A stretch of DNA of 64,000 nucleotides from Xestospongia bergquistia (taxonomy: Eukaryota > Porifera > Demospongiae > Haplosclerida > Petrosiidae). The notes below the pieces were generated by a model. The model saw only the letters and a program-made list of their open reading frames with translations, searched no databases and was not told the DNA's origin. This document shows positions 1-64,000 of the stretch, piece after piece. The translations under genes and the position numbers were made by a program. Numbering within the stretch: position 1 is the stretch's first letter; the number at the start of each line of letters is the position of its first letter. The stretch spans positions 24,535,249-24,599,248 of the forward strand of contig OZ014411.1 of NCBI GenBank assembly GCA_963965975.1, in the 5' to 3' direction.

Positions 1-296
1 TCATTTAATTAATGTTGATCTTATAAACAAAGTAGAGTTCAATTGTATGACTAGTTGAAATATTCGATCATCTATTCATTATACTCAAAGATAGGACTGT
101 CATAATGAACTATACAATAGTCTTTATAATGCTAACTTCTATTCACTATTTGATCAGTCAAACAGATATACCACATTTTTGGAAATACTAACACAGTGTT
201 GTAAATGAAAATAATTAATGTGTATAATATGAAACTACAAAAATCTACTACACACAAGTTTTGATCCAATTTTAAAATTTGTTCTCATAAGTAATA
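1..296. other. 3' flank of receptor A
   Basis: AT-rich sequence downstream of the stop of receptor A. It is closely matched around 13940-14150 (downstream of C) and 18240-18415 (downstream of D), so it belongs to the duplicated unit and probably holds the 3' UTR. No other gene is visible. Confidence 0.6.
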
Positions 297-3132
297 TTAA
301 GTAGTGACCCTCAGTATATCATAGTCTGTTCCCTCATAAATGTGTTCATCAGTTACTTCATAAGTTCTTTCTTGATCAACTATCTCATATAATGCTTCAT
401 TGTGATTTCTGCATAATAGAATTAATTACATTACTAGTTATAATTAACTTATAGAATGCTTTAAATTTATTACAATTATATAATGAATTAAACCAATTAA
501 ATCAAGGACAACTTTGAAACAAAACATGCCTCACTGTTGTCATTATATCAAATAAATTGTCTAAAGTCTAAGAAAGAACATTTAACTCCTTCTCATTGAT
601 AACTTGGAGGGAAATACTGTCAGGTATTTACTTGTCTTACTCTACAAATAGTACCACCTATTATGTGTATTATTGGCCCTCTCCATAGTTTTAAAGTACT
701 GACCAGTCTCATATTTTATAAATGATTCTAAGTCAGTATTGTGTAATTTAAGTGACTGTCAAATAGTTAGACAATTTGATCACTGTCAAGACAAGTCAAT
801 TAATTGTATGTCCAGGTACTACACAATAGCTATTATACATAACTTACGGCATATTATCATGACTATAATTAGTTGTATCGTTAACGTTGATATAATATGA
901 TTGATCCATTGCCTTTTCATGACATGGTGTTGGAGTAATAGTTGTCATAGCAATAGACATTCTGTTACTATAAAGTAACAAAATAACATCAACTAATATA
1001 CTAAATGTCTTCTTACTTTGTACTACAATATCTCTTCTTGTAACAACAGAGCAGAAGTACATTGCACAAAACTATTAGAATTAGTAATATCACTACTGCT
1101 AATGATATACCAATTATAGGAACTATACAAATGTCCTTTAGTTTCAATGAAGCAGTAGAGGAGATAGGAGAAGCTGTAACTGTTATTAGTGATGACTCTG
1201 TTGATAATACTTGTCCTGGTATTAGTACAGTCATTGGTGAAGATATTGGAGCATTATATTCCACACCATTAACTGTTACTACACTTGATATTTGAAATAT
1301 ATACTCTGTTCCCACTTGTAGATTTGATACTCCCAGTATTGTTACAGATGATGGTAGCTCAATAACTTTGAATGCCACTTCATCAACTTGTTTATATTGT
1401 AGTATATAATTTGTCAGATATATATTGTCCAATGGAGTCCATGATATCAAAGTCATACCTTCAATTAGCTGTACAGAAAGATCTTCTACAACTGTAAAGG
1501 ACAATTACAATACTTAACAACATATTAGATTACTTACCTGGTAGATCTATAGTATAAAATTGTTTATCAGTCCATTCTCCTGGTCCTACACTGGTACTTG
1601 CTCTCACTCCAATGGTATAATTAGTATATGGAAGCAATCCTTCTATACTGTACTGTGTATTGATTGTATAGGCCATACTGTATGGACCATTACTGTTAAT
1701 CTCTCTATAACGTATCTCATACATGATAATGACACCATTGGGCACTGTGGGGGCATTCCATGTAATGTTGATCATATGCACATCTATACCACTTTGAATT
1801 AAACCAGTTACCAGACAAGGCTGTTGTGTCAAATTAGTGGCTAAAATAATTAAAGCATTCATAAATATGATGTCAGTTATTATTCATTGACTCACAGAAA
1901 GTCACAGTAGCAATGTCACTATGATCACTAGGTAGTATTGTACTACTCTCATTCCCATATGACACTACAAAAAAGTTATATGTCTCAGATGAACTGAGTC
2001 CGGAGTTTATATTCAACTCTGTGCTTGAGGTAGTTCCAGCACTCATAACAGAATTATTATTACTACAGAGTTGATAGAACACCTCATAGCCAGCCACTCC
2101 TGAAACAGGTGACCAAGAAAGCTGTACATGAGCTAGACCTGCATTCAGTCTTGTAGCAGTAAGACCAGTAGGAGTACCAGCAACTATAACATATATGGAT
2201 ATTGTTCACACCATTTATTTCGATGATTTTACTAACCACTTATAGGTTGTGATGAAGTACTACTATTCCTAGCAGTGACGCCACGAATATTACCAGCATC
2301 TACTCTTGCATTAGATACAGTGCACTGATAGATACCAGCCTGTCTCATCCTCAATGTCACTGTCACCTGTGTAACAGATGCTGTTCCATTGACTACTACA
2401 CGAGACAGGTCACCACTTGCAATGTCAACTGGATTATTTCCGTCTGTACAAGTGACATCAGTAGGAGGTCCATCAGACACATTGAAAGTGAGAGTGAAGA
2501 CTGGAGGGTTAGCATTTCTTGGGGAGATTAGAGAGAACTGCATTGAGGAGTCTGCATCAGGACCATCTATATAGAAGTGAAATATATCATCACTTTATTA
2601 CTACATAAACTTATTCACTGACTATTGGTATAGTAAACATAATCTCCATATGCGCCTACCACTAGGGTTTGATTAATCCTATTCTCATCAGGAATGATAC
2701 AAGTGTACAGACCCTCATATCCAGATAGTCCAACTCTTCTAACTAGTGCAATCTGACCTGAAAATTTTGTGGAGTATGTTGGATTTGATTCATGAAAGTT
2801 TCCAATTGAAGTAGCCAATGGTACTATAGTACCATCAGGATAATACCACACTCCAATGTTAGAGTCATTATTAGCACTTTGACACCATAAGACATCAATG
2901 GTACCATCATTATTCCTATCTCCGTCAAAGAACTGTCCACCACGAATCATTGAGAAGTCTGGTATTATCTTTGTCTCATAGGGCAGATATAGTTGAACAC
3001 CTATGACCATGAACTATGTTAATAATGATTCTAGTAAATCCTTGATTACTCACCATTACTAGGTCTGTTATTAGGTTGTTCTCCAGCTCCTTGTAGGACT
3101 AGTAGTAAGACACAAGATAATACAAATATCAT
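297..3132 (-). CDS. Ig/FN3 receptor A, single-pass, tyrosine-rich tail
   Basis: Eight exons, in transcript order: 3132-3054, 3000-2623, 2566-2237, 2183-1896, 1840-1538, 1491-1017, 967-848, 408-297. Donors and acceptors follow GT-AG, phases match, and the total of 2085 nt gives 694 aa without internal stops. Residues 1-20 form a signal peptide (start MIFVLSCVLLLVLQ). Exons 2 and 3 each encode an Ig-like domain (YTC and YQC closing motifs). Exons 4-6 encode three FN3 domains, and a membrane helix lies near residues 582-606. The cytoplasmic tail carries YINV, LYEIV, TYEVT, IYEGT and YDIL, suited to SH2 docking if phosphorylated; YINV fits a pYxN Grb2-type site. There is no kinase domain. The role is inferred: a cell-surface adhesion or recognition receptor signalling through tyrosine phosphorylation. 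Genes B and C are tandem paralogs. Exon boundaries are firm; ligand unknown. Confidence 0.85.
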
Positions 3133-5070
3133 CTTCTCTTTGGACTATTAGTGCTTTGGGGAAGCTAAAGATAGTAGTAAGGCTAATATAATGCTGTACT
3201 AGATTCTTGCTAGTGTGAAAGTACTGGTTAGTTACAGATACTTTTATCCAAGTCTTGCTTATGGCTTCAATCATTGGGCATTAAATTAAAGCTTGCTACA
3301 AGCACAAAGGCTGCACTACAAAGGTTAAGAATGTACTACAACTGAACATGTTTGGCTTCTGTATTGGCTTGAACTAACTTGACTTTTGTGTATTATTCAA
3401 GATTGGATTTTGCATTTTATTGGTAAAACAATGGTGATAAACTTGGTTGAAATGACACAATGTTTTAAAAGTGTAAGGAGAGTTTTTCAGACTGACAGAC
3501 TCTGGTAATACTATTGTTTTGGAACAGCTATAACTATAATTAAAAGTATTTTAACAAAGGGATCTATAGTATTAGTATATATAACTAAAATAAATATTAT
3601 GATAATTGCAAACTGTTATTTATAACTAACATTCATAGCTAAATAATATGCTTTTGAGTTATTGTTCTGTGGTAATACTGCACTGTAACATGTGCAACAA
3701 CACCCCCACAGTCAATGTTGCATATACACTGTATTGATCTGTTTGTTATGGTGAAAATTTGGGATTTTGTCCTTTTTTAATTTTCAATTTACTTGAATAT
3801 CGAATAACTGAAATATAAAAACAAACCTTTATACTCTCTCCATATTGCTAATAATAAATGGTGACCTTTCATTATTTATGTGGGTGAAGGTTGATTTAAG
3901 CTAGGTTGTATAAACAGTGTTGTATGAGTTCACAACTTTATGCCCTGATTTTCTATGAGAGTACAAGTTATAAATAAACTACTCCAATAATTGGGCTATG
4001 CTTAGGATATATAGTTTTGTATGAGTTGACAATCAAATATTAAGTTCAATGATACAAAGTCTTTTAATTTGTTTTCAATCATCAGAATTGCATTCTTTGC
4101 TGCTAACGTTGACATTTTAGTCTCAAGTTAACATTGCCTGTTCCCTTTGAAAAGTTGACAACACCAGTCTATTTAGTGTTAATCTTATGCACAATAATAA
4201 TAGCATATGTATAATGCAAAAGGTTGTTTCATAGATTGATAAGTACACATAAGTCTTGCAAATCTCAGTGATATATAACAATAAAGAACTTGAACAAAAG
4301 GTCAAAGTTCACGTCCATATTTGATAAGAAAAGTATTGAGAGATAAAAAGCTTTTGGCAGTAATAATTTAAGTGTTAACTAGAGGTACAGGCTGAATTAA
4401 AGCTAACAGCAGCCTAAAAGAAGTTGCTATAATCATTTTATTTATTGACATCCACAAAAATGATTAAAAATCATTTTAAACTATAATTCAGTTAATGTTT
4501 AATACCAATATAACACTATTCATTATACATTCACTGATTATAGATAGCAGATACGCTTATATTTGTGTTTATTGTTGACATCTAGTATCACTAGAATACA
4601 GTATACATTGTAATATGGTAAAAACAATTGGTAAAGATATTAATATATTAATATTTGTTATTATAATAAGTTCATTGCCTGATTGTATAATTTAATTATT
4701 GCCTATGAACTTTATGACATAAAATTGACACAATCATTTATGTGTATTGTCATGGTGACCATTGACTGCTATAGAAGTATATAAAGTTTACAGAGTTAAA
4801 GATATTATAACAGCTACTCAATTAGGTCAGTACTAGTCTAATACTTATTTCTCACAGTAGAGTTTAGAAGATCTAGTAAAACAGATCAAGGAATAAAATA
4901 TTAAGAGCTAAGTATACTCAATAATTTAATTAATTAGTAGGAAACTAGATAACTTGATCTCTTTTTACCACCTTATTGTGGATTATATTTAATAAACCTT
5001 TCCACTAGCTGTGTTATTACTGAAACACCGGGTAATATGGAGTGGTATGACAATATTTGAAACCATCGTT

Positions 5071-5392
5071 CTTGAGATATAGCTGATTTCTTTGGTATTC
5101 AATATCATGGATTGAACACAAGGTTCATTATATTGGAGAATTATTGGTGGTGGAGACTACCTGTCTGAGTACATTAATTGTCTTTGAAGTGGTAGTGAAG
5201 TCATTTCAAGTACTGCTAGTCACTAGAATAACTTGAGATATAGCTGATTTCTTTGGTATTCAATATCATGGATTGAACACAAGGTTCATTATATTGGAGA
5301 ATTATTGGTGGTGGAGACTACCTGTCTGAGTACATTAATTGTCTTTGAAGTGGTAGTGAAGTCATTTCAAGTACTGCTAGCCACTAGAATAA
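5071..5392. repeat. 161-bp direct tandem duplication, two copies
   Basis: Copy 1 starts at 5071 and copy 2 at 5232, both with cttgagatatagctgatttc, and they are nearly identical to the end (copy 1 reads gtcactagaataact, copy 2 gccactagaataact). The equivalent place upstream of receptor B (about 10620-10800) has one diverged copy, so the second copy is local and recent. Confidence 0.9.
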
Positions 5393-5555
5393 CTGTCTGC
5401 AATAACAATATAAGTTTTGCCACAGTAAAAAGCTGTCTTTTCGTTTAAGACACCGAAATATGCAATCAATTGTGATGTCACATTCTAAGTCCAACCGCAC
5501 GAGTAACATATCATAATTATGTTTAGTAAGTACAAAAGAATGATATAGTCTCGTT

Positions 5556-5622
5556 CCCAGATGCCCACTCGCTAATATAAAAAAGGTCGACCGTTTCTGT
5601 ATTAGCGAGTGGGCGTCTCAGG
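5556..5622. repeat. Short inverted repeat (hairpin, MITE-like)
   Basis: Left arm 5556-5578 contains atgcccactcgctaata; right arm 5599-5622 contains tattagcgagtgggcgtc, its near-perfect reverse complement, with a spacer of about 20 nt holding ggtcgacc. The arms are richer in GC than the surroundings. It could be a decayed miniature transposon or a structured site. Confidence 0.75.
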
Positions 5623-7154
5623 ATGAGGATGTGACATAACGTTGTAATTAGTGCGTCATTTCCCCACCCACATTGCTGTCTCTTAAAAATTTACCTAGCA
5701 ACTGATTTAGCAGTTACTGATTCACATAGGCAGAGAGACACACTATGAAAAATGTTATGAATGTTTTATTGGATGTTGAGGCTGGCAGCTAAAGTTATTT
5801 GGAACAAAATTTTGACTCCAATGTATAAAATTGAGAGCACTAGACCTTGCTAAATACGTGCTACTTATATGCCACAAAACATCAATACATATTACAATGC
5901 TACAATATTTATTGATTGAGTAATTGAGTATCTTAGTGTGTTATATTGAGAAAAAGCTAAACATTTGACATCCCAATCAAAGTCATTTTATCATTCATTT
6001 TAATGCCCCTATCTGAACATGGGTAGTACAAACCATTTCCTCCATTTCTAATATCCTTTATTCATGAATAGTATATAATTAAGTGTCTTAGAGTGTGATA
6101 TTGACAAGAAACTAAATGTTTAACTATGACTCAATATGGATATATCAATACTATTATCACATAAACTTTCAGACTCTGTAAATCTATGTCAATATTTGCC
6201 TCTGTTACTAGTACATAATCTATTATAATATAATACATCATAAATACAATTTATAAACAATTTGAACTTATAATTGAATCATGTCTAGCTATTGCAGGAG
6301 AGTGCATCACTGTAAAAACTGATTGCAGTTGGCCAATTTAACCAATATATGGTTATAAAAAGATTGCATGTCAAATTAATTGATGATACAAAGTAAAGTA
6401 ATATCATACATGCATTATATTTTTGATTGTGATGTTTTGACAGATAATTTACTATGCATACCTTATGAAATTTAACAACTTTATCCATTTACATTATAGT
6501 ACTAAGAAATATATAGTGCGTTCACATAAGCCATGCTTGGATTTGTTTTCTGTGAAGAAAAATAACATGCTGCTTTTACCCATTATCCATGTGGAAAGGT
6601 TAACAGACAAGACTGGCCACCTGGTAACCTCTCTATTGCAATAAAGTCAAGCAACTTCATCATTTAGAAAAAAATCTTTCTTAGTGCATACACGATACCA
6701 ATAATTGGCAGAATATATAAACTTTACGAAAATAAACATAATATAAAAATATTAAATTAATGAATACACCATTAATGAAATAAGTCTTGCCATGTATAAG
6801 GGCTTGTATATATGCATTTCTGCATTCAAACTTGTGTTTATAACAACAGAAACAATTGACCTACTGTATACTATTGTATGTTGATATGTATGACTAAAAA
6901 CAAACATTACATAATTAGAATATTATCGATATGAAATAAAGCCCAGCAATATATTAGTCATCAACAAAGACAATAGTAGAGTATAAATTAATGCATTAAA
7001 AAGTAGTCTTTGTGGTTTATTGCCCTACAATTGAAGTCATCCATTTTTTAAAATACTAACACAGTGTTACTAAAGAAAAAAAAATAAAAACATAAAATGA
7101 TACTTAAAAAGTCTACAAATGACAAGTTTGATGCACTGCACTGTTAAAATGTTC

Positions 7155-9682
7155 TCATAATATAGTTAAGTACTGATGTCCATCCAGCATATCATTATCT
7201 GCTCCCTCAGTAATTTCATAAGTTCTTTCTTGATCAACTATCTCATATAATGGTTCTTTATGTTTTCTGTATGATAGAATTAGTTGCATTACTAGTTTGT
7301 AAATTGTACATAAGCTAGATGACTTGACTAATATAGTCAAGACAAGTCAATTAATTGCATGTTCAGGTATTGCACAATAGCTATTATATATAACTTACAG
7401 CATATTATCATGACTATAATAAGTTGCATTTCTAACATTGATATAGTATAATTGATCCACTACCTTTACATGACATGGTGTTAGAGTATTGCTTGTCATA
7501 GTAATGGACACTTTGCTACTACAAAGAAAAATTAAAATCACCTAACATACTAGATTTCTTCTTACTTTGTACTACAATATCTCTTCTTGTAAGAACAGAG
7601 CAGTAGTCCATTAAACAAAACTATCAGAATTAGTAATATCACTACTGCTAATGATATACCAATTATAGGAACTATACAAATTTCTTTTTGTTGCAATGAA
7701 GGAGTAGAGAGGACAGAAGAAGCTGTAACAGTTATTAGTGATGAATCTGTTGATAATACTTGTCCTGGTATTAGTACAGTCAATGGTGAAGATATTGAAG
7801 CATTATATTTAACACCACTAGCTGTTACTACACTTGATATTTGAAATATATACTCTGTTCCCACTTGTAGATTTGATACACCCAGTATTGTTACAGATGA
7901 TGGTAGCTCAATAACTTTGAATGCCACTTGATTAATTTGTTTATATTGTAGTATATAGCTTGTCAGATATATGTTATCCAATGGACTCCATGATATCAAA
8001 ATAGTCCCTTCAATTAGCTGTATAGAAAAATTTTCTACAACTGAAAAGGACAGTTATTATACTTAACAACTGTATTAGATATTTACCTGGTAGATGTATA
8101 GTATCAAATTGTTTATCAGTCCATTCTCCTGGTCCTATACTGGTACTTGCTCTCACTCCAATGGTATAATTAGTATATGGAAGCAATCCTTCTATGCTGT
8201 ACTGTGTATTAATTGTATAGGCCATACTGTATGGACCATTACTGTTAAACTCTCTATAACGTATTTCATACATGATAATGACACTATTGCGTAATGTGGG
8301 GGTATTCCATGTGATGTTGATCGTGTTTACATTTACACCACTTTGAGTTAAACCAGTTACCACACAAGGTTGTTGTGACAAATTAGTGGTGGGTGTAGCT
8401 AAAATAATTAAAGTATTATGATGCAGTTATTATTCATTCACTCACAGAAAGTCACAGTAGCAATGTTACTATGATCACTAGGTACTATTGTACTACCCTC
8501 GCTGCCATATGACACTACAAAAAAGTTATACGTCTCAAATAAACTGAGTCCTGATTTTACATTCATCTCTGTAGTAGTGGTAGTTCCAGCACTCATAACA
8601 GAATTATTATTACTACAGAGTTGATAGAACACCTCATAGCCACTCACTCCTGAAACAGGTGACCAAGAAAGCTGTACATGAGCTAGACCTGTGTTCAGTC
8701 TAGTAGCAGTAAGACCAGTAGGAATACCAGCAACTATAACACATATGGATATTATTCACACCATTTATTTTGATGATTTTACTAACCAGTTATAGGTTGT
8801 GATGAAGTACTACTATTCCCAGCAGTGAAGCCACGAATAGTACCAGCATCTACTCTTGCATTGGATACAGTGCACTGATAAATACCAGCCTGTCTCATCC
8901 TCAATGTCACTGTCACCTGTGTAACAGATGCTGTTCGATTTACTACCACACGAGACAGGTCACCACTAGCAATGTCAACTGGATTACTTCCATCTGTGCA
9001 AGTGACATCAGTAGGAGGTCCATTAGACACATTGAAAGTGAGAGTGAAGACTGGAGGGTTAGCATTTCTTGGGGAGATTAGAGAGAACTGCATTGAAGAG
9101 TCTGCATCAGGACCATCTATATAGGAGTAAAATATATCATCACTTTATTACTACATAAACTTAGTCACTGACCATTAGTATTATAAACATAATCTCCGTA
9201 TGCTCCTACCACTAGGGTTTGATTAATTCCATTCTCATCAGGAATAATACAAGTGTATAGACCCTCATATCCAGATAGTCCAACTCTTCTAGCTAGTGCA
9301 ATCTGACCTGAAAATCTCTTGGAGTATGTTGGACTTGGTGAATGAAAGTTTCCAATTGAAGTAGCCAATGGTACTATAGTACCATCAGGATAATACCACA
9401 CTCCAATATTAGAGTCATTATTAGCACTCTGACACCACAAGACATCAATGGTACTATCATTATTTTTATGTCCATCAAAGAACTGTCCACCACGAATCAT
9501 TGAGAAGTCTGGTATTATCTTTGTCTCATAGGGCAGATATAGTTGAACACCTATGATCATGAACTATGTTAATAATGATTCTAGTAAACCCTTGATTACT
9601 CACCATTACTAGGTCTGCTGTTAGGTTGTTGTCCAGCTCCTTGTAGGACTAGTAGTAAGACACAAGACAATACAAATATCAT
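7155..9682 (-). CDS. Ig/FN3 receptor B, single-pass, tyrosine-rich tail
   Basis: Tandem paralog of A with the same eight-exon plan: 9682-9604, 9550-9173, 9116-8787, 8733-8446, 8398-8087, 8040-7566, 7518-7399, 7266-7155. All phases match; 2094 nt, 697 aa. Order: signal peptide, two Ig-like domains, three FN3 domains, membrane helix (start of helix IVPIIGISLAVVILL), tail. Exon 5 is 9 nt longer than in A. The tail keeps YINV, LYEIV and TYEIT, but its end differs from A: the IYEGT and YDIL sites are replaced by a segment ending in QYLTIL, a YxxI-type site. The N-terminal Ig exon is closer to C, so A, B and C are not related by simple stepwise duplication. Function is inferred as for A: surface recognition with phosphotyrosine signalling. 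Confidence 0.85.
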
Positions 9683-12600
9683 CTTCTCTTTGACTATTAG
9701 TGCTTTGGGGAAGTCAAAGATAGTAGTAAGGATAATATAATGCTGTACTAGACTCTTGCTTGTATAAAAGTACTGGTTAATTACAAATGCTTTCATCCAT
9801 GTTTGGCTTATGGCTTCAATAATTATAGCTTACTTCAAAGACTCCACTACAAAGTGAACTCTTACTACAAAGACTGGATTACGCATGTCTGGCTTCTATA
9901 CAGGTTAAGTATTTCAGTACTGTGTGTGTGTGTTTTAATTTGGTTTTTTGGATTAAATTTCAGTTATATATTGTTTTGGTATGACATTGGTAACAAAAAC
10001 TTGGCTGAAATGATACAATGCTTTTTAAAGTATAATGGAGAGTTTTTAGACTCTATTAGACTATTACCGCATTCACTAATTGCAGATGGCAGATACTTGT
10101 GTTTATTGTTGACATCTACTATCACTAGAATATGGTATACATTGTAATATGGTAAACGAATTGGTAAAGATAATAACATATTAATATTTGTTATTATGTT
10201 GAGTTCATGTCTTGATGTATACTGTATATATTTTAACAGTAACAATAATATAATTGACATAATAAATTTTCATCTTGATAACCATCAACTGATGAATTGG
10301 AAGGATATCTAACATTTTTGTTGTTCAAGATTTTACAACAACTACTCAATATACACTTTAGGCCAGTCTAATGCTTACTTCTCACAGTAGAGTTTACATT
10401 ATCTAGTAAAATCGATTGAGGAATAAAATATTAGGAGGTAAGTATATTCCTATTGTATGAGCATGTGTCAATCAATAGTTTAAATTATTTATGAGAAAAA
10501 TAGACAACTTGATCTCTTTTCCCACCTTATTGTGAATATATTCAATAAACCTTTCCACTAATTATGTTATTACTGAGTCACTGGGTAACAAGGAGTAGTA
10601 AGACAATGTTTGAAACAATTGTTCTTGAGAAATAGTTGATTTCTTTGGTATTCAATAGCAAGGAGTGAACATGAGGTCCATTATTAGAGAATCATTGGTG
10701 GGGAAGACCATAGACAGCAAACACCTGTCTCAGTACATTAATTGTCTTTGAAGTGGTAATGGAGACATTTCAAGTACTGCTGGCCACTAGAATGATTATC
10801 TACAATAATGTAATACATCTTGCCACAGTAAAGACCTGTTTGTGTACATGAATTGTAATTACATACTTGAAACTAGCAACTGAATCTGTAACTAATGTTT
10901 CATATAAGTGAGGTGATTAACCATGTTGTAAGAGTTTTGTTGGAATGTTGAAGCTGGCAGCAAGTTGGTTAAAGTTAGCAGCATATTGGTAATACAAGTC
11001 AGTTGTAACTCAATTTCTATCTCAATCTATAGAACAATTAAGATGAATAGACTGTGCATGCTATACCTGCTACTTATGTACCACAACACATTGATACAAA
11101 TTACAATGCTACAATAATCATTGAGAGTGAGTACTTAGTAACTTAGTGGTTCATATCGAAAAAAGCTAAACATTTGACATCCCAATTAAAGTTATTTTAT
11201 CATTCATTTGAATGTCCCCTAGATGTAGGTGATCAATACAAGCCATTTCCTTCACTTTTTTATTATCACTTTATTCATGAATAGTAAGTGATATTGACAA
11301 AAAGCTAAATATTTGACTATGACTCAATATGGATATATCAGTACTATTATCACATAAACTTTCAGACTCTTTAACTCTATATCCATATCTGCCTCTGTTA
11401 TGACTGCAAGTAAATTAATATAATATATAACGGACTCATAAATACAATTGTGATTTTGATGATTTGGCTTTCAAATGATATGAACTAACATATCTTTTTG
11501 ATTGTTTATTTATTATGCATTTATTGTGAAGTTTAACAGTTTTGTTGCTGATCTTATATACATTGTAGTACCAAGAATTATGTGTTGCCTAATTCATATT
11601 TGGTTTTGTTTTCTGTCACGAAACATAACTTGTACTATTTGAAAAGGTGTACAGACAAGACTGGCCACCTGACAACCCTTCTATTGCAATAAACTCAAGT
11701 AACTTTCCCAAATTTTTTAAAACTTTTTCTTTGTGCCTACATATGATGCCAATAGCTGGCTGGATATATAAACATTATAGAAATAAACATCTAATATAAT
11801 ACATAAAAAATCATGAAATTAATGAATGACCATTACCATCAAGTTCTATGGTAATAAAAACTAGCTATTCTCTTCAGTAACAATTTTTCTTCAGTAGTCT
11901 TTTATCAATTGCAACACCTTTATATACACATGGAAGCCAGCCTCTCCTTTTTATTTAAGGGAGGTGCAGACAGCATTGTAACAGAGACTATTCTAAGGAG
12001 GGGCTTGAAATGCAGCTATAGCAACTGACAAGCAGCTGTAAAGTAAAAATATAAATTATATACTCTACTAATTGTCATTCAACCAAGTCTTGGTTACCAT
12101 TAGTATTATCAAGTAAAGCCCAGTAATATATTAGTTATCAACAAAGACAATAGTAGGGTATAATTCAATACATTAAGAAGCCAAAAAGTAGTCTTTGTAG
12201 TTTATTGCCCTACAATTGAAGTCACGAGCAAGAGATGGATAATATTTCATGACCAAAGTATGGGTTCACTATGATTACATTTAATCTTAAATTTGTATAT
12301 AAAGCAGTACGCATGTACTTGGTGTATTCACTTGACCTTATAGACAAATGACTAAAATTAAAATTGATCATGTATTCATTGTACTGAAAGATAGGACAGT
12401 GACAGGCTTTACTTTGTGGTCAATCTTCAGCATCTATTAAAGTTGTAATAATAATATCACTGAAAACATTGATCAGCTGATTTTATCAATATATGATCAA
12501 TTTTCTTGCATATGAGACTACTGAGAAGTAGTATGTAGTAAACATCGCATTGTTTTCATAACTGATATATTGACTGACACTTGGCAGTTGTGTATATAGT

Positions 12601-14215
12601 TAATTGTAAAACCAGAGAAGATTCTGTTTAATGTCTCATTTGTTAACACAAGAATTTTCATGGTATTGGCCTATGTGTGAGAGCAGTCACGCACTATTAA
12701 GGTAGATAGTAGTATTGCCATGCATGATGTTTTGTAACTAGTGGATGCTGCCTAGTAACCGGAGCAGTAGTTTAGCTTTAGCTAAGAATTCTGGATACTA
12801 AGTAAGAAGCCCTGCAGGTTGAGTTGAGTTAGATCATTTAGCACAACAATGCCATTTTTTTTCTTTTTGATTTATTAAGTTAATTTACAGCCAATATAAT
12901 TATTAACATTTTTTATTCAGTTAGCAACGTCCAGCTCCTCACTAACAGCAACATTTATATGCACAGTACCTCGAGTGCCGTTGTCATCTTTAACATTATA
13001 CCAATAAATAAGTAGTGATCAGTTATAATGTAGTCATTAATTAAGCATCAACAAGTAAGTAATGATCAGTTATAATGTAGTTATTAATTAATTATTTAGC
13101 GTCTAGTCCTGAACTGCAAGTGTTATATTAACTTCTGTTTGATTGCAACCTCACTGTAAAATGGACATTAATACATACAGGAGGTATTCCATTAAAAAAT
13201 AAATATATCTTGTAAAAGTGAAGAACTAAAGACAATGGTAGTTTAGTGAACTAACTAGCACTTTATTATGTATTTCAACAGCTGACTGTACTGTATTGAG
13301 TTTATCAGTATATCAACTATATTATTAGTATAATAAATTGTAAATGCTCCATCTCAACCTATTTCAGTATCAGGAGTTCTTCCAGGCTAAGCTAGTGTCA
13401 TTTGAGTATATTGAACCACTGGAAGGGATATGAACCACTAGTCAATACTGATTGTATGCATATTGTCATGGCTATATTCCAAGTTTCTTTAAAAGATTGT
13501 TAGACATTGGCATTGCTAGCACACTTATTAAAAGATTGTCAAAACTATTTCAATTATGGTATTAAAAAACTCCACTATTTATGATTTAACTACGTCTTGG
13601 TTACCATAGAAATGAAATCCAATAAATGAATTATCTGTTTCCATAGAAATGAAGCCCAGTGTGTCTTGGTTGCCATACAAATGAAACCCAATAATAGCTT
13701 CTGAACAAAGGCAAATGAAGCCAAAAAAATAGTCTTTGTAGTTTGTCCAACAATTAAAGTCATGAGAAAGGGCTGGATAATATTTCAACAACAAAGCATA
13801 TGTCAGCCCTGACTATATTTTATCTTATTTTGCATATGCAAATATAGTAAGCATGCACTATGTGTATTCACTAGTGACACAGTCAGTAGACTGTATCACT
13901 AATTGAGATTCACAAAATAAATAATTGGTTACTCTTTTTACTTAAGGATAGGACTGTCATTATGAATTATACAATGCTCATTATAATGCTAACTAGTACT
14001 AGTATTCACTATTTGAACAGTCAAACACATTTTTAAATACTAACACAGTGTTACTAGCAAAAATTAATATGTCAAAACATAATATGAAACTACAAAAAAT
14101 CTACTACAGACAAGTTTTGATTCAATTTTAAAATTTGTTCTCATAAGTAATGTTAAGTAGTGACCCTCAGTATATCATAGTCTGCTCCCTCATAAATGTG
14201 TTCATCAGTTACTTC
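9683..14215. other. Spacer between receptors B and C
   Basis: About 4.5 kb without a supported gene. It repeats in diverged form much of the A-B spacer (for example 10620-10800 and 11090-11400), then holds extra sequence: short direct repeats at 13013-13095 and a repeated caatgaag/gaaatgaa motif near 13590-13710. The block ending near 14150 is the 3' flank of C. The original last codons of C (down to 14153) lie here, after its premature stop. Confidence 0.55.
13013..13095. repeat. Direct repeat of about 50 bp, two copies
   Basis: The string gatcagttataatgtag followed by ttaattaa-type sequence appears from about 13017 and again from about 13066, with near-identical flanks. It is non-coding. 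Confidence 0.7.
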
Positions 14216-17200
14216 CTAAGTTCTTTCTTGATCAACTATCTCATACAATAGTTCTTTATGTTCTCTGCATAATAGAATTAATTACATTACTACTTATTCA
14301 TTAACTTATAAAATACTTTAAATTTATTAGAATTATACAATGAATTAAACCTCATCATCAAGGATAACTTTGAAACAAAAACATGCCACACTGGTGATAT
14401 TATATCAAATAAATTGTTCAAAGTCTAAGGGAGAACAATTAACTCCTTCTTGGAGGGAAATACTGTCAGATATTTACTTGTCTTACTCTAAAATTTTAAC
14501 ACCTATATGTGTATTATCGGCCCTTTCCATAGTTTTACAATACTGACCAGTCTCATATTTTATAAATGTTTCTAAGTCAGTATTGTGTAATTTGAGTGAT
14601 TGTCAAATAGTTAAACCACTTGATCACTGTCAAGAGAAGTCAATTAATTGTATGCCCAGGTTTTGCACAATAGCTATTATATATAACTTACAGCGTATTA
14701 TCATGGCTATAACAAGTTGTATTGCTAACATTTATATAATATGATTCATCCACTGCCTTTACATGACATGGTGTTGGAGTAATGGTTGTCTTGGCAATAG
14801 ACGTTTTGTTACTACAAAGAAACAAATTAAAATAATATCAAGCAAATATACTTAAGGTCCTCTTACTTTGTGCTACAATATCTCTTCTTGTAAGAACAGA
14901 GCAGTAGTCCATTAAACAAAACTATCAGAATTAGTAATATCAGTACTGCTAATGATATACCAATTATAGGAACTATACAAATGTCCTTTTGCTGCAATGA
15001 AGGAATAGAGGAGACAGGAGAAGCTGTAACTGTTATTAGTGATGAATCTGTTGATAATACTTGTCTTGGTATTAGTACAGTCATTGGTGAAGATATTGGA
15101 GCATTATATTCCACACCATTAACAGTTACTACACTTGATATTTGAAATATATACTCTGTTCCCACTTGTAGATTTGATACTCCCAGTATTGTTACAGATG
15201 ATGGTAGCTCAATAACTTTGAATGCCACTTGATCAACTTGTTTATATTGTAGTATATAATTTTTCAGATATATATTGTCCAATGGAGTCCATGATATCAA
15301 ACTAGTCCCTTCAATTAGCTGTACAGAAAGATCTACAACTGTAAAAGAATATCTCCAATACCTAACAACTATACTACATTACTTACGTGGTAGATGTATG
15401 GTACGAAATTGTTTATCAGTCCATTCTCCTGGTCCTACACTGGTATATGCTCTCACTCCAATGGTATAATTAGTATATGGAAGCAATCCTACTATACTGT
15501 ACTGTGTATTGATTGTATAGGTCATATTGTATGAACTGTTACTGTTAAACTCTCTATAACGTATTTCATACACGATAATGACACCATTGGGTTCTGTGGG
15601 TACATTCCATGTGATGTTGATTATATGTACATCTATACCACTTTGAATTAGACTAGATACCTCACCAGGCCCTACAGAATCAAATATCAATAACAAAAAC
15701 ACCAATATTATCTGACTTACCAGTTTCTCTTGTCTGTTGTATTACTTCACTACTTTCTGGTCCAATCCCACCTTTGTTGTGTGCTCTTACCATTACAGTA
15801 TAGTTAGTGTAAGGTATGAGGGTTGTGAGGTTGTACTGTCTGTTGTCTTCTCCAATGATGTTAACAACATTACTGAATGTTGAGTTACTGTAGTATAGGA
15901 AGTAACCAGTGATTGGTCCATTCTGTCCAGGGCAAGGTACTTTGTCCCATGAGACAGTCATGGATGTTGCATTAACTGATGAGATTGTGATATCACTGAC
16001 AGATGACGTGGGTGCTGCACATACATGAGAACAATTTAATAGTAATTGTTAATATTAGAAGGTGCTATAATTTACCAGATGAGAGTGTTGCAGTAATACG
16101 TCTTCCAAGGCCAAATTCTTCATTACCATATATTCCATTAAGTCCAACAATACAGTAACTACCAGGATCAAGAGTTGTAAATGTGTATGGTGATAAGATT
16201 GAATTAGAGAATATACTTGATTCAAGAGCCTGTTCACATTCTCTACGACATTGATAGTAACCCCTGTAATCAGGAGGAACCAAAACAAGTGTTAACCACA
16301 TCATAGTAATAGTGGTATTGGTGATTGTGAGTGACAGATTAGTGGTGGGGGTAGCTAAAATAGTAAAGCATTCATAAATATGACGTCAGTTATTATTCAT
16401 TCACTCACAGAAAGTCACAGTAGCAATGTTACTATGATCACTAGGTAGTATTGTACTACCCTCACTCCCATATGACACTACAAAAAAGTTATATGTCTCA
16501 AATAAACTGAGTCCAGAGTTTATATTCAACTCTGTGCTTGAGGTAGTTCCAGCACTCATAACAGAATTATTATTACTACAGAGTTGATAGAATACCTCAT
16601 AGCCAGCCACTCCTGAAACAGGTGACCAAGAAAGCTGTACATGAACTAGACTTGTGTTCAGTCTTGTAGCAGTAAGACCAGTAGGAGTACCAGCAACTGT
16701 AACATATAATGAATATATATATATATACATTATCATGTTAAATTGCTTACTAACCACTTATAGGTTGTGATGAAGTACTACTATTCCTAGCAGTGAAGCC
16801 AAGTATATTACCAGCATCTACTCTTGCATTAGATACAGTGCACTGATAGATACCAGCCTGTCTCATCCTTAATGTCACTGTCACCTGTGTAACAGATGTT
16901 TTTCCATTGACTACTACACGAGACAGGTCACCACTAGCAATGTCAATTGGACTATTTTCGTCTGTACAAGTGACATCAGTAGGAGGTCCATCAGACACAT
17001 TGAAGGTGAGAGTGAAGACTGGAGGGTTAGCATTTCTTGGGGAGATTAGAGAGAACAGCATTGAGGAGTTTGCATCAGGACCATCTATATTGAAGTAAAA
17101 TATATCATCACTTTGATACTACATAAACTTAGTCACTGACCATTAGTAGTGTAAACATAATCTCTGTATGCTCCTACCACTAGGGTTTGATTAATTCCAT

Positions 17201-17650
17201 TCTCATCAGGAATAATACAAGTATATAGACCCTCATATCCAAGTAGTGTAAACTTTCTAGCTAGTGCAATCTGACCTGAAAATCTCTTGGAGTATGTTGG
17301 ACTTGGTGAATGAAAGTTTCCAATTGAAGTAGCCAATGGTACTATAGTACCATCAGGATAATACCACACTCCAATATTAGAGTCATTATTAGCACTCTGA
17401 CACCACAAGACATCAATGGTACTATCATTATTTTTATGTCCATCATAGAACTGTCCACCACGAATCATTGAGAAGTCTGGTATTATCTTTGTCTCATAGG
17501 GCAGATATAGTTGAACACCTATGACCATGAACTATGTTAATAATGATTCTAGTAAACCCTTGATTACTCACCATTACTAGGTCTGTTGTTAGGTTGTTGT
17601 CCAGCTCCTTGTAGGACTAGTAGTAAGACACAAGACAATACAAATATCAT
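14216..17650 (-). CDS. Ig/FN3 receptor C: five FN3-like exons, truncated tail
   Basis: Ten exons: 17650-17572, 17518-17141, 17084-16755, 16696-16409, 16354-16076, 16014-15721, 15671-15387, 15338-14867, 14811-14692, 14264-14216; 2574 nt, 857 aa, phases consistent. Order: signal peptide, two Ig-like domains, FN3 (exon 4), an unusual FN3-like exon 5 (CRREC and a GSYCIVGL motif), FN3 exons 6-8, membrane helix, tail. Exons 5 and 6 have no counterpart in A or B. The tail keeps the YEIV site, then stops at 14216-14218 (TAG) where A has TAT for the tyrosine of TYEVT; frame and sequence stay A-like to the old stop at 14153. This nonsense change removes the last tyrosine sites. Otherwise the gene looks intact, so it may be expressed with reduced signalling. 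A role as recognition receptor is inferred. Confidence 0.82.
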
Positions 17651-18415
17651 CTTCTCTTTGGACTATTAGTGCTTTGGGGAAGCTAAAGATAGTAGTAATA
17701 ATGCTGTACTAGAGTCTTGCTTGTGTGAAAGTACTGGTTAGTTACAGACACTTTTATCCAAGTCTTGCTTATGGCTTCATTATTGGGCAATAAATTTAAG
17801 TTTATTACAAAGACTGCACTACAAAGACAATGCTTACTACAAAGACTGCACTTCAAAGACTTTGTTTGGCTTCTGTGTTGCCTTAAATATTTGAAAATTT
17901 CACTAGATTTAGTTTGGCTTTTTTGCATAATTTAATACATTAAAACAATGACAATCAAATTTGGCTGAAATAACACAATACTTTTTAAAGCATAATGGAG
18001 AGTTCTCCAGACTGTAGTCCGTCCAACTATAGAAGTCATGAACAAGGGCTGGATAATAATTAAACAGCAAAGTATCTGTCAGCCATGACAACATTTTATC
18101 TTATTTTGCATGCACAAATGCAGTAAGATTGTACTTTTTGTATTCATTTGATTAATATTGACTCTTTAAACATAGTAGGGCTCAACTGCCTGACTAGTTG
18201 AGATTAACAAAATAATTGATTATCTACTCATTGTACTTAAAGATAGGACTTGTAGCTAGTATTCACTATTTGATCAGTCAAACAGACATACCACATTTTT
18301 GAAATACTAACACAGTGTTGTTAATGAAAATAATTAATGTGTATAATATGAAACTACAATAATCTACTACAGACAAGTTTTGATCTGATTTTAAGATTTC
18401 TTCTCATAAATAATT
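17651..18415. other. Spacer between receptor C and fragment D
   Basis: Upstream region of C and 3' flank of D. It contains short repeats of a tacaaagactgcact motif near 17810-17870. The segment at 18010-18120 matches about 13740-13860 and, more weakly, 12220-12320. No gene is supported. Confidence 0.5.
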
Positions 18416-19625
18416 TTAAGAAGTGACCCTCAATATATCATAGTCTGTTCCCTCATAAATGATTTCATCAGTTACTTCATAAGTTCTTTCTTGATCAACT
18501 ATCTTATATAATAGTTCTTTATAATTTCTGTATAATAGAATTAATTACATTACTAGTTTGTGCATTAACTTATAAAATATTTTAAATTTATTACAATTAT
18601 ATAATTATTTAAACCTCATTATCAAAGACAACCTCAAAACAACAACATGTCTCATTGTTGAAATTATATCAAATAAATTGTCCCAAGTCTAAAAGAAAAC
18701 AATTGACTCCTTCTCATTGATAACTTGGAGGGAAATGCTGTCAGGTAACTGCTTGTCTTACTCTACATATAGTAGCACCTGTTATGTGTATGGTGGGTCC
18801 TTTCCATAGTTTTACAATACTGACCAGTCTCACATTTTATAAATGTTTCTAACTCAATACTGTGTAATTTAAGTGACTGTCAAATAGTTAGACCATTTGA
18901 TCACTAACACTGATATAATATGATAGTTCCACTGCCTTTACATGTCATGGTATTGGAGTAATGGTCCTCATGGCAACAGACACTTTGTTACTACAAAGAA
19001 ACAAATTAAAATAACATCAACTAATATACTAAATGTCTTCTTACTTTATACTACAATATCTCTTCTTGTAAAAACAGAGCAGTAGTCCATTAAACAAAAC
19101 TATCAGAATTAGTAAAATTCACTACTGTTAATGATTACCAATTATAGGAACTATACAAATGTCCTTTTGCTGCAATGAAGGAATAGAGGAGACAGGAGAA
19201 GCTGTAACTGTTATTAGTAATGAATCTGTTGATAATACTTGCACTAGTATTAGTACAGTCATTGGTAAAGATATTGGAGCATTACATTCCACACCATTAA
19301 CTGTTACTATACTTGATATTTGAAATATATACTTTGTTCCCACTTGTAGATTTGATACTCCCAGTATTGTTACAGATGATGGTAGCTCAATAATTTTGAG
19401 CACCACTTGATTAATTGGTTTATATTGTAATATGTAACTTGTTAGATATATATTGTCCAATGGAGTCCTATGATATGAAAGTCATACCTTTAGTTGCTGT
19501 TAAACTCTCTATATTGTATCTCATACATGATAATGACACCAGTGGGTACTGTGGGTACATTCCATATGATGTTGATCATATGTTGATCATATGTATGTCT
19601 ATACCACTTAACTTAGACCAGCTGA
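18416..19625 (-). pseudogene. Broken fourth Ig/FN3 receptor copy (D)
   Basis: Remnants of the 3' half of an A-like receptor. The last exon (18527-18416) is intact and encodes the LYKIV, TYEVT, IYEGT and YDIL tyrosines. The exon 7 remnant (18990 to about 18906) has a TGA stop and has lost its donor end by a deletion; the flanking gatcact joins directly to exon-internal sequence. The exon 6 remnant (about 19490-19044) encodes most of the third FN3 domain, but a small indel breaks the frame at the start of the membrane helix (near 19115-19130). Further upstream a piece of the exon 5 FN3 (19625-19500) is joined directly to exon 6, without intron or domain ends. The signal peptide and Ig exons are absent; similarity ends where LINE-type sequence begins. 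Confidence 0.85.
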
Positions 19626-19627
19626 AC

Positions 19628-20840
19628 TATAGATGAGGAGTTCAAGAGGGGCATGGAAGAATATACATCAACAAAAAGTAGCAGGGTAGGACTAAGAGCC
19701 CTTAGGAAGGAAGATAGGGAGCTATGCATAACATCTGCAGAGTGCCATGATAGGTGGTGAAGACATTTTGAGAAACTCTTGCGAGTTCCTTTGATACGAA
19801 TGATGACAATGCAATGAGACAAAGACCATTTCGCTCTGTTCTGGATGTACCACCAAAGAAAGAGGAATTGGAAGTAGCTCTGAGTGCTCTCAAAAATGGT
19901 AGATCTAGTGGCAAAAATGGCTTAACCCTTGAAGTTGTAAAACATGTTGGTACAGTTTTTGATGAATATCTGTTGGAGCTGTTCCAAGCTGTGTGGGAGG
20001 CTGGAAAGGTTCCCAGGGCAAATACTGTGTTGGTTCCAATCTCAAAGAAAGGAGACTTGAGCATATGTGATATTGGAGGAGCACCAGTCTCCTAGATGTA
20101 GTAGGGAAAGTGTTTGCACACATTCTGAAGCAGAGGCTACAAACTTTAGCAGTTACAGGACATGTTGAATCACATTGTGGCTTCTGTAAAAGGTGTGGAT
20201 CCATGAATATGATTTTCTTTGCAAGCAGTTAACTGAAAAAGCAGTGAAGAAGCATGAAGAAGTGCTATACTTTGTCTTTGTTGACCTAAGGAAGGCCAAT
20301 GATAGTGTACCATGGGAAGCAATGTGGAAAGTCACAGTAAAGTACAGGTTCCCTCCCAAAATGATTAGTCAAATTCAATCCTTTCATTAGAACATGTTAG
20401 CAGAGTTAATGATCATTAGAGAGATCCTGGATGACACATTAGTTGTATCAAATGTCCTGCATCAGGGATGCACTATGGCTCCACACTTTTCAACTTGTTT
20501 TAACTTAGTTCTAGAAGAATGGCGCAATCATTGTGGTGAATATGGTGTGACAATTTTGTATAATGTGGATGGTCACTTGTGGGAAGTTCAGAGGTAGAAC
20601 TGCAATGGGGTTTGCAAGGTCATGAGGTACATTTGGATACGTAAATGTTTTCAAGTATCTGGGATTACAACTGGCTTGCAATGGCTTAATTGTAGATGCC
20701 ATCAAGGAGAGAATAGTTAAGCCATCTCGTACCTTTGGCAGCTTAAAGAAGCCACTTTTCAAGATAGACTTCATAAGACCAAGACTAAACGTGTAGTCTA
20801 TAAGACTGCTGTTCTTGGAACTCTATCGCTCAGAGTCTTG
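19628..20840 (+). mobile_element. Decayed non-LTR retrotransposon reverse transcriptase
   Basis: Three plus-strand frames together match a LINE reverse transcriptase. An N-terminal linker (RWxRHFEKLL type) precedes 19814-20095 (ALKNGRSSGKNGL, LVPISKKGD), then 20193-20390 (QLTEKAVKKHEE, FVFVDLRKANDSVPWEA) and 20394-20597 (VLHQGCTMAPHFSTCFNLVL), then 20640-20840 (FKYLGLQLACNG). Stops and frameshifts break the frame repeatedly, and the catalytic YADD box region between about 20590 and 20640 is missing. It is inactive. It abuts fragment D at about 19620-19630 and may have caused or followed the truncation of that receptor copy. The clade is not resolved. Confidence 0.85.
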
Positions 20841-20882
20841 GACCACCTAGCAAGGCCCATTATTGATGTAGGAGACCTTCCA

Positions 20883-21180
20883 CAACTGTCACTGGTCTTT
20901 TAAAAGTTCAGGAGACCTTAAGAGACACAAGTATTCTAGTCAAAGCCAAACACAAACACAAGCATCACCAACAGAATCATGGACACAAGCATCCTTTGAT
21001 TGTCAGCATTGTCACAGATCTTTTAGAAATCAGGAGACCTTAAGAGACACAAGTGTGCCATTCAAAGCAAAACACAATCATTATTAACAGCAGTATCAAT
21101 AATAATAACAACATTGTCATCATCCTTTAAGTTTCAGCAATGCCAACGGACTTTCAGACTGTCAGGTGACTATAAGAGAT
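20883..21180 (+). mobile_element. Degenerate C2H2-finger remnants, probable LINE 3' part
   Basis: Three related plus-strand segments near 20885, 21000 and 21130 encode degenerate finger motifs (NCHWSFKSSGDLKRHK; CQHCHRSFR then, after a 1-nt shift, SGDLKRHKC; QCQRTFRLSGDYKR). C2H2 fingers of the SGDLKRH type occur in ORFs of some LINEs, and the position right after the reverse transcriptase supports one element. No intact frame remains. A separate zinc-finger gene relic is the alternative. Confidence 0.55.
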
Positions 21181-21336
21181 CCAGCGTGAAGAGTAGACTG
21201 GTGTCACATAGGGACACAGAGAGCAACTTGTGAAGAATTGAAGATCTAGATTTCTTTACTCTTGCTCACTTTCCCACTCTATAAGTGGGACAACTTTGTC
21301 AATTTTTTGAAGGCTGATTCAAGTTCAAGGTTCAAG

Positions 21337-21359
21337 GTGTGTGTGTGTGTGTGTGTGTT
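21337..21359. repeat. (GT)n microsatellite
   Basis: Uninterrupted run of gt dinucleotides. Confidence 0.95.
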
Positions 21360-21379
21360 AATTATCATTGAAGTGGGGA

Positions 21380-22095
21380 AGGAAGTCATTTCAAATACCT
21401 CTGGCTCTGGTGTAGTGATGACATCAGTCTAACTTATAAGGGCATATTTGTAAGGATTTTTGTGCATTCATCCTTGTGTAGGTATTGCAATATCTACATC
21501 TTTTTTTTTTAAATTTATCTAAATTCCCCTACATGTGTGGTAAAGAACTGACTTAATAACAGAGGCTATTAAGAGATATACATCGGCAAGTATGGTAAGA
21601 AACAAATGTTTGTTTTCCTAAACCAATTAATCCAAGTGACATCTTACTGGTATATTTACTTTTTTTCTTGATAGAGTATTGACATGATATAAAATAAGAA
21701 GATATAGTGAATTAAGTAATAGCATAATTGTCTGAACCAAAAAAAATGAGAAAAATATTTTATATTACAATGTCATACCAGGATAAAATAATTTTGTGCT
21801 TAGCTAACGTGTACTGATTTTTATACTGCTGGAGTTTCTTAATGAATATCCACACTTCATGCATGTTGTCCTATTAATATTGATTTGTTATTTGTATGGT
21901 TTGACACAGTACTGCACCTGAACTTGGTTATTATACTTTCAATCAAAACATTCTACCTATGGACTTAAAAAAAGAATCTGAACACAAAATAATATAAATT
22001 ATTGGTTATGTATAAATAGACTTACAAGCAACAAGAACAAACATGTGACATAAGTTTGTGATTCATGCATTGAATAGCTAACAAACAAAAGGGCT
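21380..22095. other. Intergenic AT-rich stretch
   Basis: No gene, RNA or clear repeat seen apart from short homopolymer runs (for example T at 21501-21510). Confidence 0.5.
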
Positions 22096-22290
22096 CTAAT
22101 CATGCATGTTAGCAATCTCTAATTTGACACAATGTGAGTTGTATACATTCCTAGCATTTGAGCTCTTTCTGATAAATGGTTTTATAATTCTAGCTTGAAA
22201 TGAACTATCTCCAATAACAAAAACATGTTTTGGTTTAGATGTAGCTTTCAGTTTTAACAAGAGATGCAAAACCAGCATCTTAGCATTTGA
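22096..22290 (-). pseudogene. Truncated copy of the 3' end of the fucosyltransferase-like gene
   Basis: The minus-strand frame from about 22278 to 22096 encodes a segment with HVFVIGDSSFQARIIKPFIR, matching HLIVIGGGSYQDRIVKTFIR at the C-terminus of the gene at 23119-24561. Similarity starts in the GFASLVETEA region of that protein and is lost beyond about 22290. A second short echo (gaggtatttctgataaat, about 22289-22306) suggests a further internal duplication. No upstream coding part is present, so this is a partial duplicate. Confidence 0.75.
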
Positions 22291-22338
22291 GGTATTTCTG
22301 ATAAATATTTAACTTTAATTAAAGGTCTAAAACATTGC

Positions 22339-22341
<3 letters not shown>

Positions 22342-22416
<75 letters not shown>
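22342..22416. repeat. (TA)n microsatellite
   Basis: Roughly 75 nt of alternating TA continuing into a degenerate tatgtata tract to about 22455. Shorter TA tracts occur at 22691-22720 and 22864-22888. Confidence 0.95.
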
Positions 22417-22419
<3 letters not shown>

Positions 22420-22421
<2 letters not shown>

Positions 22422-22861
22422 GTATGTATATATGTATATATGTATATATACGTAATATATTGTAATTGTATTTTATTTAGACATCTACTAATTCTTTTTG
22501 ATGTATCTTAGGTTAACTATCATGTGCATTTGTTAATAGGTGTTTACTTTTTTCTTTTGTTATAGGTGACAATGTTTAGTTGTGTTATTACTTATTCTTT
22601 AATGCTATGTGTTACTTTTTAGTTTACACCTTTCCTTGTCAGTTTTTTATTTAAAAATGGTTATTGTTGTTATTGATTTAGAGAGAGATTTATATATATA
22701 TATGTATATATATATATATAGGCAGATAGAGAGAAAGATGGATAGATGGATTGATAATGAAAATTTGATTCTACTGTACTTGAAGTTAACCCTATTTCAG
22801 TATAAAACACATATATGTATTATTATGTATAGATATAGTATACATAAAGACATACATACAT

Positions 22862-22893
<32 letters not shown>

Positions 22894-23118
22894 TGGTCAG
22901 CTTAACAGTTTGAAATGAACATGTTGCTGTATGAGTAAATTATAGCTATCAGATATTTGTAACTTGAAATTGTAAATAATCACTTTGTGTCTGTCTGCAT
23001 AATTTAAAGTGCTTTTTGCAAATAATAGATTTAATTTAAGTGTCAATAAATTTTAAATGTCATATCTAATTTAATATAATGTTACAAATATGTATGATAA
23101 ATTCTATCTTGCCTGAAG
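22420..23118. other. Low-complexity intergenic stretch
   Basis: AT-rich, with TA and TATG microsatellite tracts and a (gata/gaga)-type patch near 22721-22756. The plus-strand open frame at 22609-22905 is a product of the repeat composition. This is also the 3' flank of the minus-strand gene that ends at 23119. Confidence 0.6.
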
Positions 23119-24561
23119 TTAAAAATTATTTTTTAAACTACAATGTTTTAAGTTGTAGATATTTGTCGAATTTGAGTTTTTTCTGATAAATGTTTTTACA
23201 ATTCTATCTTGATATGAACCACCTCCAATAACAATTAGATGTTTTGCTTCAGATACAGCTTCAGTTTCAACAAGAGATGCAAAACCAGCATCATCAGGAC
23301 CACCATATATTAAAGGGTTGTACTCATTAATTTGGTAAGTACCATTTTCTAAAACAGTTTGTTCAATGAGGTATTGCATTGGTTTTCCATCAATTTCGAA
23401 GTTACCAAAAGCACTTCCCCACTGTCCCAAGTCCCAAAAATGAAGAGAAGTTAAATTTGGGTCTTCAGCTTGGAGCCTCTTTCTTATTTTGCTAATCTTA
23501 CTAAAACACTTCCACAAACGCTTCCTTTTGAATTTGTCTCTGATTATAGATCGAAAATGTTCAGAGCGCATCTGTATTCCTATAAATGGCCTTCCATTAG
23601 TAACAATTTGAAGAAATCTTCTAGTATAAGTAATAACAAGCTTACTAACTCTTAAACCATCAACTGGCATTTTGGTAAATGAAGAAATGTTGTCTATTCT
23701 AGTTCTAATACCACCCGAATTTATTAGTCCTCTCCAAGTTGTAAGAACTACAGAAGTGTTATCTTTTATTTTCCACTCTGTTGTTAAATTATTGCCATTG
23801 TATGGAACCCATGAATGAATGCAGTAGGTAGCAAAAACTGTAAAGTTTTCAACATTATATTCCGTCGCTAATTCATTTAACTCTGTCAAAAAATCATCTT
23901 GTATTTCAGCAACCTCTTCTACAAAACTACACTCAATTATTGAGGCATTTTGAAGATGTGGTCCCACTATGCTACCTCCTAATGAATCGTAACATGTAGA
24001 ACAAGAGTAAGAGAGATAAATCGGATGTATTAGAATCAGTGATCGATATGACTTTGTGATAAATGTATCTAGATCTTTTAGTTGTGGCAAATGGCTAGCT
24101 TGTAAGTCAGCTTGTAAAGTAGCTTCATCATAGATACTAAAAAGACTAATATTTGATGGACAATTTCTCCCAAGTCTATTTGGTCTTTCGGTACATCGTA
24201 AACTTTCTCTCATATAAAGACAGTGGCAGTACTTACCATTAATAGTACAAAGACGAGAGTCACAAGTAATTGGAGCAACCGGCTTAGCATTTAACAAATT
24301 AGCAACTTCAATGAAATTGATGAGATGGTATTGACACATTCCTAATTGTTCAGCAAAAAGCCTAACTGCCAGAAAGCGTTGTTGTTTAAAGTTACCTTCA
24401 TACTTTTGAAAGAGTATAGAATTGGCAAAACTGTTTAATTGCACCAGTACTAATATAACTACAAGTCCAATGATGATGGCAAAACAGGTGAAGGAAGCCA
24501 GAATCTTCTTATTTCTATAGAGCAGGGAAACATTTGTCATAATATACAGATTGGTAATCAT
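23119..24561 (-). CDS. Type II membrane protein, O-fucosyltransferase-like (putative)
   Basis: Single open frame of 480 aa without introns, unusual here. A short basic N-terminus is followed by one hydrophobic helix at about residues 20-43 and then a long lumenal part with many N-glycosylation sequons and cysteines (CDSRLC, CHC, CSTC). This is the layout of a Golgi type II enzyme. Two features recall the GDP-fucose O-fucosyltransferase superfamily: an N-terminal segment with KQQRFLAVRLFAEQ and a LLNAKPVAP motif, similar to the GGxNNQ...LNRTLVLP region, and RPFIGIQMRSEHFR, similar to the basic GVHxR motif contacting GDP-fucose. The C-terminal IVIGGGSYQDRIV could be a nucleotide-binding turn. 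Assignment is by motif shape only. An alternative start at codon 8 (MTNVS) is possible. A truncated copy lies at 22096-22290. Confidence 0.7.
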   Translation of the reverse strand: MITNLYIMTNVSLLYRNKKILASFTCFAIIIGLVVILVLVQLNSFANSILFQKYEGNFKQQRFLAVRLFAEQLGMCQYHLINFIEVANLLNAKPVAPITCDSRLCTINGKYCHCLYMRESLRCTERPNRLGRNCPSNISLFSIYDEATLQADLQASHLPQLKDLDTFITKSYRSLILIHPIYLSYSCSTCYDSLGGSIVGPHLQNASIIECSFVEEVAEIQDDFLTELNELATEYNVENFTVFATYCIHSWVPYNGNNLTTEWKIKDNTSVVLTTWRGLINSGGIRTRIDNISSFTKMPVDGLRVSKLVITYTRRFLQIVTNGRPFIGIQMRSEHFRSIIRDKFKRKRLWKCFSKISKIRKRLQAEDPNLTSLHFWDLGQWGSAFGNFEIDGKPMQYLIEQTVLENGTYQINEYNPLIYGGPDDAGFASLVETEAVSEAKHLIVIGGGSYQDRIVKTFIRKNSNSTNIYNLKHCSLKNNF

Positions 24562-25480
24562 TAGTTTGACTTTAAGTAGTTTGCTTAAATATATTTTATA
24601 TTTTTAAAAGAAAATTAACATAAAATTTTCTAGCTTTAGGCTTGTAAGTTAAGGACTAGAAATCCCATTGTTACGTATATTTATAATTTCTTAGTCAAAG
24701 AACTTTATCTCTTAGTTATCTATGTCATCATACTCAGTAATATTTAACTATTGCTTTGCAAATCTATAACTAAGAAAAATATTGTGTTGCGCTACATAAT
24801 TGTTGTGTCCTCTTTAGCAAATTATATGTGGTGTAGTGTCAACTCAGATACAGTGGTATGGAACCAAAACTTCATGTGCATGCATCACTATAAAAAATAA
24901 TCAGTTATTTTATGAACTTATTTATAACTTATATGGATGTATTACTATGGAATCTAGAATTCATAAAAAATTTTTACTGGCTGCATAATCTGTTGACTAT
25001 TATAAAGCAACAAATTATTATTGAGTAATCCACATAAATTTTAATTCTATGTAAGCTATATATGTAAAGTAGTTGTTAAAATAATTAAATTTTACAGTGG
25101 ATTATTTAGTGACATCATGCCTTTTAAAAAGAAGGAGAAAACTTTCTATAATAACATGGTATAAGTGCATGCTTCAAATTAAGGTACTAATCAATTTTGA
25201 CGTAGAGATTTTATCGAATAATGAGCAATATTAATTAAGAAAGTGTGCAACACTTAAATAACAGTCTATGTGATGAAAACTAGCTAGTTAGCTGAAACTT
25301 CTTTGAAACTTATATTGTCTATTTCTGACATAGAGAATACAAAGTAATGTATGTGTGTTTATTGTTATTAGTTTTGCTTCAAAACATCTATCAAAGCAAA
25401 TTAATTGACCATGTGTCTAATTATTAAAATGATTATATATCACTGTAGAAATTGATTAATTGATTTAACAAATATATGTG
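24562..25480. other. Intergenic, upstream of the fucosyltransferase-like gene
   Basis: AT-rich and without a gene. It contains the promoter side of the minus-strand gene and a decayed inverted-repeat element at 24943-25055. Confidence 0.5.
24943..25055. repeat. Decayed palindromic element, relative of 28504-28616
   Basis: Left end tactatggaatctagaattc and right end with cacataaattttaattctatg resemble the ends of the better-preserved element at 28504-28616, including a shared gagtaat before the right arm and a gtaagct flank. The arms are eroded here. Confidence 0.55.
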
Positions 25481-25487
25481 ACCTGAT

Positions 25488-25668
25488 TTGCAACAACGGA
25501 CCACTTCTGTCAAAACATTTGTGACCTGATTTATGAAAAGGGACTATTTTTAAACACCTCACAGAAGTTTTGTATAGTTGTAGATCTATAGCAATGATAT
25601 GTATACAAAACTATTCATTGAGATCTTTGACAGTGGTCCCTTTTCACAAATCAGGTCACAAATTTTTA
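25488..25668. repeat. Nested inverted repeat, MITE-like
   Basis: The left side carries two copies of gtgacctgattt (25491 and 25528), followed by ggaccacttctgtcaaa and gaaaagggacta. The right side, 25624-25666, reads tttgacagtggtcccttttcacaaatcaggtcac, complementary to both. An inner pair, agttttgtata and tatacaaaact, flanks a central loop. Structure and size fit a non-autonomous DNA transposon; no coding capacity. Confidence 0.75.
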
Positions 25669-25983
25669 CTAAAAGTGAAATTGACAGCATGTTTATCTAG
25701 CAATAGTATATCAAAGTATAAATATATTACCTTGGGTTCATAAATAATGGTAATTTTGTAAAAGGATGACATAGCCAGTTTAGTTTTAGATTGATAGAAT
25801 CTGATGATGAATATAGATTTAAATGCTATTTCATTTTTCTTCTTTTAAACTTACTGAGAGAACTATAGTTCATTTTACTATCAAGCGACTTTGGGGCGTT
25901 TCATGTAGATTTCCCTCACAACCACGTGAAATAACGATATTCATTTAAGGTAGGTGTGGTAAATTTCGTACAAGGGGGAAGTA

Positions 25984-26533
25984 TACCGTATATATAGCGG
26001 CTTTTTTTCGGGGGGCAAAATTTTCGTTGATGTCAAAAATTTTGTTGGTTCGTGGTAAAAATTTCGTGGTCGAGCGATCTAGTCTAAACCACACCCCCTA
26101 AACGTGGTGTACAAATAGCGTACTTTGAAATTCAAGCCATGATACGAGGCTACCACCAGTACAAAGGGATCTGGGATGCTAAATTTGGGAAACAACTTGA
26201 GTGCCAGAGAGAAACTGGCAACCTCGATGATGTTTTTGCAGTTGGAGTCCTGAAACTTCCTACTTGGCAGCTATAATCGAAGTTAATGGTAGTGATTGTG
26301 CTAAAGGGTCATAAGGATCTGGTAAGTTGCTCTTTTCCCTCTTGAAGTATCGAAATAAGGCCATACTGAATCTAAGACTCGCTGATCAACAACGTGATAA
26401 CGTGCGTGCAACCACGTGTACGCATTAATGAGCGTGGCACATTACACCTAATTAACTTTCGTGGGTAAATATTTCGTGGTTTGTTTCTCAACCACGAAAA
26501 TTTTACCCCTCGAAAAAAAACCGCTATACGGTA
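25984..26533. mobile_element. MITE-like element with about 45-nt terminal inverted repeats
   Basis: The left end reads taccgtatatatagcggc followed by a T-run, cggggggcaaaattttcg. The right end is the near reverse complement: cgaaaattttacccctcg, an A-run, then ccgctatacggta. Internal aaaatttcgtggt motifs also face each other (about 26060 and 26470). A TA flank fits a TA-targeting DNA transposon. It carries a HIRAN-like coding fragment (26139-26276), so it may derive from a larger element that captured or encoded this domain. Confidence 0.75.
26139..26276 (+). other. HIRAN-like coding fragment inside a transposable element
   Basis: The plus-strand frame starts ATG ATA CGA and encodes RGYHQYKGIWDAKFGKQL, then ECQRETGNLDDVFAVGVL, ending at TAA 26274-26276; 45 aa. 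The G-x-x-x-Y start, the CxRExxNxxDxxAVxV core and the distance between them match the first half of a HIRAN domain, a DNA-end-binding module seen in SWI/SNF helicases and repetitive elements. The usual G-x-L-P-R continuation is broken by the stop, so it is a truncated relic. Identification is by motif only. Confidence 0.5.
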
Positions 26534-26684
26534 TTACTCAACAACCCCATAGATATAGAGATCATGAATGTTATTAAGCTTTGGTATTTGCTTTATAAAG
26601 TATAGAATTTATGATTGTAAACAAAGTTATGTTGTGATATCATACCACTTCTTATTGTCATATATTATCTTACTTTATATGTAG

Positions 26685-26783
26685 TCAACATGTTGAAGGA
26701 GCTGTAAAAGTTAATGTTAATAAGATTACTGACAAAAAGGCTCCTTTACCGAGAGCAGTACCATCTGTGGAACAATTTGAGGA
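26685..26783 (+). other. Isolated exon-like open segment with splice sites
   Basis: A 99-nt open segment lies between a good acceptor (tttatatgtag) and a good donor (gaggagtaagt). One frame encodes HVEGAVKVNVNKI and then APLPRAVPSVEQFEE, with codon composition unlike the AT-rich flanks. I do not recognise the protein, and no partner exon was found within several kb. It may be a relic exon of a lost gene or part of a gene whose other exons I could not see. Confidence 0.4.
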
Positions 26784-26789
26784 GTAAGT

Positions 26790-28500
26790 AGGAAAGGTGT
26801 GGTTATATGCATTATTTAGAAGACTGATTGCTGACATTTTGCTGACATTTATATGTTCCTTGTAGTTTGCATCAATCCCTTAAGCTAAATATTGTATAAT
26901 AATGTTGGGGGAAGTTTTTCAATGTCTGCACTGCACATTCCTGACATGCTCAATTGCATAATCCACACCTGGCAAAATGGTGATTGCTGCAGTTCACTGT
27001 CTTGTATATTGTCTGTTCTATTTGCTATCTCCTCAACATGTAAATGGTTAGTTTGTTATCTTTGAATAATTATTAACAGACAAGACTATCAAATATTTCC
27101 TTTTGCTTTCTCTCAAAATGTAAACTACTAAGTTTTTTAAATCATCAACTCTGACTAATGATTTTCGAAATAACAATAAATAGTTTTATAAGATTAACAT
27201 TATTTTTGATATTAGCTTTTTGTGCTGGTTTTTCCTGAATAATAATCTAGTTTTGTATATTACTTTTTTTGCTAATTATAATTATTCCAATTAGATATTC
27301 CGTTTATCGTTTATTTTTACACCTCGGTCTCGGCAAAATTGTCATCATCGGCCGCATGCCAGGGCATGTAGCTAACGAGACAGATGTGTATAACTAACTG
27401 ACCTGTGTACCATGTTGATCAATCGGATTACTTCATTTCAATCGCTGCATTGGTACGCTGCGTATGCAGCTTTGGATTTAAGTGCGTCAAGATCTGCTTA
27501 TTATTAGATTTAGTTAACAAAGGAAAGTTTATCATTTTACTTGCAGCAGAAGAAACCGGCTTTCTTATCTATACGCTTTGTCTACAATACACGACTGTGA
27601 TTGAGTGCTGGGAGCTTTGTTAGCACAACCCCTACTTTGATGTTCAGCAGAGCATCGTACGGATTAGATAACTTGGCTTGGTAATAATAGTCATTACTTG
27701 CAATCAGAGGTTCACAGAAGCAACGATTGTATCTGAACTTAAGAACTTATACACCTCCTGAAGCGATATACAAACTATTTATTGGATTAATCTGATTAAT
27801 CAATTAAGATATAGCATTGTACAATTGAAAGCAATACCATGTGGATATCCTAAAAAATTGCAAGTGTGTTTAGTGTGCCATAACTACTTCCTTTTTCCTT
27901 CTTAAAACTCTAAATTAAATGTGGAGATTTTTTGTGCAAATTAAAATCAGTAGGTAAACAACATATTTATAATGTCATTCTTAGAAATCAGTATATATGT
28001 GCTTAGCATACAGCAGATGCAACATATCTACATATAATGCAGCAATGGAAATGAAGAATTTGATTGGTCAACATGGTACAAGCCAGTTATACAACTCAAT
28101 CACCATAAATATCTATGTGTTTTATATAACTCTGATCCATACCAGGGTGCAGCCATTGGTGTATAGATCATGTATCTACCTCAACTGCATGTATATCCTA
28201 ATACTTATTCATACTGAAAAATTGCTAATAAGCACAAATGAACACAGCAGATTATTTACAATGCTAAAGAGTTGATTTCCAAGAGTTATCACAAATACAT
28301 GTACAAAAGGATTATCTAAATCAATAATTAATTTGCTGAAAATATAAAACTTGTGATGTCCAAAATGACATGAGTGGGTGAAAAGGCCATGCTAAAGAGT
28401 CTCAAATAATTGCTTTCAGCTTTTTCATTATTGGGACATAATTAAACTCACTGCATACAACACAATATATATCACTATATGTATGTGTGTACATGTGTGC
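26790..28500. other. Intergenic stretch with a GC-richer island
   Basis: No supported gene. The part at about 27300-27660 is richer in CG dinucleotides (cctcggtctcggc, atcggccgcatgcc) than its surroundings and could be an old insertion or a promoter. The frames at 27405-27623 and 27997-28275 have no family features. Confidence 0.4.
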
Positions 28501-28503
28501 CTT

Positions 28504-28616
28504 ACTATGGAATCTAGAGTTCATGTAAATTAATTATATAATTTGTTGGTATGGTGTACTATTACAAAACAACAACTTATATAGTGAGTAATTTACATGA
28601 ACTCTAGATTCCATAG
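28504..28616. repeat. Palindromic MITE-like element with 27-nt arms
   Basis: Left arm actatggaatctagagttca (28504-28531) and right arm tgaactctagattccatag (ending 28616) are almost perfect reverse complements around a loop of about 60 nt. A decayed relative lies at 24943-25055. Confidence 0.85.
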
Positions 28617-28619
28617 AAT

Positions 28620-29589
28620 TCCAGCAATGTAAGCTACAATTTAGTTTGTTAAAGTAAATTTAAATTTAGTTCATATTCTAAAATTTAGAATAAATTAATT
28701 AATTCGGAGGGAATTATATTTATTTTCCAATTTATGGTATTTTGTTTTTAGAATGACTTCTAGACTATTATTACATTTTAGAAATTTGAAATGATTGTGG
28801 ATTAATATTTTACTCTTGATAACGCACAAAAACACAGGCAAGATGAAACAAGCATTTGCTCTGATAAAATTACTGTGGGTACAAAACAATTTTCTACAAA
28901 TTCAGCATGGGTATTTTTCAAGAATGTTTCGTTTTAAAGTTATGGCAAATTAACTTACCTTGAAAGCCTTCTTAGCCAACAGTTGTAGCAGTAAGTAGAT
29001 ACATCTAGAAGGAGCTGTTGTTGTGGTGAGACTATCGATATAATAAGTGTTTAAAAGCTACACTAAGTCTACAAAATACATAGAGTTAGCAAAGAAACAA
29101 AATTTTACAAAACTGACATTTGACTGTGGCTGTCACTGCCACACATTAAGGTTAACTGGCACTTGCTATAACAAAATCTAACACCTCCATCTTTTAAAGC
29201 AGTCTTCACTACAAGAGTTGATTATATTGTTTTCTAACCAGCTTGCATCATCATGAATAGTTACTAGTAACATTAACAATGATTCTCCTTTAGCATTATA
29301 AATCACTTTGTAGTGGTTATTTATCTTGCAGGAAATGTATACTTTAGTACTAGTACTGAACTGAGTTACCTTATATTTAATGAAAGATACACACTTGTAG
29401 ATGATGAAGTCCCTGCTGTACCTCACTTTAGAGACTTTTGCATTATAGACCACTCGTTATTGTATACTACACTATAATGTAAGGTAATTGACATGTTATA
29501 CTTGTGATTATAAGTTGTTTAGTTAACTAATGAAACAAACTGCTTGAAATGTTTAATTTTTATGTATATGTTGTTGTAAAAAATGTTGT
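28620..29589. other. Region upstream of the adhesion GPCR
   Basis: The missing first exon or exons of the GPCR (signal peptide) should lie here or close to 29600-30100, but I could not identify them. The segment around 29050-29160 resembles 31410-31510 inside the GPCR gene (shared tctacaaaatacatag-like and ctgccac strings), so part of it is a local duplication. Confidence 0.45.
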
Positions 29590-29815
29590 AATAATTCTAT
29601 CTTGTAATGGATTATATCTTATCATCCTATTACTATGGTATTGTGAGGGTCTATTACAATGGATGGGAAATATCTATGATGATTACTCCTATAGATCTAC
29701 TGAAGTTAATGCAAATTGTTATTTGTTAGGATACACTGGAGCCACTAGTTGCTCTAGAGCTGGATTAGTGAAGTTAAAATTTATATATAATAATTATAAT
29801 CTAAGTAAGGTTTAA
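29590..29815 (+). pseudogene. Degenerate SRCR exon copy
   Basis: Aligns with the first SRCR exon of the GPCR at 30125-30310: shared tattactatggtattgtgagggtctattacaa and ctagagctggattagtgaag. The copy has frame-shifting small indels around 29625-29670, the WGNICDHD segment has become WEISMMI-like in frame, and the cysteine TGT has become TAT. It breaks off near 29880. It is probably a dead duplicate of the neighbouring exon and is not included in the GPCR model. Confidence 0.7.
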
Positions 29816-30102
29816 ATATCTGTCTATTTATAGTTCTGATGCTCTATCTATGAAGATAGATTATATAGCTTCTGCAGAACTGCAGTAGCATGGACGCTCT
29901 AAAAGTCTTCTACATTTTTAACATTGATACACTATACATATTATAACTGACTATAACACAGTGACTGATATCATAATAAATAGATATTTGGTCAAAGATC
30001 ATGACTTTTTCTGATTAATTATAATTATACTGCCTTACTATTGTTGTACATTTTAACTAGTGGAGTCATTTGATTAAGGTAATCATCTATTTTCCCATCT
30101 AG

Positions 30103-33100
30103 CTAATGGAGCAAGAAATGGTGCAATAATTCTATCACGTTATGGATACGCTTCATCATCTTATTACTATGGTATTGTGAGGGTCTATTACAACATATGG
30201 GGTAATATCTGTGATCATGACTTCTACAGTTCTACAGAAGCTAATGTTATCTGTCATCAGTTAGGATATATTGGAGCCTCTAGTTACTCTAGAGCTGGAT
30301 TAGTGAGGTTATTATCACTACTCACTAGTGCACCTTTTGATGTCTCTAATTTATTTCCATTTTATAGTTATGGCACTGATACTCTATCTATGAAAATATA
30401 TGACCTCAGATGTTACAGTAGCAGCTACCTCACTATCTTTCAATGTGCTTTTAATACATACAGTTATAATGGATGTGCTAATACTAGTTCTTATGATGCT
30501 ACTGTGTATTGCTGTAAGGTTGATTAATTTTCGTATCATTTGATGTTTTTTACAGATGCTACTAGAATCTGGAACAGTAATCCTTATCCTGGTATGATAC
30601 GTCTCCAGGGAGGTAATTATTCTAATGAAGGACGTGTAGAGGTCTACTGTAATGGACAATGGGGAACAATATGTGATAATGGATTTGATCATACTGATGC
30701 TAAAATTATCTGTAGACAACTGGGATACAACTATTATTACAACTATGATCACCTTAACCTGTAAGTAATAAATAATACTTGAAACTTCAGTATTATTTTG
30801 TGCTTTTAATGTGATAGATTACACATAAAATTTACTTTTGACTTGTATAATGTAGATCTGGTAGTTACAGCCAACCAATTTGGAGTACTAACATGTCTAG
30901 TTCTTACTATGACGCATGTTATGGTAGTAGTAACTCCTGTCCATCAAATTCAGTCACTAGTTGTACCCACTCTGAAGATGTCACTGTGGAATGCAGTAAG
31001 TAATTATAATGAAATAATGACTGAGTAATCATAACTTTGTCGTGGGTATGTCATCCATAACCTTTGGAAATATTTAGCAACTCTCTGGTTTACTTGATAT
31101 GTATAGCTTGTAATTTGAAGTTGTATTACTGTATATGTGTCATAAGTCTTTTTCTATTTTTTTAGCTTCTATAATTTCATACTATAGTAATACAGCTACA
31201 CAGACCACTTGTTCTGGATTATTTGGTTAGTGGTTTATACATTTTAATCAGGATTAATTTATGTATCATAAATTATGTCATTAATTACATCTTTTGACTT
31301 AGCACAATATTGATTCTTTATTGTATGCTGTTAACTCTTACAGTTCTGCATAGGAAAGGGTTATGTTACTTATGCATGTGTATATGGTACTTGGATGAAA
31401 TTACTGGTGTATAGTTGTACAAATACAATATCTAGTCTACAAAATGCATAGCATAACCAAAGAAAAGAGTCTTTTAAAACTGCCACTTTCACCTGTTATG
31501 GTTTAACGTAGCCAGCCTATGGTTTTGCATGCAGGTTCAGTACACAAAACTATGATAATATTTGAAAAAATCAAAACAACCCTTCTTCACGTCAAGAGAT
31601 GATTACTGTTTCAGATTTTTTCCATTTTGTCAAAATAAAATTGTAAAAATAGTACTTAAGCAGCTATTCATCATCTGTCCATCATCCATCCTACCTAATA
31701 ATAGTGAAAAACTATATTACCTTTCTTTTTGTCCTTATAGATAGATGTCCAGCAAGTACAACAAGAATCCCAGGTCCTCCAGGATATTCTGATCTCTTTC
31801 TTGATCTTCATTGGCCAGAGACTAATCTAGGAGACACAGCAGTGCTAACTTGTCCTTGTGGAGGTCTTGATTTAAATTCTACAACCCTTATTGCTACACG
31901 ACGTTGTGAAGGGACACACGAGAATGGAGCAGTTTGGCAAGAACATCCTTATGATGTTAATTGTAACTTTAGTGTTATTACAAGAAGGATATGTAATCTA
32001 GCAGATGTAAGTAAAGCATAAATTGAAATAAAGAATACAACAATTAGCTTAAACATATATATATATATATAGTACATTGTTATACCTGTCTAGAAATCAG
32101 CAGAGGAAAAAGTTGAACAACTTGAAGTCTTAACTGAAAATACTGAAGCCTTTAAAGCTGCAGAAGTTATTGCAACTGTTACTGTGTTGTTAACAGCCAC
32201 AGAAGATGTTACAGGAAACATTACAGTAGGAAGAGTATTAGTACATAGATTATGTATAATTTAACTATTATTTTAGCTAACAGGAAATTACTTTGATGTG
32301 GTCGATAACCTAGTCACTACAAGCACAGATGTGTTACAAGAGAGTCAATCTGATGCTAAAGCAACATCTAAGTATGTCGCACAAAAGGCTATTAAATATT
32401 CTGCTAAGGTTTTGTTATTAATGTACTCTCTTTTAAAATGAATTCAAACACTTCATGCCAAAACCTGTTAAACACTACATATGTATACTCTAACATTTGC
32501 ACATATATACCGCAGTTTAATTCATCATCATGTTTTAATATTTTTGTATATAGCTTACTTGAAACTGTAGAGATATTGACTGAAGATCTTCCATTATTAG
32601 AAGATGATGAACCACTTGTTATTACTCAAGAGAGCTTTGCAGTGGCAGTACAAGAGGTCAAACCTGATGAGTTTGCAATAAAGGGTCAAATCATTTCACT
32701 TAATCTTGGAAATAATTCATTTGGCGGTCAAGGATTGGGTAATAGCACACTTGATTTTAGTGGCAATAGTAGCACTTCACCTCCCACTGTCTCTTTGGCA
32801 CTGCCAAACAATTTATTTAGTGCTATTGCTAATGAAAATTATAGTCAGAACGCAACACGACTTATAAACTCTGTGTTCTTGAGTGACTCCCTGTTTCAAC
32901 GTCGTAACAAAAGATACAAAGAAGTTGGTAGTATTATTATATCTGCAAGAGTTTTAGATGTAGATAGAGTGACTGGTTTAACAAATCCACCCATCACTTT
33001 AGTATTTCAAAAAAATCCTGTAAGTTGTTTTTCTTTGCACATCTGTGGCTTTAACTGAAAATCTATGCAGGCCATTGCAAATGGTACTAATCCATTGTGC

Positions 33101-35054
33101 TCATATTGGGATGAAACATTAGATAGTAAGAAAGAAATGTTATAAACCTTTATTGATCATTTAACCAATTTGTCCTTTAGATGGGTTTGGAGATTGGTCC
33201 TTCATAGGATGTTCTCGTAATATGACTTACAATGAGAGTCAGACAGTGGTCATTTGTTATTGCACTCATTTGACAAGCTTCAGCATCCTATTGGTAAGGC
33301 AGTTTCTTCACTTCACACTTAACTTTACCTATAATATTTAATAGGATGTTTCCCCTAAGACTCCTCAAGAGAGACCAATAGATAAGACCCTGTCTGCTGT
33401 TACCTATATTGGTGCAATTATTTCAATCATTTGTCTCTTCATAACGATAGTATCATACCTGAGTCACAAGTATGTTGTGTGACAATATTAGCAAAATATC
33501 AGTGGTAGTCTAACATTAGGCTTAATCTACTGTAATGACCAACATGATTATAGCAAATGAATATTTCTTTTTTAATTTTGTGTTACCTTAGAAAACTCCG
33601 TGTTACTGATCACGGTCAACTTCTTCTCAACTTATGTTTTGCTCTGCTTGGTCTTTATGTTGTGTTTATTATGGCCATTCATAGCACAGAAGTTAAAGTT
33701 CTTTGTGCAATAGTTGCTTCTTTACTTCAATATTTCTTTCTGGTGACATTTCTGGTGATGGCTGCTGAGGCTATTAACTTATATATCAACTTAGTTATTG
33801 TTCTTGGAGGAAAAATAGAACATTATGTCCTCAAAGCAGCTACCATTTGCTGGGGTGAGTAATATTGGTACAATTGGTCATAATTATGTAGTAATTGTTA
33901 TCCCATGTAGTTCTTCCCATCTTTATTGTCATATTCTGCTTTGCTCCTGACTATAAAAACTATTTCAGTCCGCTTTTGTAAGTCCATACACACATTTACT
34001 CATCCATCCAACTATCAATCAATGTATCATGTACTAAATTTATCTATCATCATCTATTTTCATACATTGTAGCTGCCGAGCATTTCATATCCCATTCTAT
34101 CTTGGAATGATAGTCCCATTTCTCATCATCTATATCTTTAATTGGACCATTTTCATCATTATCTTTATATGTTTATTAAGAAAGAGTTGCTACAAAAAAA
34201 TGAAAGAAGTCAAAGAAGTATACAAGAAAAAATCAGACAATAAAACCTCAATGGTCAAACAACAGTTCCTGGTTGCAGTAACACTATCAATTTTATTTGG
34301 ATTAGGATGGGGTCTTGGTCTCCTAGCCACGGAAAAAGTGTATGTGTCAGCTATTAAAGATCTTTTTGCTTCTTTGTTTGTCATTTTGACTACACCACAA
34401 GGACTGTTAGTTTTCATTGTGCATTGTTTGCGATCTAGAGACATCCAAAGAGTTTGGACCAGCTGGTTTAAGTTTGTCACTTGTAAAGAAATCACCAAAC
34501 TTACAGCATCAGTAAATTCCAAGCGAAAAAGAAAATCTGGTCCCACTGTCTCTACCTCTCTTGCTAATAAGGAAAGCAGACAAACTTTCAATAAAAGCAG
34601 TGCTAGAAGCACTTCCAATGCTGGTGAAGAAAGTTCTTTTGCATTGAGTCATGAAGATGACAAATTTGGTACTCTGCAATGCAGTGTAGAGGAGACTGGA
34701 ATACTCAATGAGTGTACTACACATGAATGTTTTCAACAATCACTAACTGGAAAAGATTTGCCTTCAATCTCAGAAGACAAGGAAGTAAACCAAGAGTGTT
34801 CATGGTCACCAATTTTGATTGAAAATGCAGGAATAATAGGTTCTGAAGAAGACTCTGATAAAGCAGAGTTGGAATATGGTGTAACAAGGTTTGAGTTACC
34901 TGATAATGTATATGACTATCTTTTCAATAGTGCTTCTGTTGGGGGAATGACAGTTGTCTTGGAAAATAGCATAGAGTGTACTGTATTTCAGAACCCAAAG
35001 GAACTTCAAGAAATGAATCCTTTTGACCATGTCCCTATCTCCACCTCTCAGTAA
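30103..35054 (+). CDS. Adhesion GPCR: SRCR, HormR, GAIN/GPS, 7TM (5' end not found)
   Basis: Fourteen exons: 30103-30513, 30556-30760, 30856-30995, 31166-31225, 31741-32006, 32094-32225, 32277-32371, 32554-33019, 33071-33125, 33181-33293, 33345-33469, 33592-33854, 33911-33977, 34073-35054; 1125 codons plus stop. Two SRCR domains come first (exon 1; exons 2-3). Exon 5 is HormR-like (TCPCGG, RRCEG, W, RRICNLAD). Exons 6-10 form the GAIN domain, ending in the GPS CYCTHLTSFSILL with a canonical HL/T self-cleavage site. Seven helices follow from TLSAVTYIGAIIS to LLVFIVHC; cysteines in VLCAIV (start of TM3) and FCRAF (ECL2) can pair. The tail of about 200 residues is Ser/Thr- and acid-rich. The role is inferred: cleaved adhesion receptor with a tethered agonist. 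A signal-peptide exon must lie upstream. A possible 65-nt intron (30303-30367) would break the frame and was not used. Confidence 0.88.
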
Positions 35055-35235
35055 AGCATCAAATCAGCAGATTTTATTGATAAATCTTTCATAAATTTGT
35101 AATAACCTAGTATTATTTACTGTTGTTGTATGGTTTTGTTTGTAGATAAGTGTGTACACTTTCTGTTTCTTTAGTATGTAGCTAGGTTGTTTCTAAAGCT
35201 ACTAAAATCCTACAATATTGCATGCGTTGGTGATG
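35055..35235. other. 3' flank of the adhesion GPCR
   Basis: Short non-coding stretch between the GPCR stop and the Gag relic; probably the 3' UTR. No clear AATAAA was found. Confidence 0.4.
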
Positions 35236-35840
35236 ATAGTATTTGATCCCAAACTGGAGAACTGGGAGCATGCAGTACATGGAGACGCTTTGACATTTCC
35301 TAGATGCTAATAGCATTAAAAATGCTACGAAGAAACGATATGTGCTCTTCTCAGTGATAGGACTAACCACGTACAAGTTTCTCGCTAACCTTATATTATC
35401 GCACCGGACAAGCGGGAGAGAATTGAAAGACTACGCGATGACTTAGTAAAAATTCTCTAGGATCACTGCAACCCTACCCCATCAGAGATGAAACAACAAC
35501 ACAGTTGAATTAAGAGCACTTTGACCGATTTACTCATAGAAAGCGGAATTAAAGATGAACATGTGCAACGAAGACTGCTTTCAGAGAAATCATTCACATT
35601 TGATAAAGTTAGGGTACTCGCAGTAAGTTTAGAGACTGCAAAAGAAAATGTCACAAAATCGTATCCATCTCCAAAACCTCAAAATCATGAATGTCGCATG
35701 TTATGTATACAGATATGGAAAAGGAGGCCATGGTCATACCTCAAACAACATGCAAGCCAAATGTCTCAAGTGTAGCAAAGTAGGTCACATCCAAGCAGTC
35801 TGCAGGAGTTCTCAAGGACCAGACAGGACTGCCCAATGAA
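35236..35840 (+). mobile_element. Decayed Gypsy-type Gag fragment with zinc knuckle
   Basis: Broken plus-strand frames encode, in order, a PKLENWE motif, a DDLVKIL region, NPTPSEM, then EHVQRRLLSEKSFTFDKV and KCLKCSKVGHIQAVC. The last is an exact CX2CX4HX4C zinc knuckle. The order is that of a Ty3/Gypsy-like Gag. Stops, frameshifts and an internal deletion after NPTPSEM make it inactive. No protease, reverse transcriptase or LTR was seen beside it. Confidence 0.8.
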
Positions 35841-35852
35841 ACCACGAGTCTA

Positions 35853-35930
<78 letters not shown>
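35853..35930. repeat. (TTA)n microsatellite
   Basis: About 26 uninterrupted tta/att triplets directly after the Gag relic. Confidence 0.97.
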
Positions 35931-36797
35931 CTTTACAAAAACGTGTTAAATGAAAGAATGATATTAAAGTGACATAGAGTTTAATTTAAGAAGTTGCCCT
36001 TAAAGGTCTGTAACCATTTTTAGTTAATTAAGCCCGAAGTGATTAGTAGGATTAGAAGTACTGGTAGACAGACAATTAGAGTATAGACAGGAAGTGTACC
36101 ATGTGCAGGGGATCTCAATTTTGTCAGAATTTAGAAACATTCTCAACAGATTTCACTAAGATAGAAAAATTGTGGTTTTGCGTAGTTGTTAATAGTATTA
36201 ACTTAAAGTCATATATCATATGATGTAGTAGAGCAATCAGCTACCAAGATTTTTTAGCTAAATAATGTAGTAATAATAATAATAATAATAATGTACTACT
36301 AATAATAATGTACTAATAATGTAATAGCTAAATAATGTAGTTAACTTTTGAAAGGAGTTTCACAACTAACCATTTGTCTCTAAATTGAGTATGATAAGAA
36401 GTATAATAATCCCAAACGTCAGAATCATAATACTGAAAAGTTCCAATGTTTTATATTTTCTTCCTGACAATCTGGCTAAAAGAAATCTTGCTATCATGAT
36501 CACGACCATTCCATATATCCTATATTGAAATCTAATGTGTTGTGAACTTGTGACTTGAATTCGTCAATAAAGGCAGTTCGAACTCAAACTTTGAGGTCAT
36601 TGATTGTTTCAAAGTGACTTCACTCTTCTTGGCTGGATTAACGATTTTTTCCCTGTAAGAGTATGCAAGCTGAGGAGTATCCTGGGGTAATGAATACTTA
36701 AAAACTGATGGTAACTAAACAGATCCAGTAATTATTAGTAACTGCTGGAAGTACAAAATTTGGAAGCGTTATTGCTGGAATGTTATTAGTCGAAGCC
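35931..36797. other. Intergenic, distal upstream region of SRCR receptor F
   Basis: No gene. A small (taa)n tract lies at 36272-36310. From about 36535 the sequence begins to match the region upstream of gene G (from about 45910), including cgtgacttgaa/cttgtgacttgaa and cagttcgaa strings. Confidence 0.5.
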
Positions 36798-36966
36798 ATC
36801 ATCTGCCTCGAACCTCACAAGCTTCTTATAAACGCTAAAATTTTCAGCGGGCAATCAGTCGTGTGCTAAGCGTCATGTGACATACTCAAATTTCATTGGT
36901 CTTTTTATGTTGATTTCTGTTTCTCTTTGCAAGAACGAGTAAAATTGCTGTAATCTAGATCTAGCA
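36798..36966 (+). promoter_or_regulatory. Conserved proximal promoter/5' UTR of SRCR receptor F
   Basis: The block from catcatctgcctcgaacctc to the start codon is strongly conserved upstream of gene G (46139-46315): same order, few indels. It includes a TATA-like cttcttataaac (about 36823-36834), gtcatgtgac and tgctgtaatctagatctagc. Conservation greater than in the distal flank suggests promoter or UTR function. Gene H lacks it. Confidence 0.5.
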
Positions 36967-39900
36967 ATGGAAACTACAGCCTTCATATGGACTTATCTTG
37001 CCCTCCTACTTTTGCCTTCAGCAAACTGTAAGAGATTATATGTATATTTAAGTATTTCTTCTTAGGTTATTGTAGTTATGGTGCTATAAGGCTATATAAC
37101 TCACACAGTACCACACCAAGCGAGGGAGCTGTACAGTACTGTTATTATAATACATGGTATAGTGTATGTGATTATGGATGGGATTGCAGGGAAGCTAACG
37201 TAGTGTGTCGACAATTAGGATATGACAAAGCAGGTAAATCATTGATCAGTAAATAAAGCTATATGACTGCATATATATGTAAACGCCTAAATGTACATGT
37301 TTTTCTATGGTTGCTTGTGGTTCATTTTAAGGAAATGTACAAAGACAGCAAAGATAGTGTTCTTACTACTAATTATACAGGAGCTGCTCTTCTCAACAGT
37401 GATAACACATATGGCTCTTGGAGTAACATTCGTCATTATTATTATACATGCTCTGGATCTGAATCATCTTTGTCCAGTTGTTCAGATAACTACATTAGTT
37501 CCTATTACTGTGAAGAATACAATGATGATGCTGGTGTACGTTGTGTATCTAATATTGGTATGTTCCTTCGTATATATTTTCTTATTAATATTAACAAAGG
37601 TACATCGTGTGCACCAAATGGTAATGTAAGACTAACTGGTGGCAAGAATAACAATGAAGGCGTATTGGAGTACTGTTATAACGGTTACTGGTCACCATTT
37701 TGTCATTTGGATGATGAAGAAGCTACTGTTGCTTGTAAACAACTAGGATATCAACCTTATGCCAGTAAGATTCCAGTTTGTGTAGTAACACTAATTGAGT
37801 AATGATACTATTAAATAGCATGTGATGTAATGTCATTTCATATACAGGTTTCCTCTTGACCTCTGAATATTCCTGGAATGCACAGCACACCTACTCTGCT
37901 TTTAATTACTTTGCTTGTAGTGCTTATGCTACAGAATCTTTGTTGAGTAGCTGTAGCATTCATCCAACTAGTAATACAACTTGTGCTACTGTTTGTACTA
38001 CTCCATATGCTATAAAATGCTATGGTAAGATCTATATATAACATTGTATATACTAACAACTGAGCTAATCACTTTATTAATTTAGTATTGGTTTTTTTGG
38101 AACAACATGGTTGACTTTACTAACCAGCATTATTACATGTCTTTGTTTTTTTCAAAGAATCTAGCTCATGTGTTGATGGTGAAGTACGTCTAGTCAATGG
38201 TTCTATTAGTCAAGAAGGTCGAGTTGAAGTATGTGTTAATGGTGTTTGGGGTACTATATGTAGCACTGGTTGGGATAAAAGGGATGCTTTTTTTGTATGC
38301 AGACAACTTGGTTACACAAACTCAGGTTAATACTACAATAACAATATAGTATATTTACTACCACATCTGTTTGTTAGAGCCCAATATAACAGCAACTGCT
38401 GCTATATATGGTAATGGAGATGGTCCAATTGTTTATTCTAATTTAAATTGTCAAGGATGGAATAAGAATTTCAGTGAATGTAGTAAATCACCCTACTTGA
38501 ATTTTACATGTTCCAGTAATAATATAGCAGGTGTCCTATGTACTGATGGTAAGTATGTGTAGCAAATTAATGTAAACAACAACAACATGTAATAACAACA
38601 TTACACTATAATGTATTGATTTCAGTAAGGTATATAGCTATTACTTAGCTTCTTATGTTTGGACAAGGAATATAATAGTTGAACAAAGTATATGGTATAA
38701 TGATGGAAGTACAGCATAGTTGACAAATTATAAATGTCCTAATTTTTAGCAGTAAGTACTTTTACGATGCTAAATTTAACAGGGGTGTAGCTAAAAAATA
38801 TAGTCCAATAAATTTTATGCATAAAATATAATGATACAGTGTCTTTCTCAGTTGATGTAATGATACTAGTATCAATACATTCTATTGACCCTTTTTTACC
38901 CATGAGACCTAACAGCATATGCTTAGAAGGAAAATTAATTTGTAGCTGCCAACTATATGTACATTTATCAACATGTGAATACATGTATCCATATGAATTA
39001 CTGTCATATATAAATATATATATATATATAATATTATATATATATATAATCTGAGTGTTTCACTATTTAAATATGGCTCATCTTGGCAAAATCAAAGACA
39101 GTTGAGTTCAAAGTATATCTTCAAGAGTTTAATTTCATGTGTATATACATATGTGTGTATGTGTGTGAACTAGTTTTCACTTATGCAGAACTGGAGTATA
39201 CGTTGTCAACTAAGACTATGAAATAACCGAGACGCACGCAATCACAGTCCAAAAAGAACTACTGAATAACATTAAATAAAAACGCAAATGACTCAAATAA
39301 CAGTATAAGAATTGTACAAAAATAGGGCTAACAAAACTCACTCACTAACTGACTGAAAATGCAAAACAAAGGCTTAAATACAAAATAAGTTATGAATATT
39401 TATACGTTACTCAGGCAGACTAAAAGTAAAATTATTATATACTCTGAACTTAAACAAAATCATGAAACAATATTGAAACTAAAACTAGAACTAAGGAATG
39501 TTTAAAATTTTTTTGTCATATTAAAACAACACCACACCATAGAGATGCAAATTTAAAAACCACACTTCTAACTATAATTGGCATTATTTTTGGTAATAGG
39601 TTCTATCTGTGAAATCCCAAAAATTATCATTAATTCTAAGTTTTGCAGATTTCATAGATTGACAATAGACAAAGTTCTCAAACATGTTCAAATGAGCTCC
39701 AATTTCATGTATCTGTGGAATTATAGCCTTTGTGATGATTAATAACAGTTGCTTTGTTAATATTCTAAGTGTTTTCAAAAAGATCATAGGTGCTTTTGTT
39801 TTAACCTTGTTAATAGGCCATTCTATGTTAATCCTTTGTTATCCCTTTGTACATACTTTCTAGCTACAACACCACTTCTATCAAGTAGTACATATTTGTA

Positions 39901-42900
39901 TTATCAAAACTTGATGTTCATTTGACAAGTCATCCTATTACTAGATACATTATGCATGTAATGATTTTAATCCTTCTCTTCTGTTAATGTTATATGGATG
40001 CAAGCATATATCTTGTGCTATAGCCTTTGTTCTTATTTAGATTGTTTTGAAGGTCAACTTAGATTAGTTGGTGGTAGTACTAACTCTGAGGGTACAGTTG
40101 AAATATGTCATGATGGCTTATGGGGACTTGTTACTGATGCTGGTTGGGATACATTAGATGCTATGGTTGTTTGTAGACAATTACAGTTACCTACACAAGG
40201 TAAGATGACAACATAGTGTAAAATATCTTGTATGAATGCATGTCTATATGATAAATTTATTCTAGAAGAGCTTATTCTGCAGTAAATACTAAAGTTAAGC
40301 TAGAAGTGTAGATTAAAAAGTAATGGGTACAAACTGTTAATTGACTATATTCATATCATAGAATCAAGTTAGGCTCAATATTTCTGTCATTGATGTCAAT
40401 TTTTTAAAGAACTATATTGTTAATAGTGTGATATCAGTCAAAGCATGTGTGCAGATTTATTCTACAAATATGACAACAGAATACAATATAGCACACTTTA
40501 TTGGAAAAGGAATAATTTCGGCGAATTTGTGAATTTAAAAAATTGCCAAACTAAATAATAGCTTAATTTTTAGAGATTTACTGCCACTTCCAAGACATGT
40601 ATATTGAAATGTTGCTGTATAACTACTTAAAATGGATTTATCTGTTAGCTTTGAAGGTGTAACTACTGTTACTTGACTCACTTACATTAAGTAGGAATTC
40701 TCTCATAGCAGCATTCTATATGCTCTAGTAAATGAGATACCCTCTGACAAAACTATTCAATCAGTACTCTATTTAAATCAGGTATGGTTATTAAACCAAG
40801 CTTAGTCCATCAAATTTAACATTCAAATTTTTACAATTCACCAAATATTCTCCTCATCAATAAAACCCAATACATGATAAATGGTTGAAGGTGGACATAT
40901 ATATATTACCACACATCATTAAAACAATTAAAGACACACTGTGTTCAGTGTGATTGTATCTATATATTACATATTACCATGTAATTGAGACCTCATTTTT
41001 ACAAATTATAGGAGCTGTTGCAGTAAAAGGATCAAAGTTTGGCAAACCTGATCAACCCATTCATTACAGCTATTTATTATGCAATGGAAATGAACAGACC
41101 TTGACAAGTTGTAAGAAGATTACACATTCACTAAAAGAAGGACGAATTATATACAGAGATGCACAAACTGCTGGAGTAAAGTGTTTTGTTGGTCGTCAAA
41201 TTTCAACCATTGTGTGCACCCAAAAAATTATTATTCCAACAGGTAGTCCAAAATGTGTGCCAGGCAGTGTACGACTTAGCAATGGTAGTGCACATGAAGG
41301 AAGATTAGAATACTGTTATCATGGACGCTGGTCTGTGTTCTGTCATCTCACTCATAGAGAAGCTATTGTTGCTTGTAGACAACTTGGATTCACAAATTAT
41401 TCATGTAAGAAATTGACTTGATCGATCTGTGGCCTTTGAACATATACACGTATAATGTTGCATATATGTCTAACATATTCAGTGATGCTTTGATAAACTT
41501 ATGTTTTCCAACAATTGTCTAGAAATGCCTAGAATTTTGGCACCAAATAAATGTGCTTAAGTCAAACAAACATATCCCAACTAATTTGTTTTAAACTGTG
41601 CTATATAATGTAAATAAAAACAGAGTATTTACTTTAACTGATTTATAGAAAATTGCATTACATAAACTGCACACACACACACACACATATAAATTTTAAA
41701 GCCTTTACATTTCAATTAATATGTACTATGCAGGGAATTGACAGTTGATATACTTTAACAAATATTTTCTGTTATTAAATGTATGTGAGGATTGTACTAT
41801 ATGAGTCTGTATAAATATTCATTTGTCTGAGGTTACTAATATGAGTTCTGACAGAAAAGCTACTTATGTTGTCAATTTGATAGCATATTAGCAACCAAAC
41901 CAGTATGTTACTTACTACTTTGCTGTAGTTAGTTTTGCTAGCATGTAATCTGAGTTATAGTGAATTGGTTGAGACAACCAATTTTATAGTGCACGCTTTC
42001 TACCATGCTTAATATATAGCAACTAATTGTATGTTCTGGGTGTTTCACAATTGTTCTGTTTCCATTGTAATTTGTGCCTGCCTGTTGGGCTTAGCATAGT
42101 AAAAACCATTTTCACATCTTCAGTTGAAACTTTTATCTATGCATACTTTGATATATCCAGTATAGTTCCCTATATAATTATACTTGTCAGACTGTTTTCT
42201 TTTTCACAGGGGGTCTGTTGTTTGAAGACGAGTTAGATATAGGTTCTGGTTCTATAAGTGATCACAGTTTATTTCAGACAATAACCTGTAATGGAACAGC
42301 ACCTCAGTCTAGACTCAATGACTGCTCAGTTGAAGAAGGTTCTTGTATGTGCCAAAAAAGTATTGGACTGAGATGTTTTGGTAAGAGTTTTTCATACTAT
42401 AACTTTATGTCATAACTGATTTAGCTGTAACTACACTGTAAAATTAATTACACATTTTAACTATAGAATTTGTTGATATCTTTTATACTATTACAGTAAG
42501 TAATTCACATACTTTTGGATTTCCATAATGTTGAACCTATATACATGTAAGTTTGTTGTTAACTTTCATAGCACAAAAATTTGTAGAAGCAACGTGAATC
42601 AGTTATGCCCAAGTTAAAGACAAAACTTTACAACTAATGTTATTTTACGAGTATTTCAAAACATTCGTTGAGTATAAATTAAATAATTTACTATCTCATG
42701 GCTACATGTGCTTACAACTTCTAACACTACCTGATATTCTATAAATAAAAGAACACCTTATTCAGTTACCATGTACTTTCTAATAAAGTTATAATTCTGC
42801 TATTGTGAGTTTTTACTGTCTGGCATAACGCAATCAAACAGTCCTGTAATCATTTTGGACCACTTGTTATGTATTTATGTAACAGGGTATGCTTGTTTTT

Positions 42901-45288
42901 ATTGTCAGGTTTAATATTATTGCTGTGTGTGACTTTCAAGAGTGACAAAATGAAATTAAACTGCATCCTATCAATGCCAAACGATATAGCAGTCAATGAA
43001 ATTTGTTAACCACAAACACTAATACGATTAGTGTGATTGACAATGCTCAAAGTTTCTCGCTTACTTGTTTCTCTGCCTACATTTTTAGCTTCCTATAGCT
43101 ATAGTCTTCCACAGACACTACTACAATTCACTTGATCTTTGTAGTTCTTGACAGTTGCTTTCATGGAGTCAATTTCTTCTAAAACAATTATAAGATGTTT
43201 TAAAATTATTATCTTGTTAAAGTTATGAAGAGTTATAACAGAATTATATGCATAAGTTTAATTACTTGATGCACTTTTAATTTTACCAGAACCTGGAAAA
43301 TGTCGGGATGGTCAGATGAGGTTAGAAAATGGTGCTATAGAGAATGAAGGCAGAGTTGAAGTATGTTATAATGGAGTCTGGGGTAGTGTTTGTGATGACA
43401 ACTGGGATAAAACAGATGCTTTAATTGTTTGTCGTCAACTAGGCTTCACTGAATTAGGTATACAAATATATTAACACAACATTATTTTAATAAAATTAAC
43501 TATCAAATAGAACCTGCTGCATATTTGGGATCTACATTTGGTGAATCTATTGGACCTATTATATTTTCCAATGTTCAATGTGGAGGTTGGGAAAATAGTC
43601 TTGAAGAATGTTTGAAGACAAATTACATTGATGTATCTTGTACTAGAGACAGATTGGCAGGAGTGATGTGTGTTGATGGTATGACTATATAATAATTCTC
43701 CAGTCTGTATGATCTATCATAATAGGATGTAATAATGATGCTGTTAGATTAGTAGGTGGAGGTAATGAACAAGAGGGTGTTGTTGAAGTATGTGTTGATA
43801 ATATTTGGGGATTAATAGGAGAAACAGGATGGGATACTAAAGATGCTACTGTTGTGTGTCGTCAATTGGGTTATAATTCAAGTTTTGGTAAGTGTCTTTT
43901 CATTACATATATCTTGTCACATGTTATATACCTTTCATATCTAAGCATGCTTTAACTCTACTATCAATAACTATCAACATCATCATTTGATATTGTTATT
44001 TTCCTTATAGTTTCATTCAATTCTTCACATTTTCAAACACCAAAAAAACCTGTTTTCATGGACGATGTAGCTTGTGTTGGACAAGAGGACATATTAACTG
44101 ACTGTACTAGAAAAACTTATACTTTTAATGAGGCAAAACAAAGATCTCAAAACTTGTTAAATGTTGCTAGAGTTTCTTGTAAACCTTCCTCCAGTTCATC
44201 AAGTATATTAATCAAATTCTCCAGTTCATCAAGTATATTAAAGTTATTGTTAACAATGCTTATTATATAAATAGTTTCAGTTGTTTACTCAACAGTACCA
44301 ACAACTAAGCAAGTTCAAGGATCAAGTATATTAACATTATAAATTAAATACTCATTATTTAATACTTTCAGTTGTTTACTCAACAATACCAACACCTAAG
44401 GAAGTTCAAGAATCAAGTATATTAATATTATTGTTAAAAATGCTCATTATATAAATAATTTCAGTTGTTTACTCAACAATACCAACACCTAAGGAAGTTC
44501 AAGAATCAAGTATATTAATATTATTGTTAAAAATGCTCATTATATAAATACTTTCAGTTGTTTACTCAACAGTACCAACAAATAAACAAGTTCAAGAATC
44601 AAGTATATTAATATTATTGTTAAAAATGCTCATTATATAAATAATTTCAGTTGTTTACTCAACAGTACCAACAAATAAACAAGTTCAAGAATCAAATTCT
44701 CCCAACTTACTGTTGGCTATTTTTGTGATATTATGTATTTTAGTAGTATGTATACTTATTATAGGGTAAGAACAGCCTTACTTATGTCATTATCATAGCT
44801 AAAGTATAAAATAGCTGTGTTATTGTACTCCACTTTCATGAATTATAATAGCCCATTATGACTCTATGTAGTTCATAAACTTGTATATCTCGTGATTAAT
44901 GTGACCTTTTAATTTCTTTTGCCCATTGTTTATAGGAGTGACATAGTGTAATATTGATATGTGCCTGTTTAATATATCATAAATATGATTGATTATAGTG
45001 ATCACTATATACAACTTTACATACATTTATTACTACTACATATCTTTGCAAATAATTAGTTATACACAAAGTTCTATTATGTCTTTTTTATTCTATTATA
45101 GGTTCATTGTAGCAGCAGCATGTTACAGAAAAACATGTCAAGGAAAGCATTTACGTTCACGTCCATTACCACCTGTATTGATGTCTAATATCTTTGATAG
45201 TACTAGATATTCTGAACTACAGTCTGAAGATAAAGATAATGAGATTAATGAAAAAGAAAAATCAACAGAAATTTTTGACACTGACTAA
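36967..45288 (+). CDS. SRCR receptor F: seven SRCR domains, expanded stalk cassettes, truncated tail
   Basis: Exons: 36967-37027, 37066-37233, 37381-37557, 37600-37764, 37848-38024, 38158-38325, 38378-38548, 40041-40199, 41012-41404, 42210-42380, 43290-43457, 43511-43678, 43726-43887, 44011-44232, four cassettes (44281-44325, 44372-44416, 44465-44509, 44558-44602), 44651-44765, 45102-45288; 3012 nt, 1003 aa with all cassettes. Signal peptide 1-20; seven SRCR domains, each split into a WG...CRQLGY half and a Cys-rich half by phase-1 introns, except that halves 4b and 5a share the 393-nt exon. The membrane helix starts [14 protein letters not shown]. The tail has RYSELQS, then a one-base insertion stops it at EIFDTD, losing the NPYQDDE and YEYAQP end of G and H. 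Exon 14 could also end at 44202. Likely role: scavenger-type surface recognition, inferred. Introns 7-10 are 0.8-1.5 kb without visible genes. Confidence 0.87.
44281..44640 (+). repeat. Tandem 93-bp units, each a candidate 45-nt cassette exon
   Basis: Four units (91, 93, 93, 93 bp steps) begin at 44281, 44372, 44465 and 44558; a fifth half-unit begins the membrane exon at 44651. Each unit has a TTTCAG acceptor, 45 coding nt ([14 protein letters not shown] type) in phase 1-1, a donor A/GTATATTAA, and then an open stretch encoding [13 protein letters not shown] with a stop. G and H carry a single version of this arrangement. See findings for the splicing consequences. Confidence 0.85.
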
Positions 45289-46138
45289 AGAAAATCCCTG
45301 ATGATGAACACATTTATGAATTTGCACAACCTAAGTAATAACACCATAGACTATTGTGTTCTATTTGTTATAGTAACTCTAATAATTATTTAGTAGTACA
45401 TTTAAAAGCTTATAAGAATTGATATGATATATAGGATGCTTGGTTTATAATTAGGATTAAGAACAAAAAAGTAGTAGTGATGGTAATAACATCATATCCT
45501 ATTCATCTGACTGACCACATGACAAATATTGTTATTATCAATCATCAGTAAGGAATAATAACATTATTTGATTTCTTTTTTGTGTTCTAGAATTCATGCT
45601 AATAAAACAGTGACTTTTAGCTTAATACCAATCAACAGATTACAGAATGCAAGTTATTGCTCATTCAAATATTTCTTATTCAGGCATGAATTCAATATCC
45701 CAAGTATATAGGGCCCATGAAAATACAAGTATAGATCCATGATATTGCTGGATACACATGTATGATGCTTACATGCATGTCTAACATATTCTGTGATGTT
45801 TTAATGAGCTAGTGAAAGGGATTTTTAAAACAATTGTCCATAAATACCTAGAATTTTATCACCAAATAAATGTGCGCCTGTCTACTCCTTCCATATCTCC
45901 TAGACATTGATATCTAACGTGTTGGGAATTCGTGACTTGAACTCGTCAATAAGAGCAGTTCGAATAGCACAAACAGATTCTATTTTTGATGTAATTCGAT
46001 GTAGTTATCTCAAAATATAAGCGAGTACCCTAGGGTTATAAATACTTAAAACTAATGGAGACGAAATTGATCCAGCAATTACAATTAACTGCTGAAGCAC
46101 AAAATTTATTGCTGGAATGTTATTAGCGCTAGCTGAAG
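45289..46138. other. Spacer between SRCR receptors F and G
   Basis: Holds the old tail sequence of F in a shifted frame (to about 45338), its 3' flank (matches 54034-54390 after G) and the distal upstream region of G (matches about 36535 onward). No separate gene. Confidence 0.55.
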
Positions 46139-46315
46139 CCATCATCTGCCTCGAACCTCACAAGCTTCTTATAAACACTAAAGTTCTAGGCAATCAGCCA
46201 TGTGCTCCTGTGGTTAAGTGTCATGTGACATTCTCCAATTTCATTGCTTTTTTCTAGTGATTTTCTCTTTCCTTGTTGCAAGAACGAGTAAAGTTGCTGT
46301 AATCTAGATCTAGCA
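46139..46315 (+). promoter_or_regulatory. Conserved proximal promoter/5' UTR of SRCR receptor G
   Basis: Counterpart of 36798-36966: catcatctgcctcgaacctc, cttcttataaacac (about 46164-46177), gtcatgtgac and aagaacgagtaaagttgctg. Function is inferred from conservation with F. Confidence 0.5.
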
Positions 46316-49300
46316 ATGGCAACCACAGCCTTCATATTGACTTACCTTGCCCTCCTACTTTTGCCTTCAGCAAACTGTAAGAGATTATATGTATATTTAA
46401 GTATTTCTTCTTAGGTTATTGTAGTTATGGTGCTATAAGGCTATATAACTCACACAGTACCACACCAAGCGAGGGAGCTGTACAGTACTGTTATTATAAT
46501 ACATGGTATAGTGTATGTGATTATGGATGGGATTGCAGGGAAGCTAACGTAGTGTGTCGACAATTAGGATATGACAAAGCAGGTAAATCATTGATCAGTA
46601 AATAAAGCTATATGACTGCATATATATGTAAACGCCTAAATGTACATGTTTTTCTATGGTTGCTTGTGGTTCATTTTAAGGAAATGTACAAAGACAGCAA
46701 AGATAGTGTTCTTACTACTAATTATACAGGAGCTGCTCTTCTCAACAGTGATAACACATATGGCTCTTGGAGTAACATTCGTCATTATTATTATACATGC
46801 TCTGGATCTGAATCATCTTTGTCCAGTTGTTCAAATTACTACATTAGTTCCTATTACTGTGTAGCATCCAATGATGATGCTGGTGTACGTTGTGCATCTA
46901 ATAGTGGTATGTTCCTTAGTATATATTTTCTTATTAATATTAATAAAGGTACATCATGTGCACAAAATGGTAATTTAAGACTAACTGGTGGCAAGAATAA
47001 CAATGAAGGAGTACTGGAATACTGTTATAATGGTTACTGGTCACCATTTTGTAATTTGGATGATGAAGAAGCTACTGTTGCTTGTAAACAACTAGGATAT
47101 CAACCTTATGCCAGTAAGATTCCAGTTTGTGTAGTAACACTAATTGAGTAATGATACTATTAAATAGCATGTGATGTAATGTCATTTCATATACAGGTTT
47201 CCTCTTGACCTCTGAATATTCCTGGAGTGCCCAGCACACCTACTCTGCTTTTAATTACTTTGCTTGTAGTGCTTATGCTACAGAGTCTTCAATAAGTAGC
47301 TGTAGCTTTCATCCGACTAGTAATTCAGCTTGTGCTACTGTTTGTACTACTCCATATGCTATAAAATGCTATGGTAAGATCTATATATAACATTGTATAT
47401 ACTAACAACTGAGCTAATCACTTTATTAATTTAGTATTGTTTTTTTTGGAACAACATGGTTGACTTTACTAACCAGCATTATTACATGTCTTTGTTTTTT
47501 TCAAAGAATCTAGCTCATGTGTTGATGGTGAAGTACGTCTAGTCAATGGTTCTATTAGTCAAGAAGGTCGAGTAGAAGTATGTGTCAATGGTATTTGGGG
47601 TACTATATGTGGTACAGGTTGGAGTAAGACAAATGCTTTTGTTTTTTGCAAACAACTTGGTTACACTAACTCAGGTTAATACTATAATAACATTACAGTA
47701 TAGTTATGACCACATCTATTTTTTTAGAGCCTAATATAACAACAGATGCTGCTATATATGGTAGTGGAGATGGTCCAATTGTTTATTCTAATTTAAATTG
47801 TCAAGGATGGCAAAGGACTTTAAGTGAATGTAGTAAATCATCCTACTTGCATTTTACATGTTCCAGTAATAATATAGCTGGTGTCCTTTGTACTGATGGT
47901 AAGTAATGTACAAGTCAATGTACATAATAACAACAGCATGTAATAACATCATTATACTAATTGGTTTTGATATGGTATGTTAGTATTACTTAGCTTTTGA
48001 TGTTTGGACTAGAAATATAATAGTTAAACAAGATATATAGAATAATGATGGAAGTACAGTATAGTTGACAAAGTATAAGTCTCCTGATATTTATCAATGT
48101 AAATATAAATGTTTATAGTGCTGAGTTTAACAGTTATGTTGCCAAAAACTATAGCAATGTACACAAATAAAATGCATGCATGAATATTATGATATAATGT
48201 CTTTCTCTGTTGATCTAATAATACAAAGCAATACTTGTCTTAAGACATGCATGACCTTGTATTATAATTACATGTTATTGGCCCTATTGTTCATTGGTTT
48301 TACTCATGAGATCTAATGACATATATATCAACATGTGTTTATAATGAAAAATAATTTGTACCTGCCAACTTTATGTAGTTGCATTTTTAACATATGAGTA
48401 CATGTATCATATATATAAACTGGAGTGTTTCACTATTTAAATATGGCTCAAATCTTGGCAAACTCAAAGGCAGTTGAGTTCAAAGTATACCTTAAGTTTA
48501 ATTTCATGTATGAATGTATCTATGTATGTATGTATGTATAGTTCTCACAATGGTAAATAATTAAGCCTTAAAAAACACAGTGTTACCAAGTAAACAAAAG
48601 TCAGGTTAACAAACTTATACAGAACTTGACTATACTTCTTATTTTAAACCACACCTCCAACTACAATTATACAATTAGTATTAGATTTGGCAATAGGAGT
48701 TTCTGTTACACAAATGCATAGACTTAGAATATTAACAAAGCAACTACTATTATTCCTCACGATTTCTATAACTGCACAAATTAATGCATCCAATTGGAGC
48801 ACATTTGATTATGATGGGGAATTTGTGTTGAATCTGTAAAACCTACTATCAATATTAGTTTTGCAGATTTCACAGATGTTTTTAAAAGGATCAAAGATGA
48901 TTTTGTCTCTATGCATAGCCTTGTCAATAGGCAATTCTATGTTTGTCATTTACTATCTCTTTATAGCCACTATTTAGCTACAACTATAGAAGCTAAGGAC
49001 AAACATTCTATTCCTGCTTGTTAAAGCAGAATTATTCAGAGTTGCCCTCGGCTTCAGTATATAACAGAATTACAATATACAATCAAAATCCAGAACCCAA
49101 TCCAACTGGAAATGTCTTGCTGACTCTTATTTCTAAAAGATGTCTTATAATACTCGTGCTCCATGTTTTATTAAGTAACTGGAGAAGCCTAATAAAAATT
49201 AGAAATGACATACATGACAAAAATGGAATAAAGAAAAAGGAATTATAACCAAACAACTGACTTGTTAATTTGAATTTTCAAATACACTAAGATGGATAGA

Positions 49301-52300
49301 AAAAATAGGAATTAGAATGTCCATCCTTGGCTTCCACGTATAACACCACTTCTTTGAAGTAGTACATATTCAGAAGATCCAAACATTGATGGTCATTTCA
49401 GAAATCATCCTACTATTAAGTGTTTTTCAATTTATACATGTAATGATTATAATGCTTCTATTCTGTTAATGTATATTAATGCAAGCATATCTGGTGATAA
49501 ATACTATTTGTTCTCATTTAGATTGTGTTGAAGGTCAACTTAGATTAGTTGGTGGTAGTACTAACTCTGAGGGTACAGTTGAAGTATGTCATGATGGCTT
49601 ATGGGGACTTGTTACTGATGCTGGTTGGGATACATTAGATGCTATGGTTGTTTGTAGACAATTACAGTTACCTACACAAGGTAAGATGAAAACATAGTAT
49701 GTAATATCCTATATGTATGCATGTCTCTATGACAACTTTTGTTCTGGGAGTTTTTAGCCACACCCATGACCAAGATATGAAAGTGTTGTTGTATAAGTAC
49801 TTAAAATGGGTTTACCAGTTATCTTGAAGGTATCACTAATGTTGCATGACTCTTACAAATTAGGGTTTCTCTCCCTCCATATGTTCTGGTAAATATGATA
49901 TCCTCTCATAACACTTTTAATTTGTACCCATTAAAGTATATATGGTTATTAAATCCATGCTTGATTCATCAAATTTAATCTTGCCAATATACAGATTTTT
50001 ACAATTCACCAAATATTTACCTCACCAATAAAACTTGATATATGGTGGGTGGACTTGTGTATATTAGCACACATCATTTAAACACTTAAAAACACTCTGT
50101 GTTCAATGTGCTTGTATTTATATATTATATTACCGTGTAGATGAGACCTCATTTTTTACAAATTATAGGGGCTGTTGCAGTAAAAGGATCAAAGTTTGGT
50201 AAACCAGATCGAGCTATTCATTACAGTTTTGTATTATGTAATGGAAATGAACAGACCTTGACAAATTGTAAGAAGATTACACATTCACTTAAAGAAGGAC
50301 GTAATATCTACCGAGATGCACAAACGGCTGGAGTAAAGTGTTTGTCTGGTCATTCAGTTCCAATTGCTGTGTGTACAAATGAAATTATTATTCCAACAGG
50401 AAATCCTAAATGTGTGTCAGGTAGTGTACGATTTAGCAATGGTAGTGAAGGAAGATTGAAGTACTGTTATCATGGACACTGGTCTGTGTTCTGTCAGTTC
50501 ACTCATAGAGAAGCTATTGTTGCTTGTCGACAACTTGGATTTACAAAATATTCATGTGAGTAATTGACTTGATCAATCTGCAGTCAGTATACACATGTAT
50601 AGTATTTGCATTCATGTCAGTTAAAATAAGCTTGCCAAAGGATATTTTCCAACAACCGTATGAAAATACCTAGAATTTTGGCATCAAATAAATATGCTTA
50701 AGACCAACATATTTCTTCTAATTTGATAAACTGTGCTATAATATGTACATAAAAATGTAGTGTTTACATTAACTGATTTATGGAAGACACACTTACAAAA
50801 TTAAAATGCCTTCACAACATTTACAATTTCAACTACAAATGGAATTGACAATTGATGTGCTTTAACAAATATCTTCTATTAGTAAATGTGTTCGAGAGCT
50901 GTATTATATGAGTCCAATATAATAATCATTTGTCTGAGATTACCAAAATGTTAATCTGAGATCTGACAGAATAGCTACTTATGTTGTCAGTTTGATAGCA
51001 TAATAGTAACCAAAACATTGTGGTACCCTACTACTTTATTGTGGTTAATTTAGCCAGCATGTAATCTGAGTGATAGTGTATTAGTTGAAACAACTATTCA
51101 AATTTTATAGTGATAGATTTTAATGTCTAGTGACTAAACATGCTCTTGGGTGTTTAAAAAATATTCTATCTTTATTGTAATTTGTGGATGGCTGTTGCAC
51201 TTTGCATAGTAGAAATAATTGTCACATACTTCAGTCGGAACTTTTATCTATTTATGTTTTGGTAATTCTATGATACATACCTTTGTAATTTATACTTGTC
51301 AAACTCTTCCATTTCACAGGGGGTCTGTTGTTTGAAGACGAGGTAGATATAGGTTCTGGTTCTGGAAGTGATCACAGTTTATTTCAAATGGTATCCTGTA
51401 ATGGAACAGCATCTCAGTCTAAACTCAGTGAGTGCTTAGTTGAAGAAGGTTCTTGTATGTGCCAGAAAAGTATTGGACTGAGATGCTTTGGTAAGAAATA
51501 TTATATTGTTCATAACAACTGATTTGGCTGTAACTACACTGTAAAATTAATTAGATATTTTAACTATATAATTTGTTGGTATGTGTTTTAATAATACAGT
51601 AAGTAATTCACATTCTTTTAGCATTCCATATTTGTTCACTGATTTAACTTACAAATTAGTTGAATTAAGTAACATAATAATTTTATAGTGATATGTGTTT
51701 GTATCTATAGCCCTAAAATTTTGCTGTTAACTTTCATAGTACACAACATTAAAAACTAAGGTCAACCAATTATGCACCAGTCAAAGACAAAAGCAAAAAA
51801 ACTAATGTGCTTTTACTAATATTTCGATTATTTGTTGACATCAACTACAATGCTTATGTATTTTAGATATTCTATCTCATAGCTATGCATGGCTATGTAC
51901 GCTTGCAAATTTTACACTGGCAGATACTTTTTAAATAAAAGATTACTTTATTTATGTATTTTCTAATAAACTTACATTTCTGCTATTGTAAGTTTTACCA
52001 CCTAGCATGCTGCATGTGCCAAGTAGTCAGAAAATTGTATTGGACCACTTGTTATGATATATGTAATAGCATATGTTTGTTTTTATTGTCAGTTTTAATA
52101 TTATTATTGTGTGTGACTTTTAAGAGCAATGAATGAGCTTGAACTATATTTTTTAACTGCCAACAGATGTAGCAACCAATGAAATTCATTAGCCATAAGC
52201 ACTAAGATGATTGGTGTGATTGACAATACATTGCTAGCACTTGTATGATTATGTGATTTTTGTTATTAAATGTTATATCAAAAATTATAAGCTTACTTTG

Positions 52301-54033
52301 AGCTGACATCAACTATAATGCTTACTTATTGATGCACCTCTAATTCCACCAGAACCTGGAGATTGTCAGGAAGGTCAGATAAGACTTAAAGATGGTGCTA
52401 TAGACAATGAAGGTAGAGTTGAAGTATGTTATAATGGAGTCTGGGGTAGTGTTTGTGATAACAACTGGGATGAAACAGATGCTTTAATTGTTTGTCGTCA
52501 ACTAGGCTTCACTGAATTAGGTATACAAATATATTAAACAACATCACAACATTATTATTATTACATTACCTATCAAATAGAACCTGTTGTATATTTGGGA
52601 TCTACATTTGGTGAATCTATTGGACCTATTATATTTTCTAATGTTCAATGTGGAGGTTGGGAAAATAGTCTTGAAGAATGTTTGAAGACAAATTACATTG
52701 ATGTATCTTGTACTAGAGACAGATTGGCAGGAGTGATGTGTGTTGATGGTATGACTATATAATAATTCTCCAGTCTGTGTGATCTATCATAATAGGATGT
52801 AATAATGATGCTGTTAGATTAGTAGGTGGAGGTAATGAACAAGAGGGTGTTGTTGAAGTATGTGTTAATAATATTTGGGGATTAATAGGAGAAACAGGAT
52901 GGGATATTGAAGATGCTACTGTTGTGTGTCGTCAATTGGGTTATAATTCAAGTTTTGGTAAGTGTCTTTTCATTACATATATCTTGTCATTTGTTATATC
53001 CCCTTCATATCTAAGCATGCGTTAACTCTACTATCAATATCATCATTTAATATTGTGTATTTTCCTTATAGTTTCAATCAATACTTCACATTTTCAAATT
53101 CCAAGAAAAGCTGTTTTTATGGATAATTTAGCTTGTGTTGGACAAGAGGACATATTGACTGACTGTACTAGAACAACTTATACTTTTGATGAGGCAAAAC
53201 AAAGAGCTCAAAATGTTTTAAATGTTGCTAGTGTTTCTTGTATGATGCCGCAACTTTCCTTGAGTTCATCAAGTATATTAATATTATTATTGTTAATAAT
53301 GTTCATTATGTAAATAATTTCAGTTGTTTACTCAACAGTACCAACACCTAAACAAGTTCAAGAATCAAGCTCTAGCAACTTACTGTTGGCAATATTGGTG
53401 ATATTATGCATTTTAGTAGTATGTATAATTTTAGGGTAAGCACGCCTTATTTATGTTATTATCATAGCTGAAATATAAAATAGCTATGTTATTTTACTTC
53501 ACTTTCATATATCATAATAGCCAATTGACTACTATTTAGAACATGACTTTTAATATGGTTCATAAATTTGTGTATATTTTATGATTAATGTGACTTTTTA
53601 AATTCCTATTGCTCATTATTTATAAAAGAGTTTGATATTGATATGTGCCTGTTTTTATATATCATAAATAAGATAGATTGTAATAATTATTATAACTTTA
53701 CATGCATACATTTATTACTACTACATATCTTTGCAAATAATTAGTTATACACAAAGTTCTATTATGTCTTTTTTATTCTATTATAGGTTCATTGTAGCAG
53801 CTGCATGTTACAGAAAAACTTGCCAAGGAAAGCGTTTACATTTACCTTCACGTCCATTACCACCTGTATTGATGTCTAATATCTTTGATAGTACTAGATA
53901 TTGTGAACTACAGTCTGAAGATGAGGATGATGAGATTAATGAAAAAGAAAAACCATCAGAAAGTTTTCCACTAAATAAAGAAAATCCCTACCAAGATGAC
54001 GAACACATTTATGAATATGCACAACCTAAGTAA
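46316..54033 (+). CDS. SRCR receptor G: seven SRCR domains, single-pass, full tyrosine tail
   Basis: Sixteen exons: 46316-46376, 46415-46582, 46730-46906, 46949-47113, 47197-47373, 47507-47674, 47728-47898, 49522-49680, 50169-50555, 51320-51490, 52353-52520, 52581-52748, 52796-52957, 53072-53272, 53324-53435, 53787-54033; 2862 nt, 953 aa, all phases match. Signal peptide 1-20, seven SRCR domains with the same split-exon layout as F, a short serine/threonine stalk, a helix near residues 850-870 ([18 protein letters not shown]), and an acidic tail with [25 protein letters not shown] and YEYA tyrosines could serve endocytosis or SH2 binding. Skipping the last intron donor of exon 14 extends the frame to a hydrophobic end (stop 53311-53313). 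The 5' third is a patchwork of F-like and H-like sequence. Role as pattern or self/non-self receptor is inferred. Confidence 0.9.
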
Positions 54034-54394
54034 CAACACCATATAGACTATTGTGTTGTATTTGTCATAATGACTGTAATAATTATTGGCAAGTACTTAA
54101 AAACCTTATAAAAATGAATATAATATATAGGATACATGGTTTATAATTAGGAGTAAGAACAAAAACAAAGTAGTGATGGCGATGACATCATATCCTATCA
54201 TCTGACTGACCACATGACAAATATTGTGTTATTATCAATCAAATCAATATAAGGAATAATAATATTACTTGATTTTTAGTTGTGTTCTTGTATTCAAGCA
54301 GTGACTTTTGGCTCGATGCAGATTACAGAATGCAAATTATTAATTTTGTTCATTCAAATATTTCTCTTCTGGCATGAAGTATATAATATCAAAA
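54034..54394. other. 3' flank of SRCR receptor G
   Basis: Matches the flank after F (45330-45720), including catgacaaatattgt and cagattacagaatgcaa strings. The homology breaks off near 54390. Probably 3' UTR and downstream sequence. Confidence 0.6.
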
Positions 54395-55046
54395 GCAGGG
54401 GCCTAAAAAAGAGCCCTGTGGTAGGTACACCAGAGTTTACTGGAAGTCTTCTTTTGATTCCAGAAACTCCATCTGCAATGTTTTCTTTAATCTCGCCAAA
54501 GCTTCTGACTCCATTCTCCATCAACCACTTCAAATACCATCTCCAACTTTCCTACTTGTATCATTTTCAAGTTACAGATGGCAACAAGTTGTCGTTGGGG
54601 ACTCCACCTCTTCTAAGACTCTATATACACAAACACAAAATCGTTATGCATGTTTATGCTAGATCACAATGATAAGCTATTACATTCACAAATTGAAAAT
54701 GGTTAAAAAAAGAACACAAATAGAAGCTTGCAGTTTGATCACTTTTGTACACTATCTGGTTATACCTACTGTAACATCACCAGCGCCTCATTTCAAGATC
54801 GTGACCTCTACGGCTCTACAATTAGATTGCCTCATCGTTTCTGTCGAAGTCAGCATTCAGCATACAACAAGGTGGCCTCTGCTTTTTTCGATGTTGATTT
54901 TTTAAGTCTGCGTGGAAGATTTTGCCGACAAATGCTAACAAGGGCTTGCCAACAAAAGGGTGGTTGCATTTACTTCCTTCGCATTGTAGGTGTGGTTGCT
55001 ATGTGCAGTCACACCTACAAAACATCGTAGTCGTATAATCCTAGCA
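54395..55046. other. Unrelated insert replacing the upstream region of gene H
   Basis: From about 54395 to just before the start codon of H the sequence shares nothing obvious with the regions upstream of F and G; only tagcaatgg at the start codon remains. It is richer in GC (for example 54780-54980) and has open frames on the plus strand (54280-54672, 54728-55030) that I do not recognise. Near the end lies a small palindrome, gtaggtgtg...cacacctac (about 54986-55018). It may be a transposable-element insertion or a translocated promoter; no transposase motif seen. Confidence 0.55.
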
Positions 55047-58000
55047 ATGGCAACCACAGCCTTCGTATTGACTTATCTTGCCCTCCTACTTTTGCCTTCA
55101 GCAAACTGTAAGAGATTATATGTGTATTTAAGTATTTCTTCTTAGGTTATTGTAGTTATGGTGCTATAAGGCTATATAACTCACACAGTACCACACCAAG
55201 CGAGGGATCTGTACAATACTGTTATTATAATACATGGTATAGTGTATGTGATTATGGATGGGATTGCAGGGAAGCTAACGTAGTGTGTCGACAATTAGGA
55301 TATGGCAAAGCAGGTAAATCATTGATCAGTAAATAAAGCTATATGACTGCATATATATGTAAACACCCAAAAGTATATGTTTTTCTGTGGTTGCTGTGGT
55401 TCATTTTAAGGAAATGTACAAAGACAGCAAAGATAGTGTTCTTACTACTAATTATATATAGGAGCTGCTCTTCTCAACAGTGATAACACATATGGTTATT
55501 GGAGCAACATTCGTCATTATTATTATACATGCTCTGGATCTGAATCATCTTTGTCCAGTTGTTCAAATTACTACATTAGTTCCTATTACTGTGTAGCATC
55601 CAATGATGATGCTGGTGTACGTTGTGCATCTAATATTGGTATGTTCCTTAGTATATATATTTTCTTATTAATATTAATAAAGGTACATCATGTGCACAAA
55701 ATGGTAATTTAAGACTAACTGGTGGCAAGAATAACAATGAAGGAGTACTGGAATACTGTTATAATGGTTACTGGTCACCATTTTGTAATTTGGATGATGA
55801 AGAAGCTACTGTTGCTTGTAAACAACTAGGATATCAACCTTATGCCAGTAAGATTCCAGTTTGTGTAGTAACACTAACTGAGTAGTGACATTGTATATAC
55901 TAATTGAATAACATGATAAAATGTTATTATATGTACAGGCTTTCTCTTGTCATCCGAATATTCCTGGAATGTACAGCACACCTACTCTGCTTTTAATTAC
56001 TTTGCTTGTAGTGCTTATGCTACAGAGTCTTCATTAAGTAGCTGTAGCTTTCATCCAACTAGTAATTCAGTTTGTGCTACTGGTTGTACTACTCCATATG
56101 CTATAAAATGCTATGGTAAGATCTATTAACTACAATGCTGTATTAACAATAAATTATTTTACCAATTTTGTATCGTTTTTTGTGACAGTATGGGTAACTA
56201 TACTAACTAGCATTATTCTCATGACTTATTTTTATAGAATCTAGCTCATGTGTTGATGGTGAAGTACGTCTAGTCAACGGTTCTATTAGTCAAGAAGGTA
56301 GAGTTGAAGTATGTGTCAATGGTGTTTGGGGTACTATATGTGGTACTGGTTGGAGTAAAACAGATGCTTTTGTTTTATGCAAACAACTTGGTTACACTAA
56401 CTCAGGTTAATACTATACTAACATTACAGTATAGTTATGACTGTATCTGTGTTTTTAGAGCCTAATATAACAACAAATGCTGCTATATATGGTAGTGGAG
56501 ATGGTCCAATTGTTTATTCTAATTTAAATTGTCAAGGATGGCAAAGGAGTTTTAGTGAATGTAGTAAATCATCCTACTTGCATTTTGTATGTTCCAGTAA
56601 TAATATAGCTGGTGTCCTTTGTACTGATGGTAAGTATGTGATGCAAGTTAATGTACACAATAACACCATGTAATAACACCATTACACAATAATGTATTTG
56701 TTTCAATATGGTATATGGCTATTATATTACTTAGGTTATAATATTTGGACTAGGAATATAATAGTTAAACAAAGTACATAGAATAATGATGGAAGTACAG
56801 TATAGTAGACAAATTTTAAATGTCATAATATTTAGCAGAGTAAGTACAAAAATGCTGAATTAACATGGTTGTAAGTGTAACTAAAAACTATAGACATATG
56901 CACAAATAAAGTGCATGCATAAAATATAATGAATAGTGTCTTTCTCTGTTGATAGGTGATATATGTCTAAGACATCCATCACATTGTATCTTTACATCCT
57001 ATTGACCCTTTTTTATATCCATATATCAACAAGTGCTTATATATAAGGAAAAAATAGTTTGTAGCTGCCAATTGTATGTAGCTACGTACGTGTATCTATA
57101 TGCATTACTGTCATCTATATAAACTGGAGTGTCTAACAATTTAAATATGGCTCATATCCTGGCAAAAAAGGGCATTTGAGGTGAAAGCATATACCTTGAA
57201 AACTTTAATTTTGTATATATAATATATGTGTGTGATGACCATTGCTACTTCCTAGTAGTAACGATGGGTTCAAAATATCTAGAGTAGGATTTATGATGAC
57301 ATCTTCTAATGCTTCTCTTAATGTCTTTACTACTATAACTGACTAAAACCCTTTTAAAGACTGATTATAATGAGAATTTACAGTTGGCCAATCATGGGAA
57401 AAAGTTTAAACAATAAAAAAAGCAAGTTGAGGCTTGCCTTTCTGCTTAGTCAAGGATGGGAAAATAGATTACATGATGCATGTGTGTTATTACGTATGTG
57501 TATATATATATTTGAACTAATTTTAACCAAAACTAAATTAAAAGACATTCAAAATGTTTTATCAACTAAACAATACTATACTATAGAGATGAAAAAACCA
57601 CATCCCTAACTATAATTAGGGTTTCTATCTGTGAAATCTGTAATACTTATAAAGTTCCCAACCACAAGTAAATGACTCAGTTGCATGCACCTGTGCAATT
57701 ATGAGCATTATAATGATTGTAGCCTTTGTTCTTATTTAGATTGTGTTGAAGGTCAACTTAGATTAGTTGGTGGTAGTACTAGCTCTGAGGGTACAGTTGA
57801 AGTATGTCATGATGGCTTATGGGGACTTGTTACTGATGCTGGTTGGGATACATTAGATGCTATGGTTGTTTGTAGACAATTACATTTACCTACACAAGGT
57901 AAGATGACAACATAGTGTAAAATATTCTATATGCATGCATGATTAGGACAATAGAATACCATATAGGAGATTTCATTGGTCCACAAATAATTTTGTTAAA

Positions 58001-61000
58001 TTTATGAATTAAACCAATTAAATGATAGTCAAATTTTTAGTTTTTGCCATGCCCCAAGACACATGTATTAAAAATGTCGTATAACTACTTAAAATGGGTT
58101 TACAGTTAGCTTTAAGGTATCTCTACTTTAACCTGACTCACTTACATAAAGTAGAATTTCTTTCACAATAGTATTCTATATGCTCTGGTGAATGTGATAT
58201 CCTCTGACAACAACTTTTTAAATAAACATGCAATTAAAATAGATGTGGTTATTGAATCGCACTCGGTTCATGAAATTTAATCTTACCAATATACAAATTT
58301 TAACAATTGACCAATTATTTTCCTCACCAATAAAACCTGATATATGGTATGAGTGGACACACATATGTTACTACATACCATTGAAATAATCAAAGACACA
58401 CTATCTTCAATGCATTAGTATTTATATATTAATTACAATGTAATTGAGACCTTATTTTTTACAAATTATAGGAGCTGTTGCAATAAAAGGATCAACATTT
58501 GGTAAACCAGATCGAGCCATTCATTACAGCTTTGTGTTATGTAATGGAAATGAACAGACCTTGACAAATTGTAAGAAGATTACACATTCACTTAAAGAAG
58601 GACGTAATATCTACCGAGATGCACAAACTGCTGGTGTAAAGTGTCTGTCCGGTCGATCAGTTTCAATAGCTGTGTGTACAAATAAAATTTTTATTCCAAC
58701 AGGAAATCCTAAATGTGTGCCAGGCAATGTACGACTTAGTGCTGGTAGTGAAGGAAGATTAGAATATTGTTATAATGGACATTGGTCTGTGTTCTGTCAG
58801 CTCACTCATAGAGAAGCTATTGTTGCTTGTCGACAACTTGGATTTACAAAATATTCATGTAAGGAATTGACTTGATCAATCTGTGACCCTTATACACATG
58901 CATAATGCTTGAATGCATGTCAGTCATCGTAATTTTGCCAAAAGATTTTCCCAGCAATTGTTTGGAAATACCTCAAAATTTTGGCACCAATAAATGTGCT
59001 TACGTTCAACATATCTCTTTTAATTAATTCTGAATCAAAAAATTAATTTGATAAACTGTGTTATGTTATATACATAACAATAAAGTGGTTAATATATTTT
59101 AACTGATTTATGGACATTTGCATTGATTGGGTTTCATTGCACACTTAAAAGTCTTTACCAATAAAATGTCTTTACAACATATACAATTTCAATTATAACT
59201 TACTATATAATTGACAGTTGGTGTACTTTAACAAATACCTTCTAATAGTAAATGTATGTGTGAGCTGTGTTATATGAGTTTCATATAAACATTTATTAGC
59301 AACCAAAGCAGACTACTACTTACTACTCTGCTGTAGTTAATTTTACTAGCATGCAAGCTGAGTGATTGTGTACTGTTTGAAACAATCAATCAATTTTAAA
59401 ATGATGTGTTTTCTAGCATGTTTGATATCTAGTTTCTAAGCATGCTCTTGGGTGTTTTAAAGATGTTCTATCTTTATTGTAATTTGTGCATGGCTGTTGG
59501 GCTTTGTATTGTAGAAGTAATTTTCACACTCCTTAGTTGAAACTTATATCTATGCATGTTTTGATAAATCTAGTATAGATGCCTTATAATTCATACATGT
59601 CAGACTTTTTTCCATTTCACACCAGGGGGTCTGTTGTTTGAAGATGAGGTAGATATAGGTTCTGGTTCTGGAAGTGATCACAGTTTATTTCAAATGATAT
59701 CCTGTAATGGAACAGCATATCAGTCTAAACTCAGTGACTGCTCAGTAGAAGAAGGTTCTTGTATGTGCCAGAAAAGTATTGGACTGAGATGTTTTGGTAA
59801 GAGATATACTGTACATGACTTTATGTCCAAACTGGTTTAGCTGTAACTATTCTGTAAAATTAATAAGATATTTAACTATATAATTTGTTGCTACACGTTA
59901 TACTAGTGAAAAGCAAATATGTGCATATACAATGAGTAAAATTCCATAGCATTCCACTGATATAATCTATGAACAATATTTGGATTAAGTAACAAATTAA
60001 TTTTTAAATTGATTTGAATCTATATTCCTGAATTTTCTTGTTAACTTTCATAGTGCACAAAATCATAAAAGCAAAGTTAATCAGTTATGTACTAGTCAAA
60101 GACTAAAACATAAAAAAATGTCTTTTACCAACATTTCAAAATGTTTGTACTAAAATAATTAGTAATTACATATACTATCTAATGGCAATGGATGGCTACG
60201 TGTGCTTATAAGTTCTACACTGCTGAATACTCTTTAAATAAAGGAACACCTTATCAAGTTACCATATACTTTCTAATAAACTTAAGGTTCTGCTGTTATG
60301 TGTTTCTGTTGACTGGCGTGCTGCATATACCAGCAATTTTATAAATTGTTTTGCACCACTGGTATATGTAAATACATGTATAATATGTAAAGAAAGAATA
60401 TGATTGTTTCTATTGTCAGTTTTAACATTATTGTTGTGTGTGACTTTCAAAAGTGACAAATGAAATTAAGTTGCATCCTTCAGTTGCCAACAAATATAGC
60501 AACCAATAAAATTTATTAACTATGACACTATGAATATAGGAGTAACTGAAAATATTGGAGCTTTCTCACTAACTTATATCTCTGCCTACACTTCTAGCTT
60601 TCTATTAGAAATAGTCTTTCATAGACACTGGTACTGATTGCCTGAATTTCGTAGTTCTAGGCATTTTTCATGTAGTCAGTTTTTTTAAAACAATTGTAAG
60701 ATGATTTTTAAAAAATATAAAGTAGTTAAAGTATTAAGTCTTATAAAAAAAGTCATATGCAAAAGTTGTAGTTATTTGATGCTCGTCTAATTTTACCAGA
60801 TCCTGGAAATTGTCAGGAAGGTCAGATAAGACTTGAAGATGGTGCTATAGAGAATGAGGGCAGAGTTGAAGTATGTTATAATGGAGTCTGGGGTAGTGTT
60901 TGTGATGACAACTGGGATGAAACAGATGCTTTTATTGTCTGTCGTCAACTAGGCTTTACTGAATTAGGTATACAAATATATTAAACAACATCACAACATT

Positions 61001-62498
61001 ATTATTATAATATTATCTATCAAATAGAACCTGTTGTATATTTGGGATCTACATTTGGTGAATCTATTGGACCTATTATATTTTCTAATGTTCAATGTGG
61101 AGGTTGGGAAAATAGTCTTGAAGAATGTTTGAAGACAAATTACATTGATGTATCTTGTACTAGAGACAGATTGGCAGGAGTGATGTGTGTTGATGGTATG
61201 ACTATATAATAATTCTCCAGTCTGTGTGATCTATCATAATAGGATGTAATAATGATGCTGTTAGATTAGTAGGTGGAGGTAATGAACAAGAGGGTGTTGT
61301 TGAAGTATGTGTTAATAATATTTGGGGATTAATAGGAGAAACAGGATGGGATACTAAAGATGCTACTGTTGTGTGTCGTCAATTGGGTTATAATTCAAGT
61401 TTTGGTAAGTGTCTTTTCATTACATATATCTTGTCATTTGTTATATCCCCTTCATATCTAAGCATGCTTTAACTCTACTATCAATATCATCATTTAATAT
61501 TATGTATTTTCCTTATAGTTTCAATTAATACTTCACATTTTCAAATTCCAAGAAAAGCTGTTTTTATGGATAATTTAGCTTGTGTTGGACAAGAGGACAT
61601 ATTGACTGACTGTACTAGAACAACTTATACTTTTGATGAGGCAAAACAAAGAGCTCAAAATGTTTTAAATGTTGCTAGTGTTTCTTGTATAATGCCACAA
61701 CTTTCCTTGAGTTCATCAAGTATATTAATATTATTATTGTTAATAATGTTCATTATATAAATAATTTCAGTTGTTTACTCAACAGTACCAACACCCAAAG
61801 AAGATCAAGAATCAAGCTCTAGCAACTTACTGTTGTTGGCAATTTTGGTGATATTATGCATTTTAGTAGTATGTATAATTTTTATAGGGTAAGCACAGCC
61901 TTATTTATGTTATTATCATAGCTGAAATATAAAATAGCTGTGTAATTTTACTTCACTTTCATAAATTATAATAGTATAAGAGTACTATTTATAACACCAC
62001 TTTTTATATGATTCATAAACATGTATATTTTTTACAATTAATGTGACCTTTTAAAATACTATTGTCCATTGTTTATAAAAGTGATGGTGAAATTTTGATA
62101 TATTATATATATATATATATCACTAATAACATTGAATAAAGTCATTGTTATTTAGCTATACGTACATATATATATACATACATTTAACTGCTACATATCT
62201 CTCATAACAAATAACTAGTTATACATAAAGTTATACTATGTCTTTTTTATGCTATTATAGGCTCATGGCAGCAGCTGCATATTGCAGAAAAACTTCCCAA
62301 GGAAAGTGTTTGCATTCACGTCCATTACCAGCTGTAACAACATCTAATAGTGATAGTGTTAGATATTCTGAACTACAGTCTGATGATGAAGATGATGAGA
62401 TTAATGAAAAAGAAAAACCAACAAAAAATTTTCCACTAACTAAAGAAAATCCCTACCAAGATGATGAACACATTTATGAGTATGCACAACCTAAGTAA
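55047..62498 (+). CDS. SRCR receptor H: seven SRCR domains, single-pass, ITIM-like tail
   Basis: Sixteen exons: 55047-55107, 55146-55313, 55462-55638, 55683-55847, 55939-56115, 56238-56405, 56459-56629, 57740-57898, 58472-58858, 59626-59796, 60800-60967, 61028-61195, 61243-61404, 61519-61719, 61771-61888, 62261-62498; 2859 nt, 952 aa, all phases match. Signal peptide ([20 protein letters not shown]), seven SRCR domains as in F and G, stalk [18 protein letters not shown], membrane helix, acidic tail. The tail has SVRYSELQS, whose V-x-Y-x-x-L fits the ITIM consensus, while F and G have T at that place; it also keeps [15 protein letters not shown]. The start lies directly after a foreign upstream block, so its transcription is probably controlled differently. 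A hydrophobic alternative end after exon 14 (stop 61758-61760) is conserved. Recognition role inferred. Confidence 0.9.
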
Positions 62499-64000
62499 CA
62501 ACACCATAGACTATTTTGTCTCAATGACTAAACTAGCTATATACCTTGTTAATTAGTACTTGATTAATGTATGTAATGATTTTGTTAATTACTTGTTATT
62601 AGGTCAGTTCTTTCAGTATCAATGTTTTTTGTTATTTATATAGTAATACTATTGATTGGATTTATATTTTGTTAACATTTGAATTGTCCTTATGAGGCCT
62701 TGCTCCTTGTACTTAAGTTGATTTTATTGTTAGTTGTTAATTGTAACTTTTAGTTAGTTTTTTTCAAGTGTTCATTACATAACAGACTGTAATAAGTATT
62801 AAAAGCATATAAAAAAATTAATATAATATAAAGGGATCATCTGGGATTAGTAACAAAAACAAAGTAGTGGTTATAGCAATAACATCTTATCCTATCATCT
62901 AACTGACCACATGACAAATATTGTATTATTATCAGTCATCAATAAAGAATAATAATATTATTTGATTTTTTTACATGTTCTAATATTGATGATATTGCCA
63001 TTATAGCTACATTGTGTGTATAATCTGTTGGTAGTCTTTTCATACTACCTGGAACCATCAAGTTTTTTTCACTCAAGCTCCTTATAGCATTCTTATTGGT
63101 CTCGATATTCTAGCAATGGTCTTTTTGAACTGATAGGTTGGAAAATTACTAAGTTTATAAGACACAGTCTATGTATGAAACCAAGTTGTGAATTCAATAT
63201 CTTTCTAATGAATTAATAGTTCCTGTCTTGCCTTTGTATTTTTATATTTATAAGTGTAAGATATAAGTTAAGAAGTCATGGAGATTTTAATCCTCATACT
63301 ATTGCAGAAAGTTACTATATAAATGACTTTAGAAGGTGAAAACTATCAAGTAAATATGGAACCACTTCATAGCTTGACAGATATTGTTATAGTAATGATT
63401 AATATCATGATCAGTCCAATACAAACACAAAAAAATAGTGGTGAGGCAATTGCATCATCCATACATAATAGCCCAGGCATTGAATGCAACAATATATCAC
63501 TGATATAAAGTAAGTGATTTAGATATAGTTGGTGAATTTCTTAAATTATTCATGTTACCTGCACTATTATGTAAGAATGTGCAATTGTTATCCCTACTAT
63601 CTTGTTTGCATTATTTGCATTGGACTGATATTAACCACTCCTACTTTTACTTCATTTTTTTGAAAATGCTTTCATTTATTTGTTTCCTCGATATTTTAAA
63701 TACAAGTGTTTTGATATCTTATAGAGAAAGCTGTAGCATATGGGAAGTCAATGAGGTTCCATGTTCAACCAGCTCACAAACAACATTCATACATGTTGTA
63801 ATGAAGAAATAATATTTTGACTAAAGGTACAACAGGATTAATTAACTGGGAATTCAAAATGATTCCATCAACAAGGAGGTCCTAAAGAATAAAATATGAA
63901 AGTTGTAATGATATTTATTTCAATGTATCATAGTTAGGATTACAGTCATTAGCTCATCAATAATTATGCTGAATTTTCTTTTAAGTTGAACATCTAAGCA
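62499..64000. other. 3' flank of SRCR receptor H and intergenic end
   Basis: The part to about 62970 partly matches the flanks after F and G (tgaccacatgacaaatattgt near 62904-62924). Beyond it is AT-rich sequence without a recognisable gene; the open frames at 63323-63508 and 63552-63812 have no family features. Confidence 0.5.
62941..62946 (+). terminator. Candidate polyadenylation signal of receptor H
   Basis: AATAAA inside the conserved 3' block (atcaataaagaataataata). At the same place F has gtaaggaataataa (about 45548) and G has ataaggaataataa (about 54248), so the exact hexamer exists only in H. Confidence 0.4.

Follow-up and report, generated by a model that had tools for sequence, protein, structure and literature searches.

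The receptor gene termed here F raises the question of how a tandem array of short exons came to lie in front of the membrane helix of a sponge scavenger receptor, and how many of these exons reach the transcript. The window is the whole 64,000-nt stretch of Xestospongia bergquistia DNA that was analysed (C1:24535249-24599248 of a 146.46-Mb genome in 21 contigs; GC ~0.32), and positions are counted from its first letter. F belongs to the SRCR superfamily (PF00530, 1e-123, with 7 SRCR stretches in a hand-edited gene-finder model). The features of F that bear on the question are given below, the transmembrane (TM) helix being assigned by eye.

44011-44202, + strand: last SRCR exon of F, ending TCATCAA, phase 1 (gene finder, sequence and scores)
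44203-44232, + strand: 30-nt duplicated stretch between two identical GTATATTA donors, holding AATCAAATTCTCC at 44210
44281-44325, + strand: stalk exon copy 1, 45 nt, phase 1-1 (sequence and gene finder)
44372-44416, + strand: stalk exon copy 2, 45 nt, phase 1-1 (sequence and gene finder)
44465-44509, + strand: stalk exon copy 3, identical to copy 2, 45 nt, phase 1-1 (sequence and gene finder)
44558-44602, + strand: stalk exon copy 4, 45 nt, phase 1-1 (sequence and gene finder)
44651-44765, + strand: stalk exon copy 5 (44651-44695, identical to copy 4) fused with the TM helix
45102-45288, + strand: exon for the cytoplasmic tail of F, shortened by indels in comparison with G and H

The exon-intron array occupies 44228-44695 (+) and is detected by TRF with a period of 93 bp, 5.1 copies, 90% matches and a score of 747. 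Its exons start at 44281, 44372, 44465, 44558 and 44651, which reproduces the 93-bp unit and the steps of 91, 93, 93 and 93 bp given in the initial annotation. TTTCAG lies directly upstream of all five copies and GTATATTA directly downstream of copies 1-4, so the earlier description of an acceptor, a 45-nt exon in phase 1-1 and a donor holds for these four; equally, the fifth unit (44651) lacks the donor and runs on into the membrane helix (by eye), as had been stated. With a length that is a multiple of three (45 nt), symmetric phase (1-1) and matching splice ends, the copies have the properties of CD44-like cassettes, and the proposed frame-keeping units of about 15 residues stand. The introns of the array measure 48, 46, 48, 48 and 48 nt, the first being 78 nt long when counted from the first of the two identical donors. 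Translated as A plus exon, the five copies give three 15-residue sequences, two of which are seen twice, and none of them shows frame damage or a stop. The repeat is in frame; the last SRCR exon precedes it and the TM helix follows (helix by eye).

The array is not a chance product; 20 first-order Markov versions of the window contained no array with a period of at least 30 at score 50. Misassembly is disfavoured as a simple artefact because the copies differ, the exact copy number being that of one assembly. In the 204 kb examined, five arrays with a period of at least 50 and at least 2.5 copies were found, that of F among them, so such minisatellites are common here. Elsewhere in the window there is a near-perfect tandem duplication of 161 bp (5071-5394, 99% matches). 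Past the window, an 84-bp repeat in 3 copies (161741-161991 in window numbering), open in one frame, lies near retroelement-like sequence.

The initial annotation held that the paralogues G and H have no such array. Each of them indeed contains one copy (53324 and 61771), with the following features.

53273-53323, + strand: G stalk intron, 51 nt, single (donor by alignment; the gene finder chose 53240)
53324-53435, + strand: G stalk/TM exon, single copy
61720-61770, + strand: H stalk intron, 51 nt, single
61771-61888, + strand: H stalk/TM exon, single copy

A 28-base pattern, made up of TTTCAG and the initial 22 bases of the exon and allowing at most 3 mismatches, occurs genome-wide at 7 places, 5 in F and 1 each in G and H, and the reversed pattern, used as a genome-wide control, gave no matches. 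F, G and H belong to a cluster of at least 7 receptor genes with a common tail, of which I, J, K and L lie downstream of the window (seven tail matches, E 7.7e-52 to 4.4e-22, with DNA matches too). In a viral-contig search for a relative of this tail, 22 stretches matched by pattern and none was confirmed. The genome has at least 163 PF00530 matches, with the best 150 of 4312 first-look candidates scored, which is a large SRCR expansion. In nine loci scanned by TRF with a period of at least 30, namely four 10-kb SRCR stretches (L036-L039) and the weakly matching L015 and L018-L021, no exon-intron array of this kind was found.

Repeats of other kinds are present in these loci. Five near-identical 45-bp repeats (15 residues) lie in an open frame near SRCR matches at L020:1769-1995, and they read as a proline-rich tail beyond a membrane-helix-like segment (by eye). 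Two 36-bp arrays in open frame, reading PSPTPSPS, are located just ahead of an SRCR-like stretch in L036 (7162-7249 and 9823-9910, by eye), and L019 contains a 30-bp array of 2.2 copies. The array of F is unlike the repeats in L020 and L036 in that its unit includes an intron.

In the nine SRCR exons of F that were compared with G there are no stops (dS 0.075, dN 0.050, ratio 0.67). After indels relative to G and H, the tail of F ends in IFDTD and is devoid of the 16-residue end of G and H. This last stretch, missing from F, holds IYEYAQPK in both paralogues. Judged from its sequence, F would be either a long-stalk, short-tail receptor or a gene beginning to decay.

The splice sites of the array were compared with those of the paralogues. 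Over CAAGTATAT the array donors are identical to the donor of the G/H stalk intron as placed by alignment. The last 12 bases of introns 3 and 5 are equal to those of G/H; one letter is different there in introns 1 and 4, and two in intron 2. When the four distinct introns of the array are aligned, 0 of the 12 columns at the splice ends are variable, compared with 13 of the 36 columns in the interior (Fisher one-sided p 0.012). With 6 variable columns out of 45, the exons, too, are less variable than the interiors of the introns (p 0.020). Few sequences enter either test (4 types of intron, 3 of exon); the p values are uncorrected and the copies have a shared history. Of the differences among the three exon types, 5 alter the amino acid and 1 does not (by eye).

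Scored with tables built on 25 hand-picked F/G/H introns from gene-finder models, many of them the same intron across genes, the array sites are weak. The donor, with 3.7 bits, is near the bottom of the leave-one-out range of 3.1-10.2 spanned by 11 other distinct donors, and every one of the 15 other acceptors (1.2-8.5) scores above those of the array (-2.9 to 0.9). The G/H acceptor scores -0.5, and the scores of the G/H sites equal, or nearly equal, those of the array. Short introns are common in these genes, 13 of the 25 inferred ones being 38-60 nt long. In H, a 44-nt intron is predicted at 55639-55682, the stop-free equivalent being read through in F (within 37381-37764) and G (within 46730-47113). 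A gene finder blind to the array recovered the exact ends of copies 2-4 and of the fused copy 5 and placed the start of copy 1 at 44275, via an in-frame acceptor 6 nt upstream; it works with generic splice weights and codon scores, arbitrarily weighted, and in other parts of F and H it predicted several very small exons that are doubtful. All five array introns run into an in-frame TAA, and so do the stalk introns of G and H. Retention of an array intron would stop translation 5 to 12 codons in, or 22 codons in from the first of the two donors. In AT-rich introns a stop is to be expected nearly always, and decay of transcripts that retain an intron is likely.

Two identical donors 30 nt apart, at 44203 and 44233, precede the array, and a third candidate is found at 44179. 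Use of the second donor would extend the last SRCR exon to 44232, and use of the GT at 44179 would shorten it. With both strands of the window searched, the AATCAAATTCTCC motif of the intervening duplicated stretch has one further occurrence, at 44690 in the TM exon of F. The 30-bp duplication looks like the product of a template switch. In all three genes the GT upstream of CAAGTATAT scores higher (44179 in F, 5.4 bits; 53240 in G, 6.5 bits; 61687 in H, 4.3 bits), which counts against the donor placement in G and H. Neither the acceptors nor the array copies, each of which has a donor of its own, are affected by this choice. The gene finder ended the SRCR exon of G at the upstream donor (53239) and used CAAGTATAT in F and H. 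The frame of G is kept with either donor. The downstream donor was preferred because the upstream GT would remove the cysteine of VSC, which we take, from the domain pattern, to be the last SRCR cysteine; this is a matter of judgement.

The single-copy paralogues suggest how the array may have started. The donor of the G/H stalk intron reads TTCATCAA|GTATATT and the stalk exon, 96 bp further, reads AGAATCAA|GCTCTAG; both contain ATCAAG. The junctions in F, GGATCAAGTATATT and GAATCAAGTATATT, are the product expected from joining two ATCAAG sites. Probably a gene of the G/H type with a single copy underwent a tandem duplication between the two hexamers. The first of these spans the donor that closes the last SRCR exon; the second lies 96 bp further, in the stalk/TM exon. 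The duplication junction would fuse the stalk exon to a donor, and joining from ATCAAG to ATCAAG thereby provides each new copy with its own donor and keeps the phase. The array would then have expanded stepwise via unequal exchange or slippage. Exon copies 2 and 3 are identical, as are copies 4 and 5; introns 3 and 5 are identical and intron 4 differs from them by 1 letter, whereas 11 substitutions and 2 gap columns separate intron 2 from intron 1. These identical exon pairs and near-identical introns, together with the distance between introns 1 and 2, point to growth in several steps. This order of events is what we infer; the anatomy of the array, the single copy in G and H, the hexamer match and the conserved splice ends are direct observations.

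In the downstream paralogues I, J, K and L no stalk array was found by TRF, which detected only a short 9-bp repeat in the tail of L. In these genes the SRCR exon and the TM exon are separated by an additional diverged stalk exon, which measures 57 nt in K. Nine pairs were aligned against shuffles, and the p values, with a floor of 0.0005, are uncorrected. The G stalk aligns better than shuffled sequences with the extra exon of K (p 0.001) and with that of I, J and L (p 0.0005 each). The same is true of F2 with K2 (p 0.0015) and of the SRCR-fused stalk end of K (unit 1) with K unit 2 (p 0.0005). The match of K2 to the start of the TM exon is weak (p 0.026), that of G to K1 is not significant (p 0.058), and F2 and K1 showed no similarity in the shuffle test (p 0.36). 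These alignments indicate that the stalk was duplicated earlier in the family too, before the array of F. The single copy in G and H may hence be a loss and not the ancestral state of the whole family; G and H are still the nearest comparison for F. In paralogue I, two TAA codons fall within the tail match (C1:24619902-24620141; L009, L024), and in the stalk of paralogue L (L028, around position 600) the ATTTTAG acceptor of J and K is missing before the TM exon, where I differs as well.

As to the transcript, we assign a probability of roughly 0.6 to the reading that F carries an exon-intron minisatellite grown from the ATCAAG duplication, with full inclusion of its copies and a repeat stalk of ~75 residues. 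Each 46-48-nt intron would be removed singly, leaving all five copies in most transcripts and extending the repeat stalk from 15 residues to ~75; stalk length would then differ among alleles and paralogues more than among splice forms. Full inclusion is put first because the introns are 46-48 nt long and exon skipping is rare in Amphimedon queenslandica: according to the available part of PMC4432959, skipping accounts for 1.8% and intron retention for 45.0% of supported alternative splicing events in this sponge. The available part of PMC6142364 formulates intron definition for genes that combine short introns and long exons, and finds that it does not apply uniformly across eukaryotes; under this model a failure would result in retention more often than in skipping. 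The same text associates short exons with skipping and gives 73.1% as the share of multiples of three among the highly alternative exons of Amphimedon. Against full inclusion stand the weak splice sites and the short 45-nt exons, unlike the long exons of intron definition. The fully included stalk may act on reach or shedding.

The same weak splice scores would suit true cassettes as supposed in the initial annotation, i.e. a copy number varying per transcript and stalks of ~15-75 repeat residues in steps of 15. The four internal 45-nt copies in phase 1-1 with matching splice ends agree with this, and so do the association of short exons with skipping and the prevalence of multiples of three among strongly alternative Amphimedon exons (available part of PMC6142364). 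However, introns of 46-48 nt and a 1.8% share of skipping in Amphimedon (PMC4432959, as above) argue against cassettes, and we regard them as unlikely. More doubtful is a self-propagating exon-intron minisatellite, here in an immune-type receptor of a sponge, that would set stalk length across alleles and also via variable inclusion.

A neutral minisatellite, mostly spliced over or residing in a decaying gene, would leave a protein like that of G and H. Five long-period arrays within 204 kb, the tail of F shortened by indels and the excess of amino-acid changes among exon types (by eye) are in line with this. On the other hand, none of the copies is damaged in frame or by a stop, the splice ends are invariant while intron interiors have diverged, and the nine SRCR exons of F compared with G are all open, so that neutrality appears improbable. 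Intron retention as the key product, with a receptor losing its membrane anchor and more copies offering more chances for it, fits the in-frame TAA codons and the 45.0% share of retention in Amphimedon, but it is very improbable, as G and H do likewise with one intron, a stop is to be expected in AT-rich introns, and the resulting transcripts would likely be degraded. Mutually exclusive splicing was set aside: no feature that would block the joining of neighbours was seen, phase does not enforce exclusion, and these genes have other inferred introns as short as 38 nt.

Under the preferred reading, an exon-intron minisatellite with full inclusion, the array of F shows how a hexamer common to a donor and the next exon lets duplication yield exons that are in frame and complete from the start. 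Should the copies vary in number or inclusion, the locus would offer a simple natural test of the effect of stalk length on a scavenger receptor in an early-branching animal. If the self-propagating minisatellite were true instead, a single locus would give rise to graded receptor heights or shedding rates. A literature search of open-licence papers, mainly of top-ranked results, found no report of the array of F.

Repeated exons of 81 bases were reportedly described in a schistosome by Davis et al. in 1988. The micro-exon genes of Schistosoma resemble F in having short exons, mostly multiples of three; as described in the available text of PMC10526429, their products are secreted and their introns range from 100 to almost 5000 bp, whereas F encodes a membrane receptor with introns of 46-48 nt. 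With these introns and the TM helix of its model (by eye), F is not a micro-exon gene of this type. It is closer to tandem exon duplications (e.g. obscurin; Ivanov and Pervouchine 2022, PMC9013439, as far as its available text describes them), which likewise consist of adjacent homologous exons and introns produced by genomic duplication: F has neighbouring homologous exons within one gene, and the flanking intron is duplicated too. It differs from them in that its exons (45 nt) and introns (46-48 nt) are very short, its copies near-identical and its location a receptor stalk.

Among receptors, the variant exons of CD44 (PMC8699317, available part) also comprise several stem-lengthening exons between the ligand-binding part and the membrane, but their inclusion is known to be alternative, while that of the near-identical copies of F is at most putatively so. 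In DC-SIGNR/CLEC4M, as in F, a repeated unit builds an extracellular receptor neck; its 23-residue repeats lie inside exon 4 and are reported as polymorphic (available parts of PMC2971551, PMC3261175 and PMC11945572), whereas each repeat of F has its own intron and F was read from one assembly. The repeat of F, in frame and placed between the binding part and the membrane (helix by eye), resembles such receptor necks in this respect. Stalk exon 13 of ALCAM encodes 13 juxtamembrane residues, and its loss leads to ten-fold more shedding (available part of PMC5816644); it is a single exon, in contrast to the array of F.

The sponge SRCR genes of PMC10855680, taken as those of Amphimedon queenslandica, number 296, of which 158 are in tandem arrays according to its available part, so that large clusters occur there as here; the terms "stalk" and "alternative splicing" are absent from its main text. 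Tandem duplicated symmetric exons are an already known kind, to which F adds another case. With a stalk that is probably longer than in its nearest relatives G and H, F is a tidy example of a known route of gene growth.
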